A DNA stretch of 64,000 nucleotides. It comes from Phycisphaerae bacterium. GTDB lineage: Bacteria; Planctomycetota; Phycisphaerae; UBA1845; UTPLA1. The notes under the pieces were generated by a model. It was not told the origin of the DNA, ran no database searches, and was given only the letters and a program-made list of their open reading frames with translations. Numbering within the stretch: position 1 is the stretch's first letter; each line of letters opens with the position of its first letter. The translations under genes and the position numbers were made by a program. The DNA is taken from positions 1 through 64,000 of the forward strand of contig JAKLKO010000008.1 in the NCBI GenBank assembly GCA_023150615.1. Reading direction: 5' to 3'. Below are positions 1 to 64,000 of the stretch, one piece after another.

Positions 1-112
1 GCGGGATTGAGCGGCGATCGTATCCGCGCGACGACGGTACTGCCTGAATGAATCGGCAAACGGCGAACGATGCGGCCGTGATTCGCGCCCCGCCGCGGTT
101 CGACTTTAAGGC

Positions 113-141
113 TTGACGATATACCCGATTCGCGTTACAAT
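113..141 (+). promoter_or_regulatory. Sigma-70-type promoter of the HTH gene
   Basis: TTGACG (113-118) and TACAAT (136-141) are separated by 17 bases, and each hexamer matches the consensus at five of six positions. The ATG of the HTH gene lies at 150. The usual start of transcription, about seven bases after the -10 box, would fall at about 148, so the transcript should be leaderless or nearly so. No Shine-Dalgarno sequence could fit. Confidence 0.7.
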
Positions 142-149
142 CCGGCGTT

Positions 150-353
150 ATGGGAAACATCGAAAAAGCGCTGCGGAACGCGATGAAACGCTGCGGCTTG
201 TCGGTCTATGCAATCGCAAAAGGCTCCGGCGTGCCGTTGACGTGCGTCCAGCAATTCGCCGCGGGCCGCGGGCTGCGGCTCGCAACCGCGGATCGGCTGG
301 CGGATTACTTCGGTCTGGAACTTCGTCCGAAGCGCGGCCGACAAGCGCGATGA
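150..353 (+). CDS. Small helix-turn-helix (XRE-like) DNA-binding protein
   Basis: A 67-residue protein whose middle part (about residues 17-55, from LSVYAIAKGSGVP to LATADRLADYFGLEL) reads as a Cro/CI-type helix-turn-helix: an A-x-x-S/G-G-V turn, followed by helices ending in the usual LADYFGL signature. The basic tail RPKRGRQAR may add DNA contacts. It lies 39 bases upstream of a tyrosine recombinase on the same strand, so it probably regulates the element or acts as its excisionase; this is inference from position. Its start is fixed by the strong promoter immediately upstream, which leaves almost no leader. Not recognised as a specific named regulator. Confidence 0.75.
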   Translation: MGNIEKALRNAMKRCGLSVYAIAKGSGVPLTCVQQFAAGRGLRLATADRLADYFGLELRPKRGRQAR

Positions 354-392
354 TTCCCGCCGCGTGCCGCGGCGTCAAAAAGGCGGTGGCCA

Positions 393-2207
393 ATGGGCAG
401 AATTTTTCGCGAATCGTACACGACCAAGCTTCCGGCTGGAGCGGAAATCGTGGTGACGAAATCCGGCGAACGCTTCGCGCGCTGGACCGGCCGCGGCGGC
501 CGAAAGCGAACCGGCAAGTTGACCGACAAGGGGCGCGTGCTTGTCGAAGCACGGACGTTCACGGCCAAGTACCGCGACGGGACCGGGCGCGTGCTCAAGA
601 CGGCGACCGGTTGCCGAAGCGCCGATGCGGCGTTGATCGTGCTCGCCGAGCTTGAGAAACGCGCCGAGCGCGTGCGGTGCGGCGCGCTGTCCGTGGGCGA
701 CGACGCCGTGGCCGATCATCGGAATACGCCGGTGAACGAGCACGTCGCGGCGTACGTCGAACACCTCGCGGCTCGTCGAGGCCGAGGCGGGAAGCGCACG
801 AGCGCAGCGCATATCCGCAACACGCGATTCCGACTGACGCGGCTCTTTTCAGATTGCGGGTTTGCGGCGCTACGCGACCTGAATCGGCCGGCCGTGGAAA
901 AATGGGCCGACAAGCGCGAAGCCGACGGCGTGCCGGGTAACAGCGTGAACGGCCACTTATCGGTCGTGTGTGCGTTCGGCAATTGGTGCGTGGACACGAA
1001 GCGGCTCACCGTCAATCCCTTCGCTCGACCGCCGAAGCGCGACGGCAAGGCGACGCAACGCCGCCCGCGGCGGGCGATGACCGAAACCGAGCTGCGCCGC
1101 CTGCTTCACGTTGCGCGGCTCCGCCCGCTGGCCGAATTCGGACGGACACCCGTACGCCGGAGCGACGCCGCGGAGCGGGCCGACCCGCGGAGCCGCCGGA
1201 CGTGGACTCTCGCACCGCTGGACTTTGAAACGATCGACGCCGCGGCCGAACGGGGTCGGTCCGTTCTGGCGCCGCGGCCGGACTACGCCGCCAAGCTGGA
1301 CCGCCGCGGACGGGAACGCGCATTGATCTACAAGGCGCTGGTTCTGACCGGGCTTCGGCGCGGCGAGCTTGCGTCGCTCACGATCGGGCAAGTCGACCTC
1401 GACGGGCACTTGGCCTATGCCGTGCTGGCCGCGGTCGATGCGAAGAGCGGGCGCGGGGCGGAGATTCCGATAAGGGCCGACCTGGCAGACGAACTACGCG
1501 GCTGGCTGGCCGATCGGCTGGCCGAAGCGCAGGCGGCGGCGCGGGCAAAGGGCTTGCCGATTCCCGTCCGGCTGCCGGCCGACGCAAAGCTATTCAACGT
1601 CCCGCCGGGGTTGGTGCGGGCGTTCGACCGCGACCTGCGGGCGGCGGGCATTCCGAAGCGTGATGACCGCGGGCGTGTGCTCGACGTTCACGCCTTGCGG
1701 CACACGTTCGGGACGCACTTGAGCAAGGGGGGCGTTGCGCCGCGCACCGCTCAAGCCGCGATGCGGCATAGCACGCTTGACCTGACGATGAACACGTACA
1801 CCGATCCGCGATTGCTGGACGTGCACGGGGCACTCGACGCGCTGCCACGTCTCCCGCCGGTCGATCGGCCCGACGCCGAACGCGGCAAAGCAACGGGTAC
1901 ACACGGTGGGGAATTTCTTGTATCGAATCTTGTACCGACACGCGACAAAACGTGTCCGCGCCCGTCCGATCCTGTCACAATGGCCGATGACGACGCTTCG
2001 GACGAAACGGCTGCAAGTGCCAGCGCTGACGCGGGTAGCGTTTCGCTGTCGCACTATGTCACAACGCGCCCGGGGGGATTCGAACCTCCGACCTGCGGTT
2101 TAGGAAACCGCTGCTCTGTCCTGCTGAGCTACGGGCGCAGCGACGAACATTCTAACCGCCCGGAGTTCTGCGCGTACGTCCAGGATCGTGCATCCACAAC
2201 GCTCTGA
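393..2207 (+). CDS. Tyrosine recombinase / phage-type integrase, reading through the attachment tRNA
   Basis: A 604-residue site-specific recombinase. The catalytic set is visible: Arg322 in TGLRRGE, Lys in the VDAKSGRG hairpin, His433/Arg436 in HALRH, His459 in MRHST and the nucleophile Tyr469 in NTYTD. An N-terminal SAM-like core-binding domain lies before it (about residues 110-210). About 35 residues after the tyrosine the conserved fold is over, yet the frame stays open for another 100 residues and crosses a complete tRNA-Arg gene on the opposite strand (residues about 558-582). The C-terminus after integration is therefore encoded by host DNA. The recombinase should integrate a mobile element lying to the left of the window into the 3' end of that tRNA. 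The ATG at 393 is the first good start after the HTH gene. Confidence 0.88.
   Translation: MGRIFRESYTTKLPAGAEIVVTKSGERFARWTGRGGRKRTGKLTDKGRVLVEARTFTAKYRDGTGRVLKTATGCRSADAALIVLAELEKRAERVRCGALSVGDDAVADHRNTPVNEHVAAYVEHLAARRGRGGKRTSAAHIRNTRFRLTRLFSDCGFAALRDLNRPAVEKWADKREADGVPGNSVNGHLSVVCAFGNWCVDTKRLTVNPFARPPKRDGKATQRRPRRAMTETELRRLLHVARLRPLAEFGRTPVRRSDAAERADPRSRRTWTLAPLDFETIDAAAERGRSVLAPRPDYAAKLDRRGRERALIYKALVLTGLRRGELASLTIGQVDLDGHLAYAVLAAVDAKSGRGAEIPIRADLADELRGWLADRLAEAQAAARAKGLPIPVRLPADAKLFNVPPGLVRAFDRDLRAAGIPKRDDRGRVLDVHALRHTFGTHLSKGGVAPRTAQAAMRHSTLDLTMNTYTDPRLLDVHGALDALPRLPPVDRPDAERGKATGTHGGEFLVSNLVPTRDKTCPRPSDPVTMADDDASDETAASASADAGSVSLSHYVTTRPGGFEPPTCGLGNRCSVLLSYGRSDEHSNRPEFCAYVQDRASTTL
2065..2138 (-). 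tRNA. tRNA-Arg (anticodon CCT), probable attachment site
   Basis: Read on the minus strand this is a 74-base cloverleaf: acceptor GCGCCCG pairing with CGGGCGC, D-arm GCTC/GAGC, anticodon stem GCGGT/ACCGC around the loop TTCCTAA (anticodon CCT), and a T-loop TTCGAAT. CCA is not encoded. The T-stem GGAGG/CCCCC holds one A.C mismatch at its middle pair (2087 with 2075). The 3' end faces the integrase gene, the standard arrangement for integration into a tRNA 3' end. The mismatch could be a scar of integration. Confidence 0.93.
2149..2154 (-). promoter_or_regulatory. Possible -10 box for tRNA-Arg
   Basis: TAGAAT on the minus strand ends ten bases before the tRNA 5' end, the right place for a -10 element. 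No convincing -35 box is seen 16-18 bases upstream. Weak support from sequence alone. Confidence 0.35.
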
Positions 2208-2526
2208 AAATCCGATGCCCCGCGCCGTCGAGTCTGATTCGCGGACCCTTCGAAACACGAACGCAACGCTCGAAGGCTGAGAACATCGCCCCTCGCGTGT
2301 CCGCCGGCCGGTGTGGCGCGGAAAGGACACACGCCCGGACCCGCCGGGGGGATTGTGAAGTCACGTGCCGCGCGCCGGGGACCGAATACGTATCGGGTCC
2401 ACATGTCTGACCGTCGCCGGCGCGGGCCAGGTCATGCACCACAACCGCGACAGGCGACGCGATCACGTTCGCCAGGTCGAGCTCGCGCGGCACGACGATC
2501 GACAACGAAAAAGAGAGGGCGCATAC
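2155..2526. other. Intergenic stretch between tRNA-Arg and the histidine kinase
   Basis: Nothing convincing is seen here. The kinase reading frame is open back to 2365, but the translated extension is rich in Arg and His, unlike a folded protein, and the better start with an upstream GAGAGG lies at 2527. Confidence 0.5.
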
Positions 2527-6306
<3,780 letters not shown>

Positions 6307-6548
6307 CCCATCCGGTCCTTCCCGGGCCGGTGGGGGTGCGAACGGCGCCTGACCCGCCGGCAGGTTCCGAACCCGCGTGGCGGCCAGGTCGATCGGGCCG
6401 CGCCCCCGCGCCAGCCGCCGCGGCGTACTGCCGTGGCGGTCGCCACGATTGACGCCGCTGCGACGGCAAGGACATGCAAGAGTTCGTCGACAGCATCATA
6501 GAGGGACCGTACAACTCGTGCGCCGAAATGAACGGCGCGGGATCACGG

Positions 6549-6586
6549 CAAAAAAAGAAGAGAGGCCGCCCGTAGGCAGCCTCTCT
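6549..6586 (-). terminator. Rho-independent terminator of the RRM gene
   Basis: On the minus strand an 11-base stem (GAGAGGCTGCC with GGCGGCCTCTC, one mismatch, loop of four) is followed by TTCTTTTTTT. It lies about 30 bases after the stop of the RRM gene. In the 312-base gap 6307-6618 nothing else is recognisable. Confidence 0.85.
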
Positions 6587-6618
6587 CAGAATCTGCATGC
6601 GTTGAATCGTCGGGGCGC

Positions 6619-6936
6619 TTAGCGTCGGCGTCCGCCGCCGATGTAGCCGCCGCGCCCGCCGCCGCCGCCGGAGCGACCGCCGCGATCCTCCTTCGGCCGC
6701 GCCTCGTTGACCGTCAGCGCCCGGCCTTCATGCTGATGGCCGTTCAGCGCCGCGATGGCCGCCTGCGCCTCGCCGTCAGAGCCCATCTCGACAAAGCCGA
6801 AGCCCTTGCTGCGGCCGCTGTCGCGATCGACGATGACCTGCGCCGACTCGACGGTCCCGTGCGACGCAAACATCTGCTCCAGATCGGAACTCGTGACCGA
6901 AAAAGCGAGGTTTCCGACATACAATTTCTTGCCCAT
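6619..6936 (-). CDS. Glycine-rich RRM RNA-binding protein
   Basis: A 105-residue protein with a single RNA recognition motif: RNP2 is LYVGNL (residues 5-10) and RNP1 is KGFGFVEM (residues 44-51). The tail, from about residue 83, is rich in Gly and Arg. This is the bacterial/cyanobacterial Rbp-like family of single-stranded RNA binders, often linked to cold or stress adaptation; that role is family knowledge, not shown here. AGGAG lies eight bases before the ATG. The gene has its own terminator and a probable leader of about 165 bases, so it is a single-gene transcript. Confidence 0.93.
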   Translation of the reverse strand: MGKKLYVGNLAFSVTSSDLEQMFASHGTVESAQVIVDRDSGRSKGFGFVEMGSDGEAQAAIAALNGHQHEGRALTVNEARPKEDRGGRSGGGGGRGGYIGGGRRR

Positions 6937-6963
6937 AAACCAAACTCCTGTTCAGGACAAATC

Positions 6964-7012
6964 GACCCTTCGTTCGCTTTCAGGGTCACTTGAAAGGGGT
7001 CACACACGACCC
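6964..7012 (-). promoter_or_regulatory. Structured leader of the RRM gene: two GGGTC/GACCC hairpins
   Basis: On the minus strand the leader contains, in order, GGGTC, GACCC, GACCC and GGGTC (plus-strand positions 7008-7012, 6997-7001, 6983-6987, 6964-6968). They can form two tandem hairpins, or one alternative between the outer arms. The second ends about 27 bases before the ATG. The four interchangeable arms suggest a possible conformational switch. Confidence 0.4.
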
Positions 7013-7109
7013 AGAGGTTGGAACAGGCGAAACAGGCAGGAAGCAAACGCTCTCAAAGGGAGGCTGCAAGCAACTAGCGCCGATCGTCAGATCCGACCAA
7101 TCAGCCGGG

Positions 7110-7137
7110 AGTATAGACGCACCGGGCAGGAATGCAA
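7110..7137 (-). promoter_or_regulatory. Possible promoter of the RRM gene
   Basis: On the minus strand TTGCAT (7137-7132) is followed after 16 bases by TATACT (7115-7110). The -10 box is good and the -35 box weak. Transcription would start near 7103 and give a leader of about 165 bases. Confidence 0.4.
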
Positions 7138-7225
7138 GTCGAGAATTCGAAACCAGACGAATTAGTCGGGATACCCGCTTCGCGCAGTCGAAAACGCGGA
7201 TTTTCCGGGCTGGTCGGAACCGGTC

Positions 7226-9082
7226 CTACGAGTCGCTGCGGGCGGATTGCAATTGGAGCTGGACTTGCACCAGCCCGTTTCGAGGAGCGCCGGGAAGTTC
7301 GTGATCGGCCGGCTCGCCGCCGATCCCGCGCATCGGAATGCGACTGCGCGGCGGCGCGAATCGCCGTTCGATCCGGCCGAACATCAGGCGCACGGCCCAG
7401 CCGAACGTGCGCCGAATGGTATGCAAGAGGCCGGCCATGCCGATGGCATTCATGATGGCGTCGCCGAGGAACAGCGCACTGCGCGGACGCATGAGGGCCG
7501 CGAGGCAGCGAAGCGGATTATAGAAGTACAGGTACGCGGCCATGATGTTGAACTGCTTCCGCCACGGCTGGGGGTGACTCGACGCGACGACGTAGTTGCC
7601 GTCGAGCATGTACGGCTCGACGACGCGGCGCCCGACACGGGCGTAGACCATGCCGGACTCGTACGTGCTTTCGTAGAGCTTCGAGCCCGTGGCGGGCGTG
7701 ATCATGAGGACCTGGAGACTGATCGCGCCGGCCTTGCGGAGGATCCGCGCCTGGTTGATCAGACCGTAGGCCGTGCCGGAGGAGAAGAGCGGCTGCGAGT
7801 CGTGATGCATCATCATCGGCATGGGACAGATGCCGTGGCGCGAGAGGAGTTGGAAGGCCTCGACGGTGCGGTCGACACTCTGGCCCTTCTTGACCAGCGT
7901 GGCGGTCATGTCCTCGACGCCGATCCACAGGGCGCGGACGCCGGCGGCGCGGACGGTGGAGATGTGGTCGCGGAGCAGCAGGGTGTCGTGGACGGTGACC
8001 TCGGTGCCCCAGCGGACGAACTTGCGGAGCGGCACGCCGCCGACGTAGGTGGACGCCAGCGTTTCGACGATGCCGAGGGTGCGTTCCTTCGAGTTGAAGA
8101 AGTTGTCATCGGCGCCGAAGAAATGGCGGATGCCGTAGGTTTCGGAGATACGGCGGAACTCCTCGGCGATGCGCGCCCCGCTCTTCATGCGATGCTGGCG
8201 CTGGTTGTACGCCGGGATCGGACAGTACGGACAGTTGAACTTGCAGCCGAAGGTCAGCACGAGCGAGGCGATCGGGCTGTAGCGGCGGACGCGCTCGGCC
8301 GGCAGGGCGCGGGACTCGAGCGTCGCGGCGCGGCTCGGCGATTCCAGCAGCGCGTAGCCGTGCACGGGATCCGGCAACTCGTCGAGATCGCCGACGAGAC
8401 GCTGCACGCCGGTGTCCACCAGCTCGATGATCTCGCCGTTCGCATCCATCCGCGGATAGACGAGACCGGGGATGTCGTCGAGCAGCCCGCTGTTGCGGGC
8501 GCGGAAGAACGCCTCGCGGATCGAGCCGTGCCGATCGCGCATCGAGAGCAGGACCTCGAGCAGGCTGAGCAGAACGAACTCCTCGCCGGTGACGGCGACG
8601 TCGGCAAGGACCTCGCCCAGCGGGTGGTTGTTGTGAAACACATCCCACGGTTCGTACACGACCTTGGGCCCGCCGGCGATGATCAGCGGGCGATGCGCCG
8701 GATCGATGCGGCAGGCGTCACGGATCAGACCCAGGCACGCGGCGGTGTGGATCTGCATGCTCGAAACCATGAAGATGTCGGGGATCCGGCCGTCAAGCCG
8801 CATCTGCGACGGGCGGAAGTTGCGGTTCCACTGCTGCAGGACGATGCGGGTCTTTTCGAAACCCGCGTCGGCCATGGCGGAACCGATGGCGCGGACGCCG
8901 GCCGGCGCCATGCGCAGGTCGGCGAAGACGAACGGGAGCATGCGCGTCCGGTGATCGAACGCGCAGGCGATCACGGTCGTCAGGTCGTGCTGTCTGGCGA
9001 GGCGTCTGAGCCGATGTCGCAGGTCCGTCAGTTCTCCGGCCCGGACCAGTTCGTCGCCGCGCCGACGACGGGGCAGTTCCAC
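7226..9082 (-). CDS. B12-binding-type radical SAM protein
   Basis: A radical SAM enzyme of about 618 residues. The cluster motif is CKFNCPYCPIP (Cx3Cx2C, about residues 277-285), inside a TIM-barrel-like half. The N-terminal half (IACAFDHRTRM, VSSMQIHTAACLG, IIAGGPKVV) has the look of a cobalamin-binding Rossmann domain, as in the BchE/P-methylase class. Later blocks (GADDNFFN, WIGVEDMT, MMMHHDSQPL) fit the family. Substrate is unknown. The frame is open back to 9262, into the end of the transporter gene. I chose the GTG at 9082 because GGAG lies six bases before it; the ATG at 8941 would cut into the first domain. It follows a transporter and a Tat-exported epimerase on the same strand, probably one transcript. 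Confidence 0.82.
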   Translation of the reverse strand: MELPRRRRGDELVRAGELTDLRHRLRRLARQHDLTTVIACAFDHRTRMLPFVFADLRMAPAGVRAIGSAMADAGFEKTRIVLQQWNRNFRPSQMRLDGRIPDIFMVSSMQIHTAACLGLIRDACRIDPAHRPLIIAGGPKVVYEPWDVFHNNHPLGEVLADVAVTGEEFVLLSLLEVLLSMRDRHGSIREAFFRARNSGLLDDIPGLVYPRMDANGEIIELVDTGVQRLVGDLDELPDPVHGYALLESPSRAATLESRALPAERVRRYSPIASLVLTFGCKFNCPYCPIPAYNQRQHRMKSGARIAEEFRRISETYGIRHFFGADDNFFNSKERTLGIVETLASTYVGGVPLRKFVRWGTEVTVHDTLLLRDHISTVRAAGVRALWIGVEDMTATLVKKGQSVDRTVEAFQLLSRHGICPMPMMMHHDSQPLFSSGTAYGLINQARILRKAGAISLQVLMITPATGSKLYESTYESGMVYARVGRRVVEPYMLDGNYVVASSHPQPWRKQFNIMAAYLYFYNPLRCLAALMRPRSALFLGDAIMNAIGMAGLLHTIRRTFGWAVRLMFGRIERRFAPPRSRIPMRGIGGEPADHELPGAPRNGLVQVQLQLQSARSDS

Positions 9083-9189
9083 AGGCAACTCCGCGCGCTC
9101 CGCCGCCCACGCAATTGCGAGGCATGAGCGGTTCGGAGAACGCTGTCTTTTAGGCGGAAAGCCGCTCCGCGTCAAACATGTCCCTGATT

Positions 9190-10542
9190 TCACAATCCCG
9201 GAATCGGGGCACCGACCGTGGCCGTGCGATCCGCTCGACGGACCTGTCGCGACCCGAGCCATAACCCGAGGACCGCCCAGACGGCCATGAGCGGCAAGGC
9301 AGCGATCGCGGCGGCCCGCCCTCCGTGCGTCAACTGGGTCAGCCCCTGGTAGGCCCAGGCGCCGAGCGCGTCGCCGCCGCGATAGACGAACGTGTCGATC
9401 AGGCTCTTGGCCTTGTACTTCTCATCGCGCGTCACGACGGTGAAGAGCGTCTCGCGCGCAGGACGGGCCACGGCAAAGTCCGTTGCGCGGCGCAAGACCT
9501 GGAACCAGAACAGCAGCGCGAGCGTCGGCCACGCGGCGAGGCCGACGAATCCGAAGGCGGTGAGCGCGGGCAGGACGACGAGCGATCGACCGATGCCGAG
9601 CCGCGTGATGATCCGGCCGCTGAGCGTCGATTGGCTGGCGAGGGCGAAGGCGTTGACGAGCATGTCGATCCGCGCGAAGTACGCGGTTCGCGCGGCCTCG
9701 TCGATGCTGCTGTGCTTCACGACGCCGGCCTGTTGGAAGTAGACGAAGGTCGAGCCGACGGTGTAGCAGATCATGCTCACGCAGATCGCGAGGAGGTAGG
9801 GCGAGGCGACCGTGTCGCGGATGCCGGCCAGCGTTCCGGCAAGGGTGCTGACGGGTCTGTCGCCGCGAGGCGGGGCGTCCGACGGTGGATCGACACGCGA
9901 ACCGGCCATCGGCTGCGCCGTCGCGGTCGCGTCGATCGATGCGAGGCGGACCAATCGGCGCACGGCGAGGATCGCCACTTCGAACAGGCCCACCGCCAGC
10001 AGCAGGAGGTTCTCTGTCCCCAGCCGGGCAGCCAGCGTCGACGTGAGCAGCGAGCCGAAGATCGCACCGAGCGTTCCGCCCGCGCCGATGAACGCGAAGA
10101 GTCGACGACCCTGCTCGGCCGAGTAGATGTCGGCCATGAATCCCCAGAAGAGGCTGACGGCGAAGAGATTGAAGACGCTGACCCAGATGAAGAACGCGGC
10201 GGCGACGCGCGGCAACCCGTCTTGCAAGAGCTGCGTCGCGAGGACGAAGAAGACGATCAGCGAGAGCTGGCAGAAGCGATAGACGAACGGGATGAAGCGG
10301 CGGCGGCTGTAGTGCGTGACCAGCAGCGAAAAGAGCGGATTGGCGGCGATCGTGAAGACCAGGGTGCCGGTGTACATCCAGGGCAGATTCTCGACGCGGG
10401 CGACGCCGAGCGTCTCGCGCGCCGGGCGCAGCACGTAGAGCGCTGCCAGCACGGAGAAGAAATAGACACAGGACCAACTGACGGCGGCAAGCTCGTCCGG
10501 TCGGGCGCGCGACAGACGTGCGAGCGACGCGCGAAGCGACAC
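9190..10542 (-). CDS. ATP/ADP-antiporter-like (NTP/NTP exchanger) MFS membrane protein
   Basis: A 450-residue protein with about twelve hydrophobic segments. Motifs such as VLRPARETLGV near the N-terminus, HYSRRRFIPFVYRFCQ, and the repeated form ARPARETLFTVVTRDEKYKAK in the second half match the AAA/Npt1-Npt2-like branch of MFS carriers related to bacterial ATP:ADP antiporters. Many free-living bacteria carry distant members whose substrate is not established, so nucleotide exchange should not be assumed. Start is a GTG one base after the TAG of the epimerase gene, so the two are probably translationally coupled. Confidence 0.8.
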   Translation of the reverse strand: MSLRASLARLSRARPDELAAVSWSCVYFFSVLAALYVLRPARETLGVARVENLPWMYTGTLVFTIAANPLFSLLVTHYSRRRFIPFVYRFCQLSLIVFFVLATQLLQDGLPRVAAAFFIWVSVFNLFAVSLFWGFMADIYSAEQGRRLFAFIGAGGTLGAIFGSLLTSTLAARLGTENLLLLAVGLFEVAILAVRRLVRLASIDATATAQPMAGSRVDPPSDAPPRGDRPVSTLAGTLAGIRDTVASPYLLAICVSMICYTVGSTFVYFQQAGVVKHSSIDEAARTAYFARIDMLVNAFALASQSTLSGRIITRLGIGRSLVVLPALTAFGFVGLAAWPTLALLFWFQVLRRATDFAVARPARETLFTVVTRDEKYKAKSLIDTFVYRGGDALGAWAYQGLTQLTHGGRAAAIAALPLMAVWAVLGLWLGSRQVRRADRTATVGAPIPGL

Positions 10543-10543
10543 G

Positions 10544-11686
10544 CTACTTCACCGTCGCGCCCTGCTGTCGCTTCTTGATCGCCCCGATGACGTCGCGCTC
10601 GCGCTCGGCCGAGATGCCCGCGCGGAGCTTCTCCTGACGCTCAGCGGGCAGGGTCTTGAACCACGCCAGCGTATCGCGGACCGTCACCGCAACCGGTCGA
10701 AAGGACAGCCCGCGGCCGATCGCCTTCGAGCAGTTGATGCGCGACATCCCGGCCGATTCGCCCGTGCCCGGCACCCACACGGGCATGTCGCTCCACGGCG
10801 CGACCTTGTGCGACGCGAGGAACTCCGCGTCGGCCCAGACCAGCTTCGCTTCGCTGCCGCTCGCGGACACGCACGTCTCCAGCAATCGGCCGATCGTGAA
10901 CGAGTCGGCCGGACCGGTCGCGTTGAACACGCCGGTGATCCGGCGCTCCAGCGTGTGGACGATCCACTCGGCCAGATCGCGCGCATCGATGAACTGCACC
11001 GGATCGTCCGGCGAGCCGGGCGCGAGCACCTCGCCGCCGCGCGCGACCCGCACCGGCCAGTAGGTGAAGCGGTCGGTCGGATCGCCCGGCCCGACGATCA
11101 GGCCGGGGCGGATGGTCGTCACGCGGCCCGGCATGGCCTTCTCGGCGGCCTGTTCGCAGAGCGCCTTGAGCGGGCCGTAGGTCTCGCCGTCGATCTTCTC
11201 GATGGATTCATCGTCGAGCTTGCCGACGGGCGCGGACTCGTCCATGCCCGGCTTGCTGAATCCGGCGAAGACCGAGATGGTCGAGATGAAGACGTATTGG
11301 CGGACGGCGTCCTTGAGCAACGCGGCCGAGTCGCGGACGTGCCTCGGGACGTAGCCGGACGTGTCGACGATCGCGTCCCACTTGCGCCCTTCGAGCGCCT
11401 TCAGATCGCCGTTGCGGTCGCCGCGCAGCTTCTCGACGTTCGGGAACAACTGCGGATTGGTCTTGCCGCGGTTGAAAAGAGTCAGGGAGTGGCCGCGACG
11501 CTCGGCGTACTCGACGACGTGCGGACCGAGGAAGCCCGTTCCGCCGAGGATGAGGATCTTCAGCGGCGAGGCGGCTTTTTCGGTCCCGACCGGCGCGGCA
11601 AGAACTCGACGCGCGGAGGATCCGAAGATCGCCGCGGCGCCGACAGCGGACGTGTTTCGCAGAAAATCACGGCGACTTGTGCTCAT
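10544..11686 (-). CDS. Tat-exported NAD-dependent epimerase/dehydratase-like protein
   Basis: 380 residues. It begins with a twin-arginine signal (SRRDFLRN followed by a hydrophobic Ala-rich stretch and an AxA-like cleavage site at about residue 31). The mature part is an extended short-chain dehydrogenase fold with the glycine motif GGTGFLG (about residues 48-54), Ser/Thr in FISTISVF and the active-site YGPLK (YxxxK). The C-terminal half fits sugar-nucleotide epimerases. Tat export of a folded, cofactor-bound dehydrogenase is consistent with a periplasmic role, as in planctomycete proteins of this type. First gene of a minus-strand operon with the transporter and the radical SAM protein. Confidence 0.85.
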
Positions 11687-11886
11687 CGATCACTCCCAGT
11701 CAAGCACCGAAGGAACGGACGGCCGACGCTGCGGACTCGGGTTGCGGTCCCGCCCTACTCGTCGACAAGACGGTCCGGCGGGCCGGAGCATTCCCGAAAA
11801 TGGCGATTTTCCGCCGCGTCGCTTACCATTCCCCGTCCGCCGGTCGCTCCGCACCGCCGCGGATCGATACGGGCGCGCAACCCGCC

Positions 11887-12363
11887 ATGGCCGACGCCGT
11901 GACGATCATACCGGCACACGAGCCGCGATACCTCGCGGATGTCCGCGCGCTGTTCCTCGAATACGCTGAGGGCCTGGGCTTCGACCTGTGTTTCCAGGGT
12001 TTCGAGCAGGAACTGGCCGAGTTGCCGGGCCGCTACGCCCCGCCGGGCGGGCGGCTGTTGATGGCGCGGATCGACGATCGCGCCGCGGGGTGCGTCGCGC
12101 TGCGCAGTCTCGGAACGGGCGTGTGCGAAATGAAGCGACTGTACGTGCGTCCGGCGTATCGGGGTATGAAACTGGGCCGCGCGCTGGCCGAGGCGATCGT
12201 GTCGGCGGCGCGCGAGATCGGCTACGAGCGCATGGTGCTCGACACGATCGAGCGCATGGCGGAGGCGGTTGCGCTGTATCGCTCGATGGGATTCCAGCCG
12301 ATCGCGCCGTACGACTACCATCCGATTCCGGGCACGCTCTGCTTCGAGCTGCGATTGCGCTGA
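11887..12363 (+). CDS. GNAT-family N-acetyltransferase
   Basis: A 158-residue GNAT protein. The acetyl-CoA binding region is seen at [20 protein letters not shown] (about residues 83-102), preceded by a beta strand (GCVALRSLG) and followed by [20 protein letters not shown], the usual end of the fold. Substrate is unknown. The frame is open to 11677 but the upstream translation does not look like protein, and ATG 11887 gives the family's usual length. It begins a run of plus-strand genes divergent from the Tat epimerase operon. Confidence 0.85.
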
Positions 12364-12376
12364 CGGCGCGGCGCCC

Positions 12377-12405
12377 TTTACGTCCGGCGCGCGTCGCGCT
12401 ACGAT
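12377..12405 (+). promoter_or_regulatory. Possible promoter before the NDUFA9-like gene
   Basis: TTTACG and TACGAT are spaced 17 bases apart, each a four-of-six match. It lies right after the acetyltransferase stop and 88 bases before the next ATG. Weak, from spacing only. Confidence 0.3.
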
Positions 12406-12492
12406 CCGACGGCATGCGGCCGTTGTGGAACGCCGGCGCGGTCCATCGGTTCCCCGGCCACAAATGACCATCGGATCCGGAGCGAGCGATCC

Positions 12493-13464
12493 ATGGCCGA
12501 TGCGGCCTCTGCCAATCTTCGCGTCTTCGTGAGCGGATCGAGCGGATTCATCGGCCGTGCGGTGGTGCGCGAGCTGATCGCGCGCGGCTACCAGCCGGTC
12601 TGTTTCGCACGAACGCCGCGCAAGCTCCGCGAGGCGCTGGAGGGCGTGAACCCGACGCACTACGTGATCGCGCAGGGATCGCTGTCGGATGAGGACTCGC
12701 TGCGACGCGCGATGAGCGGGGCGGGTGCGGCGATCCATCTCGTCGGGATCATCATCGAGCGCCGCTGGGCCGGACAGAGCTTCCGCAACGTCCACGTCGA
12801 GGGGACGCGGCGCGTGATCGAGGCCGCGATCTCGGAGGGCGTCCCGCGGCTCGTGCACATGTCAGCGCTGGGAACCCGCCCGGGCGCGACGAGCCAGTAC
12901 CACCGGACGAAGTGGGAGGCCGAAAACCTCGTCCGCGCCAGCGGCCTGGCCTGGACGATCTTTCGGCCGAGCCTGATCCACGGGCCGGACGGCGAGTTCA
13001 TGCGACTGATGAAGCAGTTCGTCGCGGGCCTGGTGCCGCCGGTGATTCCATATTTCGGCGCGGGCGAGCAGCGCATCCAGCCGGTTGATGTCCGCGACGT
13101 TGCGACGTGCTTCGTCGCGGCCCTGCGTTTGCCCGCAACGGTCGGCAAGACGTACGAGCTGGGCGGACCCAAGGCGTACACCTGGAAGCAGCTCTACGAG
13201 GTCTGTCGCACGCTGATCCCGAACGCCAGCCGGCTCAAGCCGAAAGTCGGCGTGCCGCTGCCGATCGCCAGGCTCATCGGCGCGGCGGGCGACGCGGCGG
13301 ATCGGCTCACCGGGTTGCGCTGGGGCATTCCGTTCAACTTGGCGCAGGTGCAGATGTCGCAGGAGGACAACACCTGCGATCCGCGTCCGATCGAGGAGAC
13401 GTTCTCCATCCGCCTGCGCGACTTTGAGGAAGAGCTGGCGCGCTACGGCGGCCGGATTCGATAA
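12493..13464 (+). CDS. NDUFA9-like NAD(P)-binding complex I-type dehydrogenase family protein
   Basis: 323 residues of the atypical short-chain dehydrogenase class. The dinucleotide motif is SGSSGFIGRAV (about residues 14-24), followed by HLVGII, VHMSALG, and YHRTKWEAE (the YxxxK pair) and a substrate half containing FGAGEQRIQPVDVRDVA. Bacterial homologues resemble the complex I accessory subunit NDUFA9 and UDP-sugar epimerases; the reaction is unknown. The next gene begins 21 bases later. Confidence 0.85.
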   Translation: MADAASANLRVFVSGSSGFIGRAVVRELIARGYQPVCFARTPRKLREALEGVNPTHYVIAQGSLSDEDSLRRAMSGAGAAIHLVGIIIERRWAGQSFRNVHVEGTRRVIEAAISEGVPRLVHMSALGTRPGATSQYHRTKWEAENLVRASGLAWTIFRPSLIHGPDGEFMRLMKQFVAGLVPPVIPYFGAGEQRIQPVDVRDVATCFVAALRLPATVGKTYELGGPKAYTWKQLYEVCRTLIPNASRLKPKVGVPLPIARLIGAAGDAADRLTGLRWGIPFNLAQVQMSQEDNTCDPRPIEETFSIRLRDFEEELARYGGRIR

Positions 13465-13485
13465 CCTCTTGCACGGGACCCGAAC

Positions 13486-13950
13486 ATGAATGAGATCGTC
13501 TGGAGCAGCGTCATCGTCCGATGGGTGCATATCGTCGGCGCGGTCATCGCGGTCGGTGGACTCTTCTTTCTGCGCTTCGTCGTCATGCCGTCGGCGAAAA
13601 CGCTCGCGGACGATGCGCACGAGGCGCTTCGCGCCGCAATCCGGCGGCGCTGGGCGATGGTCTACGGCCTGTGCGTCCTGCTCCTGCTGGGCAGCGGACT
13701 GTTCAACTACATGGCCGTCTCGGTGCCACAGCATCGCGGTCAAGGCCTGTACCACGCGCTGTTCGGCGTGAAGTTCGTGCTCGCCGCGATCGTGTTCTTC
13801 GTCGGCAGCGTGCTCGTCGGGCGGAGTCCGACGTTCGAGCCGATCCGCCGGGCCGCCGGCACGTGGATGAGTCTTAACCTGCTGCTGGCGCTGATCGTCG
13901 TCGCGCTGGCCTGCACGCTGAAGTTCATCCCCGCCGTCACGCCCGGCTGA
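13486..13950 (+). CDS. CopD-like four-helix membrane protein
   Basis: 154 residues with four membrane segments (about 10-30, 55-75, 88-108, 128-148). The His in RWVHIVGA in the first helix and the general pattern (GGLFFLRFVV, LGSGLFNY, VKFVLA) match CopD/DUF2269-like membrane proteins, some of which bind copper or heme. No function can be fixed from sequence. It starts 21 bases after the dehydrogenase and is probably co-transcribed with it. Confidence 0.7.
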   Translation: MNEIVWSSVIVRWVHIVGAVIAVGGLFFLRFVVMPSAKTLADDAHEALRAAIRRRWAMVYGLCVLLLLGSGLFNYMAVSVPQHRGQGLYHALFGVKFVLAAIVFFVGSVLVGRSPTFEPIRRAAGTWMSLNLLLALIVVALACTLKFIPAVTPG

Positions 13951-14045
13951 TTCAATCCCACGTAACCGCAACCGGGCGCGGTACAATGGCATCGCCGTGC
14001 GCCGGAGATCGGCGCCGCCGTGAGTACCGGGCCGGAGGAACTGCC

Positions 14046-14621
14046 ATGCCGACAACGAGGAGCGCACGCGCGGTGAAACCACGCATGAGCGATGCGGCCG
14101 TCGCCGCACGCACCGGCAAGTCGTGGGACGAGTGGTGCCGATTACTCGACCGGGCCGGCGCCGCGCGGATGTCGCACCAGGAGATTGCCGAGTACCTGTC
14201 GACGGAGCAGCGCGTCCCCGGCTGGTGGTCGCAGATGATCACGGTCGGCTACGAGCAGCTTCGCGGACGGCGGAAGATCAACGAGACGCCCGATGGTTTT
14301 CAGTTGTCCGTGAGCCGTACGATGCCGCTGCCGACCGCGCGGGCGTTCACCGCGTGGACCGACGCGCGCCGCCGCGCGGCGTGGCTCGGCAGGGCAAGGC
14401 TCGAGATCCGAAAGGCGACGCCGCACAAGACGATCCGCATCACCTGGAACGGCGGACCGACATCCGTCGAGGTGTACTTCTATCCGAAGGCGGCGGGCAG
14501 GACGCAGGTCGTCGTGCAGCACCGCAAGCTCGCCCGCGCCTCCGACGTCCCGAAAATGAAGAAGTTCTGGGCCGCGGCGCTCGACCGGTTGATGAAGCCG
14601 GCGACTGCGGGAAAGAACTGA
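14046..14621 (+). CDS. DUF4287 plus AHSA1-type SRPBCC protein
   Basis: 191 residues with two parts. About residues 15-75 (TGKSWDEWCRLLD, MSHQEIAEYL, GWWSQMITVGYEQLRG) are a DUF4287-type helical domain. About 85-185 (ARAFTAWTDARRRAAWLG, KTIRITWNGGPTSVEVYFYPK, VVVQHRKLA, FWAAALDRLM) are an Activator-of-Hsp90-ATPase-like START/SRPBCC domain, a hydrophobic ligand-binding fold. The fusion is common in soil bacteria; ligand unknown. GGAGGA lies seven bases before ATG 14046. A TACAAT hexamer at 13982-13987 could be its -10 box. Confidence 0.85.
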   Translation: MPTTRSARAVKPRMSDAAVAARTGKSWDEWCRLLDRAGAARMSHQEIAEYLSTEQRVPGWWSQMITVGYEQLRGRRKINETPDGFQLSVSRTMPLPTARAFTAWTDARRRAAWLGRARLEIRKATPHKTIRITWNGGPTSVEVYFYPKAAGRTQVVVQHRKLARASDVPKMKKFWAAALDRLMKPATAGKN

Positions 14622-14925
14622 CGCGGCGTCCGATACGCGCCGATCGATCGGGCCATCGCCGGGGGCACGTTTCTCGGCCTGGCGCCGGATAACGGCAGGA
14701 CGACGCTCGCTTCGCGCGTCGACGAATCGCGCGGACTGGACCCTGCGCGCGACCGGGCATAGCATCAGACAGCACCAACACGGGGCGGGGGAATCGTCAG
14801 GCGCGATTCACCGGGAAGACATTCGCTGACCTGCACGGCCAGTCGATCGGCCGCAAGCCAGCGACGATGCGCGCCGCGTTATCGCCAATCGACACGGTTT
14901 GACCCGCCCGCGAGGAGGAAGGGCC
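14622..14925. other. Intergenic stretch before the PEP-CTERM lectin gene
   Basis: About 300 bases without a gene I can support. No terminator with a T-run, no clear promoter and no repeat was found. Confidence 0.4.
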
Positions 14926-15495
14926 ATGTTTCGACGTTGGGGGATGATGTTCGGATTGCTCGCCGCGGTCGCGTCGCAGGGTCGCGCCCAGACGGTGATT
15001 CCCAATTCGGAGCGCGTCAATCCGGCGAACGGGCATACGTACGCGCTGTTGACACAGTCGAGCTGGGCGCTGGCCGAGAACACGGCGATGACGCTCGGCG
15101 GGCATCTCGCGACGATCAACGACGCGGCCGAGGATCAGTGGGTGTTTAACACGTACGGGATGTTCGGCGGCACGCGGCGGAGCCTGTGGATCGGGCTGAA
15201 CGACGCGGCGATCGAGGGGCAGTTCGTCTGGGCCAGCGGCGAGATCTCGACCTACCGGCACTTCGCCCCGGGCGAACCGAATAACTTCAACAACGAGGAC
15301 TTCGTGCACATCTTCGAGCCGGCCGAGCAGTTCGGCCGGTCCGGACTGTGGAACGACAACGTCGTGGGCGGGACGGGCGGCAGCATCGGGACGATCGTTC
15401 CGAACGGGCTGGTCGAGATCGTTCCGGAGCCGGCGACGGCGGCGCTGCTGGCACTCGGCGCACTGTTCGCGTGTCGTCGACGCGGCGCGATGTAG
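14926..15495 (+). CDS. C-type-lectin-domain protein with PEP-CTERM anchor
   Basis: 189 residues: a signal peptide (cut near GRAQ), a C-type-lectin-like domain (about 20-165) with GHTYALLTQSSWALAE, the WIGLNDAAIEG block, FAPGEPNNFNNEDFV and LWNDN, then the sorting signal VPEPATAALLALGALFACRRRG. PEP-CTERM proteins are processed by an exosortase and exported to the surface or matrix; no exosortase is in this window. GAGGAGG lies before ATG 14926, which is preferred over an upstream in-frame start at 14899. The gene ends facing a damaged gene on the other strand. Confidence 0.88.
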   Translation: MFRRWGMMFGLLAAVASQGRAQTVIPNSERVNPANGHTYALLTQSSWALAENTAMTLGGHLATINDAAEDQWVFNTYGMFGGTRRSLWIGLNDAAIEGQFVWASGEISTYRHFAPGEPNNFNNEDFVHIFEPAEQFGRSGLWNDNVVGGTGGSIGTIVPNGLVEIVPEPATAALLALGALFACRRRGAM

Positions 15496-16118
15496 ATGCC
15501 TGCTCGGGCGAATCCGCCTCCGCAGTCTCGTCGACGCCCTCACCGTCATCGCTCTGGCTCGTCGGCGGCGCTGGTTCGATGACGAAGCATTCGATATTCC
15601 GGAGGTCGTAGTATCCCGGCCGCGTCTCGCCCGGCAGATCCGAGAGTCGGTGCTGAGACCGGGGATCCAACTCGCGTCCTTGGGCTGCGTGTATGGCTTA
15701 CACCAGCACTGCTCGCCGATCGTCTCAACTCGACTCCGGACGACGTCGTACGGCCATTCCCACTCAAAGCCCTTGCCGATCTTGATGGCGAACGCACGAG
15801 TATGCAGGCATGCGCCCGCTTTCTCGGAAACAGCCGTTCCAACAACCCGCACGCGCTTCGCCCATATCGGAGCCAGTGCATCCGGGGGAGCTGATCGTCG
15901 CTGCCTGCATCCGATCCGACGGGGCGGTGTCGAATTCAAGCCGTCGGTGGGACGTCGCAAAACTCGCCCGGGCCATGCGCCAGCTTGACGAGCTGCACCC
16001 CCTTCGCCGCACCGCAGAATGGCCGCCAGTCGAACTCCCGCTGCGGCGTCTCGCGCCCACCAATCGTGCAAACCAGGACGGCGACGACGGCCGAAACGAG
16101 TGGGCGTCTGGGTGTCAT
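15496..16118 (-). pseudogene. Frameshifted remnant of a small exported protein gene
   Basis: Protein-like sequence moves through three minus-strand frames. From ATG 16118 there is a signal-peptide-like start (SAVVAVLVCTIGG), then REFDWRPFCGAAKG and KLAHGPGEFCDV, ending in TGA at about 15936. Another frame continues with KIGKGFEWEWPYDVV and CWCKPYTQPKDASWIPG (about 15660-15800), and a third with LSDLPGETRPGYYDLRN and an acidic tail (below about 15655). In each piece the other frames are Arg/Ser-rich and unlike protein. Two frameshifts, near 15870-15960 and near 15650, would explain this. The original product is not recognised. Alternatively the pieces are chance, or there are sequencing errors. 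Confidence 0.4.
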
Positions 16119-16194
16119 ATCGAGTCGTTCAAATCCATGATACACAATCCCGGTCACGACGCGCCCGCGCGGCGGCGATGACACCGACTGCGGA

Positions 16195-16989
16195 TCAGCC
16201 GAGTCCCTCCAGGAACCGCCGCAGCACCGACGCAAACGCGTCGGGCCGTTCGACCGGCGGCATGTGCCCCGCCTGCGGAATGACGACCAATCGCGAGCCG
16301 CGGACGCCGCGGTGGATCTCGTCCAGCGTCGCCGGCGGCGTGATTGCGTCCTCCTCGCCCGCGACGACCAGCGTCGGACAGTCGATCCGCGGCAGCGTCG
16401 GGTACGAGTCGGGCCGGCCGGCCAGCGCCATGGCCGTCGCGGCGACGCCGACCGGCGATTGCTCGCACATGATCCGATGCCACGTTGCGCGAAGCCCGGC
16501 CGACGCGGCTGGCGCGAACAACTGTTCGATCATCGCGTCGGCGGCCGCGCGACTTCCGGTCTTGCGCACCGCCCCGGCGAGCGTCTCGCGCCGCTCGACG
16601 CCCTCGGGCGACTCGGGATTGGCCCGCGTGTTGCAGAGCACCAGCGCACGGACGCGATCGCGATAGCGACGGTAGAACTCGAACGCGATGATGCCGCCAA
16701 GCGACAGGCCGACGAGGACGACCGGTCGCCATTCTCGGAGCCGGTCGAGCAACGCGGCCAGGTCCTCAGCGAAGCGCGCGATGCTGACGGTCTCGCTCGA
16801 CGAGCTGCGGCCGTGGCCGCGCAGATCAGGGACGATGCAGCGCCAGCGGTCGGCGATCCGCTCGACGGTCGGATGCCACATCGCCCCCGTCAGAGGGAAG
16901 CCGTGGATGAACAGGACCGGCTCGCCGTCGCCGGCCGTGTCGACGTGCAGCATCGCGTCGTCGATCGTCACGGTGGTGGAGGTCAGCAT
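16195..16989 (-). CDS. Alpha/beta hydrolase
   Basis: 264 residues of the alpha/beta hydrolase fold. The oxyanion region is FIHGFPLTGAMW, the arm DLRGHGRSS, the nucleophile elbow GLSLGG (Ser), the acid in AGEEDAIT (Asp) and the His in AGHMPPVERP. Family members hydrolyse esters, lactones or C-C bonds; the substrate cannot be told. ATG 16989 is chosen because GGGAG lies seven bases upstream; an in-frame start at 17022 gives a longer tail without a ribosome site. Confidence 0.9.
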   Translation of the reverse strand: MLTSTTVTIDDAMLHVDTAGDGEPVLFIHGFPLTGAMWHPTVERIADRWRCIVPDLRGHGRSSSSETVSIARFAEDLAALLDRLREWRPVVLVGLSLGGIIAFEFYRRYRDRVRALVLCNTRANPESPEGVERRETLAGAVRKTGSRAAADAMIEQLFAPAASAGLRATWHRIMCEQSPVGVAATAMALAGRPDSYPTLPRIDCPTLVVAGEEDAITPPATLDEIHRGVRGSRLVVIPQAGHMPPVERPDAFASVLRRFLEGLG

Positions 16990-17032
16990 GCCGAACTCCC
17001 GGGATGATCGCGGCGACCGCACGTGCCGCGCG

Positions 17033-17563
17033 TCAGCCGTTCGCGATGGGCGTCGGGTCCTCGGCCGGCAAGTCCGGGATCAGGTCGAGCTGCCAGAATC
17101 CGACGTCGTGCCACGCGCCGAACTTGCAGCCCACGGCGCGATAGACGCCCACGTACTGAAAGCCCACGGCCTCGTGCAGCCGCACCGACGCCTCGTTGGG
17201 TAGCGTAACTCCGGCGATCACGGTACGAAACCGCGCTGCGCGAAGGCGCTCGAACAGCGCTTCGTACAGCCGCCGGGCCACGCCGCGGCGCTGAAGTTCA
17301 GGCACGACGTAGATGCCCGATTCGACCGTCCGCGCGTAGGCGTCGCGGTCGCGCCACGTGGCGGCCTTGCAGTAACCCGCGAAGCGCCCGTCGATCTCCG
17401 CCGCCAGCCATGGAAAGCAGCGGCGGCCCGCGCGCCAGACCTCGGCGAACTGGGCGTCGGTCGCGGGCGCGAAGGCGAAGTGAATCGCGGTGTGCCGGAT
17501 GTAGTGGTTCGTCAGCGCGTTGGCCGGCGCAACGTCCGATTCGGCGAAATCACGAACGACCAT
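17033..17563 (-). CDS. Phosphinothricin-acetyltransferase-like GNAT protein
   Basis: 176 residues. The pattern ALTNHYIRHTAIHFAF near the start, GIYVVPELQRRGVARRLYEAL (acetyl-CoA loop), VTLPNEASVRLHEAVGFQYVGVYRAVGCKFG and the end DVGFWQLDL is that of the PAT/Bar/YncA (MnaT) branch of N-acetyltransferases. Members acetylate phosphinothricin, methionine derivatives or other small amines; no resistance role should be inferred. ATG 17563 gives the usual family length. Confidence 0.88.
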   Translation of the reverse strand: MVVRDFAESDVAPANALTNHYIRHTAIHFAFAPATDAQFAEVWRAGRRCFPWLAAEIDGRFAGYCKAATWRDRDAYARTVESGIYVVPELQRRGVARRLYEALFERLRAARFRTVIAGVTLPNEASVRLHEAVGFQYVGVYRAVGCKFGAWHDVGFWQLDLIPDLPAEDPTPIANG

Positions 17564-17685
17564 TCGCGGCGCTCCGACCCGTGGTGCGGATTGTACGGCA
17601 ATTTGCGCGCAGCGCAGAAACCCGCCCGCCGACGAATGTACGAACGGCGGGCGGCGCGGTTCGGTGGATTGCAACCGACGGTCGG

Positions 17686-18453
17686 TTATTGGCCGGCCGG
17701 CTGGGTCGTCGGCGCGGGCGCTGCGGGCGTGGCCGGCGCATCCTCGGGCAGCGGCGGTACGACCGGATCGAGGTTTTCGCCGCGCTCCATGAGCAGGTCG
17801 CGGGCCTTCCGGATGACGGTCTCGTGCTGCACGATCCGCGGATCCGTCGCGGGCGTCCCCTGCGCGAGGAGTTCGGCCCGCGCGGCGATGGCCGCGTCCA
17901 TTCGCTTGCGGATTTCGGCGTAGATCTCGAGCGTCTTCTGCTCGCGGCGGGCTTCGAGGTCGGCGGCGTTGGCCGGCGCGGTTTCGTCCGTGCGAACGGG
18001 CGCGGGTTTCGCGCTGCTGACGGGCGATGCGGGCGGCGGCGTGGCGCCTGCCTCGACTGGCATCGCTGGCGCGGGGGTGGCCTGCGTGCTCCGCCAGCCC
18101 TGCGGCCGAGTCACGTTGATCCGCGACACGACGAACTTCTGGTTCGTGCCATCGTCAATCCGCAGGCACTCGGCCTCGATCTGATCGCCCGGCGCGACGT
18201 CGGTCAGGGCGGATTTGCGTCCGTTGATCCAGACCTCGGTGTCGGGCGAGACGGAACCTTCGACATCGAGCTTTTTGCCCGTTCGTTCGCTCGTCGTCTC
18301 CATCGAGACGCGGTTGTTCGGCAGGTCGATCAGCTTCGCCACGCCCTTGGCGGTGATGGGCTTGGGCTTCTTCTTCGATTCACTGCGGCAGCCGGCCAGC
18401 AGCAGTGCCGCGCAGGCAAGCGGTACGATGATGATTCGGTTTCCACGCATCAT
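17686..18453 (-). CDS. Predicted lipoprotein, unknown function
   Basis: 255 residues with a lipoprotein signal (LLLAGC, Cys about residue 22). The mature protein has a small beta-rich part (about 35-115; NNRVSMETTSERTGKKLDVEG, VSPDTEVWINGRKS, VAPGDQIEAECLRI), then a Pro/Ala-rich linker, and a charged helical part (about 165-225) ending in another Pro/Ala tail. I do not recognise the family. GGAGGAG lies upstream of two adjacent ATG codons (18453, 18450). Its neighbours on the same strand are more than 100 bases away. Confidence 0.78.
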   Translation of the reverse strand: MMRGNRIIIVPLACAALLLAGCRSESKKKPKPITAKGVAKLIDLPNNRVSMETTSERTGKKLDVEGSVSPDTEVWINGRKSALTDVAPGDQIEAECLRIDDGTNQKFVVSRINVTRPQGWRSTQATPAPAMPVEAGATPPPASPVSSAKPAPVRTDETAPANAADLEARREQKTLEIYAEIRKRMDAAIAARAELLAQGTPATDPRIVQHETVIRKARDLLMERGENLDPVVPPLPEDAPATPAAPAPTTQPAGQ

Positions 18454-18654
18454 GGGATTGAACTCCTCCGCGCCCGGCGCGGTCCCGAAGCGGATACTCG
18501 ACGAGGGTCAACAGCCACAACCGGATCGACGGCAGCCGCGCCGCTGCATCGGTCGACCGGAACGGATCATCCTACGACGCTCGAAAAACGTCGGCAAGTC
18601 GCCGGGGCCACGCGGGCGATGCGTCACGGACCGGCTGCGTCGCCGCCCGCCGGG

Positions 18655-19248
18655 TCAGCGTCGGATGTTGAGGATCTTCGGCAGCTCGAAGATCGACTGC
18701 GTGCGCAGGATCTTCCATTCCGCCGGGAACGCGTGATACGTATGAACGTGCAGCTCGCTGTCGCGGGTCTCGAAGTCGATGAACGAGAACGGCTCGAGGC
18801 CGTGCACGGTCCACTGCTTGTAGGGAACGAACATGCCCTTTTTCTTGCTGTACCGCACGAGGTCGCGATAGGTCGTGCGGAAGATGTGCTCGCTCATGTC
18901 CTCGATCTGGCTGCTGAAGATGTAACGCGAGCCATCGTCGAAGCGCTGCTGGAAGTCGCGCTCGCCGCGGAAGCGGAAGTGCGTCACGAGGTTGCGGTCG
19001 GTCAGCAGCTCGCTCGACCCGCCGGTCAGCTCCGTGATCGTGCCGCCCTCGTACTGGAAGCTCACCAGATGGCTCAGTCCGGTGATCCAGAGGTCGGCCT
19101 GATACCGACCCCGATCCACGTGCCGATCGAGGAAGATGCGGAAAAGCTCCGGATGTAGCGCGCGCCGGTACAGGAAGTAGTTCAACTCGCTACATTGCAG
19201 CTTGGTGAGACCGAGTTCCAACGTCGTTTTCCTCTGCGCCGCGTCCAT
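18655..19248 (-). CDS. DUF2617-family protein
   Basis: 197 residues. The pattern YRRALHPELFRIF near the start, RGRYQADLWITGLSHLVSFQYEGGTITEL, a middle block LVTHFRFRGERDF, and the end LHVHTYHAFPAEWKILRTQSIFELP match what I remember of the planctomycete DUF2617 family, whose function is unknown. No signal peptide or membrane segment. ATG 19248 has GGAGG nine bases upstream and gives the usual N-terminus; the frame is open to 19317. Confidence 0.82.
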   Translation of the reverse strand: MDAAQRKTTLELGLTKLQCSELNYFLYRRALHPELFRIFLDRHVDRGRYQADLWITGLSHLVSFQYEGGTITELTGGSSELLTDRNLVTHFRFRGERDFQQRFDDGSRYIFSSQIEDMSEHIFRTTYRDLVRYSKKKGMFVPYKQWTVHGLEPFSFIDFETRDSELHVHTYHAFPAEWKILRTQSIFELPKILNIRR

Positions 19249-19503
19249 TCCCTCGAACCTCCGAAGGAATAGTCCATTATATCGAACCGCGGCAGGACCC
19301 GACAACGAAGTAATCACGCTTTCCGCGAATTCGTGGTCAGGGTCGTAACTATTTCAGCGACACCTGGTTACGCACGTCCCCTCACGTGCGACGTCCGCCG
19401 ATCCGACTCGCCCATCGGCGTGCCTCAGAATCTTATAGCCTTCCACCGGCAAAAAGGTTCTGGATTCCGAGATCAGCCGCGTCTGCGATTCGGCCTCGTG
19501 TCG

Positions 19504-19531
19504 TTGCAGGGCCCGATTCGCCCGTAATAAT
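19504..19531 (+). promoter_or_regulatory. Possible promoter of nadA giving a leaderless transcript
   Basis: TTGCAG (19504-19509) and AATAAT (19526-19531) are 16 bases apart. The ATG is at 19540 with no Shine-Dalgarno sequence before it, so the message would begin at or within a couple of bases of the start codon. Confidence 0.4.
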
Positions 19532-19539
19532 ACGCTCGG

Positions 19540-20688
19540 ATGCTCTTTCAACCTCCCCTGCCGCCGGTCTATGGCTCGCTCGATGCCTCCCAGCTCTCCG
19601 CACGGATCGCTGAACGCAAGCGGCAGCTTGGCAAGCGGTTAGTCATCCTCGGCCACCACTACCAGCAGGACGAGGTGATCGCCTTCGCCGACTTCACGGG
19701 CGACAGCCTGAAACTGTCGCAACTCGCTGCGGCACAAAAAGATGCGGAATTCGTGGTGTTCTGCGGCGTGCACTTCATGGCCGAGTCGGCCGACATCCTG
19801 ACCGACGAGCGCGTCGTCGTCGTCCTCCCCGACCTCGCGGCCGGATGCAGCATGGCGGACATGGCCGCGATCGAGCAACTCGAAGACGCGTGGTCGCAGA
19901 TCGCAGACGTGGTCCGCGAGCCTGTTGTTCCCATCACGTACGTCAATTCATCCGCGGCGGTCAAGGCATTCTGCGGAGGGCACGACGGCGCGTGCTGCAC
20001 CTCGTCGAACGCGCGGACCGTGCTGGAATGGGCACTGAACGGCCGGACGCCGGACGCGCCGGGCGACCGCCGAAAGGTCATGTTCCTGCCCGACCAGCAT
20101 CTCGGCCGGAACACGGCGAACGCGCTCGGCTGGCCGCTCGATTCGATGGTGGTCTGGGATCCGCGCGAGGAACTGGGCGGGTTGACGCCGGAACAGATCT
20201 GCGCGGCGACCTTCATCCTCTGGAAGGGCCATTGCAGCGTCCATCAGCTCTTCACCGCAAAGCAGGCGGACGCGATCCGCGCGGCGTCGCCGGGGACGAA
20301 GATCCTTGTCCATCCCGAGTGCGATTGGAGCGTCGTGCAGAAGGCCGACCTCGTGGGCAGCACTGAATTCATCATCAAGACGCTGGAGGCCGCGCCGGCC
20401 GGGAGCAAGTGGGCCGTCGGGACCGAGGTTCATCTCGTCAACCGGCTCGCGAACCGCTTCCGCGGCGAAAAGGACATCCGGCTGCTATCGTCGATCCAGT
20501 GTCTGTGCACGACGATGTACCGGATCGATCTCAAGCATCTCTGCTGGGTGCTCGACAACCTCGTCGAAGGCCGGGTTGTGAATCAGATCCGCGTCGATCC
20601 CGAGACGCGCCGGCTCGCGCGGATTGCGCTGGATCGCATGCTCTGGCTCAAGGCGCAGCCGCTCGTGCCGGTCACGTGCGTCGACTGA
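19540..20688 (+). CDS. nadA: Quinolinate synthase
   Basis: 382 residues. NadA condenses iminoaspartate with dihydroxyacetone phosphate to quinolinate in NAD biosynthesis, using a [4Fe-4S] cluster. Visible family blocks are LGHHYQQDEVIAFADFTGDS, VVFCGVHFMAESADIL, GCSMADMAA, VTYVNSSAAVKA-type (ITYVNSSAAVKAFC), CTSSNA, FLPDQHLGRNTA, HPECDW and GTEVHLVNRL, with SIQCLCTTMYRIDLKHL near the C-terminus supplying another cluster cysteine. Length fits the longer bacterial NadA type. nadB and nadC are not in the window, so the pathway is dispersed here. Confidence 0.97.
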   Translation: MLFQPPLPPVYGSLDASQLSARIAERKRQLGKRLVILGHHYQQDEVIAFADFTGDSLKLSQLAAAQKDAEFVVFCGVHFMAESADILTDERVVVVLPDLAAGCSMADMAAIEQLEDAWSQIADVVREPVVPITYVNSSAAVKAFCGGHDGACCTSSNARTVLEWALNGRTPDAPGDRRKVMFLPDQHLGRNTANALGWPLDSMVVWDPREELGGLTPEQICAATFILWKGHCSVHQLFTAKQADAIRAASPGTKILVHPECDWSVVQKADLVGSTEFIIKTLEAAPAGSKWAVGTEVHLVNRLANRFRGEKDIRLLSSIQCLCTTMYRIDLKHLCWVLDNLVEGRVVNQIRVDPETRRLARIALDRMLWLKAQPLVPVTCVD

Positions 20689-20867
20689 CGGCGCTGCGCG
20701 GCGCGGCGCTGTGAATTCCGGCGACAACTTTTCACATCCGCGCCCGCCGCCCAGGCGCCGCGCGCAAACATCTCTTTGCATCGGCCCGCGTGACTCGGTA
20801 CCGTCATTGCCGGCCGGGGCGGCGATCCGCGAGCGATCGGCCGCCGACACAGTTCCGGAGGCGAACG

Positions 20868-22826
20868 ATGACTCAACCGCGTCGATGCCCCGTTGCGATC
20901 CTGGGGTGGGGCGTGCTGATCCTCACCGGTTGCGGCGCGCCGCAGCCCGTCGTACGTCACGTGCCGCGCGAGGTTCCGGTCTATGACGCCGAGACGCTGT
21001 ACGAGACGATCACGTACACGCGGGCGTCGTTTTCGCACGACGAGACGCGCATCCTGCTGTCCAGCGACCAGACCGGCGTCTTCAACGTCTACAGCCTGAA
21101 TCTCGCCGACGGGCGGCTCGAGCCGATGACGCGCTCGGCGCGGCATTCCATGTTTGCGATCGGCTGGTTTCCACATGACGATCGGGCGCTGTACTCGGCC
21201 GATCAGGATGGCAACGAGCTGACCCACATCTTTGTCCGCGAGATCACCGGCAAGACGGTCGATCTCACGCCGGGCAAGAAAACGAAGGCCGAGTTTCTCC
21301 GCTGGAGCGGCGACCGGCGGTTCTTCTACATCGCCACCAACGAGCGCGATCCGAAGCACTTCGACGTGTACCGGTACTCCGAGAAGGACTACACCCGCGA
21401 GCGCATCTTCGAGAACAAGGAGGCCTGGTCGGTCGCCGATATCAGCCGCGACGGCCGCTGGATCGCGCTGGACAGGATTCGCAACAACGTCGACAGCGAC
21501 ATCTACCTCTGGGACGTTTGGTTTCCGGAGAAGCCGGCGCGGCACGTCACGCCGCACCAGGGCCAGGCGGAGTACCGCACGCTGACGTTCACGCCCGACT
21601 GCCGGCAGCTCGTCTATGCCACCGATGCGCACGGCGAGTACCGCCAGGGCTGGGCGTTCGACATGATCACCGGCGAGCACCGGGCTCTGCTCGCCGATGC
21701 GTGGGACGTCATGTTTGTCGGGTACTCCGAGACCGGGCGCTACCGCGTGCACGCGGTCAACGCCGATGCGCGCACGGCCGTGACGCTGCTCGACAGGGCA
21801 GCGAACAAGCCGGTCGAGCTGCCCAAGTTGCCGAGCGCCGACATCACCGGCATGACGATCTCGCGGAGCGAGAACTGGCTCGCGTTTTACGTCGCCGGGG
21901 ACGCGTCGCCGGCCGACCTGCACCTGTTCAATCTCCAGAACGGCGAATACCGTCAACTGACGCGGGCGCTGAACCCGAAGGTCGATCCGAAGCACCTCGT
22001 GACGGCGCAGGTGGTGCGCTATCCAAGCTTCGACGGCCTGCTCATCCCCGCGCTGCTCTACCGGCCGTGGAACTCCTCGCCGCAGAAGAGGGCGCCGGCG
22101 CTGGTGTGGGTGCACGGCGGTCCGGGCGGACAATCGCGGCACGGCTACAACGCCACGATCCAGCATCTCGTCAATCACGGCTACGGCGTGCTGGCGGTAA
22201 ACAACCGCGGTTCGAGCGGCTACGGCAAGCGGTTCTACCACCTCGACGACCGCAACCACGGCGAGGGCGACCTGAAGGACTGCATCTGGGGGCGGCGATA
22301 CCTCGAGGCGCTCGACTGGGTCGATGGTTCGCGGATCGGCATCATCGGCGGCAGCTACGGCGGCTTCATGGTCGCCGCGGCGCTGACGCGCGAGCCGGAG
22401 GCGTTCGACGTCGGCATCAACATCTTCGGCGTCACGAACTGGCTGCGAACGCTCAACAGCATCCCGCCCTGGTGGTCGGACATCCGCGAAGCGCTCTTCG
22501 CCGAGATGGGCGATCCGAAGACCGACGAGCCGCGACTCAGGCGGATCTCGCCGCTGGAGAACGCATCGCGGATCACGCGGCCGATGCTCGTCGTCCAGGG
22601 CGCGAACGATCCGCGCGTGCTCAAGGTCGAGAGCGATGACCTCGTCGCCGCGGCCCGCAAGAACGGCGTGCCGGTCGAATACCTCGTCTTCCCGGACGAA
22701 GGGCACGGGTTCCTGAAGAAGAAGAACCGCATCGCGGCATCGGAGGCGTACGTCAAGTTCCTGCGCGAGTACCTCACGCCCGAGCCGCCCGACTCGGCCA
22801 GTCGGCCGACGCGCGCGACGGATTAG
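20868..22826 (+). CDS. S9-family prolyl-oligopeptidase-type peptidase, lipoprotein
   Basis: 652 residues. A lipoprotein signal ends in LTGC (Cys about residue 23). About residues 50-390 form a beta-propeller (repeated blocks such as FSHDETRILLSSDQTGVFNVY and SGDRRFFYIATN), and 395-650 an alpha/beta-hydrolase domain. The triad is Ser496 in GGSYGG, Asp581 in GANDPRV and His613 in DEGHGF, with WVHGGPGGQ as the oxyanion region. Family members cleave oligopeptides after Pro or related residues. CCGGAGG precedes ATG 20868. The last four bases overlap the end of the phosphatase gene on the other strand. Confidence 0.92.
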   Translation: MTQPRRCPVAILGWGVLILTGCGAPQPVVRHVPREVPVYDAETLYETITYTRASFSHDETRILLSSDQTGVFNVYSLNLADGRLEPMTRSARHSMFAIGWFPHDDRALYSADQDGNELTHIFVREITGKTVDLTPGKKTKAEFLRWSGDRRFFYIATNERDPKHFDVYRYSEKDYTRERIFENKEAWSVADISRDGRWIALDRIRNNVDSDIYLWDVWFPEKPARHVTPHQGQAEYRTLTFTPDCRQLVYATDAHGEYRQGWAFDMITGEHRALLADAWDVMFVGYSETGRYRVHAVNADARTAVTLLDRAANKPVELPKLPSADITGMTISRSENWLAFYVAGDASPADLHLFNLQNGEYRQLTRALNPKVDPKHLVTAQVVRYPSFDGLLIPALLYRPWNSSPQKRAPALVWVHGGPGGQSRHGYNATIQHLVNHGYGVLAVNNRGSSGYGKRFYHLDDRNHGEGDLKDCIWGRRYLEALDWVDGSRIGIIGGSYGGFMVAAALTREPEAFDVGINIFGVTNWLRTLNSIPPWWSDIREALFAEMGDPKTDEPRLRRISPLENASRITRPMLVVQGANDPRVLKVESDDLVAAARKNGVPVEYLVFPDEGHGFLKKKNRIAASEAYVKFLREYLTPEPPDSASRPTRATD

Positions 22827-23623
22827 CGCGCGGCGCCGGCGGGAGCGTCGTCGCCGCGGAGCTTCTCCAGCACGGCCGGCAGCAGGTGCCCATTCGTCGC
22901 GAGCGCTTCGGGCGCGGTGTGCGTCGGTCGTCCGGACCAGTCGGTGAACGTGCCGCCGGCCTCGACCACGATCGGCAGCAGCGCGGCGTTGTCCCACAGG
23001 TTCATGATCGGATCGAGCGCGATCTCGGCGCGGCCGGTCGCGACGAGGGCGTAGGCGTAGGCGTCGCTCCAGCCGCGATCGAGTGCGCAGGCGTCGCGGA
23101 GTCGCTCGAACGCCGCGCCGCGACCAAGCTGGTACATCCCCTTCGTGCCGGTGCAGACGAGCCGCGCGTCGGCCAGCGTCCGGACCTCCGACACGCGCGC
23201 CGGCCGGCCGTTCCACGAACACCCCAGGCCCCGCGCGGCGCACAGCGTCTCGTTGAGCGCGGGAAAGTAGATGACCCCGGCAAGCATCTCGCCGTGCCAC
23301 TCGAATCCGACGAGCACGCTGAAGAGCGGCACGCCGCTGATGAAGCTCTGCGTGCCGTCGATCGGGTCGAGGATCCACCGCGCCGGCTCGCGACCGGGCT
23401 TTTCGCCGAACTCTTCGCCGAGAATGCCGTGCATCGGAAACGCGGCTTCGATGCGGCGCCGGAGCAGCTCCTCCGCGCCGCGATCGGCGGCGGTGACCGG
23501 CGAGCGGTCGGCCTTCCGCTCGTGCGGCGTACCGGCATTGAACAGGCCGAGCGTCAGCGCGCCGGCGGCGTGCGCCGAATCGACCGCGAGGTCAAGGATC
23601 GGCTTCAGATTCGGCGCCTGCAT
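22823..23623 (-). CDS. Inositol-monophosphatase-family phosphatase (HisN-like)
   Basis: 266 residues. The metal-binding motifs are GILGEEFGEKPG (EE), DPIDGTQSF (DPxDGT) and WDNAALLPIVVEAGG. The first-domain TAADRGAEELLRRRI fits the histidinol-phosphatase (HisN) or inositol-monophosphatase branch. It could remove phosphate from histidinol phosphate, inositol phosphate or PAP; sequence alone does not decide. Its end overlaps the peptidase gene's end by four bases (convergent), and the membrane-protein operon ends 52 bases upstream of its start. Confidence 0.9.
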   Translation of the reverse strand: MQAPNLKPILDLAVDSAHAAGALTLGLFNAGTPHERKADRSPVTAADRGAEELLRRRIEAAFPMHGILGEEFGEKPGREPARWILDPIDGTQSFISGVPLFSVLVGFEWHGEMLAGVIYFPALNETLCAARGLGCSWNGRPARVSEVRTLADARLVCTGTKGMYQLGRGAAFERLRDACALDRGWSDAYAYALVATGRAEIALDPIMNLWDNAALLPIVVEAGGTFTDWSGRPTHTAPEALATNGHLLPAVLEKLRGDDAPAGAAR

Positions 23624-23675
23624 GACGGGCCTCCGGGCGGCGTCGGCGTCGACGCGCGCTGCGCAGTGTACGCCG

Positions 23676-24122
23676 CTATCGCCACCACAGCGATACGGAC
23701 GTCATGCCGAACGCCGCGAGCAGCGCCAGTGCGCTGAGCGCGACGCCGGCGATCATCTGGCGCCGTCGCCGCGACGCATCCCAGCTTCGCCACGCGTTCA
23801 CGACCGCGATGGCCTGCTCGGGCGCTGGCGACACCGGCGCGATGAAGTGGACGCGGACGCGGTCCATCGGCCAGCGCGAGAGATCCAGTTGCCGGTCCCA
23901 CGCGCCGCGCCAGAGGTCGTCGGCCCGCTCGAAGACGACGTGCCGCACGCGCTGCTCGCGAACGAGCTCGTCAAGGTCGTCCAGCTCGCCGGCCGCGTGG
24001 ACCGATTCGAGCGTCAGTCCGAACGACTGCGCCCATTCCTCCGCGCGCGGCCGATCGCGCCCATCGGCCATCACCACGGCCGCGCGCTCGCCCGCCGAAT
24101 CCCCTTCCGATCGACTCGTCAT
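23676..24122 (-). CDS. Small membrane-anchored protein of unknown function
   Basis: 148 residues. About residues 12-95 look like a small alpha/beta domain (RAAVVMADGRDRPRAEEW, VRHVVFERADDLWRG, MDRVRVHFIAPV), and a single membrane segment lies near the C-terminus (about 125-145). I do not recognise it. Its ATG overlaps the TGA of the CPBP gene (ATGA), so it is translationally coupled to it; the frame is open far upstream (to 26129) only because that stretch is the shadow of two other genes. Confidence 0.7.
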   Translation of the reverse strand: MTSRSEGDSAGERAAVVMADGRDRPRAEEWAQSFGLTLESVHAAGELDDLDELVREQRVRHVVFERADDLWRGAWDRQLDLSRWPMDRVRVHFIAPVSPAPEQAIAVVNAWRSWDASRRRRQMIAGVALSALALLAAFGMTSVSLWWR

Positions 24123-24916
24123 TGCGTCGCTCCGAACAGCAGCCACAGGTTGTAGGTCAGCAGACTCAGGCCCAGCACGCCGGCCGCCCCGGCGTACGGA
24201 AAGATGCTCGCGCCGACCAGCCAGCCGGGCCCGGTGTAGCGCACGAACGGCCGCACGCCCATGATGACGAAGATGCCGCCGGCGTGCACGCCGATGGGCA
24301 GCCACAGCGAGTGCGTCGCGGCAAAGCAGGTGCAGAGCAGCACGCCGAGGCCGACGTGACCGGCGAACGTCCAGTAGCGCTTCACGCGCCGCACGTAGTG
24401 CGCCGCGGCGAATACGAGCGCGCCGACCGCCACGGCCGGCGCCGGAGACATCGACTCGAGCAGTTCCGCCATGAAGACGGCTCGGAAGAGCAGCTCTTCC
24501 ATCACCGCGCCGAGCAGCGCCGAGAAGGGCACGGCCGCGAGTCGTCGCGCGACGACCGACCCTGCATGCCGAACGCCGATTCGCACCTGATCGGTCGCGA
24601 TCCACGCGAGGTAGATCAGCGAGAGGTACGTGACCGTGCCGAAGAAGCCGCCGAGCAATCGAAGCGCGGCGGCGCGCTCGAACGGAAACAGGCTCGCGTA
24701 GTAATCGAGCGGCATTCGCCCGCGCAAGAGCGGATAGGCCAGCACGACCGCCGCGAATCCCGCGTTCGTCCACGCGCGACTGAGACGCTGCGATCGTCGC
24801 GGGAGGCCGCTCGCCGTGATCTGCCACACCATCGGCAAACCCGAACATCGACGCAGGATCGACAGGCCGAGCCACATCCATACGGGAAGCGCCAGCAAAA
24901 GAAGAAACGCTTGCAT
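24119..24916 (-). CDS. CPBP-family intramembrane metalloprotease
   Basis: 265 residues with about seven membrane segments. The three CPBP (Abi/CAAX-protease) motifs are present: EELLFR, FAAAHY and, in the last part, HSLWLPIGVHAGG. These supply the glutamates and histidines of the catalytic metal site. Members process or scaffold membrane proteins; the substrate is unknown. It starts three bases after the acyltransferase and overlaps the next gene by four bases. Confidence 0.85.
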   Translation of the reverse strand: MQAFLLLLALPVWMWLGLSILRRCSGLPMVWQITASGLPRRSQRLSRAWTNAGFAAVVLAYPLLRGRMPLDYYASLFPFERAAALRLLGGFFGTVTYLSLIYLAWIATDQVRIGVRHAGSVVARRLAAVPFSALLGAVMEELLFRAVFMAELLESMSPAPAVAVGALVFAAAHYVRRVKRYWTFAGHVGLGVLLCTCFAATHSLWLPIGVHAGGIFVIMGVRPFVRYTGPGWLVGASIFPYAGAAGVLGLSLLTYNLWLLFGATQ

Positions 24917-24919
24917 GGA

Positions 24920-25951
24920 TCAGGTCGCCTCCGCCGCAGGTTGCGCCGGCGTGGCCGACGGGGCGCAGCCATCCGCGGCCAGCATCCGCACGTAGCGCTC
25001 GTCGCCCTCGAAGACTCGCGCCCAGCGCCGATCTCCCCACAGGAACCACAAACCGGGCGTCTCGACGAGGAATCGCTCGAACAGCGTCGCGAACCACTGC
25101 ATCCGCTCGGCGATCGCTGCCCGCCGCGAACCGCGACCCGCCGGCGCATCGGCCGCGCGATACGGACCGTGGAATTGCAGGCGAACGGCGGCGCCATCCG
25201 ACCGTCCGGTGATGGCGATCAGCGGCGCATCGCCGAGCAGCGAGAGCGCGGCCGGGCCGCTCGGCAGGTAGATCTCGCGGTCGAAGAATCGTACGGCCGT
25301 GCCCTCGTCGCGCTTCTGCGGCAGGTCGGGCGTGATGACCATCAGCCGGCCTTCGGCGAGGGCGTCGTGCATGCGAATGGCGCGGCTGGTCGGATCGGTG
25401 GCGCTGGCCGGCTCGGCGATGAAGTCGAGGCCGACGGCGTCGCACCAGCGGCGCTTGGCCTCCTGCCGGCGCGGGTCCGTGGAGTGCCGCAGGTAGATCG
25501 TGACGGGCGAGACCATGTTGAGCCGCGCGAGGGCGAACAGGTAGTCGGCGATGTGCGGTGCGACGAGCACGACGCCGCGCCCGGATCGAGCCGCGTTCTG
25601 CACGATTTGGATCGACTCGTCGAGGATGATGCGGCGCACGGCCAGCGCCGATAGCGGCGGCGCCATTCCGCGTTCGGCCGTGTGCGGCGCGGGCGCTTCG
25701 CGGAAGATGTGCAGGGCGCCGGCCAGGTGGTGCGCGCTGCGGCGGAAGTACTCGCGAAAGGCGCGGCGATCGTAGACGCCGACCGATCGCATGTTTCGCG
25801 CGACTTGTCGCGCCAGGATCGGCGTCCACGGACCGAGCCGGCCGATCAGGAACTCCGCGCCTGCCAGCAGCGGAGTCGGGCACCACGCCGCATGGCGCAG
25901 CGCCGCGTGCGAGAGGGCAGACGTGACACGCCGGCGTAGAGGGCGAAACAA
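24920..25951 (-). CDS. LpxL/HtrB-like lipid acyltransferase
   Basis: 343 residues. Blocks such as GVVLVAPHIADYLFALARL, VTIYLRHSTDPRRQEAKRRW and AIRMHDALAEGRLMVITPDLPQKRDEGTAVRFFDREIYLPSGPAALSLLGDAPLIAITGRSDG are those of the lipid A lauroyl/myristoyl-type acyltransferases. The catalytic His is kept (APHIAD), but the usual H-x4-D/E spacing is not: an Asp stands three residues after the His. Members add acyl chains to lipid A or phospholipid precursors. It heads an operon with a CPBP protease and a small membrane protein. Confidence 0.83.
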   Translation of the reverse strand: MFRPLRRRVTSALSHAALRHAAWCPTPLLAGAEFLIGRLGPWTPILARQVARNMRSVGVYDRRAFREYFRRSAHHLAGALHIFREAPAPHTAERGMAPPLSALAVRRIILDESIQIVQNAARSGRGVVLVAPHIADYLFALARLNMVSPVTIYLRHSTDPRRQEAKRRWCDAVGLDFIAEPASATDPTSRAIRMHDALAEGRLMVITPDLPQKRDEGTAVRFFDREIYLPSGPAALSLLGDAPLIAITGRSDGAAVRLQFHGPYRAADAPAGRGSRRAAIAERMQWFATLFERFLVETPGLWFLWGDRRWARVFEGDERYVRMLAADGCAPSATPAQPAAEAT

Positions 25952-26066
25952 GGCGACGGCTCCAACGCCCGGCGGAACGGACGAGCGCGCACGGCAGTAT
26001 AAGGCGCCGCTCGCGCGGCGGACGGGATGCGATAGAATGCCGCGCGGACGGGTCCGTCCCGATCCG

Positions 26067-26161
26067 GGGAGCGTCCGGATACCTGGTGGGTCCCGCGGCC
26101 TTCAAAGCCGTTGAGGGGTTGCGACGCAACTCCTGGTGGGTTCGATTCCCATCCGCTCCCG
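26067..26161 (+). tRNA. selC: tRNA-Sec (anticodon TCA)
   Basis: A 95-base tRNA. The anticodon arm GCGGC-CTTCAAA-GCCGT carries TCA. The long variable arm pairs GTTGC with GCAAC. The T-arm GTGGG-TTCGATT-CCCAT fits the 8+5 class of selenocysteine tRNA. Acceptor GGGAGCG pairs with CGCTCCC, discriminator G, no encoded CCA; the eighth acceptor pair is T.C. This reads UGA as selenocysteine, so the organism should also have SelA, SelB and SelD, none of which is in the window. A TAGAAT at 26033-26038 could be the -10 box. Confidence 0.95.
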
Positions 26162-26177
26162 TGCGGCGCGATCGGCG

Positions 26178-27314
26178 CTACGCGCCGGCGACCTTCATGC
26201 TCTCCGTCGTGGGGCGGCCGTCGAAGTCGAGCCAGCGGTGCTCGCGAAAGTCGTAGAGTTTGCAGCGCCGCAGCGTGTCGCGCATGACGCGCGGCGACCA
26301 GCGCACGACCATGACGTCGCCGTTGAGCACCTCGCGGACACCGGCCTGCGCGCTTTTCAGCTCGTAGAGCGGCACGCGCGGATTGATGTGGTGCGCTGTG
26401 TGCTCGTTGATGTTGTGCAGGAGCATGCGGAGAATCCACGGAAATTCGATGTGCACCGTGCCGCGGACCTGCGTATCGTAGAAGGTCCACTCCGGCTCGT
26501 TGTCGAACCAGCGAATCCGCGGGTGCGTGTGCTGCTGGAACGTAATGAACGAGATGAACCCGTTCCAGATCAGGAACGGCAGCACCCACGCCACGGCGAA
26601 GTGCCCCAGTCCGGCGATCCACGCCGCCTGCCCCGCCGGGCGCATCAGGATTCCGAGTCCGATCGACAGGCCGATCATCGCCAGCGCGAAGGCCGCGACG
26701 ATCACGCGGTCGACCTGGAACTGCCGCGGGTTTCGGAACCGCGCGCGGTGCTCGGCGTTCGGGAACATCTCAACCCGAACCCAGTTTTCGATCAGGTAGT
26801 AAAGCGTCAGGCCGAACGACGTGCGATAGATCCGCTGGAGCGTCCGGCGCCATGCGGGCAGCCGGTCAAACTCCTCCTTCGAGAGCGGCGAGTAGCCCGG
26901 GTCGCGGCCTTTCAGGTTCGTCCAGCCGTGATGCAGTCCGTTGTGTGACAACTCCCACGACGAGTACGGATGAAGGGCGGGCAGAAACGCGATGCGGCCG
27001 AGCAGCCGATTCAGCCAGCCCACGGGCGTCAGGCCCATGTGGCATGCGTCGTGGCCGATCAGGAACAGCATGCCGATCGCCAGCCCGTTGGCATACCCGA
27101 GGACGATCTTTAGCAGCCAGAACTCGGTGAAGAAGATGGCGGCGTAGGTGGCGGCGTAGATCGCGCCGACGAGGGCGATCAGGGCGCCCCCTTTCGCGAT
27201 GGAGCGCGCGGCGGTCGCGGCGATGAGGCGCTGCCGCACGACGCGGAGGAGCTCGTCGCGGTCCGCGGTCGAAGGCGGCGGCGAGGCAGATGACGGTTGG
27301 ATCAGGCCGGGCAT
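26178..27314 (-). CDS. Membrane fatty acid desaturase
   Basis: 378 residues with four or more membrane segments and the three histidine boxes of the di-iron desaturase superfamily: HDACH (about 87-91), HNGLHH (about 124-129) and HTAHH (about 304-308). Members insert double bonds into acyl chains or hydroxylate related substrates, such as carotenoids. It is followed closely by tRNA-Sec, so it may be a single-gene transcript. The start is uncertain: ATG 27314 is taken because the frame upstream (open to 27413) is unlike protein, but no clear ribosome site is seen. Confidence 0.87.
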   Translation of the reverse strand: MPGLIQPSSASPPPSTADRDELLRVVRQRLIAATAARSIAKGGALIALVGAIYAATYAAIFFTEFWLLKIVLGYANGLAIGMLFLIGHDACHMGLTPVGWLNRLLGRIAFLPALHPYSSWELSHNGLHHGWTNLKGRDPGYSPLSKEEFDRLPAWRRTLQRIYRTSFGLTLYYLIENWVRVEMFPNAEHRARFRNPRQFQVDRVIVAAFALAMIGLSIGLGILMRPAGQAAWIAGLGHFAVAWVLPFLIWNGFISFITFQQHTHPRIRWFDNEPEWTFYDTQVRGTVHIEFPWILRMLLHNINEHTAHHINPRVPLYELKSAQAGVREVLNGDVMVVRWSPRVMRDTLRRCKLYDFREHRWLDFDGRPTTESMKVAGA

Positions 27315-27433
27315 TCGGGCCGAAGCATACGCGGAATCAGCGCGGATGGGAACGGAGGAGTTGGCGATTGAGCGCAGGTCCCGCCGGTGTGCGGAGATGC
27401 GCGCTGCGCGCAATTCGCAGCGACTGACCGCGC

Positions 27434-27473
27434 CCGGCCCATCAACTGTTCAGTCGATCCGTTGATGGGCCGG
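27434..27473. repeat. Perfect 13-base inverted repeat, possible terminator
   Basis: CCGGCCCATCAAC (27434-27446) is repeated inverted as GTTGATGGGCCGG (27461-27473) with a 14-base loop. It lies 56 bases after the stop of the PEP-CTERM gene and before the desaturase start. There is no T-run on either strand, so it could be a factor-assisted terminator or an operator. Confidence 0.55.
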
Positions 27474-27528
27474 AACGCGATTGAACGCGACGGTGCCGGA
27501 CACAATCCCGGCGGCCGCGTGCCTCGAC

Positions 27529-28296
27529 TCAACGCCAGCGCCGGACGATCAGCGGTAATCCGACCGCGAGGAACAGCAGCGTCGTCGGCTCCGGAATACC
27601 GGTGAGCTGGAACGCCAGATCGAGCGAACTCCAGCCGGGCGCCAGCGGACCGTCATACAGCACCGGGTTTCCACCCGTCGGAGGAATTCCCCAGTTGGCC
27701 CACGGCGGATAGCCGAAGTAGTTCGACATGAACGCCGCGTCGTCGCCCCAGTTCGGCACGGTCCTCGAGCGGAAGTTCCAGTAGAAGGCGTCGAAGGCGC
27801 CGTCCTGCAGCATGATGCCCTGGATCCCGAGCCAGTAGATGCGCGGGAACGTCGGCGTTCCCTCCTGGAAGAACCACAGCTCGCGCGGCAGGTTGATCTT
27901 GAACGTGCCGTCGCCGACGTCCTGCCAGCCCAGCTTCAGCGGGTCCATCGGGTCGGCCGGACTGATCGTCGCGTCGTACAGCAGCGTGCCGGGATGGCTC
28001 GCGTCGTTCGGCGTGGCGGGCACGTCGCTCCAGAACGTCACGCGGAAATGGGTGAGGTACTGGGGACCGTAGTACGAGAACCCGGCAAAACGGATATCCG
28101 TGATCCAACTGGTCTCCGTGCACAGGAAGTCGTCGGCCGACAACGCATCCGACGGCGTGTCGGTATCGATCCAGCTCCCCGCGCCGAAATCATCCCAGGG
28201 CGCGAGCTGGTCCCACTTGATTACGTGGCCGGGCCAATCAGCGACCGCCGGCGCGGTCAGGGCCATGACGAGGACCGCCATCATTCCAAGTCTCAT
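27529..28296 (-). CDS. PEP-CTERM surface protein, single-unit relative of the giant repeat protein
   Basis: 255 residues. A signal peptide is cut near ADW. The mature part (about 20-230) begins KWDQLAPWDDFG, followed by SADDFLCTE, ITDIRFAGFSYYG, FRVTFWSDVPA, SHPGTLLYDATIS, LWFFQEG and IYWLGIQ. The order and wording match a single unit of the repeat in the giant protein upstream (ADDWFC, RWWGSYLGW, FAIWTDVPA, SHPGQVIWEYDAT). The end IPEPTTLLFLAVGLPLIVRRWR is a PEP-CTERM sorting signal. GAGAGGAG lies before ATG 28296. Confidence 0.85.
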   Translation of the reverse strand: MRLGMMAVLVMALTAPAVADWPGHVIKWDQLAPWDDFGAGSWIDTDTPSDALSADDFLCTETSWITDIRFAGFSYYGPQYLTHFRVTFWSDVPATPNDASHPGTLLYDATISPADPMDPLKLGWQDVGDGTFKINLPRELWFFQEGTPTFPRIYWLGIQGIMLQDGAFDAFYWNFRSRTVPNWGDDAAFMSNYFGYPPWANWGIPPTGGNPVLYDGPLAPGWSSLDLAFQLTGIPEPTTLLFLAVGLPLIVRRWR

Positions 28297-28595
28297 GAAC
28301 CGCACTCCTCTCCAGGTCCGACGCAGGACCGAACGACACGCCTCGCAGTTCGGATCATCGGCACACCCGACGATCACAGTCAGTCGCCCGATCCTGCAAC
28401 GGACACGCGACATGCCACGGTGAACGCGCCTCCGACATCCCCTCCCGATGCGGACGCCCCCACAGGCCGCCGTCGCGCTGAGCGAACGGCGCGCGATCAC
28501 CGTGCAAGCCAGAAATCCGCCGGGGCGCGCGCCCCAGTCCTATTCCAAACACCCCCGCAATGAATGGCCGCACCATGCGTCGAACTCTCCGAGGA
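28297..28595. other. Intergenic stretch upstream of the PEP-CTERM gene
   Basis: About 300 bases without a supported gene. A 14-base palindrome of alternating GC lies at 28522-28535. No clear promoter hexamers were found. Confidence 0.4.
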
Positions 28596-28628
28596 ACCCG
28601 TGCCGGGCTCGTGGGACCCGGCACGGGT
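28596..28628 (-). terminator. Hairpin terminator after the giant repeat protein
   Basis: ACCCGTGCCGGG (28596-28607) and its exact inverse CCCGGCACGGGT (28617-28628) form a 12-base stem with a nine-base loop, 20 bases after the stop of the giant gene. The T-run is missing (only TTCC follows), so the signal is stem-only. Confidence 0.6.
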
Positions 28629-28648
28629 CATGCTTCGTTCCCGGACCT

Positions 28649-31600
28649 CTAGAGTCCGAGCAGGATGTCGACGAACGGATCGACATCGGCGGGCTGCACC
28701 GTGCCGTTCTGGTCGATGTCGCACGCGCAGTAGCGCTGCGGATCGACGTCGACGCCGAACAGCACGCCCACGAACCACTGGATGTCCTCGCCGTCGACCG
28801 TCCCGCTGAAGTCGGCGTCGCCGGTGCCTCGCGGCCAGACCGTGAGCGTCCCCGACGGACTCGTCGCGTTGCCGGACGCGTTCGTCACGACGACGTCGTA
28901 GCCGCCCGCGTCGGTCGTCTGCGCCGACGCGATGGTGTAGGACCACGAGGTCGCACCGCCGATGTTGCCACCGTCCTTCCGCCACTGATACGACAGGGGC
29001 GGCGTCCCGCACGCGACGACGTCAAACGTCGCCGGATCGTCCTCGCACACGTCGAGATCGACCGGCCCCTCCAGAATCCACGGCGCCATCGGCGCCGCGG
29101 CCACGTTGGTGATCAGCTCGAACGCCATGTGCACCGGCTGTGGCGGAGTCGGACACAGCCACGGCTGCTTCGTCCACGCGCCGTAGTACCAGCACGGCGG
29201 CGGATACGGCGTGATGTCGACGATGCTGCCGACGCAGGCCTCCTGGAGCGGACTGCACAGCCCGTTGGCATCCGGCCCCGGACTGCTGTGCCAGCCCCAG
29301 AAGTGCGCGCCGCTCTCCGGCGGCAAATGGCCCGTCAACTGCAACTGGCAGTACTCGATCGCGCTCGGCACCCAGAGCGCCCCCGTCACGGCCTGCACGT
29401 CGAGCCAATACGGAGTCATCCACAGCTCGGAGAATTGCGTCGGCTCCGCCGGACGCCATTCGTTCCGAGGATCGGTCTCCGAACAGATCAGGCAGCACGC
29501 CGCCAGGTCGACCGTGTAGCGATAGACCGGATGGCCGGTGCAGTCGAAGTAGTTGGGCAGCGGTTCAATCTGGACCGCCGCCGCGGGAGCGAAGTAGACG
29601 CCGAGCACCGTCGGGTCATTGCCGTTCGGCTGCCGCTCGGGCGGACAGGGCGATCGCGGCCACTGGTGGTGGAAGCTGATCAACCAACCATCGAGCACGT
29701 GCAGTGGATCAACGGCAGCGCCGGGGGCGTACCGCGGATCGAAGTAGCTGCCCCACCACCGCACGGTCGTGATCGGTCGACCGTCCGAAACGAACTCGTC
29801 CGCGACGACCGTGTTCACCGGCGGCGGCGCGTTGACGGACGTCACGCGAAAGGCCGGCTCGGCCGAACCGATCGAAAGCGGCGTCCAGACGCCGGGGAGC
29901 GGCTCCTGCTTGTCGGCACCCGGACAGAGGATCGTCGGTCCGCCGCCGAGCTGCCATTTCCACCGCACCGGATTGGCCGGATCGACGGAGAGAGACGTGA
30001 TGTCGAACCAGTACCGCTGGCCGGCCTCCTGAAAGAACGGCTCAGGCAGCAGGAACTGGTATTCGTAAATGATCTCGCCCTGCGAGTTGACCATCCCGGT
30101 GTTGAAGATCGTGACTTGCCCGATCGGCACGTCGAGCTGCCATAGCGGCGGATCGAGCGGCAGGCAGGACTGCGGATCGTTCGCGTGCACGCTCAGGTGG
30201 AACCCCAACTGCTGTCCGGTGCCGACCGGATCCTCGATCGTGCCCCACCAGTGCAGGTCCGTGACCAGCCCGCCCTGGCACCACCAGTCGTTCGCGACGA
30301 TCAGGCGCGTCCCCGGCGGACCGTCATGCGCGTGAATCGCCGGGAACTGAGCATCCGGAAGCTGTTCCCACTTGCCGTCGGGCGTGACCGTCGGCGTCCA
30401 CCACAGATCAGACGCCGCGTCGAAGCCCTCGCCCGGTGGATGCGGCTGCTGTGACCACTTCGCTTCCGGCGGCTGGAGGATTGAAACCGTGTAGTCCTCC
30501 ACCTCGCCGTTCTGGAACGGTCCGGTCGGCGGAAGGATCCCCGGCATCGTATGCAGACGGAATCGCGCGAAGGTCGTGATATTCGGCGTCGCCCCCGGTG
30601 GCACGAGGAAGTTAAGCAGGTTCGGCGTCGGGACCGGTCCGCCGTTGACCGGCTGCGGCACGGCAAAGAGCGAATCGCCGGGCGTCAACCAGCTGCCGTC
30701 GCCGTTGAAGTCGATGTAAGCGGACAGGAACAGCCCGTTGGCCGGACCCGTGACCATCACCGTGACCTGGGCCATCTGACCCGGAATGAGCGGCGTGTTG
30801 AAGATCACGCCATCTTCGTCGGGCAGACCGGCAAGGTCGTCGCCGGTTGCGGTCGGATCGGGCTGCCCGTCGGCCTCGGCGTCGATCGATGCGCCGAGCG
30901 AGATGCCCGGCACGATCGTGTGGTGCGCGCCCATATTGGCACTGAGCGTCGGATACGGTGGATCGGGCGCGTCGCCCCAGTCATCGGTCGGCTCGGGCGA
31001 TTTCGACGTGAGAATGAACGCCGTGTCCCAGGAGTCCTGCGGAGTCGGCCACCAGAGCGGTCCGCCGCCGTTGTACACGGATCCCGGGATCGGCATGAGC
31101 GGATCCCAGATCGCGACAGCGTCGTCCGGCGCGAGCGAGTCCACCCTCGGCGTGGTCTTCCAGCCGTAGACGTATTCCGTCGGCTGCGTGGAATACAACG
31201 CCGAGATGCTGACCCAGTAGATCGTCTGTGCGCCTTCCTGGTGGAACCACTGCGCTTGCGGAATGTCGCACTCGAAATAGAAGCACGCCTCCGGCGGCAT
31301 CATCGGATCGCGCGGATCAAAGTCCCAGCCGACGAACTCCCACGAATACGTCGCAGCGTAGTACTCCCAGAGGACCTGTCCGGGATGGCTGAACGGCTCG
31401 ACGCCGACCGGCACGTCGGTCCAGATCGCGATGTGGAATGCGTCGGGCAGCGCCGGCGGGGTGCGTTCGCCCCAGCCAAGCCACGAGCCCCACCAATGCA
31501 CGTCGCTCACCGGATCGGTCGTCGTGCAGACCCAGTCGTCCGCCGTGATCTGCGGGCCGCCGAACATGGATGCTTCGTTCCAGCCGTTGAACGCGTCGGG

Positions 31601-33613
31601 CGGAACCCAGCTCGCCGGCGGCTGCGACCACTTCACCACGGGCTGGCCGGTCGGCCGACCGCGAAGCTCGAACACGAGGTCCCACGAGACGCCGGGCGGG
31701 TTCTCGATCGGCTGGCCGTTGTCGAACACCGAATTCACGGTCGGCGCGAGCGGCGAGAAGATCCGCACGCCGTCATCGTTCCAGAAGTGCTCGCGCGTGA
31801 GCCAGCCCCACCGGTTCACTGGTGGCACGGTGGTGTAGCGCGCGGCGATGCAGAGCCAATAGACCGTTCCATTTGGACCGGGCTGCTGGTGGAACCAGTC
31901 CGCTTCGGGCAACGTGACGTCGTACGCGAACGTCGACTCCGGCTGGATCATCCCCGGTCCGAGGTCCTGGCCGACCCACATCTCGTTGGTCGCGGTTCGC
32001 GGGATAACCTTGTGCCACAGGCACGTGCCCGGATGGCTGTAGCCGGCCGGATTGGGCATGGGCACGTCGGTCCAGATCGTCAGGTGGAACTCGAGCGGGG
32101 CATTACCCGGCGCGATCGTTCCCAGCCAGTTCTTGTAGGATCCGTGCCAGCGGATGCGGCTGATCGGCGCGGTGTCGAGACACCACCAGTCGTCGGCCAC
32201 GATCGGCTGGACGCCGCGAACGGACTGATCGTCCCAACCGTAGAACATCCCGTTGCCGGGATTGATGACCGGCGGCTGCAACCACTTCGTCTGCTCGGTC
32301 GTCGGCTGCGAGATCAGTTCGAACGCCAGATCGAAGGAATGCTCCGGGTCGGGGAAGTACAGGTCGCCTCCCGAGCCGAAGACCTGCCCGACATGGGCGC
32401 CGGTCGGGACCCAGATCGCGACTGCGTCGTCCGGTGCGGGCGAGCTGACGTCGCGCGGACGCGTCTTCCAGCCCCAGGGATTCGGAACGTCACCCGCGGG
32501 GTAGACCGCCGCGACGCTCAGCCAGAGGATCTGATTCTCGGCGGGCTGCTGATAGAAGTACGCTGACGCGGGAAGATCGACGACGTACTCGAAGCACGCC
32601 TCGTACGTTTGCTGGATAGGATCGAAATCCCAGCCGCGGAAAACCGGGACCGGGACGGTCGTCGCGTCGTACTCCCAGATCACCTGTCCCGGATGACTGA
32701 ACGGAAACGGCGGCTGCCCGCTGGCCGGCACGTCCGTCCAGATGGCGAAATGAAAACCGATCGGCTGGATCGCCGGCGGCACGGACTGTCGCCAGCCGAG
32801 ATACGAGCCCCACCATCGGATGCGCGTGACGGGATCGGTCGATGTGCAGAACCAGTCGTCGGCGGCGATCTGCGGGCCCTCGTGCATCGAGAACTCGTTC
32901 CAGCCGTAGAAGACGTTGTCCGGCTGGGCGGGCTGCGGACGCTGCTCCCACTTGGTTGTGAAGATCTTCTGGAGCGTCGCCGCGCCGAAACAGTGCGCAT
33001 CGTCGTCCGCCGGGCGCCGCGGATCGGCCCCGAGGTCGTTCACGTCGATCACGTGCGTCGAGTTCGCGAGGTTCTTGACGATGATCAGCGCGCGGTCGGG
33101 CGCGCCCTGCGTGTTCATCCACAGGCGCGCGACCTCGACGCCGTCGACCATCACCTGCGCAATGCCGTCGTTGAGGTCGCCGGGTAGGTGGATCGAGATG
33201 ATTCGGCCGGCGACCTGCGTGGTCGTCGAGATCGAATGCCCGGCCGAGCGCATCCAGATCTCGCTCGGGTTGCCGTCGATCCCCGGATCGTTGACCGTCC
33301 AATCGTCGTACCAGGGCGGCGGGCCGAACGCATAGTCCGCGTCCCGCCACTCCAGCATCTTGTAGCCGTAGACGGTTTCCGTGCCGGCGAGCGGATTCTC
33401 AAACTCGAGCGACGTGGCCGGCAGGCCGAGGACGACGTCCGTGTTCGCGGATTGCGAGATGATTTCGATTCCGCTGGCGCTGCCGGCGAGCAGCAATAGC
33501 GCCGCGGTGATCAGCACGACGACCCCGAGACGGATGGCTCCCTGACCCGCCGCGCGATCGATTCTTCGAGAGGACTGTGGAACGGGCTTCGGTGCGGAAA
33601 GAGAAGTGTCCAT
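28649..33613 (-). CDS. Giant secreted repeat protein with GEVED-like, Ig-like and dockerin-like domains
   Basis: 1654 residues. A long signal peptide (about 1-48) is followed by a beta-rich region (50-215). Three similar units of about 220 residues follow (about 221-440, 444-660, 661-880), each built of KW-QxP, ADDWxC, a WWGSYLGW-type block, an IWTDVP block, SHPG, WFHQ-type and a WGWKT-type block. Then come a GEVED-like domain (about 881-1044, ending GEVEDYTVSI), two diverged units (about 1045-1260, 1260-1508), an Ig-like domain (1509-1591, with YQWRKDGG) and a dockerin-like pair of Ca-binding loops (DADFSGTVDGED, DIDQNGTVQPAD). It is probably a surface or matrix protein. GAGGAGG lies before ATG 33613. 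Confidence 0.9.
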   Translation of the reverse strand: MDTSLSAPKPVPQSSRRIDRAAGQGAIRLGVVVLITAALLLLAGSASGIEIISQSANTDVVLGLPATSLEFENPLAGTETVYGYKMLEWRDADYAFGPPPWYDDWTVNDPGIDGNPSEIWMRSAGHSISTTTQVAGRIISIHLPGDLNDGIAQVMVDGVEVARLWMNTQGAPDRALIIVKNLANSTHVIDVNDLGADPRRPADDDAHCFGAATLQKIFTTKWEQRPQPAQPDNVFYGWNEFSMHEGPQIAADDWFCTSTDPVTRIRWWGSYLGWRQSVPPAIQPIGFHFAIWTDVPASGQPPFPFSHPGQVIWEYDATTVPVPVFRGWDFDPIQQTYEACFEYVVDLPASAYFYQQPAENQILWLSVAAVYPAGDVPNPWGWKTRPRDVSSPAPDDAVAIWVPTGAHVGQVFGSGGDLYFPDPEHSFDLAFELISQPTTEQTKWLQPPVINPGNGMFYGWDDQSVRGVQPIVADDWWCLDTAPISRIRWHGSYKNWLGTIAPGNAPLEFHLTIWTDVPMPNPAGYSHPGTCLWHKVIPRTATNEMWVGQDLGPGMIQPESTFAYDVTLPEADWFHQQPGPNGTVYWLCIAARYTTVPPVNRWGWLTREHFWNDDGVRIFSPLAPTVNSVFDNGQPIENPPGVSWDLVFELRGRPTGQPVVKWSQPPASWVPPDAFNGWNEASMFGGPQITADDWVCTTTDPVSDVHWWGSWLGWGERTPPALPDAFHIAIWTDVPVGVEPFSHPGQVLWEYYAATYSWEFVGWDFDPRDPMMPPEACFYFECDIPQAQWFHQEGAQTIYWVSISALYSTQPTEYVYGWKTTPRVDSLAPDDAVAIWDPLMPIPGSVYNGGGPLWWPTPQDSWDTAFILTSKSPEPTDDWGDAPDPPYPTLSANMGAHHTIVPGISLGASIDAEADGQPDPTATGDDLAGLPDEDGVIFNTPLIPGQMAQVTVMVTGPANGLFLSAYIDFNGDGSWLTPGDSLFAVPQPVNGGPVPTPNLLNFLVPPGATPNITTFARFRLHTMPGILPPTGPFQNGEVEDYTVSILQPPEAKWSQQPHPPGEGFDAASDLWWTPTVTPDGKWEQLPDAQFPAIHAHDGPPGTRLIVANDWWCQGGLVTDLHWWGTIEDPVGTGQQLGFHLSVHANDPQSCLPLDPPLWQLDVPIGQVTIFNTGMVNSQGEIIYEYQFLLPEPFFQEAGQRYWFDITSLSVDPANPVRWKWQLGGGPTILCPGADKQEPLPGVWTPLSIGSAEPAFRVTSVNAPPPVNTVVADEFVSDGRPITTVRWWGSYFDPRYAPGAAVDPLHVLDGWLISFHHQWPRSPCPPERQPNGNDPTVLGVYFAPAAAVQIEPLPNYFDCTGHPVYRYTVDLAACCLICSETDPRNEWRPAEPTQFSELWMTPYWLDVQAVTGALWVPSAIEYCQLQLTGHLPPESGAHFWGWHSSPGPDANGLCSPLQEACVGSIVDITPYPPPCWYYGAWTKQPWLCPTPPQPVHMAFELITNVAAAPMAPWILEGPVDLDVCEDDPATFDVVACGTPPLSYQWRKDGGNIGGATSWSYTIASAQTTDAGGYDVVVTNASGNATSPSGTLTVWPRGTGDADFSGTVDGEDIQWFVGVLFGVDVDPQRYCACDIDQNGTVQPADVDPFVDILLGL

Positions 33614-33730
33614 CGTGACACCTCCTCTGTTTCCGGCCCGAAGACCTCCTCGCGGAGGCCGATGCCAGCGACTCGACGGTCCGAACCCGTGCCCGGAGCG
33701 TGAGGCGATGTAACACGATATGCAGGTCTT

Positions 33731-33760
33731 ATTCTCCTCTATTTTCTGCTCAGTTGTCAA
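33731..33760 (-). promoter_or_regulatory. Promoter of the giant repeat protein gene
   Basis: On the minus strand a perfect TTGACA (33760-33755) is followed after 18 bases by GAGAAT (33736-33731). The surrounding sequence is AT-rich compared with the window. It implies a leader of about 110 bases. Confidence 0.55.
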
Positions 33761-33814
33761 GGCGATCTTGGCGGCGGTGACCGGAATGTCTATAAAGATT
33801 TATAAAGAATAAGA

Positions 33815-34498
33815 TTAGGCTTCAGTTCCCGATCCGTCGGCAAGAGCGCGCAAGCGATAGACCTGCTCGCGGAGCAGCTCGACCTCGCGCTCCAGACGCT
33901 CGACGCGCTGCACCAGCTCGAGCGCGCGATCCGGCGATTCCGTCCCCGTTTTCACCACCGAATCAGCCCCCGGCGCATGGGCATACTCGCGCGGCTCATC
34001 GGCGGGATAGAGTCGATGATCGTAACGTGTGACGCTCTTGCCCGGCTGGCGCGGCAGATCCATGACGAACGGAGGTTCGCGCGACGCGAGCGTCGAGAGC
34101 AACTCGGCCACGTAATGGATGTCCTCGAGCGGAGTCATCCGTGACGCATTCGACTTCAACTCCCCCACCGTCTGCGGCCCGCGAAGCAGCAGCTCTGCCA
34201 TCAGCGCGCGCTCGCGCGTCGACCAGCCGAACCGCGCCTCGACTTCGTGCTGGAACCGGTTTGCGCGTGCCGTGCGCTCCGGCGGCGCCTGCGACACCAA
34301 CTGAAGCTGCTGAAGCTCGTGGATCGCGCGGGCCACGTCGCCTTCCGAGAGGTGCATCACCGGGTCGCGGCAGGTCAGTTGATTACAGCCCGTGACGACG
34401 GCGTTGAGCGTCATCGGATAACCCGCCGGCGTCGTGAGGGACTTCTCGATCAGCACGCCGAGCACCCGCCGCTGCATCGCGTTCAACGTGATGGCCAA
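33815..34498 (-). CDS. YceH-family (DUF480) protein
   Basis: 227 residues. The YceH/DUF480 signature is clear: RRVLGVLIEKSLTTPAGYPMTLNAVVTGCNQLTCRDPVM at the start, then two winged-helix domains (WSTRERALMAELLLRGPQTVGELKSNASRM marks the second), and a C-terminal coiled coil (about 190-220, LVQRVERLEREVELLREQV). The molecular role of the family is not settled. Downstream (33775-33815) is AT-rich. Confidence 0.92.
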   Translation of the reverse strand: MAITLNAMQRRVLGVLIEKSLTTPAGYPMTLNAVVTGCNQLTCRDPVMHLSEGDVARAIHELQQLQLVSQAPPERTARANRFQHEVEARFGWSTRERALMAELLLRGPQTVGELKSNASRMTPLEDIHYVAELLSTLASREPPFVMDLPRQPGKSVTRYDHRLYPADEPREYAHAPGADSVVKTGTESPDRALELVQRVERLEREVELLREQVYRLRALADGSGTEA

Positions 34499-34547
34499 TC
34501 GTGTTCTCCCGATGGCGTTCGGCCGTCGCGGGCGTGAGCCCGATGGG

Positions 34548-34880
34548 TCATTCCGCCGGCTCGAGCACCGCCGACATGCTCCCCTTGCAGCGTTCGATCC
34601 GCCAGTCCGCGCCGTAGGCGTGGATCTGATCGCGCTTCAACTCGGCGTGCTCGAGCGTCGTCGTCGCCACGATCGCGCGGCCCGTGGCATCGACCTCCTT
34701 CGCCATCTGGTACGCCTGCTCGACGGGATAGCCGAAGACCGCGCCGAGCATCTCGATCACGTAGCTGTACGTATGGTCGTTGTCATCGAGGAGCACGACG
34801 TGGTACGGCGGCTGCGGCCGGGGCTTCTGGACCGGCCTGGCCTGTTGCATCGTCGGCTCGGCGGTTGCGGTCTGACTCAT
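34548..34880 (-). CDS. clpS: ATP-dependent Clp protease adaptor ClpS
   Basis: 110 residues. The core YHVVLLDDNDHTYSYVIEML, with the acidic DDN that binds the N-degron amine, and the later LEHAELKRDQIHAYG define ClpS, which hands N-end-rule substrates to ClpA-ClpP. The N-terminal 25 residues are Pro/Gln-rich and probably flexible. No clpA is next to it in the window. It lies just upstream of the DUF480 gene on the same strand (49 bases). Confidence 0.93.
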   Translation of the reverse strand: MSQTATAEPTMQQARPVQKPRPQPPYHVVLLDDNDHTYSYVIEMLGAVFGYPVEQAYQMAKEVDATGRAIVATTTLEHAELKRDQIHAYGADWRIERCKGSMSAVLEPAE

Positions 34881-34984
34881 GCGATGCCCGCTCCGGCTGC
34901 CTGCGCGATGATTCTATCGAATCCCCCCCACGGCGCGGCAAGTCCCGACCGCAGGGCCCGAAGCGTGACCCGGCGTTGATGCGA

Positions 34985-35959
34985 TCATCCGGGCGCCGGT
35001 TCGACCACGGGATTCGGCGGGCGTTGCCCCGCCAGCACCGCGAGCACGTTCTCCACCGCGCCTACCGCGATGCCGATCCGCGTCGCGAGCGTGGCGGACC
35101 CAATGTGCGGGAGCAGCACCACATTCTCCAGTTCGGCCAGGCCGGGCGAGAGCCTTGGTTCGTGCTCGTACACGTCGAGGCCGGCGGCGGCGATGACGCC
35201 GGTCCTGAGCGCCTCGACGAGGGCGGCCTCGTCGATGATCGCACCGCGGGCCGTGTTGACCAGAACGACCGTTGGCTTCATCCGTCGCAACGCGGCCGCG
35301 TCGATGAGATGGCGCGTCTGCGGTGTCAGCGGGGCGTGGATCGAGATGAAATCGCTGACGGCGAGCAGCTCGTCGAGCGGCACCGGCGACGCGCCGTGCC
35401 GTCGATCCGGCGCGACCTCGGAACGGTTGACGTAAATCACCCGCATGGCAAAGCCGGCCGCACGTCGAGCAACGCCGCGGCCGATGCGACCGAATCCGAT
35501 GATCCCGAGCGTCTTGCCGTGCACGTCCTGCCCGAGGAAGCCCTCGAACGTCCAGCCCGACCAGCGGCAGGCGCGGACCTCGCGTTCACCCTCGCCGAGC
35601 CGCCGCGCCGCCGCGAGCGTCAGCGCCCAGGCGAGGTCGGCGGTCGTCTCGGTCAGGGCGTCAGGCGAATTGGTGATCCAAAGACCCAGCGATCGGGCTG
35701 CATCGAGATCGAAGTTCTCGAAGCCGGCCGCGCAGTTGGCGAAGACCCGGCAGCGGGGACGGCCGGCGCGCAAGATGTCGGCGTCCATCCGGTCGGCGAG
35801 CTGGCAGACGACCGCGTCGCGATCTCGGACGGCGCGGCGCAACTCCTCGCGCGACAGCGCGCGATCGGCCGGTCCGACCTCGACCTCGCAGCCCGCCCGG
35901 ATGAGTCGGTCGATGGCCTCGGCGGGGATCGGCCGGGTGACGAAAACGCGAAAAGGCAC
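34985..35959 (-). CDS. D-2-hydroxyacid dehydrogenase (glyoxylate/hydroxypyruvate reductase-like)
   Basis: 324 residues of the D-isomer 2-hydroxyacid dehydrogenase family. It has GKTLGIIGFGRIGRGVARRA (NAD-binding glycine motif), the catalytic Arg in VNTARGAIIDE, the Glu in DVYEHEP and the His in LLPHIGSAT. RVFVTRPIPAEAIDRL at the start resembles glyoxylate/hydroxypyruvate reductases (D-glycerate dehydrogenases). The GTG at 35959 with AGGAG eight bases upstream is chosen over an in-frame start at 36067, which would cross the upstream promoter region of the divergent zinc-ribbon gene. Confidence 0.92.
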   Translation of the reverse strand: MPFRVFVTRPIPAEAIDRLIRAGCEVEVGPADRALSREELRRAVRDRDAVVCQLADRMDADILRAGRPRCRVFANCAAGFENFDLDAARSLGLWITNSPDALTETTADLAWALTLAAARRLGEGEREVRACRWSGWTFEGFLGQDVHGKTLGIIGFGRIGRGVARRAAGFAMRVIYVNRSEVAPDRRHGASPVPLDELLAVSDFISIHAPLTPQTRHLIDAAALRRMKPTVVLVNTARGAIIDEAALVEALRTGVIAAAGLDVYEHEPRLSPGLAELENVVLLPHIGSATLATRIGIAVGAVENVLAVLAGQRPPNPVVEPAPG

Positions 35960-36080
35960 GTTGGAGTCTCCTGATCTACGGAAAGGCTGCAACCCGTTGT
36001 CTGGGCCGGAGCTAACCGAGGCGGCGCCGTCGGCGGACCGCGGCTTTTCGATCCGGACATCATTCACGAGATGGATTTGC

Positions 36081-36108
36081 TTGACAATCGCCGCCGATGT
36101 GGTATTCA
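36081..36108 (+). promoter_or_regulatory. Sigma-70-type promoter of the zinc-ribbon gene
   Basis: A perfect TTGACA (36081-36086), a 16-base spacer, then TATTCA (36103-36108, four of six). It gives a leader of about 125 bases that contains a GGCGG-AA-CCGCC hairpin (about 36131-36142). Confidence 0.7.
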
Positions 36109-36239
36109 GTTAACGAGGTCTTGTAGCAGGGGCGGAACCGCCGCGACCTTTCCTTCGGAGTCTCCAATCAGTCCTCGGCCGCTCGGCCAAATCGGAAACC
36201 CCGTGAAACTTCGCCGGTTGCCCATTCAAAAGGTGTCTC

Positions 36240-36587
36240 ATGTCCAATGGTGACAAGACGCTGGTGTGCGTCGATTGTCAGGCGGAGTTCGTCCATTCCG
36301 CGGCCGATCAGCAGCGGTACGCCGAACGCGGCTTCACGAACGAGCCGAAGCGCTGTCCGGACTGCCGGATGAAGCGGAAGGCCTCGGGCGGCGGCGGACC
36401 GGGCGGTCGTCCGGGGATGGGCAATCGACCGCGCGCCGGTGCGGCCGGCGGCGCTCCGCGAGCCCCGCGCCAGTTCTATTCGGTGACGTGCGCCGAGTGC
36501 GGCAAGCAGACCGAGGTTCCGTTCAAACCAACGGAAGGCCGGCCGGTCTACTGTCGCGACTGCTTCCAGACGCGGCGTCCGCGGTAG
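36240..36587 (+). CDS. Small two-zinc-ribbon protein
   Basis: 115 residues with two CxxC pairs at each end: LVCVDCQAEF with RCPDCRMKR (about residues 9-45), and VTCAECGKQTEV with VYCRDCFQTRRPR (about 83-115). Between them is a Gly/Arg-rich linker. This is the small zinc-ribbon plus CxxC-x(n)-CxxC arrangement widespread in bacteria. A nucleic-acid role is plausible but unproven; the RG-rich linker resembles that of the RRM protein in this window. AAGGTG lies before the ATG. Confidence 0.88.
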   Translation: MSNGDKTLVCVDCQAEFVHSAADQQRYAERGFTNEPKRCPDCRMKRKASGGGGPGGRPGMGNRPRAGAAGGAPRAPRQFYSVTCAECGKQTEVPFKPTEGRPVYCRDCFQTRRPR

Positions 36588-36771
36588 CCATCGCGATCCC
36601 TCCCGGGTCGAGCGCGATCGTCTGAGTATCCGGGCTTCGCATACCCGATAGACTATTGGGGCGTGCGGTGCGGACGCGGAGGCGTCATCGCCGCAGCGCG
36701 GTCGGTCTGCGCTGCGATCGCTCGACGTTTGCGATCGCCCGGAACGGGCGGCACGTCACGGACGGGACGCC

Positions 36772-37602
36772 ATGGAAACCTGGGAATCCATCGTCCGCCG
36801 CATCCAGCATCCCGACTGGCGCCTGGTGTCGAGCGCGGTCGAGCTGCTGCTGATCGGCTCGGTCGTGTATGTCGTGCTGCGGCTGCTGCGCGGCACGCGC
36901 GGCGAGCGGTTGCTGCGCGGCATGGCGCTGATCGTTCTGATCGCGACGCTGCTGGTGAGCGTCGTGGCGGACGTGCTGAAGCTCGAACGCATCCGCGTGC
37001 TCTATCCTCCGTTCGTGATCGGCGTCGTGCTCGCGACCGTCGTCGCGTTTCAGCCCGAGCTGCGGCGGGCGCTGCTGCGACTCGGGGCGGCGCGGCTCTT
37101 CGGCAACCTCAGCGGCGAGTTCGACCGCCTGATCGACGAGGTGGTCGATTCGGCCGAGTATCTCTCGCGGAACAAGATCGGCGCGATCATCGCCTTCGAG
37201 CGCAGCACCGAGCTCGGACCGCTCGCCGAGAACGGCTGCAAGCTGGACGCCGAGGTTTCAACTTCGCTGCTCAACACGATCTTCTGGCCCGGCTCCGCGC
37301 TGCACGACATGGGCGTCGTCATTTCGCAAGGACGCGTTGCCGCGGCGGCCGTGCAGTTTCCGCTGACCGACACCGAGGGCCTCGACCGTTCGTTCGGCAG
37401 CCGGCATCGCGCGGCGATCGGACTGACCGAGGAGACCGACGCGGTCGTGCTCGTCGTGAGCGAGGAGACCGGCGTGATCAGCCTGGTGGAGCGCGGCAAG
37501 CTCCACCGCTTCCTGACGCCCGAGACGCTCCGCCCGTTGCTGCGGACGCTGCTGACCGGCGAGGCGGGCGAGACCGTTGAGCGTGCAAGCGCCGCGACGT
37601 GA
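36772..37602 (+). CDS. cdaA: Membrane diadenylate cyclase CdaA-like (c-di-AMP synthase)
   Basis: 276 residues: three membrane segments (about 20-90), then the DAC domain, which joins two ATP molecules into cyclic di-AMP. FQPELRRALLRLG and NKIGAIIAFERSTELG begin the domain, and the RHR motif is present at 211-213 (GSRHRAAIG). The usual D-G-A motif is D179-M180-G181 (SALHDMGVVI), so the Asp is kept but the next two residues differ. The following gene encodes a YbbR/CdaR-like protein, the standard partner, starting six bases after this stop. Function is supported by the pair, with the motif change as a caution. Confidence 0.88.
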   Translation: METWESIVRRIQHPDWRLVSSAVELLLIGSVVYVVLRLLRGTRGERLLRGMALIVLIATLLVSVVADVLKLERIRVLYPPFVIGVVLATVVAFQPELRRALLRLGAARLFGNLSGEFDRLIDEVVDSAEYLSRNKIGAIIAFERSTELGPLAENGCKLDAEVSTSLLNTIFWPGSALHDMGVVISQGRVAAAAVQFPLTDTEGLDRSFGSRHRAAIGLTEETDAVVLVVSEETGVISLVERGKLHRFLTPETLRPLLRTLLTGEAGETVERASAAT

Positions 37603-37608
37603 TGCGCC

Positions 37609-38646
37609 ATGTGGGAACGGATCAAGAGCGCGACGACCGTCTGCATCATCACCGGACTGATCTGGTGGTCGGCCGACCGGCGCGTCACCGACGAGAAGGA
37701 GTTCACCGTTCGGCTGACGGTGAGCAGCGCCGACGCGTCGCTGCTGGCCACGATCGAGTCGCCGCGATCCGGCGAAGCGGTCGTCCGGGCCTCCGGGACG
37801 CGAGCGCGGCTTGACGCGTTTGAGAATGAGCTGAATCGCAACCCCGCGCTCGCGTTCGAGTACGTACTCTCCGAGAACGACACGGCACTCGGCCCGAAGA
37901 CGCTTTCGACCGCGCGGATGCTGGCCGAGTCGCGGCGGTTCCGCGACGCCGGGCTGGACGTCGCGGACGTTCGGCCGTCGGAGGTGCAGATCGTCGTCGA
38001 TCGCTACGAGGACGTGGACCTCCGGATCGAGCCGGACTTCGGCTCGATCGGCGTAGAGGACGTGGTGTGCCAGCCGCAGACGGTCCTCGTCCGAAAGATG
38101 CCCGGGACGCTCGCGCGGACGCGCTACGCCGAGCGCGTGCTGCGACCGAGCGCCGAACGGGCCGTGCAGCAATGGCTGGCGGCGCATCCGGACAATCCGC
38201 GGTTCGAGGTCGACGTGACGCTGAGCATCCCGGACGCGCCGGTCGTACTCGAGATCAGTCCGTCTCCGCACGTGAAGATCGCCGGCCGCTTCGTCAATCC
38301 GGTCGCGTCGGCGCGCGTCGGACCGTGCCAGATCGTCTTCGCCGTGCCGCCCGACGTGCAGAGGGACTACGTCGTCCAGCCCGCCGCGTCGTCGAACCTG
38401 CGGCCCGACGTCTTCGTTCGCGGGCCGAAGAACCAGGTCGAGCAGCTCACGCCGCAGCAAATCGTCCTTTACGTGCCGGTCCTCGCCGCCGACACGGCCA
38501 CGACCGCCAGCGTCCGGACGATTCGGCGCGCGCCGGAAATCGTCCTGCCCGGCGGACTGGAGCTCGATCGCGATCTGCAGGAAGTCGAGTTCGAGCTCGT
38601 GCCGCGGACGTCGGTCCCATCGGTCGATGAGCCGCTGACGCCGTAA
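37609..38646 (+). CDS. cdaR: YbbR/CdaR-like regulator of the diadenylate cyclase
   Basis: 345 residues. One N-terminal membrane segment (about 8-22, VCIITGLIWWSAD) is followed by repeated beta-rich domains of the YbbR type (for example RPSEVQIVVDRYEDVDLRIEPDF, PQTVLVRKMPGTL). In Firmicutes CdaR binds and adjusts CdaA in the membrane. The start lies six bases after the cdaA stop. Sequence similarity is diffuse, so the name rests on position as well as on fold-like pattern. Confidence 0.75.
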   Translation: MWERIKSATTVCIITGLIWWSADRRVTDEKEFTVRLTVSSADASLLATIESPRSGEAVVRASGTRARLDAFENELNRNPALAFEYVLSENDTALGPKTLSTARMLAESRRFRDAGLDVADVRPSEVQIVVDRYEDVDLRIEPDFGSIGVEDVVCQPQTVLVRKMPGTLARTRYAERVLRPSAERAVQQWLAAHPDNPRFEVDVTLSIPDAPVVLEISPSPHVKIAGRFVNPVASARVGPCQIVFAVPPDVQRDYVVQPAASSNLRPDVFVRGPKNQVEQLTPQQIVLYVPVLAADTATTASVRTIRRAPEIVLPGGLELDRDLQEVEFELVPRTSVPSVDEPLTP

Positions 38647-38691
38647 TGAGCAGACGATCTTCGCCGTTCGCCGAAGCGCCGGAGTGCGACG

Positions 38692-39888
38692 CTATTCGGC
38701 GGCGCCGCCCGGATCGCCCGAGACGGCGGGTGGGGCATCAGCCGGCTCGGGTTCCGCGATTTTGGGCAGGAACCGCTCGGCGACGTCGGCGGCGAGCCGC
38801 GCCACGGTGGGCAACTCGTCGGCGTGATAGCACAGGCCGGGCGCATCGCGGCCCTTGTTGACGAATTTCCCCACGAGCCACAACCGCTCGCTCCGCTCCC
38901 GGGCATCGGACGCGCCGCTGATTTCCGGCCGGGAATCGAACCAGCGGAGCCAGTCGGCCGCGACCGCCGGCTGCGAATCGACGGCGACCGCGTCAGTCTC
39001 GGCCCAGCCGGCGATCGAAACGCAGTAGGCACGCACGAGCTGCCGCCGCGCCGAGCGGCTCCTCGGTCCGGCGCGCTGCACGATCAGCCAGCGATACGCG
39101 CGGGCATCGTGCAGGTGGCGAAGCTCGTCCCGCGTCGAGAGCGCGTCGGCCCGCTCGATCATGCCTTTGATGAGCGCCGCCCGTTCGAACTCCTGCCGGC
39201 CGGCGGCCGCGCGCATCGCAGCGCGGAGCGACTCGATGCGCTCGAAGCGCTTGCCGGCTGCGAAGTCGAGTGCCGCGGCGATCGCGGCGCGGTATCGGTC
39301 CATCGGGAATCGGCCATCGCAGGGTGCGGGACAGCGGCCCATGTCGAGGTATTCGCACGGCTGACCGTGCGGAGCACGTCGGAGGATGTCGAACTTGCGG
39401 CAGAGATCGAAGACGTCTTCCAGCAGCGTGACCAGCCCGTCCGCGTCGCGGCGCGTCGCGCAGGGCCCGACGTATCGCGCGGCATCGTCCGCGACCACGT
39501 TGACGACGGTCAAGCGCGGGATCGGCTCGCCGACGTCACCGCGGATGAACCACAGCGGCGCGAAGCCGAGCAGCTCGCGATAGCCCCCCGGATCGAGTCG
39601 ACGGATCACGAGGTGGTAGCGCAGCGCCGACTCGAACGCGCTGAACGTCGCGCGCCAACGGACCGAACGCGCCACCTCGCCGAGGTTCGCGCGCTTCGTC
39701 CGCTGATTCGGCGGCGGCGCGGCAAGCCGGGCCGAGACGACGCGCCGCAGATCCTCGGCCGTCGCGACGAGGATGGGGCGATCGGCCTCGTCGAGAATCG
39801 CGTACACGCCGCCGTGCGCCGGAAGCGCGGTCGTCGCCGCTGATGGTTCAGGAGTCAGCGTCAGGCATTCGGGGAGCAGATCGGTCAC
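38692..39888 (-). CDS. UvrC-like protein with degenerate GIY-YIG domain
   Basis: 398 residues. Residues about 20-115 occupy the place of a UvrC GIY-YIG nuclease domain but only partly keep it (GVYAILDEADRPILVATAEDL). The middle is clearly UvrC-like: YVGPCATRRDADGLVTLLEDVFDLCRKFD, then CEYLDMGRCPAPCDG, then a UVR-type helical pair (AAGRQEFERAALIKGMIERA, about 235-255). There is no C-terminal RNase-H-like nuclease and no (HhH)2. It may be a repair accessory or a non-catalytic relative. Start is GTG. Confidence 0.75.
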   Translation of the reverse strand: MTDLLPECLTLTPEPSAATTALPAHGGVYAILDEADRPILVATAEDLRRVVSARLAAPPPNQRTKRANLGEVARSVRWRATFSAFESALRYHLVIRRLDPGGYRELLGFAPLWFIRGDVGEPIPRLTVVNVVADDAARYVGPCATRRDADGLVTLLEDVFDLCRKFDILRRAPHGQPCEYLDMGRCPAPCDGRFPMDRYRAAIAAALDFAAGKRFERIESLRAAMRAAAGRQEFERAALIKGMIERADALSTRDELRHLHDARAYRWLIVQRAGPRSRSARRQLVRAYCVSIAGWAETDAVAVDSQPAVAADWLRWFDSRPEISGASDARERSERLWLVGKFVNKGRDAPGLCYHADELPTVARLAADVAERFLPKIAEPEPADAPPAVSGDPGGAAE

Positions 39889-39956
39889 GGCCCGACGCCA
39901 TTAGATACGAACGGGGACGATCGGTCACCGGAAATCCGCGCTACGCGAGACGGCGA

Positions 39957-40487
39957 CTACTCGTCCTTCTCTTCGTCGTCGGATTCCTCTGCTTCCTCTT
40001 CCTCGTCCGCCGGAGCGGAGGGCGTCGGCGACGCAGTCCCGTCGCCGTCCCCGGACCGAGCACTTGGCTTTTTGCCGCCGAGCAATCGCACCCCGCTCGA
40101 AAGCAGCGAACCCATCCGGCTGCGCTTCTTTCCATCGGACGTCGTCGCGGCAGTCTCGTCGCCGGACTCGCTCGGCGCAGCCGCCGCGTCACCCGCCGCC
40201 GCGCCGGCCGCCACGGGGCGCGGCGTCCATTTCTTGACCGTCGCCTCGGCCTGCTCGCGCGGATTGATCGGCGGGAGCGGATCGTATGAGACGGTCACCG
40301 GCGGAGCAGTCTTTACCGTCGTCTGGTCGGCGAGCGTCGAGAGATCGCCGCCGGGCCGTCCGACGGGCATGAGCTGCCCCGGCTTGTCACCGAGCGCAAC
40401 CTGCGGTTCGTCCGGGGCGGCCTCCTGTCGGCATCCGGCCGCCGATAACACGGCCACCCAGAGCAACACCAGTACCGACCGAGTCAT
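39957..40487 (-). CDS. Predicted lipoprotein with acidic tail
   Basis: 176 residues. A lipoprotein signal ends in LSAAGC (Cys about 19). The rest is low in predicted structure: a Pro-rich middle, a basic patch (KKRSRMGSLLSSGVRLLGGKK) and a very acidic C-terminus of Glu and Asp. No family recognised. Start at 40487 gives a clean signal peptide; a GTG at 40505 is possible. Confidence 0.65.
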   Translation of the reverse strand: MTRSVLVLLWVAVLSAAGCRQEAAPDEPQVALGDKPGQLMPVGRPGGDLSTLADQTTVKTAPPVTVSYDPLPPINPREQAEATVKKWTPRPVAAGAAAGDAAAAPSESGDETAATTSDGKKRSRMGSLLSSGVRLLGGKKPSARSGDGDGTASPTPSAPADEEEEAEESDDEEKDE

Positions 40488-40665
40488 TCGCGAATCGCCC
40501 GCCACGTGCCGTTACCCCCCGGCTGTACGTAGCTTATTCATCGGGCCGGCGGGCGTCAAACTTGGACATGATCCCGAGTCGGCAGAACGATTGCGCGGAG
40601 CCGAGGACGCGGCGGGCAGCGCGCGTCCTCGGTGCAGAAAGCCGACTTAGACCGACGTGTGCGGC

Positions 40666-42618
40666 CTACGCATCGTTCTCAGCGTCGTCATCCTCGTCCT
40701 GGTTTGATTCATCGCCGGGGCGATCCGCCGGACGCTGGGGCCGGTCTGGTTCGACGCGGCGCGGCCGGCGATGGTGGGATTCGCCTGAGTCCATTCGCGG
40801 CTGCGGGATCAGCGGGGCGAACTTCTGCACCAGTTCGTTGACGTTCGGCAGTCCGCGCAATCCAACGCGGAGCGAGAACTGGCTCGGCGATTCACCCACC
40901 GCGGCCCAGAGCAGCGTCTCCTTCATCGCGCCGGCGGCGAGATTAAGCGGCACGCGCTCGGCCATCGGCGCCAGTCCGGCCGCGACCGATGCGCAGCGAC
41001 CGGCATGCACGACGCACATGAGGCTGGCGTCGGGCGGCACAAGCTTCAAGGCGGCCGCCATGATCTCGTCGGTCAGGACGCTTTGCTCGCGCTTCCGTGC
41101 CTGGATCGCGCTTTTCATGGCGTGCTTCGACAGGCCGACGAGCAGGCAGCCGTCGAGTTGCGAAGTAAACACCGGCCCGACGTCTGGCATTTCGTACTCG
41201 GTCGCCGAGACGCCGGCGATCTCGAGCGCCTTTGGCGACGATGGCGCGCGGCCGCCGAACATCGCCGGCAGCGCGAGGAGCTGGCCCCAGAGCGCCGCGG
41301 ACTTCTTCGGATCGGCGGTGGCGACGACGAAGCCGACGTCGGGCATGCCGTGCTTGCGGCGATCACCACGTGCCGCGCTCAGCAGGCCCCCACCGTCGCC
41401 GGGGATGACGAAGACGCTGATTTCCTCGATGTTTCCGAAGATCTCGCGGGCGATGTCGAGCGCGCTGATACCCGAGGGCGTGGCATCGCCGGATGCACTT
41501 GCGCTGCGCGGCGCGGTGGCGGGATTGAGGCCCAGTCCGAAGATCGCCGCGGCATCGGCCGGGACGAACGCGAGCGAACGGCGCGACATCGGCGGCGTGC
41601 GGATGAGGTTGTAGATCAGGTTGTTGTGCCCCTCGGCCATGCGCACGGCCAGCTCGAGCGAGAGCGTGCGCTGGTGGATCCCGAAGCTGAAATAGGCCGA
41701 GCGAAGGTTCTTGAGATCGAAGAGGATCTCGGCCTGCGCGAACTCGCGCATCGCGTGCGCATCGTCGGCCATCTTGGCGCGGGCATGCTTGATCACCTGT
41801 TGCACGTCAGCGAACGCAAAGAGCGTCGCCGATCGTCGCTGCGTGGCGATGGCCTCGAGGTCCGGATGAGATGCGAGCGACGCCTTCTCGCGACCCTCGA
41901 GCCGAGCGACGACGCCCTCGACGAGCGACCGGTCGGTGCCGAGGATCAGCAGCGACTCGGTCATCACGCCCACGAACCCGGGCGGAGCGGTGAATGTCGG
42001 CAGGTCGGCCACCTTCCTGGCCGTCGGCGCGAACTGGAACGCAGTTTCGAAAAGTCCCTTGAGGAGGGTCACATCTCCGAAATGCAATACAAGCACACCC
42101 GGCGGCGGACCATCGTGTCCGATTCCCATCGCCGCGAAGCCTGCGCCGCCGAAGCGTCCGAACGACTCCAGCAGCGCCGGACTGAGCGCAATCTCTTTGG
42201 GAAGGTGGAAGGGAATCGCGCTGTCCGCGCTCGGCCGCGCAGCGAGCATCGCCCCCATGTCGCTGGTCGTCAGTCCGAGCATGCCCGCGAGCGAGCCGAT
42301 CAATTCGCCGGGGCGGCGAATCTGGACGTAGCCGAGCGCATCGGGCGGCATCAGCGCTGCGAAGTCGGCTGCGGCGAGATGATCACGGCAGCGAGCTGCG
42401 CCCGACCGCGCCTCGCGCAATAGCGACTCGTCGCCGCGAGAACCCGCGGCGAGTTTCTCGTAGATCGCCCGCGCCCCGGTGTAGTCGTGCGCGGCCTTCT
42501 CGAGATAGTACGCGCGGTGCAGATCGGGCGAATCGACGGCGAGGAGCGGTTCGCTCGCCGGCACGACAAGACACAAGACGAGCACCCAAACCAGTTTGCG
42601 GGAAACGAGCATGAACAT
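40666..42618 (-). CDS. Large exported protein of unknown function
   Basis: 650 residues with a signal peptide (about 1-30). Near the N-terminus is a short helical, TPR-like part (LHRAYYLEKAAHDYTGARAIYEKLA). After it come long beta/alpha blocks, such as DALGYVQIRRPGELIGSLAG, GVLVLHFGDVTLLKGLFETAF and LLILGTDRSLVEGVVARLEG. These resemble DUF3352-like exported proteins. The C-terminus is Arg/Pro-rich then acidic. GGAG lies ten bases before ATG 42618. Confidence 0.75.
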   Translation of the reverse strand: MFMLVSRKLVWVLVLCLVVPASEPLLAVDSPDLHRAYYLEKAAHDYTGARAIYEKLAAGSRGDESLLREARSGAARCRDHLAAADFAALMPPDALGYVQIRRPGELIGSLAGMLGLTTSDMGAMLAARPSADSAIPFHLPKEIALSPALLESFGRFGGAGFAAMGIGHDGPPPGVLVLHFGDVTLLKGLFETAFQFAPTARKVADLPTFTAPPGFVGVMTESLLILGTDRSLVEGVVARLEGREKASLASHPDLEAIATQRRSATLFAFADVQQVIKHARAKMADDAHAMREFAQAEILFDLKNLRSAYFSFGIHQRTLSLELAVRMAEGHNNLIYNLIRTPPMSRRSLAFVPADAAAIFGLGLNPATAPRSASASGDATPSGISALDIAREIFGNIEEISVFVIPGDGGGLLSAARGDRRKHGMPDVGFVVATADPKKSAALWGQLLALPAMFGGRAPSSPKALEIAGVSATEYEMPDVGPVFTSQLDGCLLVGLSKHAMKSAIQARKREQSVLTDEIMAAALKLVPPDASLMCVVHAGRCASVAAGLAPMAERVPLNLAAGAMKETLLWAAVGESPSQFSLRVGLRGLPNVNELVQKFAPLIPQPRMDSGESHHRRPRRVEPDRPQRPADRPGDESNQDEDDDAENDA

Positions 42619-42762
42619 GGCGTTTGACTCCGGATCGATGACGGTCGATGACGTCCGCGCCGCACGCTGCGGCTCATCCGGTATTAAGGCCGGCCGGCGG
42701 ATTATTTCGGGTGTGGCCGATCGCCCGGACCGGCCGGCGGGCGGGTCGGTAGAATCGGCGCC

Positions 42763-44487
42763 GTGCCCGACCGCCAGAGCCACGATCCGGACCGCCCGCT
42801 CGATGGGCCGCCAGCACGTGCAGGCGTTGGTTGGGCGGCCGGTCTACTGCTGCTGGCCGCCGCGGCCCACGTTGGGATGACCCGATGGAGTTGGTCCGAA
42901 CTTCCGCTTCAGACCGACACCGGCATGTGGTCCTACATCGGCTGGCGGGCGAACGCCGGGGCGCGGCCGTACGCGGACCTGTGGGAGAGCAAGCCGCCGG
43001 GGATCTACGCCGTGTTCGCCGCCTGCTCCCGGATTGGCGGGACCGGCTCGGATCGCGCGGCGTTCTGGCTGGACGCCGTCCTGTCCACCGTCGTGCTGGT
43101 GGCGTGCTACCGACTGGCGCGGCGGTTCTGCAATCCGATTCCCGCGGCGGCTGCGACACTGCTCGCCAGCCTCGTACTCTGTCACCGCGTGCTGGCCGAC
43201 TGGGGCGACAACGTCGAGAAGTTCGTGGCGATGTTCGAGGCGGCCGCGCTGCTGTCGCTCGCGGGCGGCGTGCTGAATTCGAGATGCTGGCTTCGGGCGG
43301 GCGTATGCATCGGGCTGGGCGGGCTGTTCAAGCAGACGGCGATCGTCCTTCTCGCGGCGGCGATCGTCACGGTGGCGTTTCGCGCGATGCGCGAACCGGC
43401 GTCGCGGCGGTCGACCGTTCGCGCGGTTGTGCTGCTCGCAGTCGGCGCGGCGATTCCGTGGCTGATCGCGCTGGCGTGGATGACGCGGATCGGCATTGCG
43501 AGCGACTTCTGGCGACTGGCCGTGCTCTATGATCTGCGGCGTGTCGGCGGCGCGGCGGGTGAGTCATTGCGCGTGCTATCGAGCGCGCACTGGCTCGACG
43601 TCGGGCGGCAGCTCTGGCTCGCCGCAGCGTTGTTCGCTCCCGCGATCTTCGGCGCGGCGAGTATCGCAGCCGCGCCGCGGCGCAGCGAGTCCAGCACCGA
43701 TCGAGCGCCGATTCGCGCGATCCTTGCCGTCGAACTCGCGCTCGGACTGCTGCTGTTCGCAATCGCGCCGTACGGCTACGGCCACTACCTGCTGCAGTTC
43801 GTCCCGGCCGCGACGGCGCTCGCGGCGACGACGTTTGCGGGCCTGGCGAGGCAACCGACGGCCCCGCGCGGGTCGGTCGGCCTGGCGCGGATCGGCGTCA
43901 TCGCCGTGTTGATCGGCGCGTGCGCGCTCGGCGATCACGCCGGCTTTACGCTGGATCGGCACAACCGCTACCGTTGCGCGTACGTCGAGCAGGGGCGCAC
44001 GTACGATGCGCTGGTCGCCTGCGTCCGCGAACGCTCGGGGCCCGATGACGCCGTGCTGGTCTGGCCGCCCGACTACGCGTTGAGCTACTACGCCGCGCGG
44101 CGCACGCCGCTGGAAGGCTCCAACGCCGACGTGCTGTTCAAGGGCAAGCACTACCGTCTCGATCCCACCTTCGAAGCGATCGTCGAACGCATCCGCCGCG
44201 AGCCGCCGCGGCTCATCATCGACCGTACGCCGCTGCGCATCATCCGCGACCCTGACACGCACGAGCCTTCGATCGCCGTGCCGGCCACGGGCACCAGCCT
44301 GCTGGCCGAGCCGAATCCGCGGTACCCGTACGCCGAAGGGCGACTCGTTGCGCCGCTCCAGTCGTGGGTCCGCGCGCACTACGGGCCCGTGGCGCACTGC
44401 GGAGACGCGATCGTCTTCGAGCTTGGCCGGCCGTGGCGGGAGGCGACGGAGATCGTCAGCGACCTGTTGCCTTCGGCGAGGCCATGA
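42763..44487 (+). CDS. Multi-pass glycosyltransferase-39-like membrane protein
   Basis: 574 residues with about ten hydrophobic segments. The early QTDTGMWSYIGWRANAGARPYADLWESKPPGIYAVFA is typical of GT-C (family 39/ArnT-like) transferases that use polyprenyl-linked sugars: acidic residues in the first periplasmic loop and the KPPG motif. The acceptor is unknown. The soluble C-terminal part (about 430-574) probably lies outside the membrane. Start is GTG; the upstream gene is divergent. Confidence 0.8.
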   Translation: MPDRQSHDPDRPLDGPPARAGVGWAAGLLLLAAAAHVGMTRWSWSELPLQTDTGMWSYIGWRANAGARPYADLWESKPPGIYAVFAACSRIGGTGSDRAAFWLDAVLSTVVLVACYRLARRFCNPIPAAAATLLASLVLCHRVLADWGDNVEKFVAMFEAAALLSLAGGVLNSRCWLRAGVCIGLGGLFKQTAIVLLAAAIVTVAFRAMREPASRRSTVRAVVLLAVGAAIPWLIALAWMTRIGIASDFWRLAVLYDLRRVGGAAGESLRVLSSAHWLDVGRQLWLAAALFAPAIFGAASIAAAPRRSESSTDRAPIRAILAVELALGLLLFAIAPYGYGHYLLQFVPAATALAATTFAGLARQPTAPRGSVGLARIGVIAVLIGACALGDHAGFTLDRHNRYRCAYVEQGRTYDALVACVRERSGPDDAVLVWPPDYALSYYAARRTPLEGSNADVLFKGKHYRLDPTFEAIVERIRREPPRLIIDRTPLRIIRDPDTHEPSIAVPATGTSLLAEPNPRYPYAEGRLVAPLQSWVRAHYGPVAHCGDAIVFELGRPWREATEIVSDLLPSARP

Positions 44488-44528
44488 GTCGGATGGGCGC
44501 GCGCCACTCGCCAGACCGAAGAAACGCA

Positions 44529-45440
44529 TCAGCGGTCCGCGCGCCAATCCAGCCGCACGCGCTGCCCGTGAAACGGGTCTGTCGGGGCGATCGCGCGGAA
44601 CTCGAGTTCCGCACCGTCGTCGCGCCAGCGGGCGAGCATCCAGCCCAGCGTCGCGTCGGGTTTGAAGCGATACCCGGTCGCGGGCAGATTGACGAAATGC
44701 AGCCCCTCCTCGACCCACGTGCGATACGCATGCGTGTGCCCGAACAGCACCGCCTTGACGCAGCGCCGCTCGACGAGCACGCGGCGGAATTCCGCGCCAT
44801 CAAGCAAGCCAAGCATGCCATCGTCCGGGTTGTGGTGCACGAAGACGACTGTCGGCGGCGCCGATTTCTCGTCCAGCGCGGCGCGCAGCCACGCGAGCTG
44901 CGCCGAACCCAGGCGGCCGGGAACCCGCATCGACGGCTCCAGTGAATCGAGGAATACGAACCGCCGGCCGTGCGCCAACACTCTTGACACGCACCGGCCG
45001 GCGACCGGTCGCGAGACATCGAGTCCGAACGCCGTGGCGGCGTGCGCTCGGTGATCGTGATTACCAAGCGTCAGGTGCAGTGGTGTACCGGCCTCCGAAA
45101 CCGGGCGCAGCAGTTCGCGAAATGCGGCGTAGTCGCGCGGCTCCCCATCCTCGAAGGCCATGTCGCCGTTGACCACAACCGCGTCGATGGCCACCGTGCG
45201 GACGCCATCGACCGCGCGCGCGAGGTTCTTCGCCATGTTCGCACCGCGGACGGCCTTGTCGCGCGCCGAACTGATGTGCGCGTCGGCAAGCAGCGCCCAG
45301 ACCGGCGCCGGCGGTCCGGATGCTCCGCCCACGAGCACCGACGCACTGACCGCCGCCAATGACTCGATAAACTCGCGCCGCGATGGAGGACGGTGCGACG
45401 TGGCGCCGTTCAGGATCGACGCGGAATAGCCGAAGTGCAT
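44529..45440 (-). CDS. Tat-exported metallophosphoesterase
   Basis: 303 residues. A twin-arginine signal (SRREFIESLAAVSASVLVGG) is followed by a calcineurin-type fold: ALLADAHIS (first metal residues, D-x-H), VVNGDMAF (GD), LTLGNHDH (GNHD/E), VFVHHNPDD (H) and LFGHTHAYRTW (GHxH). All metal motifs are intact. Members act as cyclic nucleotide or phospholipid phosphodiesterases; substrate unknown. Confidence 0.88.
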   Translation of the reverse strand: MHFGYSASILNGATSHRPPSRREFIESLAAVSASVLVGGASGPPAPVWALLADAHISSARDKAVRGANMAKNLARAVDGVRTVAIDAVVVNGDMAFEDGEPRDYAAFRELLRPVSEAGTPLHLTLGNHDHRAHAATAFGLDVSRPVAGRCVSRVLAHGRRFVFLDSLEPSMRVPGRLGSAQLAWLRAALDEKSAPPTVVFVHHNPDDGMLGLLDGAEFRRVLVERRCVKAVLFGHTHAYRTWVEEGLHFVNLPATGYRFKPDATLGWMLARWRDDGAELEFRAIAPTDPFHGQRVRLDWRADR

Positions 45441-45529
45441 GGGCACCGACGCGATCTCCGGGGCACCTGCCGCCGGGATTTTCGCGCAATAGCCCGTGGG
45501 ATGCCAGTTGCCGGCGGGCGCCGCTGGCG

Positions 45530-45566
45530 AAAAAAGAAGGCCCGCGCGGATTGCGCCGGCGGGCCC
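45530..45566 (-). terminator. Rho-independent terminator of the aldolase gene
   Basis: On the minus strand GGGCCCGCCGG...GCGCGGGCC forms a GC-rich stem, followed by TTCTTTTTT. It lies about 40 bases after the aldolase stop and closes the sugar-phosphate block. Confidence 0.85.
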
Positions 45567-45604
45567 TGATCTTGCGAGAAGCCGTTGCGCCGAGTTCGCA
45601 ACGC

Positions 45605-46531
45605 CTACCTGATCTTGCCCTCGTAGATCCCCATGATTGTATCCAGCATCTTCAGCGCATCGGCCTTCTTGCGCTGGAACGAGTTCCGCCCGATGATCGA
45701 GCCGTTGCCGCCGCCGTCGCGGATCGCGCGGGCCTCGTCGTAGATCGCGTTCTCGTCCTCCTTCTTCGCGCCGCCGGAGAACACCACGATTCGCCGGCCG
45801 CCGAACGCGCACTGCATCATGTGCCGTACGCGATCCGTCAGCGTCGTGATCGGAATCTTCTCCTTCTCGTAGACCTTTCGCGCCGCGTCCTGCTCAATGT
45901 GCTCGGTTGACAGTTTGATCTTGATGATGTGCGCCCCGAGCTGCGCCGCGATCTGCGCTGCGTACCCGCACACGTCCACGGCCGTCTCGCCCTCCTTGCT
46001 GATCGAGCTGCCGCGCGGATAGGACCAGACCACCACGGCCAGGCCGACCGCCTTGGCCTCCTCGGCGTAGACCCGGAGCTTCTCGTACATCTCCATGCGG
46101 AGCGACGAGCCGGGATAGATCGTCAGGCCGATCGCGCAGCAGCCAAGGCGCAGCGCATCGCGGACCGACGCGGTCAGGGCCTGCCACGAGTCCTTCTCAT
46201 CCGACAGCAGGTCGTGGTTGTTGGCCTTGAGGATCAGCGGTATCTCACCGGCGAAGTCGCGGGCCGCCGCCTCGATGAAGCCGAGCGGCGCGGCGTAGGC
46301 GTTGCAACCGGCCTCGATCGCCAGGCGGAAGTGATAACGCGGATCGTAGCCGTCCGGGTTCGGCGCGAAGCTCCGCGCCGGACCGTGCTCCCAACCTTGA
46401 TCGACGGGCAGGATCACCATCCGACCGGTGCCGCCGAGTCGGCCGTGGTTCAGGATGCGGGCCAGGTTCGTCAGCGTGCCGGGATTGTCGCTGCCGTACC
46501 AGCTCAGAATCTCGCGCACCTTTTCCGTCAT
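45605..46531 (-). CDS. Class I fructose-bisphosphate aldolase (DhnA/FbaB type)
   Basis: 308 residues. The archaeal/DhnA-type class I aldolase is seen in VILPVDQGWEHGP, LKANNHDLLS, IGLTIYPGSS, VVVWSYPRG, HIIKIKLSTEH (Schiff-base Lys, about 200-206), VVFSGGAKKEDE and GNGSIIGRNSFQ. It cleaves fructose 1,6-bisphosphate without a metal. Upstream on the same strand are genes for other sugar-phosphate enzymes. AGGAGG lies eight bases before ATG 46531, and a good terminator follows. Confidence 0.93.
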   Translation of the reverse strand: MTEKVREILSWYGSDNPGTLTNLARILNHGRLGGTGRMVILPVDQGWEHGPARSFAPNPDGYDPRYHFRLAIEAGCNAYAAPLGFIEAAARDFAGEIPLILKANNHDLLSDEKDSWQALTASVRDALRLGCCAIGLTIYPGSSLRMEMYEKLRVYAEEAKAVGLAVVVWSYPRGSSISKEGETAVDVCGYAAQIAAQLGAHIIKIKLSTEHIEQDAARKVYEKEKIPITTLTDRVRHMMQCAFGGRRIVVFSGGAKKEDENAIYDEARAIRDGGGNGSIIGRNSFQRKKADALKMLDTIMGIYEGKIR

Positions 46532-46662
46532 GACGCTCGTCCTCCTGTGCCATCGGGGCGACGGTGCATGATGGCTCGGGGCGTATTTTCCGCGCGGCAC
46601 GCAGTTTCGGCAAGTCGATCGACGGCGGCATCGCGCCGGACGAGCGGGGCGAACGCAGCGAC

Positions 46663-47292
46663 CTACTCCGCCTGCTGCGACGGCGACGCCGGCGGTGGCG
46701 CCGCGGCCGGCGGCGCAGCGGCCGGAGGCGCCGCGTCGGGCCGCGGCAGCGCATGCCAGCGACGGCCGTCCTCGAGCACCTTCCAGATGCCATCCAGCGG
46801 TTGATGCGTCAGGCGCAGCCGCAGGATCGCTCCGGCCAGCGGGCCGGTCACGACGAAGACGTCTCCATCGCCGGCGCGCCGCAGCGCCCGCTTCAGCGCG
46901 GAATGCAGACGCTCCGACGCATCGACGATCGACTCGCCTTCCGGCGGACAGACGGCCGACGGCTCGTCGTACCACTGGCGATAGACGCGCGGGAAGCGCT
47001 CGCGGAACTGCTCGTCGGTCAGGCCCTCCCAGTGCCCGAGGTTTACCTCGCACAGCTCGACCCGCTTGCGGACGCGGAGCCGATGCGGACGCGCAACCGC
47101 CGAGGCCGTCTGTCGCGCGGCTTCTTCCATGCCGCTGTAAACCGCGGTGGGCCGGAAGGCCGCCAGCTCGGATGCGTCCACCGCGACCTGCCGCGCGCCG
47201 GCGGCGCTGAGCGGCAGATCGGTGTGGCCGACGATCCGCCCCTGGGCATCCCACTCCGTCGCACCCCACCTCAGCAGGATAATCTGGCTCAC
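46663..47292 (-). CDS. Histidine-phosphatase homologue lacking both catalytic histidines
   Basis: 209 residues with the phosphoglycerate-mutase/histidine-phosphatase fold pattern: [70 protein letters not shown]. The catalytic RHG is R8-W9-G10, and the second catalytic His (normally in a SHGG-type block) is replaced in [12 protein letters not shown]. It should not be a phosphatase; it may bind a phosphosugar. The tail from about 185 is Pro/Ala-rich. The GTG start overlaps the rpe stop (GTGA), so translation is coupled to rpe. Confidence 0.82.
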
Positions 47293-47990
47293 GCCGGTGC
47301 GGCCCTCCGCGCCTCGAGCGCCAGCCGCCGCAACTCGGCGATGGCCGCGCGTCGGTCGGGCGCGCCGAAGACCGACGTGCCGGCCACGAGCGTGTCCGCG
47401 CCGGCCGACGCGACCCTCGCCACGGTCTTGCGATTGACGCCGCCGTCCACCTCGAGCCGCTGATCCGGCCGCAGGCGTGTGGAGAGCGCCTCGACCTTCG
47501 CGAGCATGTCCGTGAGGAAGGCCTGCCCGCCGAAGCCCGGTTCGACGGTCATGATGTTCACGAGATCGACCTCCGCCAGCACGGCGTCGAGCGACGCGAG
47601 CGGCGTTCCGGGATTGAGGCTGACTCCGACCGCGACGCCGAGCGAGCGCAGCGACTCGATCAACCGCCGGGGCTCCGGCGCGACCTCGGTGTGAAACGTG
47701 ATGCCGTCCGCGCCCGCTTTGCAGAACGCCTCGGCATAGCGCGCCGGCTCGCGGATCATCAAGTGCGTGTCGAAGAACAGATTGCTGACGCCGCGGATCT
47801 TCTCGATCACCGGGATGCCGAAGCTGATGTTCGGCACGTAGTGGCCGTCCATGATGTCGAGGTGCAGCAGGTCGGCGCCGCCGGCCTCGATCTCGGCCAG
47901 CTCGTCGCGGAGTCGCGCGAAATCGGCGGCCAGCAGCGAAGGCGCGATTCGCAGGCGCGGCTGAGAAGGAAAGTCGCTCGTCAAGCCCAT
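47289..47990 (-). CDS. rpe: Ribulose-phosphate 3-epimerase
   Basis: 233 residues from ATG 47990. RPE interconverts ribulose 5-phosphate and xylulose 5-phosphate in the pentose phosphate and Calvin pathways. Motifs: [50 protein letters not shown] and [13 protein letters not shown]. The frame is open to an ATG at 48047 that overlaps the pgk stop (ATGA), so translation may begin there, adding 19 residues. The stop overlaps the start of the phosphatase homologue. Confidence 0.95.
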
Positions 47991-48046
47991 CGTCCGATCC
48001 CGGCCTTCGATCGGCCGGTCCGCCGCACGTCCTGCGCCGCGCCGCA

Positions 48047-49291
48047 TCAACCCTCGTCGAGGATGTCGATCGTCGGAAACGACTTGCCCTCGAGAAACTC
48101 CAGGCTCGCGCCGCCGCCGGTCGAGATGTGCGTAATGCGCTCGGCCAGTCCGGCCGCCTCCACTGCCGCGGCCGAATCACCGCCGCCGATGATCGTCGTC
48201 GCGCCGCGCGCGGTGGCCTCGGCCAGCGCTTCGGCGAGGGCCCGCGTTCCGGCGTCGAACGGCGGCGTCTCGAACGCGCCGAGCGGTCCGTTCCAGAGCA
48301 CCGTTTTCGCGCCGAGCACGATCTGGCGGTAGCGCTCGACCGTCTGCGGACCCACGTCGAGACCCATCTGATCGGACGGAATGGCCTCACCGACGACCTG
48401 CGTCGCGACGCGCGGCGCGAGCTCGGCGGCGCAGACGTTGTCGGACGGCAGCACGAGCTTGTCGCCCGCCTTTTCCATGAGCCGCCGCGCCAGATCGAGC
48501 TTGTCGGCCTCGCAGCGGCTCCGGCCGACCTCCTGCCCGCGGGCCTTGAAGAAGCTGTAGGCCATCGCGCCGCCGATCAGGATGCGATCGACTTTCGGCA
48601 GCAGGCTCTCGATCACGCCGATCTTGTCGCTGACCTTGGCGCCGCCGAGAATCGCGATGAACGGCCGCCGCGCCGCAAAGAGCGCGTCGCCGAGGAACTT
48701 CAACTCCTTCTGGAGCAGGAAGCCGCAGACGCGCCGGCCCGCGCCGATCTTCATCGGCACGTCGTACATGCTGACGTGTCGGCGATGGCACGTCCCGAAG
48801 GCGTCGTTGCAATAGAGCGCGCCGAGCGACGCCAGCTTCGATGCGAACGCATCGACCTGCGCCGCCTGCTCGGGCGTCAGGCGCTTGTCCGGGTTCTTCT
48901 TTGCCTGGTCGACCAGCGTCTCCTCGGCGTGGAACCGGAGGTTCTCCAGCAGGACGCACTGCTCGTTGCGGAGCGAGGCCACCACCCGCACCGTGTCCGG
49001 GCCGACGCAATCAGGCGCGAGCGGGATCTCCATCGACAGCAGCTCGCCGAGACGCCGCGCCACAGGCTCCATCGAAAACTCCTCCTCGAAGCCGCGACCG
49101 GACGGCCGGCCGAGATGGCTCATGAGCGTCAGTCGTCCGCCGCGATCGAGCACGCTGCGGATGGACGGCAGCGCCTGGACGATGCGGCGGTCATCGGTGA
49201 TCCGCCCCTCCTCGATCGGCACGTTGAAGTCGACGCGCATCAGCACCGACTTTCCCGTCACGTCAATCTGATCGATCACGCGCTTGGGCAT
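48047..49291 (-). CDS. pgk: Phosphoglycerate kinase
   Basis: 414 residues. PGK transfers phosphate between 1,3-bisphosphoglycerate and ADP. Visible are [49 protein letters not shown]-type ([13 protein letters not shown]), [34 protein letters not shown], and WNGPLGAFE, then GGGDSAAAV and [13 protein letters not shown]. Length is normal. GGGAG precedes ATG 49291. It is the first of the packed trio pgk-rpe-phosphatase homologue. Confidence 0.96.
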
Positions 49292-49343
49292 GGCGAGTTC
49301 TCCCGTCCGGCACCGACGTTCCATCATATCCCGTCGCGACCGA

Positions 49344-49943
49344 CTACGCCCGCGGCGAAGCGGATTCACGAAAACCGTCCTTGTCCGGATCGTCGCTCCG
49401 CAGGTTGTCGCCCTGATACTGCGGATCGTCGTCCCCGAAGTCGCCGTCGGGTCCGGCGGACTCGAAGATCGGTCGGTTCTCGTTCGTTTCCACGTCCGGC
49501 GAGCGCGACGCGCTCGACCGGTAGCGCAGCGGCCGCCCCCACGGATCGAGCAGCGTTCGACGTCCGCGCGTCGACCAGAGCGACTTCGGCACCGCCTCCT
49601 TCAGGTCGCGGCTGGTCCGGTGCAGCCACAACGCGTCGGCGATCGGCGTCGGGTCGGATTCAGCGTCGGGACTGACCGGGTAGCGTTTCTCGCTTTCGTA
49701 GTAGCGTATCAGCGCGCGGTCCAACTCGACCAGCACGCGCCGCGCGAGCGCGATCTTGGCGCGGGTGCGGATCGCGTTGGTCCAGCCCACCAGCAGGAAC
49801 AGGCTGGCGCCGATCAGCACCACGGCGATGACCATCTCGACCAGTGTCATCGCCCGCGCCGAACGCCGCGCGCCGCCCCCGGCGCGGCCCTGAAACATCA
49901 CAGCGGCTCGTTGCCTTCCCACGTCGATCGCCGGATAATCCAT
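49344..49943 (-). CDS. Type II secretion/type IV pilus-like pseudopilin
   Basis: 199 residues. A prepilin-like N-terminus ends in RA before MTLVEMVIAVVLIGASLFLLVGW, a hydrophobic helix with Glu at +5. The globular part resembles the GspG C-terminal region: LLDPWGRPLRYR, then VFESAGPDGDFGDDD-like (IFESAGPDGDFGDDD) and acidic ends. It is separate from the main pseudopilin operon, divergent from the zinc-ribbon membrane gene. ATG 49943 is chosen; 49898 is an alternative. Confidence 0.8.
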   Translation of the reverse strand: MDYPAIDVGRQRAAVMFQGRAGGGARRSARAMTLVEMVIAVVLIGASLFLLVGWTNAIRTRAKIALARRVLVELDRALIRYYESEKRYPVSPDAESDPTPIADALWLHRTSRDLKEAVPKSLWSTRGRRTLLDPWGRPLRYRSSASRSPDVETNENRPIFESAGPDGDFGDDDPQYQGDNLRSDDPDKDGFRESASPRA

Positions 49944-50002
49944 GCGGGAGTTTCGATGGTCAACACGACGCAGACCGGATCGTCGACGGGGGCCTGACGG
50001 AC

Positions 50003-50761
50003 ATGCCCATCGCGGTCTCGTGCAAAGCCTGCGGCGCGTCCTTTCGCGCCAAGGACGACCTGGCGGGCAAGACCGTGCGCTGCCCGAAGTGCAAGGAGCC
50101 GCTGCGAATTCCGTCCGCCGCAGCGCCGGCGAAATCCGCCGCACCGCCGGGCGAGAAACCCATGGCGGCGACCCCGTCGAAATCGAGCACGGCGTCGCCG
50201 CCGAAATCCGCTCCTTCCCCCGCAGCGCCTCCAACCGGTAGCAAACCTCCGCAGAAGCTGAAGCCCGTCATCACCGCCGAGGCCGAGGCCGAGGCCCGCG
50301 CCGAGATGAACAAACTCGTGGCGGCCTACGACCAGTTGTCCGGTCGCGACACGCCCGCGGATGGCAAGAAGGGAAGCGATAAGAAGCGGAAGCTCGGCGA
50401 GGCCGGCACGAAGGTGACGGTGCGGACCAAATTGGCCGATCGTCTCGGCATCCTGAAATCAACCCTCTTCATGAAATACGTGCTGCTGGTCCTCCTCATC
50501 GGCGGCGGCGGATACGCGAGCACGGTCCTGATCCACCGCGTGATGTCGCATTCGGAGGAGGCCACGACGGTGCGCCCGACCACGGACGCCGACATCGATC
50601 GCCTGTACAACGAGGCCGAAGACGCCCTTCAGAAGAAGCGCTTCGACGCGTGCCGCGACCGGCTCGAGGAAATCAAGCGCGGCCAGCCGTATCGCGTGAA
50701 CAACGTTCGCTACAAGATGATCGAAAAGGCCCTACACGACGCCCTGATGGCCCCGAAGTAG
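50003..50761 (+). CDS. Zinc-ribbon membrane protein (MJ0042-type N-terminus)
   Basis: 252 residues. The N-terminus has a CxxC...CxxC ribbon (VSCKACGASFRAKDDLAGKTVRCPKCKEPL, residues 5-34) of the MJ0042 type. A Pro/Ala/Lys-rich linker follows, then a charged stretch, one membrane segment (about 157-178) and a helical C-terminal part (EAEDALQKKRFDACRDRLEEIKRG) outside or in the periplasm. Function unknown. It faces the pseudopilin operon (convergent), with an intervening terminator. Confidence 0.78.
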   Translation: MPIAVSCKACGASFRAKDDLAGKTVRCPKCKEPLRIPSAAAPAKSAAPPGEKPMAATPSKSSTASPPKSAPSPAAPPTGSKPPQKLKPVITAEAEAEARAEMNKLVAAYDQLSGRDTPADGKKGSDKKRKLGEAGTKVTVRTKLADRLGILKSTLFMKYVLLVLLIGGGGYASTVLIHRVMSHSEEATTVRPTTDADIDRLYNEAEDALQKKRFDACRDRLEEIKRGQPYRVNNVRYKMIEKALHDALMAPK

Positions 50762-50812
50762 TCGTATCGCCGGCCACCGCAACGACCGATCTCGTTTCGA
50801 CGTCCGCGCATG

Positions 50813-50840
50813 AAAAGAGCCGGCCCGAGCGGACCGGCTC
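50813..50840 (-). terminator. Terminator of the pseudopilin operon
   Basis: On the minus strand GAGCCGG and CCGGCTC form a seven-base stem with a ten-base loop, followed by TTTT. It lies 40 bases after the last pseudopilin stop. Confidence 0.65.
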
Positions 50841-50879
50841 CTTGAACATGCAAACCCCAGGAACCCCGGCGCGCCGCGC

Positions 50880-51887
50880 TTAGCGTTCCTCGGACAGCAC
50901 CTCGAAGTTCGCCACGTCGTCCAGGTTCCCCCAGATGCCGTCCTTGCCCGGCGAGAGCAGGATGAACCGCTCGCTCTGGACCGGCCGCGGGAACAGGATC
51001 TCCGGCGGATTGGTGGACGGCACGTAGCTCGTCGCGCGGAACGAGCGGATGAACTCGGCGAAGTTGTTGTCGAGCGCCGCGAGGCCGCCCGGGTAGTCGT
51101 AGCCGTTCGTGTTCGCGTCCGCGATGCGATGATCGAAGTTCGCGGGCCGCGTGCCGGCCGTGTCGCTCGTGAAGACGGCGTTGTCGCGACCGTCATAGAC
51201 GCCGTCGCCGATGTTGGCGAGCGGCGCGGCGGTGGTCTGGATGATCGGCATACTCTGCGTCGAGCGCGGGTTCGCGCGGTAGTAGAGGATGGGGAATCCG
51301 AACTTGTCGACGAAGACCGGGCAGCGGACGTCGGAGGCGTCGATCTCGGGCATGGTGAAGGTCAAATCGCCGTTGGCGATCGTGCCGAAGCCGTCCTGCG
51401 GTGGTTTTTCCTGCGTCGAGAATGAGATGCCCTCCGGCGGCACGTACGCGTTCCGCCGTGAGCGCGGGAAGGTCGTCGGCGGTGCGCCCGCCGCGGTCGA
51501 CCAGCGGCTGTCGACGCCGGCGCCGGGGCCGGTGCCCGGCCGCGGGTCATAGCCGAGGAAGTCTCGACCAACCATCGCATCGACGATCAGGTGCGCGCCG
51601 CTGAGGCCGATTACCTCCCAGTTCGTCCGCTCGTCAATCGCGGCCGTTCCCTGATTGTCGAACAGCCACTCGTTCGACTTCGGATACTCGTTCTCGTCGT
51701 TGCGGAACATCTCGCAACCGGCCGAGATCGAGTTGATCTGCGCCTTGATGGCCGCGCGCTGCGCCGTCGCCCGCGCTGCCGACAACGACGGGACGAGGAT
51801 CCCGATCAGCAACGTGATGATGGCAATGACCGTCAACATCTCGACGAGCGTGAACGCCCGCGGCCGCCCGATTGATTCCCTTCGCAT
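50880..51887 (-). CDS. GspG-like pseudopilin
   Basis: 335 residues. The prepilin leader ends RA before FTLVEMLTVIAIITLLIGILVPSLSAAR. The mature part includes RAAIKAQINSISAGCEMF, then a long insert, and later RCPVFVDKFGFPILYYRAN and FILLSPGKDGIWGNLDDV, typical of GspG-related proteins with a Ca-binding end. The length is more than twice that of classical GspG (about 140-150). Last gene of the minus-strand operon, 129 bases after the GspK-like gene. Confidence 0.85.
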   Translation of the reverse strand: MRRESIGRPRAFTLVEMLTVIAIITLLIGILVPSLSAARATAQRAAIKAQINSISAGCEMFRNDENEYPKSNEWLFDNQGTAAIDERTNWEVIGLSGAHLIVDAMVGRDFLGYDPRPGTGPGAGVDSRWSTAAGAPPTTFPRSRRNAYVPPEGISFSTQEKPPQDGFGTIANGDLTFTMPEIDASDVRCPVFVDKFGFPILYYRANPRSTQSMPIIQTTAAPLANIGDGVYDGRDNAVFTSDTAGTRPANFDHRIADANTNGYDYPGGLAALDNNFAEFIRSFRATSYVPSTNPPEILFPRPVQSERFILLSPGKDGIWGNLDDVANFEVLSEER

Positions 51888-52016
51888 CACACATCGACCT
51901 CCCGCAGCCCCGGACGCCGCTGCGCCCGCGAATCGCTGCCGTTTTTCTCGCGATCCATTCATTATACACCGGCCGGCGACCCGCGGCGTCATCCCGCCGC
52001 ATGCCCGGTCCGATCA

Positions 52017-55000
52017 TCAACGCATATCGTCGTAATAGTCCGAATCCCGCCGCGTGACGATCGCCGGGTATACCGGACGTCGCGACGACGCGTCCTCCGT
52101 CACGCACGGACTGCGGTCCAGCGTCACCTGCACGCGGCGGTGATACCGCCCGTTCTCGTCGATGATCGCCACGTACGCCGTGAACACGTCCGAGCGCGTG
52201 GTCAGCAGGTTCGCCCACCGCGCGAGGAAGATGTCCCGCGCGCGGATGTCGCCCTGCACGTTTGCGTGTTGATCCGACAGCCGGTCGAAGTCCGGCGACG
52301 TTCCGTCCACGGCGTGATCGCTCAGCACCGACGTGATGAACCGATCGACCGTGAACCGCGCATCGCCCGACAGCACGCGCGCCAGGCCGCCCGCCGTCTC
52401 GAACGGACTGCCCGAACCGCTCACGCCGCTCAGGTCGGCCGCGGCGCCGGGAAACAGGCTCGTCTCGCGCCGCTTCTCGCGGTACGAGACGATCGCCGCC
52501 GCGAGGTCCCACTGCGCTGCACCGCTGTCCATCTTCATGAACGGAACGCCGCGCAGCACCGCGGCCGGCGCGGTGAAGACGTTGATCAGGCCGGCCTGGC
52601 GGAAGCCGATGTTGAGCATCTCCTCGGCTTCGTCGGTCGTGCCATCGCCGTCATTGTCGATGCCGTCGGCCCGCGCGGCGCTGCACGTCAGCGTGCGGAA
52701 GATCCGCGCCGTCCGCGGCTTGGCCGGATCGGTCAGCAGATCGAGGAAGTCCAGCCGGCCGGCCACGCGGCGCCGGGCGGCGTTCGCTCCCGTTCCGCGC
52801 GGCGCGGCGTTCGACTGATTCTGCATCCACGCGAGCCGCTCCGAGACGGTCGTGATCGAGAGCGTGTTGATGGTCCGGCTGTTCCCGATCGCCAGGACGC
52901 GCGAGAGCTCCGCCCCCGACTCGAACGAACGCGGCACGATCGGGCCGCCGGTCCCCGCGTTACGGATGCTCCAGACCACCGGGTCGAAGTCGCCCGGCGC
53001 AAACGGGCCGTACATCTCGTTGTTCGGCCGGCCGAGCGTGTGGCTGCCCGACGAGTGCTTGAGCACGCTGCGGCAGATCGTGAAGTACCAGCTCAGCGAC
53101 GTTGCATCCGCCAGGTCCGTCAGTTCGCCGCGCTGGAAGATGTTGTAACGCGTGTTCGGGGGCAGGCCGGGATTCGGCCGTGGCGGGGTTTCCCACCCGC
53201 CGGCGCTGTCGTCGAAGTAGGGCTGGGCGTTGGTGACGAAGGCGTCGCACGGCCAGTCCACCGGCGCGCCCGCGACGATCGTGTCGGAGCGCAGGAGGTA
53301 GATCCGCTGCGGCGAGAGCGACGCGTTGGCGAACGCGAGCGCCGTGCCGACGCTCTCCTGCAAGTTGGCCGGAGCCGGTGGAGTCGGTACGGGGTTGAAT
53401 CCCATCGCGCCCCACGCATGCGACGTCACGGTCAGCCGACCCGGCACGCCGGCCACCGCGGGCGGGATGTCGTTCAGCGGGATGATCGTGCCGGCGCTTC
53501 CGACGCGGAGCTTGAAGCCCGACATCACCCGCGGGTAGGGATTGAGCAGCTCCACCGCGTAGCGGCTGCCGCTCGTGTCGTTCGTGTCGGTGCGATGCAA
53601 GTAGGCGTACACCTCGATGATGAACGGCTGCGCCTCGATGCCCGCGATGGGACTCGCGAGCCCGCCGCCTTCGATCACCGTCGGCACGTCGTCGCTGTCG
53701 CGGAAGTCCATCACGTTCGCCGCGAGCTGCGCTTCGAGCTGCAACCGCGGAAACGCGCTGGACGGATCGTTCGGATCGCGGAGGATCTGCAAGCCATCCG
53801 TCGCCGTGCCCGCGTAGCGGAACGCCCACATGAGCCGGCCGAGGTACTCGGCCCGCGCGGCCGGATCGGCCTCGTTGACCTCCTGATTGAGGTCGACCTT
53901 CTCGCCCGGACCCGTGACGCCGCTAGACGGCGGCGCAACGACGACCGCCTGGCCCGCGTACGACAGGTTCGCCGGAGCGCCGGGCGGATTGAAAGATTGC
54001 GGCACGCGATCGCACGACAGGCTGATCGTCGTCAGCATCGGCCGCCGGACGGCCCACGGACTCCGCAGCGTGTCCTGATCGAGCAGTGAGAGCCAGCCGC
54101 GCGGACCATCGGGCTGCACGTCGGCGCGTTCGTCGAGCTGTGGCGGTGGCTTCGTCGAGAACCGCGCCCAGCGCGGAGAGCCGTTGTACTCCGTCAGCGC
54201 GTTGTTCATTTCCGGCGACCACAGCAACGACCAGCGCAACGCGCGGTCGATCGTGCCGTAGTTCAACGGGTCGTTCTCCCGATCGAAGTTCCGCAGGATC
54301 GGCGGCACGAGGCAGAAGCGATGCCGAAGCGACATCTCGTCCGCCGTCGAGAACAGGTTGTAGAACGGCGGGCCGCCGTACTTGCCCGAGACCAGCAGTC
54401 GCCGCACGATGTTGCGATCGAACGTCACGGGGTCGGGCCCGCTGCGATAGTCCATCAGGCCCGCGACGCGATACTCCGGCGTGTCGTAGTCGCGAGTCAT
54501 GCACACCGCGTCGAGCAGCACCTCGCCGGCCCGCCGCCCGCGCCGCTGCATGTCCGACGTCGTCTCGTCGAACGTCAGTTGCGCCCCGGCCGCGCCGGGC
54601 TTCCAGAAGCTCGACGCCGTATTGACGTTCAGCATCGAGGCGTGATCGATGATCCGCACCGCGGCGTAGAGATACCGCGGTTCGTTCGGTTCGCGATTCG
54701 GATTGGGCATCGCGATACTTAGCGGCGAATCCGGAATTCCGTCGCCGTCGGCGTCGTACAGGTCGACCTCGCCATCGAGATTCGCATCGAAGTACGGAAA
54801 CCTCGCGGCCGGATTCGCAGGTTTCCACGCCACGAGTTGCGCCGCGATCAGGGCCGTACCCGCGTCGGAACTCCCGACGTACAGCCCGGGTTCGTTCCAC
54901 ACGCTTCGACCCTGCGCGACCGTCGTGCCGACGGGCAGTCCGATCGGCGTCGGATCGCCGGCAAGACCTTCGAAATGCGACGTGAGCACCGCCACGTCCC

Positions 55001-55556
55001 TCAACTGTGCATCGACGTAGCCGGTCGTGCGCCGCGGACTGGCGTACAACGGTTGAACGTTGCCGGGCGGGACCTTTGCAAACAGGTCGCTGCCGACATA
55101 ACTGACGTGGTCCCATCGCAGATAGTCGTCGTCCTGAGCGCCGGGCGTACCCCCCTCATCCCGGTAGGGCAACGTTGACGCCAGCCAGCGATCGAACGCC
55201 CCCGGTGCGTCGAACGGCTCGTTCCGCTCGCGCGCATCGGTCGGCGCGGAACCTGAGTCATCGCTCAGGTACAACGGCGTCGCGTCGCTGCTCCACAGGT
55301 CCGCACGAAGCCGCTCGCGGATGCCCTGCACGATCCGGTCGGTTACCGACAACTGCATGACCGCAGCCTGGGTCAACTCCATCCGCTCGCGCTCGCCGCG
55401 GACCGTCGCCAGCAGCCCCACGCCGATCAACGCCAGCAGCGTCAGAACCCCCAACGTGAAGATCAGGATCGTCGCGCGACGCGGACGCCGCCGGCCGCCA
55501 TCGGCCGACCCTCGCCCGGTCAAGATTCGCGGCCCCTGCGTCATTCGCGCACCCAT
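52017..55556 (-). CDS. Oversized GspK/PilX-like minor pseudopilin
   Basis: 1179 residues, about three times the length of ordinary GspK (about 330). A basic leader is followed by a hydrophobic helix (about 28-50, ILIFTLGVLTLLALIGVGLLATV). The rest carries the GspK pattern of helical domain with Ca-binding loops: DANLDGEVDLYDADGDGIPD (about 258-277) and IDNDGDGTTDEAEE (about 968-981), and GLINVFTAPAAVLRGVPFM near the C-terminus, like the NVNTAP block of GspK. It would cap the pseudopilus. Its place directly after the GspH-, I- and J-like genes supports the assignment. Confidence 0.85.
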   Translation of the reverse strand: MGARMTQGPRILTGRGSADGGRRRPRRATILIFTLGVLTLLALIGVGLLATVRGERERMELTQAAVMQLSVTDRIVQGIRERLRADLWSSDATPLYLSDDSGSAPTDARERNEPFDAPGAFDRWLASTLPYRDEGGTPGAQDDDYLRWDHVSYVGSDLFAKVPPGNVQPLYASPRRTTGYVDAQLRDVAVLTSHFEGLAGDPTPIGLPVGTTVAQGRSVWNEPGLYVGSSDAGTALIAAQLVAWKPANPAARFPYFDANLDGEVDLYDADGDGIPDSPLSIAMPNPNREPNEPRYLYAAVRIIDHASMLNVNTASSFWKPGAAGAQLTFDETTSDMQRRGRRAGEVLLDAVCMTRDYDTPEYRVAGLMDYRSGPDPVTFDRNIVRRLLVSGKYGGPPFYNLFSTADEMSLRHRFCLVPPILRNFDRENDPLNYGTIDRALRWSLLWSPEMNNALTEYNGSPRWARFSTKPPPQLDERADVQPDGPRGWLSLLDQDTLRSPWAVRRPMLTTISLSCDRVPQSFNPPGAPANLSYAGQAVVVAPPSSGVTGPGEKVDLNQEVNEADPAARAEYLGRLMWAFRYAGTATDGLQILRDPNDPSSAFPRLQLEAQLAANVMDFRDSDDVPTVIEGGGLASPIAGIEAQPFIIEVYAYLHRTDTNDTSGSRYAVELLNPYPRVMSGFKLRVGSAGTIIPLNDIPPAVAGVPGRLTVTSHAWGAMGFNPVPTPPAPANLQESVGTALAFANASLSPQRIYLLRSDTIVAGAPVDWPCDAFVTNAQPYFDDSAGGWETPPRPNPGLPPNTRYNIFQRGELTDLADATSLSWYFTICRSVLKHSSGSHTLGRPNNEMYGPFAPGDFDPVVWSIRNAGTGGPIVPRSFESGAELSRVLAIGNSRTINTLSITTVSERLAWMQNQSNAAPRGTGANAARRRVAGRLDFLDLLTDPAKPRTARIFRTLTCSAARADGIDNDGDGTTDEAEEMLNIGFRQAGLINVFTAPAAVLRGVPFMKMDSGAAQWDLAAAIVSYREKRRETSLFPGAAADLSGVSGSGSPFETAGGLARVLSGDARFTVDRFITSVLSDHAVDGTSPDFDRLSDQHANVQGDIRARDIFLARWANLLTTRSDVFTAYVAIIDENGRYHRRVQVTLDRSPCVTEDASSRRPVYPAIVTRRDSDYYDDMR

Positions 55557-55623
55557 CCCGATCTCATTCTTCGCCCGACCCAGGTGTCGGACAGTCCCGA
55601 AATCCCGGCCGAAATCGCCCAGG

Positions 55624-56925
55624 TTACGGCCCCAGGCTCACCACGAACGAAAACTCCAGCCCGTAGCGCTTCAGCGTCGCATCCGGCGCGCCATCGCCCG
55701 GAACGGTCGTATCGACGTTCTCGACGTTCGCAATCCGATCCTGCGAGTCGTAAACCCGGTAGGTCAATCGCAGGGCCGTCGGACGACTCGCCCAGGTCGC
55801 CGGCAGCCAGGCCGCGCGGTACGCCTGCGTCGCGGGGTCGAACGTCTCGACGCCTGCCGGCAGCGCCGGCTCGCCGAACGCGAGCCGCCACAAGTCCTGC
55901 GTCGTCACGTCGCCGCGATTGCCGGCCGCGCCGGGCGGATCGAGGTAGCCCGGCTGGCCGCTCGTATCGCGCGGCGCGCCGAACCACTGGGTGTTCGCAT
56001 CGTCCGGTTCGCCGTCGGCCGGGCTGATGTCGTTCGGATCGACCAGCGCGCCGTCGGTCCACTCGATCCGCAGGTCGGCGATCCGCGCCTGGAGATTGAA
56101 CCCCGCCCGGCCGTAGTAGAAGTAGTTGTCCGTCGCCGAAGTCGGCGGGATCGCGTCCACCTCGCTCGGGCAGAGGTTCAGCTCCCACAGGCCCGGCACG
56201 TTCGGCCAGTCGGCGACGACACGGACGAGCAGTTCGTCGGCCGTCTCCGTCACCGCGTCGATCCCGCACGCGTAGAGGCCCTGCGCCGGCGTGACGCCGA
56301 GTTGCAGCGTCGGATACGTCAGCGGCGGCACTTCGCCCGTGAAGCTCGTGAACGCCGGGCTGTCCAGCAGAACGACGCGCTCGGCCATGATCCAGTCCTT
56401 CGCCGGCAGCAGCGCATCGACCGCGCCGACGCCCGGCTGCGGCGCGACGATCCGCCCTTCCGGCTGGAGCTGCGAGTTGGGATTCCCCGGACCGATGAAG
56501 ACCAGCGCCTGATGCGTCGAGGCTGGCGTCGCGGCCGCCGCTGCCACGGTCGGCCGATTGCGATCCGTCACCGAGACGAACTCCCCCGCCGCGCCCTCGA
56601 CGATGAACACCAGCCGATCGTGCCGCAGCGGCAGCACGGCCGGATTGCCGCTTACGTCCGGTCGGTTCGTCAGCGGCTGGGGCGAATCGATGATGAGCAG
56701 CGAGTTCGGCCGAAGGTTCGAGAGCGCGTGACGCACCGCCTGCTCGAACGCCGCGCCGGCCTCGATGATCTCCGCATGCGCGGCCGTGCGGCCTGACGCC
56801 GTCGACGAGAGCGAGAAGACCTCGGAGACCATGAGCATGACGGCCAGCAGCAGTGCGGTGGCGACGAGCGCTTCCAGCAGCGTGAAGCCGCGTCGAAGGG
56901 CCGGGTTGTTCGCACGTCGCGTCAT
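55624..56925 (-). CDS. GspJ-like pseudopilin
   Basis: 433 residues. The leader ends RG before FTLLEALVATALLLAVMLMVSEVF. The rest is beta-rich, with blocks such as RHDRLVFIVEGAAGEFVSV and RYGLEFSFVVSLG near the end. It is longer than classical GspJ (about 200). Start at ATG 56925, eight bases after the previous stop; a start at 56949 would overlap. Confidence 0.8.
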   Translation of the reverse strand: MTRRANNPALRRGFTLLEALVATALLLAVMLMVSEVFSLSSTASGRTAAHAEIIEAGAAFEQAVRHALSNLRPNSLLIIDSPQPLTNRPDVSGNPAVLPLRHDRLVFIVEGAAGEFVSVTDRNRPTVAAAAATPASTHQALVFIGPGNPNSQLQPEGRIVAPQPGVGAVDALLPAKDWIMAERVVLLDSPAFTSFTGEVPPLTYPTLQLGVTPAQGLYACGIDAVTETADELLVRVVADWPNVPGLWELNLCPSEVDAIPPTSATDNYFYYGRAGFNLQARIADLRIEWTDGALVDPNDISPADGEPDDANTQWFGAPRDTSGQPGYLDPPGAAGNRGDVTTQDLWRLAFGEPALPAGVETFDPATQAYRAAWLPATWASRPTALRLTYRVYDSQDRIANVENVDTTVPGDGAPDATLKRYGLEFSFVVSLGP

Positions 56926-56933
56926 GGCGCTCG

Positions 56934-58028
56934 TCAAAAGAGGTACCACTCCAGTGCGGGCGATCTCGCCTGATCGCGCACCATCCCACCAGGTCGGCCG
57001 TCCGGCGCGAAGGCCGGCGGGAAGATCCAGATGTCAAATGCGACGTTCGTCGGAATGTCGGCGATGTTGTCCGCGCGGATCCACTCGGCGTACCCGTTGC
57101 CGTCCGCGTCGATCGCGTCGTTCACGGTGATGACACGGCCGGCGGGATTCGGCAGGCCGGTGCCCGAGTTCGACCAGCCGGCGATCAGGATTTCTCCGCC
57201 GACGGGCGCGAGGTTGCCGAGGTTGTCCGTTCCGCCGCAAACAAGGTAGTAGTCGCCCGTCGCGATGTTGAACTGATTCGTGACGGAGACCCGCCACGGA
57301 ACGGGCAGGCGTCGTCGAATTCCGGCGCTCTGGATCGGGTTGTCTCTCCACGCCGGGAAGCCCGCGGATTGATCCTGCTCCGCGAACTCCTGTCCGCGGA
57401 CCTGACGGCAGACCGCCACCGCGCGATCAATCACGCCCGCCGCCGTCTCGCGATAGAACCCGTACCACACGTAGCGCGTCGCCGTCAGCTCGGCCACACC
57501 GTCGGCCGAGAGCGTCGCGACCGCCACCGGCTGCCGCCCGTCGCTCAGCACGTCCGCCGGGCCGAAGAACAACGAGACGCTCTGCGTCGTGACCGCGCCC
57601 AGCGTGTTGAACACGGCGTTTGCGCCCTGCGCGTACGCGATCGCGTAGCCCGTCGTGTCCCACGTCCCCGGCGTTCCCGCGCCGCTGCCATCGGTCACCA
57701 GGTTCAGGAACGGCAACATCATCCACGGACCGTCCTCGCCTGCCGGAAGGACGCCCGTCGTCACCGGCCGCCACAGCCTCGATTCATCCACGCGCGTCTC
57801 GAACAGCGAGCGGCCGGTGTGCGACATCGTCACGATCGCCGCGGCCTCGGTCGTCTCGCGATGCTGCGACAGCGCGACGGGGAAGACCGCGGCGACCATC
57901 ACCAGCCCGACGCCCAGCAGGCCGATCGCGATCATCGCCTCCTGAAGCGAGAACGCGCAGGCGCGCGGCCATCGCGTCGCGACGGTTCGGCCGCCGACGA
58001 ATCCGCGATGTTCCGCGTGCGTGCGCAT
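56934..58028 (-). CDS. GspI/PilV-like pseudopilin
   Basis: 364 residues. The leader ends CA before FSLQEAMIAIGLLGVGLVMVAAVFPVAL, the PilV/GspI form of the helix. The globular part is beta-rich with TTEAAAIVTMSHTGRSLFE, RYVWYGFYRE and DYYLVCGGTDN. The start lies two bases after the stop of the GspH-like gene. Confidence 0.8.
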   Translation of the reverse strand: MRTHAEHRGFVGGRTVATRWPRACAFSLQEAMIAIGLLGVGLVMVAAVFPVALSQHRETTEAAAIVTMSHTGRSLFETRVDESRLWRPVTTGVLPAGEDGPWMMLPFLNLVTDGSGAGTPGTWDTTGYAIAYAQGANAVFNTLGAVTTQSVSLFFGPADVLSDGRQPVAVATLSADGVAELTATRYVWYGFYRETAAGVIDRAVAVCRQVRGQEFAEQDQSAGFPAWRDNPIQSAGIRRRLPVPWRVSVTNQFNIATGDYYLVCGGTDNLGNLAPVGGEILIAGWSNSGTGLPNPAGRVITVNDAIDADGNGYAEWIRADNIADIPTNVAFDIWIFPPAFAPDGRPGGMVRDQARSPALEWYLF

Positions 58029-58030
58029 CG

Positions 58031-58927
58031 TTATTCCACCGCCGGCACTTCGCGCGCCGACCACAGGCCGAAGAAGACCCGCCGCTTGAACTCGCGGAAC
58101 TCGATGCCGGGCGTGGTCGTGTTCGGCGTTTCGTCGAGCCAGAGATCGACCAGTTGCTGCGGCGGCGGCTGGCCGTTGAACAGCGCGAAGACCTGCTCGA
58201 ACGTCTTACGATCCGACACGACGACGCCGCGGGTGGAAAGTATGAGCGAGTCGCCCGCGTCGACCTGATACGCCGTGGGCAAGGTCCGCGCGAGGTCCGG
58301 CGTGCCGTCCTCGCGGCGATTCGGATTCGCGACCGCCGCACCGCTGTAGTCCGTCGGCAGGCGCGTCGCGATCCGGCGCACCTGCTGCACCAGCCGTCCC
58401 TCCGCCGAGAAGCAGATCGCCACCCAGTTCAGGTTGTCCCGGCTCTGCTGTCCCTCGGTCGTCGCACGCAGCGGCGTTCCGGGCGCGACCTCCTCCGTCG
58501 CGTCGATCGGGTGCACGACGACAAGGGAGCGGTGATCCGGGCCGGTCGGCAGTGATGCGGTGCTGTCAAGCACGGGCGCGTACGCGTAACCGTTCGGAAA
58601 CGCGGTCGACTGCGGGTCCCACGGCCCGCCGCCCGACGGCGGATTCGCGTGCCACAACTCCAGCCGCCCGTTCACCGGGTTGACGACGAGCATCGTCTCG
58701 ATGCCGTTCTCGATCGCATAAGCCCGCGCGACGCCGGCGTAGGTCGCCAGCGTCCCGACGGCGCTCGCCAGCGCGTTCGAATCGGTGATCCGCTGGAACG
58801 CCAGCGTCACGACGCCGAGCATGATGACGATGATCGCGATCGTCACGAGCAGCTCGACGAGCGTGAACGCCCGCCGCGCAGCACCCGCGCGATGCGCCGA
58901 TCCCGGTCTCGACCGTGCCGTCGTCAT
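58031..58927 (-). CDS. GspH-like pseudopilin
   Basis: 298 residues. The leader ends RA before FTLVELLVTIAIIVIMLGVVTLAF. After it, ALASAVGTLATYAGVARAYAIENGIETMLVVNP matches the GspH pattern (a helix of short-side-chain residues then a beta hairpin), with a long extra C-terminal part (about 120-298). Overlaps the previous gene's stop by four bases (ATGA). Confidence 0.82.
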   Translation of the reverse strand: MTTARSRPGSAHRAGAARRAFTLVELLVTIAIIVIMLGVVTLAFQRITDSNALASAVGTLATYAGVARAYAIENGIETMLVVNPVNGRLELWHANPPSGGGPWDPQSTAFPNGYAYAPVLDSTASLPTGPDHRSLVVVHPIDATEEVAPGTPLRATTEGQQSRDNLNWVAICFSAEGRLVQQVRRIATRLPTDYSGAAVANPNRREDGTPDLARTLPTAYQVDAGDSLILSTRGVVVSDRKTFEQVFALFNGQPPPQQLVDLWLDETPNTTTPGIEFREFKRRVFFGLWSAREVPAVE

Positions 58928-59772
58928 GGCTTGACCCAGAGGTTGTCCGTCGCGTCCTCGAGCTGCTGGGCCGTCGGCGTCCGCCGCCAGACGTTTCCGT
59001 ACCGCCCGTCCGGTCCGGCCGACTCGACCACGATCCCCTGCGCCGGAGCGAAAAACGGATCGTTCGCCGGATCATTTGGTCCCGTCGAATCGGCCGACGT
59101 GATGGCCCGCCAGCCCTCCTGCGAGTCGGTGTCGCGGACGACCCAGAAGTACCGCAGCGGGTTGCCCCACGGGTCCTCGAGGATTCGCCGCGGGTTGTTC
59201 GCCGGCGACGCGGCGGCCAGCAGCTTCGGATAGACCCGCGGCGGCGTCTCGGACGCCGAATAGGTCCGCACGCCCGTACCCTCGCCGGTGGCCAGCAGCG
59301 GCGTGCCGCGATCCGCCGTCGTCAACGCGAACGCGAGGCACTCGGCCGCGGCCTCGACGTCGGTCCGCCCGCCGGAGGCGGGATCGTCGTCGTCCGAGAC
59401 ATCGCGCGTGTTGGAGTCGTTGAAATCCGTCTCGGTCGTGTACGCAGCGACCGGGAAGGCGGCCGCGCCGCACCAGTGCGGCCAGCCGCGGTCCGACGTC
59501 TGCGCGCCCGAGCCGGTGATCGTGTCCCGCCACGCCGGCCACGTCTTCGCGTAGCGGTCGATGGCGTCCGCCACCAGTTGCATCTGCTGCTGCGCCCGCG
59601 AGCGTCGCAGGGCGTTCCGCACCTGCTGACCGGCCACGACCAGGAGGCTGAAGAGCACGAGGACGATCGCCAGTGACACGAGCAGCTCCACCAGCGTCAG
59701 CCCGCGCAGCGTGCGACGGCGCCGCCTCGGCGTCGCGTACGACCGTGCGCGGGCGCGGCCGGTGTCGTGCAT
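58924..59772 (-). CDS. GspG-like pseudopilin
   Basis: 282 residues. The leader ends RG before LTLVELLVSLAIVLVLFSLLVVAG. RAQQQMQLVADAIDRYAKTW and later ILEDPWGNPLRYFWVVRD are GspG-like (the DPWGxP block), followed by VVESAGPDGRYGNVWRRTP, a Ca-binding-type end. The ATG shares one base with the gspF stop; a GTG three bases upstream would overlap by four. It is the second gene of the operon. Confidence 0.83.
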   Translation of the reverse strand: MHDTGRARARSYATPRRRRRTLRGLTLVELLVSLAIVLVLFSLLVVAGQQVRNALRRSRAQQQMQLVADAIDRYAKTWPAWRDTITGSGAQTSDRGWPHWCGAAAFPVAAYTTETDFNDSNTRDVSDDDDPASGGRTDVEAAAECLAFALTTADRGTPLLATGEGTGVRTYSASETPPRVYPKLLAAASPANNPRRILEDPWGNPLRYFWVVRDTDSQEGWRAITSADSTGPNDPANDPFFAPAQGIVVESAGPDGRYGNVWRRTPTAQQLEDATDNLWVKP

Positions 59773-61064
59773 CACGCGCCTCCGGTCAGGCTGTTGATCA
59801 GCGTCACCAGCGGCAGGAACAGGGCCACGACGATGAAGCCGACGACCAACCCGAGGGTGACGACGAGGATCGGCTCGAGCAGGCTCACGAGGCTGCCGAC
59901 AAGGTTTTCGACCTCGTCGTCGTAGTTGTCGGCGACCTTGATGAGCATCTTGTCGAGCTCGCCCGTTTCTTCACCGACGTCGACCATGTTCACGACGAGG
60001 TTGTCGACGATCTTGGAGGCCCGCAGCGGCGCGGCGAACGATTCGCCCTCGCGGATCGAGTCATGCACTGATTGCAGCGCCCGCGAGAACACGAGGTTGC
60101 CCGCCGTGTCGCGGGTGATGTTCAGAGCCTCCAGAATCGGCACGCCCGCGGAGACGAGCGTCCCGAGCGTTCGCGTGAACCGCGCCACGCCCGACTTGCC
60201 CGAAATCTGGCCGATGATCGGCAGTTTCAGCACGACCACGTCGCGCATGTAGCGGGTCGCCTCGAACTGGTTGACCACTTTCATGAAGGCGTAGAACACC
60301 ACCGGCGAGAAAATGATGATCGCCCAACCCGGAATCAGCATGTCGGTTTCCTGCCCCGTCGCCGGATCGGTCGTCTTGCCGACCACGAAGTCGGACAGCA
60401 CGAGGAGGAACTGCGTTACTTCCGGCAGCTTCGTGCCGAAGTCGGCGAAGATCTCCTTGAACTTCGGCACGACGAATTTCATGATGCCCGTGACGATCAG
60501 GAACGCGAAGCCGACCACGCACACGGGGTAGACCATCGCGCCCACGACCTTGCGCTTGAGCTTCTGCGCCTTCTCCATGAACTCCGCGAGTCGCTGGAGA
60601 ATCACGTCGAGCACGCCGCCCGCCTCGCCGGCCGCGACCATGTTCACGTACAGCCGATCGAACGCCTTCGGAAACTTGCCCATCGCCTCCGATAGCGTCG
60701 CGCCGCCCTCCACGTCCTCGGCGATGTTCCGCAGCACGACCCGCAGCGTTCCCGGCTTCTGCTGCAACTCGAGGATCCGCAGCGAACGCAGAATCGGAAG
60801 GCCCGCGTCCATCAGCGTCGAAAGCTGCCGCGTGAACGCCGTAAGCTGTTTCTTCGGCACGCGGCCGCCGCCGCCCGAGCGGCGCTTCGGCTGCGCAGCG
60901 CCCGGCTTGCCCGCGGCCTTTGCGCCGCCCTTCTGCTTGACCTTTGTCGGGAAGTAGCCCATCGCGCGAATCCGCGCGATGGCGTCCTCGCTCGTCGCCG
61001 CGTCGATCTCATCCTTGATCTCCTGCCCCGCGGCATTCATCGCTTCGTACTGAAACGTGGGCAT
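59772..61064 (-). CDS. gspF: Type II secretion/type IV pilus inner-membrane protein GspF
   Basis: 430 residues. Two copies of the GspF cytoplasmic helical domain (about 75-205, FTRQLSTLMDAGLPILRSLRIL; about 280-405, FTRTLGTLVSAGVPILEALNI), each followed by membrane segments, with the VVNMVDVGEETGELDKML block. GspF is the polytopic platform of the secretion system. It heads the operon of pseudopilins. An N-terminal Lys/Gly-rich linker (about 42-70) is added. No ATPase gene lies next to it. Confidence 0.93.
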   Translation of the reverse strand: MPTFQYEAMNAAGQEIKDEIDAATSEDAIARIRAMGYFPTKVKQKGGAKAAGKPGAAQPKRRSGGGGRVPKKQLTAFTRQLSTLMDAGLPILRSLRILELQQKPGTLRVVLRNIAEDVEGGATLSEAMGKFPKAFDRLYVNMVAAGEAGGVLDVILQRLAEFMEKAQKLKRKVVGAMVYPVCVVGFAFLIVTGIMKFVVPKFKEIFADFGTKLPEVTQFLLVLSDFVVGKTTDPATGQETDMLIPGWAIIIFSPVVFYAFMKVVNQFEATRYMRDVVVLKLPIIGQISGKSGVARFTRTLGTLVSAGVPILEALNITRDTAGNLVFSRALQSVHDSIREGESFAAPLRASKIVDNLVVNMVDVGEETGELDKMLIKVADNYDDEVENLVGSLVSLLEPILVVTLGLVVGFIVVALFLPLVTLINSLTGGA

Positions 61065-61357
61065 GACGTTCGTCTCCGAATCTCCGATCCAACCCGACCG
61101 CACGCCGATCGGCGCGGACGCTCGCCGCGCGCCGGAGCAACGCCGGTCCACTCCTTATTCTTCCGGACCCCAAGGTGTCGGCCAGCCGGGCTTCCGCTCG
61201 ACTGCCACAGCGAGGCCGCCGACATATCACGTTGATCTATAACAACTTATACGCCCGTTTCGGCCGGACCGCGGTTCACGGCCCCTTCCTTGCACCGCTT
61301 CCGACCCCCGGACGATACTATCCTCCAACACATGGACACCGCGCGAGGCTCTCGCTG

Positions 61358-62206
61358 ATGCCCGACCCCACGCAGCGCCGCCGCATCTGCCTCGTCGGAA
61401 ACCCCGCCAAGCCGCTGGTCCCGCCGGCGTTCGAACGCGTCCGGAACTGGCTCGCGAATCACGACCTCACCGCCGAACTCGACGGCGACCTCCAGCGCGT
61501 CCTGAGCAGCCCCTTCGATCTGGTCATCGTCCTCGGCGGCGATGGCACGCTGCTCCGCGTCGCCGGCGCGCTGAAACACCCGCACACCCCCATCGTCGGC
61601 GTCAACATGGGAAAGCTCGGCTACCTCGCCGAGTTCTCCGAGGACGACCTCCGCAAGCACTTCGACCGGGTGCTCAATGACCCATCGCTCATCAGCGAAC
61701 GCATGGCCCTGCGCGTCGAGATTACGACGCCGCGGACCGCCCCGCGGCAACTCCGCGCCGTCAACGATTGCGTCATCCACGCCGGTGCGCCCTTCCGCAT
61801 GATCCAGCTCCGCATCTCCATCGACGGCCAGCACGTCACCGACATCGCCGGCGACGGACTGATCCTCGCCACCGCCACTGGCTCCACCGCGCACAACATG
61901 TCCGGCGGAGGCCCGATCCTTCAGCCGGATGTGCAGGCCATCGCCCTGACGCCGATTTGCCCGCACTCGCTCACGCACCGACCCGTCGTCGTCGGGCCCG
62001 ATGCGCGGGTCGAGGTCCGCGCCATCGAGACAAACGAGGGCACCACCGCGGTCATCGACGGGCGCGAAAACCTGCCGCTGCCGCGCGAATCGCTCGTCAC
62101 GGCTCAGCGCGCTGCGGAACCGTTCCGGCTGGTTCGCCATCCCGACCGACCGGCTTGGCTGACGCTCGTCAAGAAGCTGAGCTGGGGCCAGAACATCCGC
62201 GGCTAG
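61358..62206 (+). CDS. nadK: NAD kinase
   Basis: 282 residues. NAD kinase phosphorylates NAD to NADP. The GGDG motif (VIVLGGDGTLLRVAG), GVNMGKLGYLAEF, the NDCVI pair and GDGLILATATGSTAHNMSGGGPI, then HSLTHRPVVVG, define it. Start at ATG 61358; the frame is open to 61175, but the extension is unlike protein. It is divergent from gspF. Confidence 0.93.
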   Translation: MPDPTQRRRICLVGNPAKPLVPPAFERVRNWLANHDLTAELDGDLQRVLSSPFDLVIVLGGDGTLLRVAGALKHPHTPIVGVNMGKLGYLAEFSEDDLRKHFDRVLNDPSLISERMALRVEITTPRTAPRQLRAVNDCVIHAGAPFRMIQLRISIDGQHVTDIAGDGLILATATGSTAHNMSGGGPILQPDVQAIALTPICPHSLTHRPVVVGPDARVEVRAIETNEGTTAVIDGRENLPLPRESLVTAQRAAEPFRLVRHPDRPAWLTLVKKLSWGQNIRG

Positions 62207-62468
62207 CCCGTCGCTAATCAATTCACTCCCAATAGGTTGCGCGCGTCGTTGGGACGTTTGCCCATCGACGCGGCGCGGCCGAATGGAGAATGCGATCGCG
62301 CGCGACGGCGCCCGTCCCAGAAGAACCCCGACGCCGTGCGACAACCGGCTCTTGCGGCGCGGGACTCTCGGGCGATAAGATTTGTGTGCCTCCACCGCGT
62401 GCCGCCGAAGACCTCCCGCGCGGCGCTTGGAAATACTACCCCGGGCTCCGAAATGCGAGGATCTCAGT

Positions 62469-64000
62469 ATGTACGCATCACGCACCCGCGGACTTGCCCT
62501 CGTCGCGCTGACGGCCGCCATTGCACTCGCCGGTTGTAACGTGTTTTCGGGCAGGACACCCAACGGTCAGAATGCGCCGGGACTGGGCGGATTCTTCGAC
62601 GGTCTGTTCGGACCGGCCGCCGCGCCGAACGCCGACGCCGGCGACGAAGTCGCGCGGCTCATCGAGGAGGCCGACATCATCAAGATCATCGCGGACAAGG
62701 CCTACGTCCTGAACCGCTACAAGGGACTTGTGATCATCGACGTCGCCGATCCGGATGACCCGCAGATCGACGGCATGCTCGACCTGCGCGGGCGCGGCGT
62801 CGAGATGTACGTCGTCGGCAACCGGGCGTACATCCTGCTGAGCGCGGACTACTTCTACGCCCCGCCGGGCGGCGAGCCCGGTCGCCCCGTCCCGCTCCTC
62901 GGCGACGGCACCTCCACCATCGCGCCCGACATGCCGCCGCCCGATTTCTCCGGGAGCCAGATCGCGATCATCGACATCTCCGACACGACCGCGCCGGCGC
63001 TTTTGAGCAAGCTCAACGTGGTCGGCTACGCGGATGCCAGCCGCCGGGTCGGCGACGTGATCTACGTCGTCGGCAGCAACATCCTGCCCTACTATGCCTA
63101 CGAAGGAACCGACAACCCGCCCGACAACGAGGGCTTCGTCGCCTCCGTCAACGTCGCCGATCCGAACAACGTCATCCCGGTCGACCGCCAGACGTTCTCC
63201 GGCCGCGGGCTGCTGCTGCATGTCTCGCAGCACGCGCTCTTCGCCGCCAGCCAGGAATACGACTACGGCGAGGGCCAGACCTACACCCACGTGCAGTACG
63301 TCGACATCTCCGATCCGGCCGGCCAGATCGACCTGCGCGGCACGGTGAACGTCCCGGGCTACATCCGGAACCGCTTCTACATGGGGGATTACGACGGCGT
63401 CTTCCGCATTGCGACCGAGACCTGGGGCTTCGGCTTCCGCGACGTGAAGCTGTTTACGTACGACCTGTCGAATCCCGACAGCATCACGCCGCTCGGCCAG
63501 ACCGACATCATCCGCGGAGAATCGCTCGAGGCCGTGCGCTTCGATGGCCCGCGCGGCTACGTCGTCACGTTTCTCCGCGTCGATCCGCTGTTCGTGCTCG
63601 ATCTGTCCGATCCGGCGAATCCGATCGTCGCCGGACACCTCGAAGTCCCCGGCTACAGCACGCACATCGAACCGCGCGGCAACCGGCTCATCGCCGTCGG
63701 GATCGACGACACGGACGGCACTCGGCCCGCCGTCGCGTACTACGACGTCGAGGACCCGGCCAACCCATCCGAACTCGGCCGGATCGTCCTCGGCCCGCCG
63801 GGATCGTTCACCGACTCCAACGCGACGTACGATGAGAAGGCGTTCAAGATCGTCGATGAACTCGGCGTGATCGCGATCCCGTTCCATCACGTCGAATACT
63901 CCGACAGCCCCTTCCCGATGCCCCTGATCTTTCCGCCGTTCTTTGCGCCGGCTGGCGCGGGCGATGACTCGCCGGAGCGGCCCGATTGTCTGAACGCCGT
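62469..64000 (+). CDS. Beta-propeller lipoprotein (C-terminus beyond the window)
   Basis: At least 510 residues, cut by the window edge. A lipoprotein signal ends in ALAGC (Cys about 23). The rest is a beta-propeller of repeated blades with the pattern IIDVADPDDPQID, AIIDISDTTAPALL, VNVADPNNV, VQYVDISDPAGQ, TYDLSNPDS and FVLDLSDPANP, each a V/I-D-I-S/A-D-P strand end. This fits the extracellular beta-propeller (Beta_propel-like) protein family. Function unknown. 262 bases separate it from NAD kinase. Confidence 0.85.
   Translation, partial: MYASRTRGLALVALTAAIALAGCNVFSGRTPNGQNAPGLGGFFDGLFGPAAAPNADAGDEVARLIEEADIIKIIADKAYVLNRYKGLVIIDVADPDDPQIDGMLDLRGRGVEMYVVGNRAYILLSADYFYAPPGGEPGRPVPLLGDGTSTIAPDMPPPDFSGSQIAIIDISDTTAPALLSKLNVVGYADASRRVGDVIYVVGSNILPYYAYEGTDNPPDNEGFVASVNVADPNNVIPVDRQTFSGRGLLLHVSQHALFAASQEYDYGEGQTYTHVQYVDISDPAGQIDLRGTVNVPGYIRNRFYMGDYDGVFRIATETWGFGFRDVKLFTYDLSNPDSITPLGQTDIIRGESLEAVRFDGPRGYVVTFLRVDPLFVLDLSDPANPIVAGHLEVPGYSTHIEPRGNRLIAVGIDDTDGTRPAVAYYDVEDPANPSELGRIVLGPPGSFTDSNATYDEKAFKIVDELGVIAIPFHHVEYSDSPFPMPLIFPPFFAPAGAGDDSPERPDCLNA

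Follow-up and report, generated by a model that had tools for sequence, protein, structure and literature searches.

An attachment site within the integrase gene of planctomycete mobile elements and the predicted exchange of the enzyme's C-terminus upon integration

Precedents for attachment sites inside genes

The closest precedents for the locus described here are the suicidal integrases of archaea and the integration-dependent repressors of mycobacteriophages. Suicidal integrases are, according to a review of the subject, exclusively archaeal, and the split of their genes separates off the catalytic domain (PMC8371274). As in the planctomycete integrase gene considered here, in the archaeal families typified by SSV1, pTN3 and pT26-2 attP lies within the integrase gene and is translated, insertion into a tRNA gene splits the integrase gene, and the peptide encoded by the att site varies with the tRNA that is targeted (PMC8371274). 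Two features of suicidal integrases, attP inside the gene and the split of that gene, are thus found in the planctomycete form. The position of the split differs: in archaea, the N-terminal part is separated from the catalytic domain, leaving inactive pseudogenes, whereas the planctomycete gene keeps the catalytic domain whole in one ORF and only a C-terminal module is lost. The planctomycete form further differs from its archaeal counterparts in being bacterial and in having a core flanked by arm-like repeats.

In mycobacteriophages, attP is located in the repressor gene and integration removes a degradation tag from the repressor; an attP the size of that of lambda, it has been pointed out, would heavily constrain the coding sequence (PMC9262239). 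The integration-dependent immunity of phages of clusters G, N and P, such as BPs, shares with the planctomycete elements an attP located in a coding gene, as well as insertion into a tRNA gene that removes the C-terminus of the protein and alters its behaviour (in the planctomycete case, presumably) (PMC9262239). However, in the mycobacteriophages it is the repressor gene that is cut, an ssrA-like tag that is removed, and attP lacks arm sites. In the planctomycete elements, by contrast, the integrase gene harbours attP, integration takes away a folded helical hairpin and repeats are present in both arms of attP. The coding constraint imposed by the planctomycete attP appears to be absorbed by a disordered linker.

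Integrases of the lambda and Tn1549 types resemble the planctomycete enzymes in their fold, the catalytic Tyr, the beta-rich N-terminal domain (in a structural model) and the repeats on both sides of the core. In lambda and most of its relatives, however, the integrase gene ends before attP, whereas the planctomycete gene contains it. We found no description of this system in the open-licence literature. If our reading is correct, the placement of attP in the integrase gene would extend from archaea to bacteria, in a form in which the catalytic domain is spared and a conserved module is swapped.

An integrase frame running through its target tRNA gene

The window analysed here covers 64 kb from the start of contig C69, one of the 70 contigs of a 4.1-Mb planctomycete genome (G000). 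Close to its start lies an ORF for a tyrosine integrase (393..2207, + strand, ATG start), which in the integrated state is read as a protein of 604 aa. Residues 310-472 match PF00589 (Phage_integrase; E 4.8e-15), and this match, together with the catalytic Tyr at residue 469 (1797..1799, + strand), where the catalytic domain ends, identifies the product as a tyrosine recombinase. The ORF runs on past Tyr469 for 135 codons, wholly crosses a tRNA-Arg(CCT) gene that is antisense to it (2064-2139, - strand, detected by ARAGORN; the attachment gene, reconstituted by the element) and reaches its stop codon, at 2205-2207, in host DNA; the ORF, Pfam and ARAGORN data thus agree with what had been described in the sequence-only reading of this locus. 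The integrase gene is adjoined by a small helix-turn-helix gene (150..353, + strand; HTH_3-like, below the Pfam cut-off), possibly encoding a regulator or an excision factor, and a similar gene is found upstream of a paralogous integrase on contig C26.

A search of the same genome revealed an exact 47-bp copy of positions 2065-2111 at the start of contig C15 (G000:C15:412-458, - strand). The sequence beyond this copy is host DNA, and when that flank is joined to the window from position 2112 onward, one intact tRNA-Arg gene is obtained. Hence, the tRNA gene is the site in which the element is inserted, and the 47-bp att core (2065..2111), translated in the ORF as ...RPGGFEPPTCGLGNR, is the 3' part of the tRNA. 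The integrase-side end of the element spans 1..2064, with the contig beginning at window position 1, and the other end is G000:C15:1-411, which bears the C-terminus of the module (module match at C15:205-309, - strand).

The excised circle of this element was inferred from its two ends, on C15 and C69. When the element side up to 2111 is joined to the 411 bp of C15, the integrase frame stays open, such that residues 1-573 are common to both forms and are followed by 31 host-encoded residues in the integrated copy (CSVLLSYGRSDEHSNRPEFCAYVQDRASTTL and a stop; 2112..2207, + strand), in place of the element's own C-terminal module, and by 69 residues in the predicted circle, ending with ...LTLIGRLPLSDAERAEAVRRLLAEA in a helical module. 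The two main predictions of the sequence-only reading thus held: the boundary of the element lies in the tRNA, as attested by the C15 copy of the core and the restored tRNA of the empty site, and the integrated and excised forms would encode different last residues and stops. It is plausible, as also suggested there, that such a switch of the C-terminus feeds back on recombination. What escaped that reading is that the tail of the excised form, judging by comparison with other elements, is not arbitrary: it is a conserved module, which the element retains at its opposite end. The module of the window element is of a divergent type (25-29 bits); in the paralogous C26 element, which has a different tRNA-like core, the joined end is in the same frame as well and reads ...LARLPLTDSERAEAVRRLLADQ.

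Read-through, frame concordance and unsplit genes across the phylum

Tails derived from tRNA genes, which the sequence-only reading mentioned for other planctomycete integrases, proved to be real and common when the C-termini of relatives were compared: across the phylum, the related genes cross many kinds of tRNA genes, mostly in the antisense orientation (in one set, 52, versus 7 in the sense orientation). Such tails could be meaningless products of chance, given that GC-rich DNA is poor in stop codons and an ORF can overrun into a neighbouring tRNA; the integrated tails past the core are indeed mutually unrelated and often only 1-5 residues long. Yet, in 64 related loci a tRNA gene follows the catalytic domain within 450 bp, and at 58 of them the integrase frame continues without a stop into that gene, whereas 6.35 would be expected from dinucleotide shuffling; for the AT-rich subset, the corresponding figures are 12 of 13 observed and 0.27 expected. 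Combined with the concordance of frames and the natural unsplit genes described below, this shuffle test refutes the chance explanation, to which we assign virtually no weight. In several elements (L125, L145, L186 and L194), the tRNA gene is entered in the sense orientation and its 5' half is the core; in these cases, integration may place the tRNA under transcription from the side of the integrase.

In the first set of elements for which both att copies were available, most of the joined forms end in a common module, AWPxLPxxIRxAIxAxV. A profile built from 20 modules matches 105 of the 392 planctomycete genomes. Among the 89 distinct module copies examined, 84 have no catalytic domain in their ORF, and most of these come after a tRNA-like peptide in the same frame; the other 5 are fused to an integrase. 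For a test of frame, modules were taken that had been found by the profile and were not among its seeds, and the upstream sequence was sought as a repeat kilobases downstream. All 15 cases in which an integrase ORF enters the core copy (including L327, where the integrase was identified by Pfam, and L355, a partial integrase) showed the module's frame and neither of the other two. Five more elements, which occupy tRNA-Arg genes in genomes related to that of the window, likewise have the integrase frame equal to the module frame: frame 0 is used by the two G408 elements (38 and 61 kb) and the G425 element, as by the window element, and frame 2 by those in G414 and G409, each matching its own module. 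Overall, the frames agree in 20 of 20 split elements, where chance would give one-third for each and some of the elements are related (L319 and L324, from one genus, are not fully independent); the first joined set, which seeded the module model, is excluded from this count. The exceptions are loci where the integrase stops directly after the core (L094 and L154), where there is no module (L171) or no integrase ORF at the core (L321, L323 and L350), and copies with neither (G397 and G433). At short non-core repeats (L071, L308 and L310), which we read as arm sites, the frames are sometimes discordant.

In the integrated state, the module lies in an open frame of ~80-150 codons and could, in principle, be produced as a small protein of its own at the end of the element remote from the integrase, its fused frame being incidental. 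Against this speaks not only that the module is always in the frame of the integrase across the core, but also that unsplit genes encode the fusion, so that we regard a separate protein as highly improbable. Such unsplit genes, in which one ORF comprises the catalytic domain, the linker and the module, are present in three IMG/VR contigs (L203, L216 and L194) as well as in L176 and L305. A tRNA fragment of 39-48 nt is embedded in the linker of each of L203, L194 and L176, and the tRNA match of L216 is weak. The viral records with unsplit genes are linear fragments, one of which (L203) also encodes a terminase large subunit and a helicase. In L305 (G306:C270), the core of the unsplit gene, 64 nt long, is identical to a portion of an intact tRNA-Ser gene located 8 kb away (9522-9612), which suggests two elements inserted in tandem.

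Arms of attP, the helical module and its possible roles

Within each element, the segment that precedes the core and the one separating the core from the module have direct repeats in common, typically located ~145 bp ahead of the core and 55 bp past it. The longest common word averages 12.9 nt between an element's own arms versus 6.0 nt in mismatched pairs (p=1.5e-17), and the inverted control, at 6.1 nt, is at background. In the window, CTTGTATCGA at 1917 and CTTGTACCGA at 1929 form such a pair with a 12-bp period within the coding sequence (1917..1938, + strand), and both sites are found again on C15, at 55 and 67 bp past the copy of the core. We read these repeats, which lie on both sides of the core and match within the element as in lambda-type systems, as putative arm-type sites.

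The module itself is conserved at the protein level: in close pairs, its amino acids are kept and silent sites are much changed (e.g., dN 0.07/dS 0.92 and dN 0.11/dS 2.3). AlphaFold modelling of the unsplit L176 integrase yielded confident N-terminal (beta-rich), core and catalytic domains, in a fold that matches Tn1549 Int and lambda Int, followed by a disordered att-encoded linker (residues 396-529, pLDDT<50) and a confident two-helix hairpin corresponding to the module (residues 536-568). Pfam and PHROGs matches of the unsplit integrases stop short of the module, a PDB profile search produced nothing convincing (best E 0.043), and no matches were obtained when the joined tail was searched by tblastn against collections of plasmids and phages.

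Taken at the level of sequence, the split, the continuous frame, the conserved module, the repeats and the natural unsplit copies demonstrate that the integrase gene contains attP within it and that integration exchanges the encoded C-terminus, across the phylum; we infer, further, that the two forms are both translated and that the action of the enzyme is altered by the module. Under the mechanism that we propose, a lambda-type attP of ~270 bp, consisting of arm-like repeats, a tRNA-derived core and repeats again, would lie between the catalytic domain and the helical-hairpin module. In the free circle or phage genome, the unbroken gene would encode a full-length integrase, in which the catalytic domain is connected to the module by the long disordered att-encoded linker. 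Integration would cut the gene at the core, leaving the catalytic part intact but fused to antisense-tRNA and host codons up to a chance stop, with the module stranded, out of contact, at the other end of the element. We favour a role of the module as the integration-specific part of the enzyme, a tethered contact that would stabilize or direct the attP intasome; its loss would yield an excision-competent or quiescent enzyme, so that the product of recombination would itself record and enforce the direction. As a whole, this account, with attP in the gene, a module lost on integration and an integration-specific role of that module, strikes us as the best explanation and as probably correct.

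The long disordered linker would, however, also allow the module to reach the catalytic domain, and C-terminal segments are known to regulate lambda Int and XerC/D in trans. The tethered module might therefore restrain the full-length integrase, which integration would then set free. Considering that the free form has to be active for integration to occur and that the model, with linker pLDDT below 50, includes no confident docking of the module, such auto-inhibition appears distinctly unlikely. Alternatively, a host protease or chaperone might recognize the module, rendering the free-form integrase short-lived and the integrated form stable, or the reverse, in the manner of the ssrA-like tags of the mycobacteriophage integrase and repressor; indeed, phages of the BPs type lose a C-terminal tag on integration (PMC9262239). 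A Ser/Thr protein kinase encoded in the same genome (G000:C13:51064-51159, L335) carries the same helical module at its extreme C-terminus and is the only clear non-integrase carrier seen, which hints at a host partner and indicates that the job of the module may not be specific to recombination. Conversely, the residues after the hairpin vary freely among copies, with no shared terminal residues, unlike in an ssrA-like C-terminal tag, and the folded hairpin is the conserved part. A terminal tag of this kind is accordingly disfavoured, and a switch of stability in general seems to us rather unlikely.

Returning to the favoured integration-specific role of the module, we suggest tentatively, as a possibility that falls somewhat short of probable, that these enzymes are self-editing bacterial integrases, in which recombination at an attP within the enzyme's own gene toggles the enzyme between a full-length form for integration and a form with a swapped tail, each product setting the next direction, and that such integrases occur widely among the phages and small integrative elements of planctomycetes, with many tRNA targets. 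The tail swap as such would probably constitute a built-in molecular memory of the free versus inserted state for a large group of mobile elements and phages in planctomycetes, and would offer a model for how an integrase gene could sense that state. It would also explain the frequent tRNA-derived tails of planctomycete integrases: the C-termini annotated from integrated copies would be host artefacts, the true C-terminus being kilobases away. In practical terms, the module and the core repeats mark the ends of the elements precisely.

Several minor features complete the picture of these loci. In the alignment, many of the integrases have a short motif, ATGTD, just after the catalytic domain. 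The window contains a tRNA-SeC (TCA) gene (26067-26161), and related elements often target tRNA-SeC. Finally, the same genome harbours a decayed copy (G000:C11:484536-484733, L046), an integrase remnant that precedes a tRNA-Gly(GCC) gene and has its stop ahead of the tRNA.
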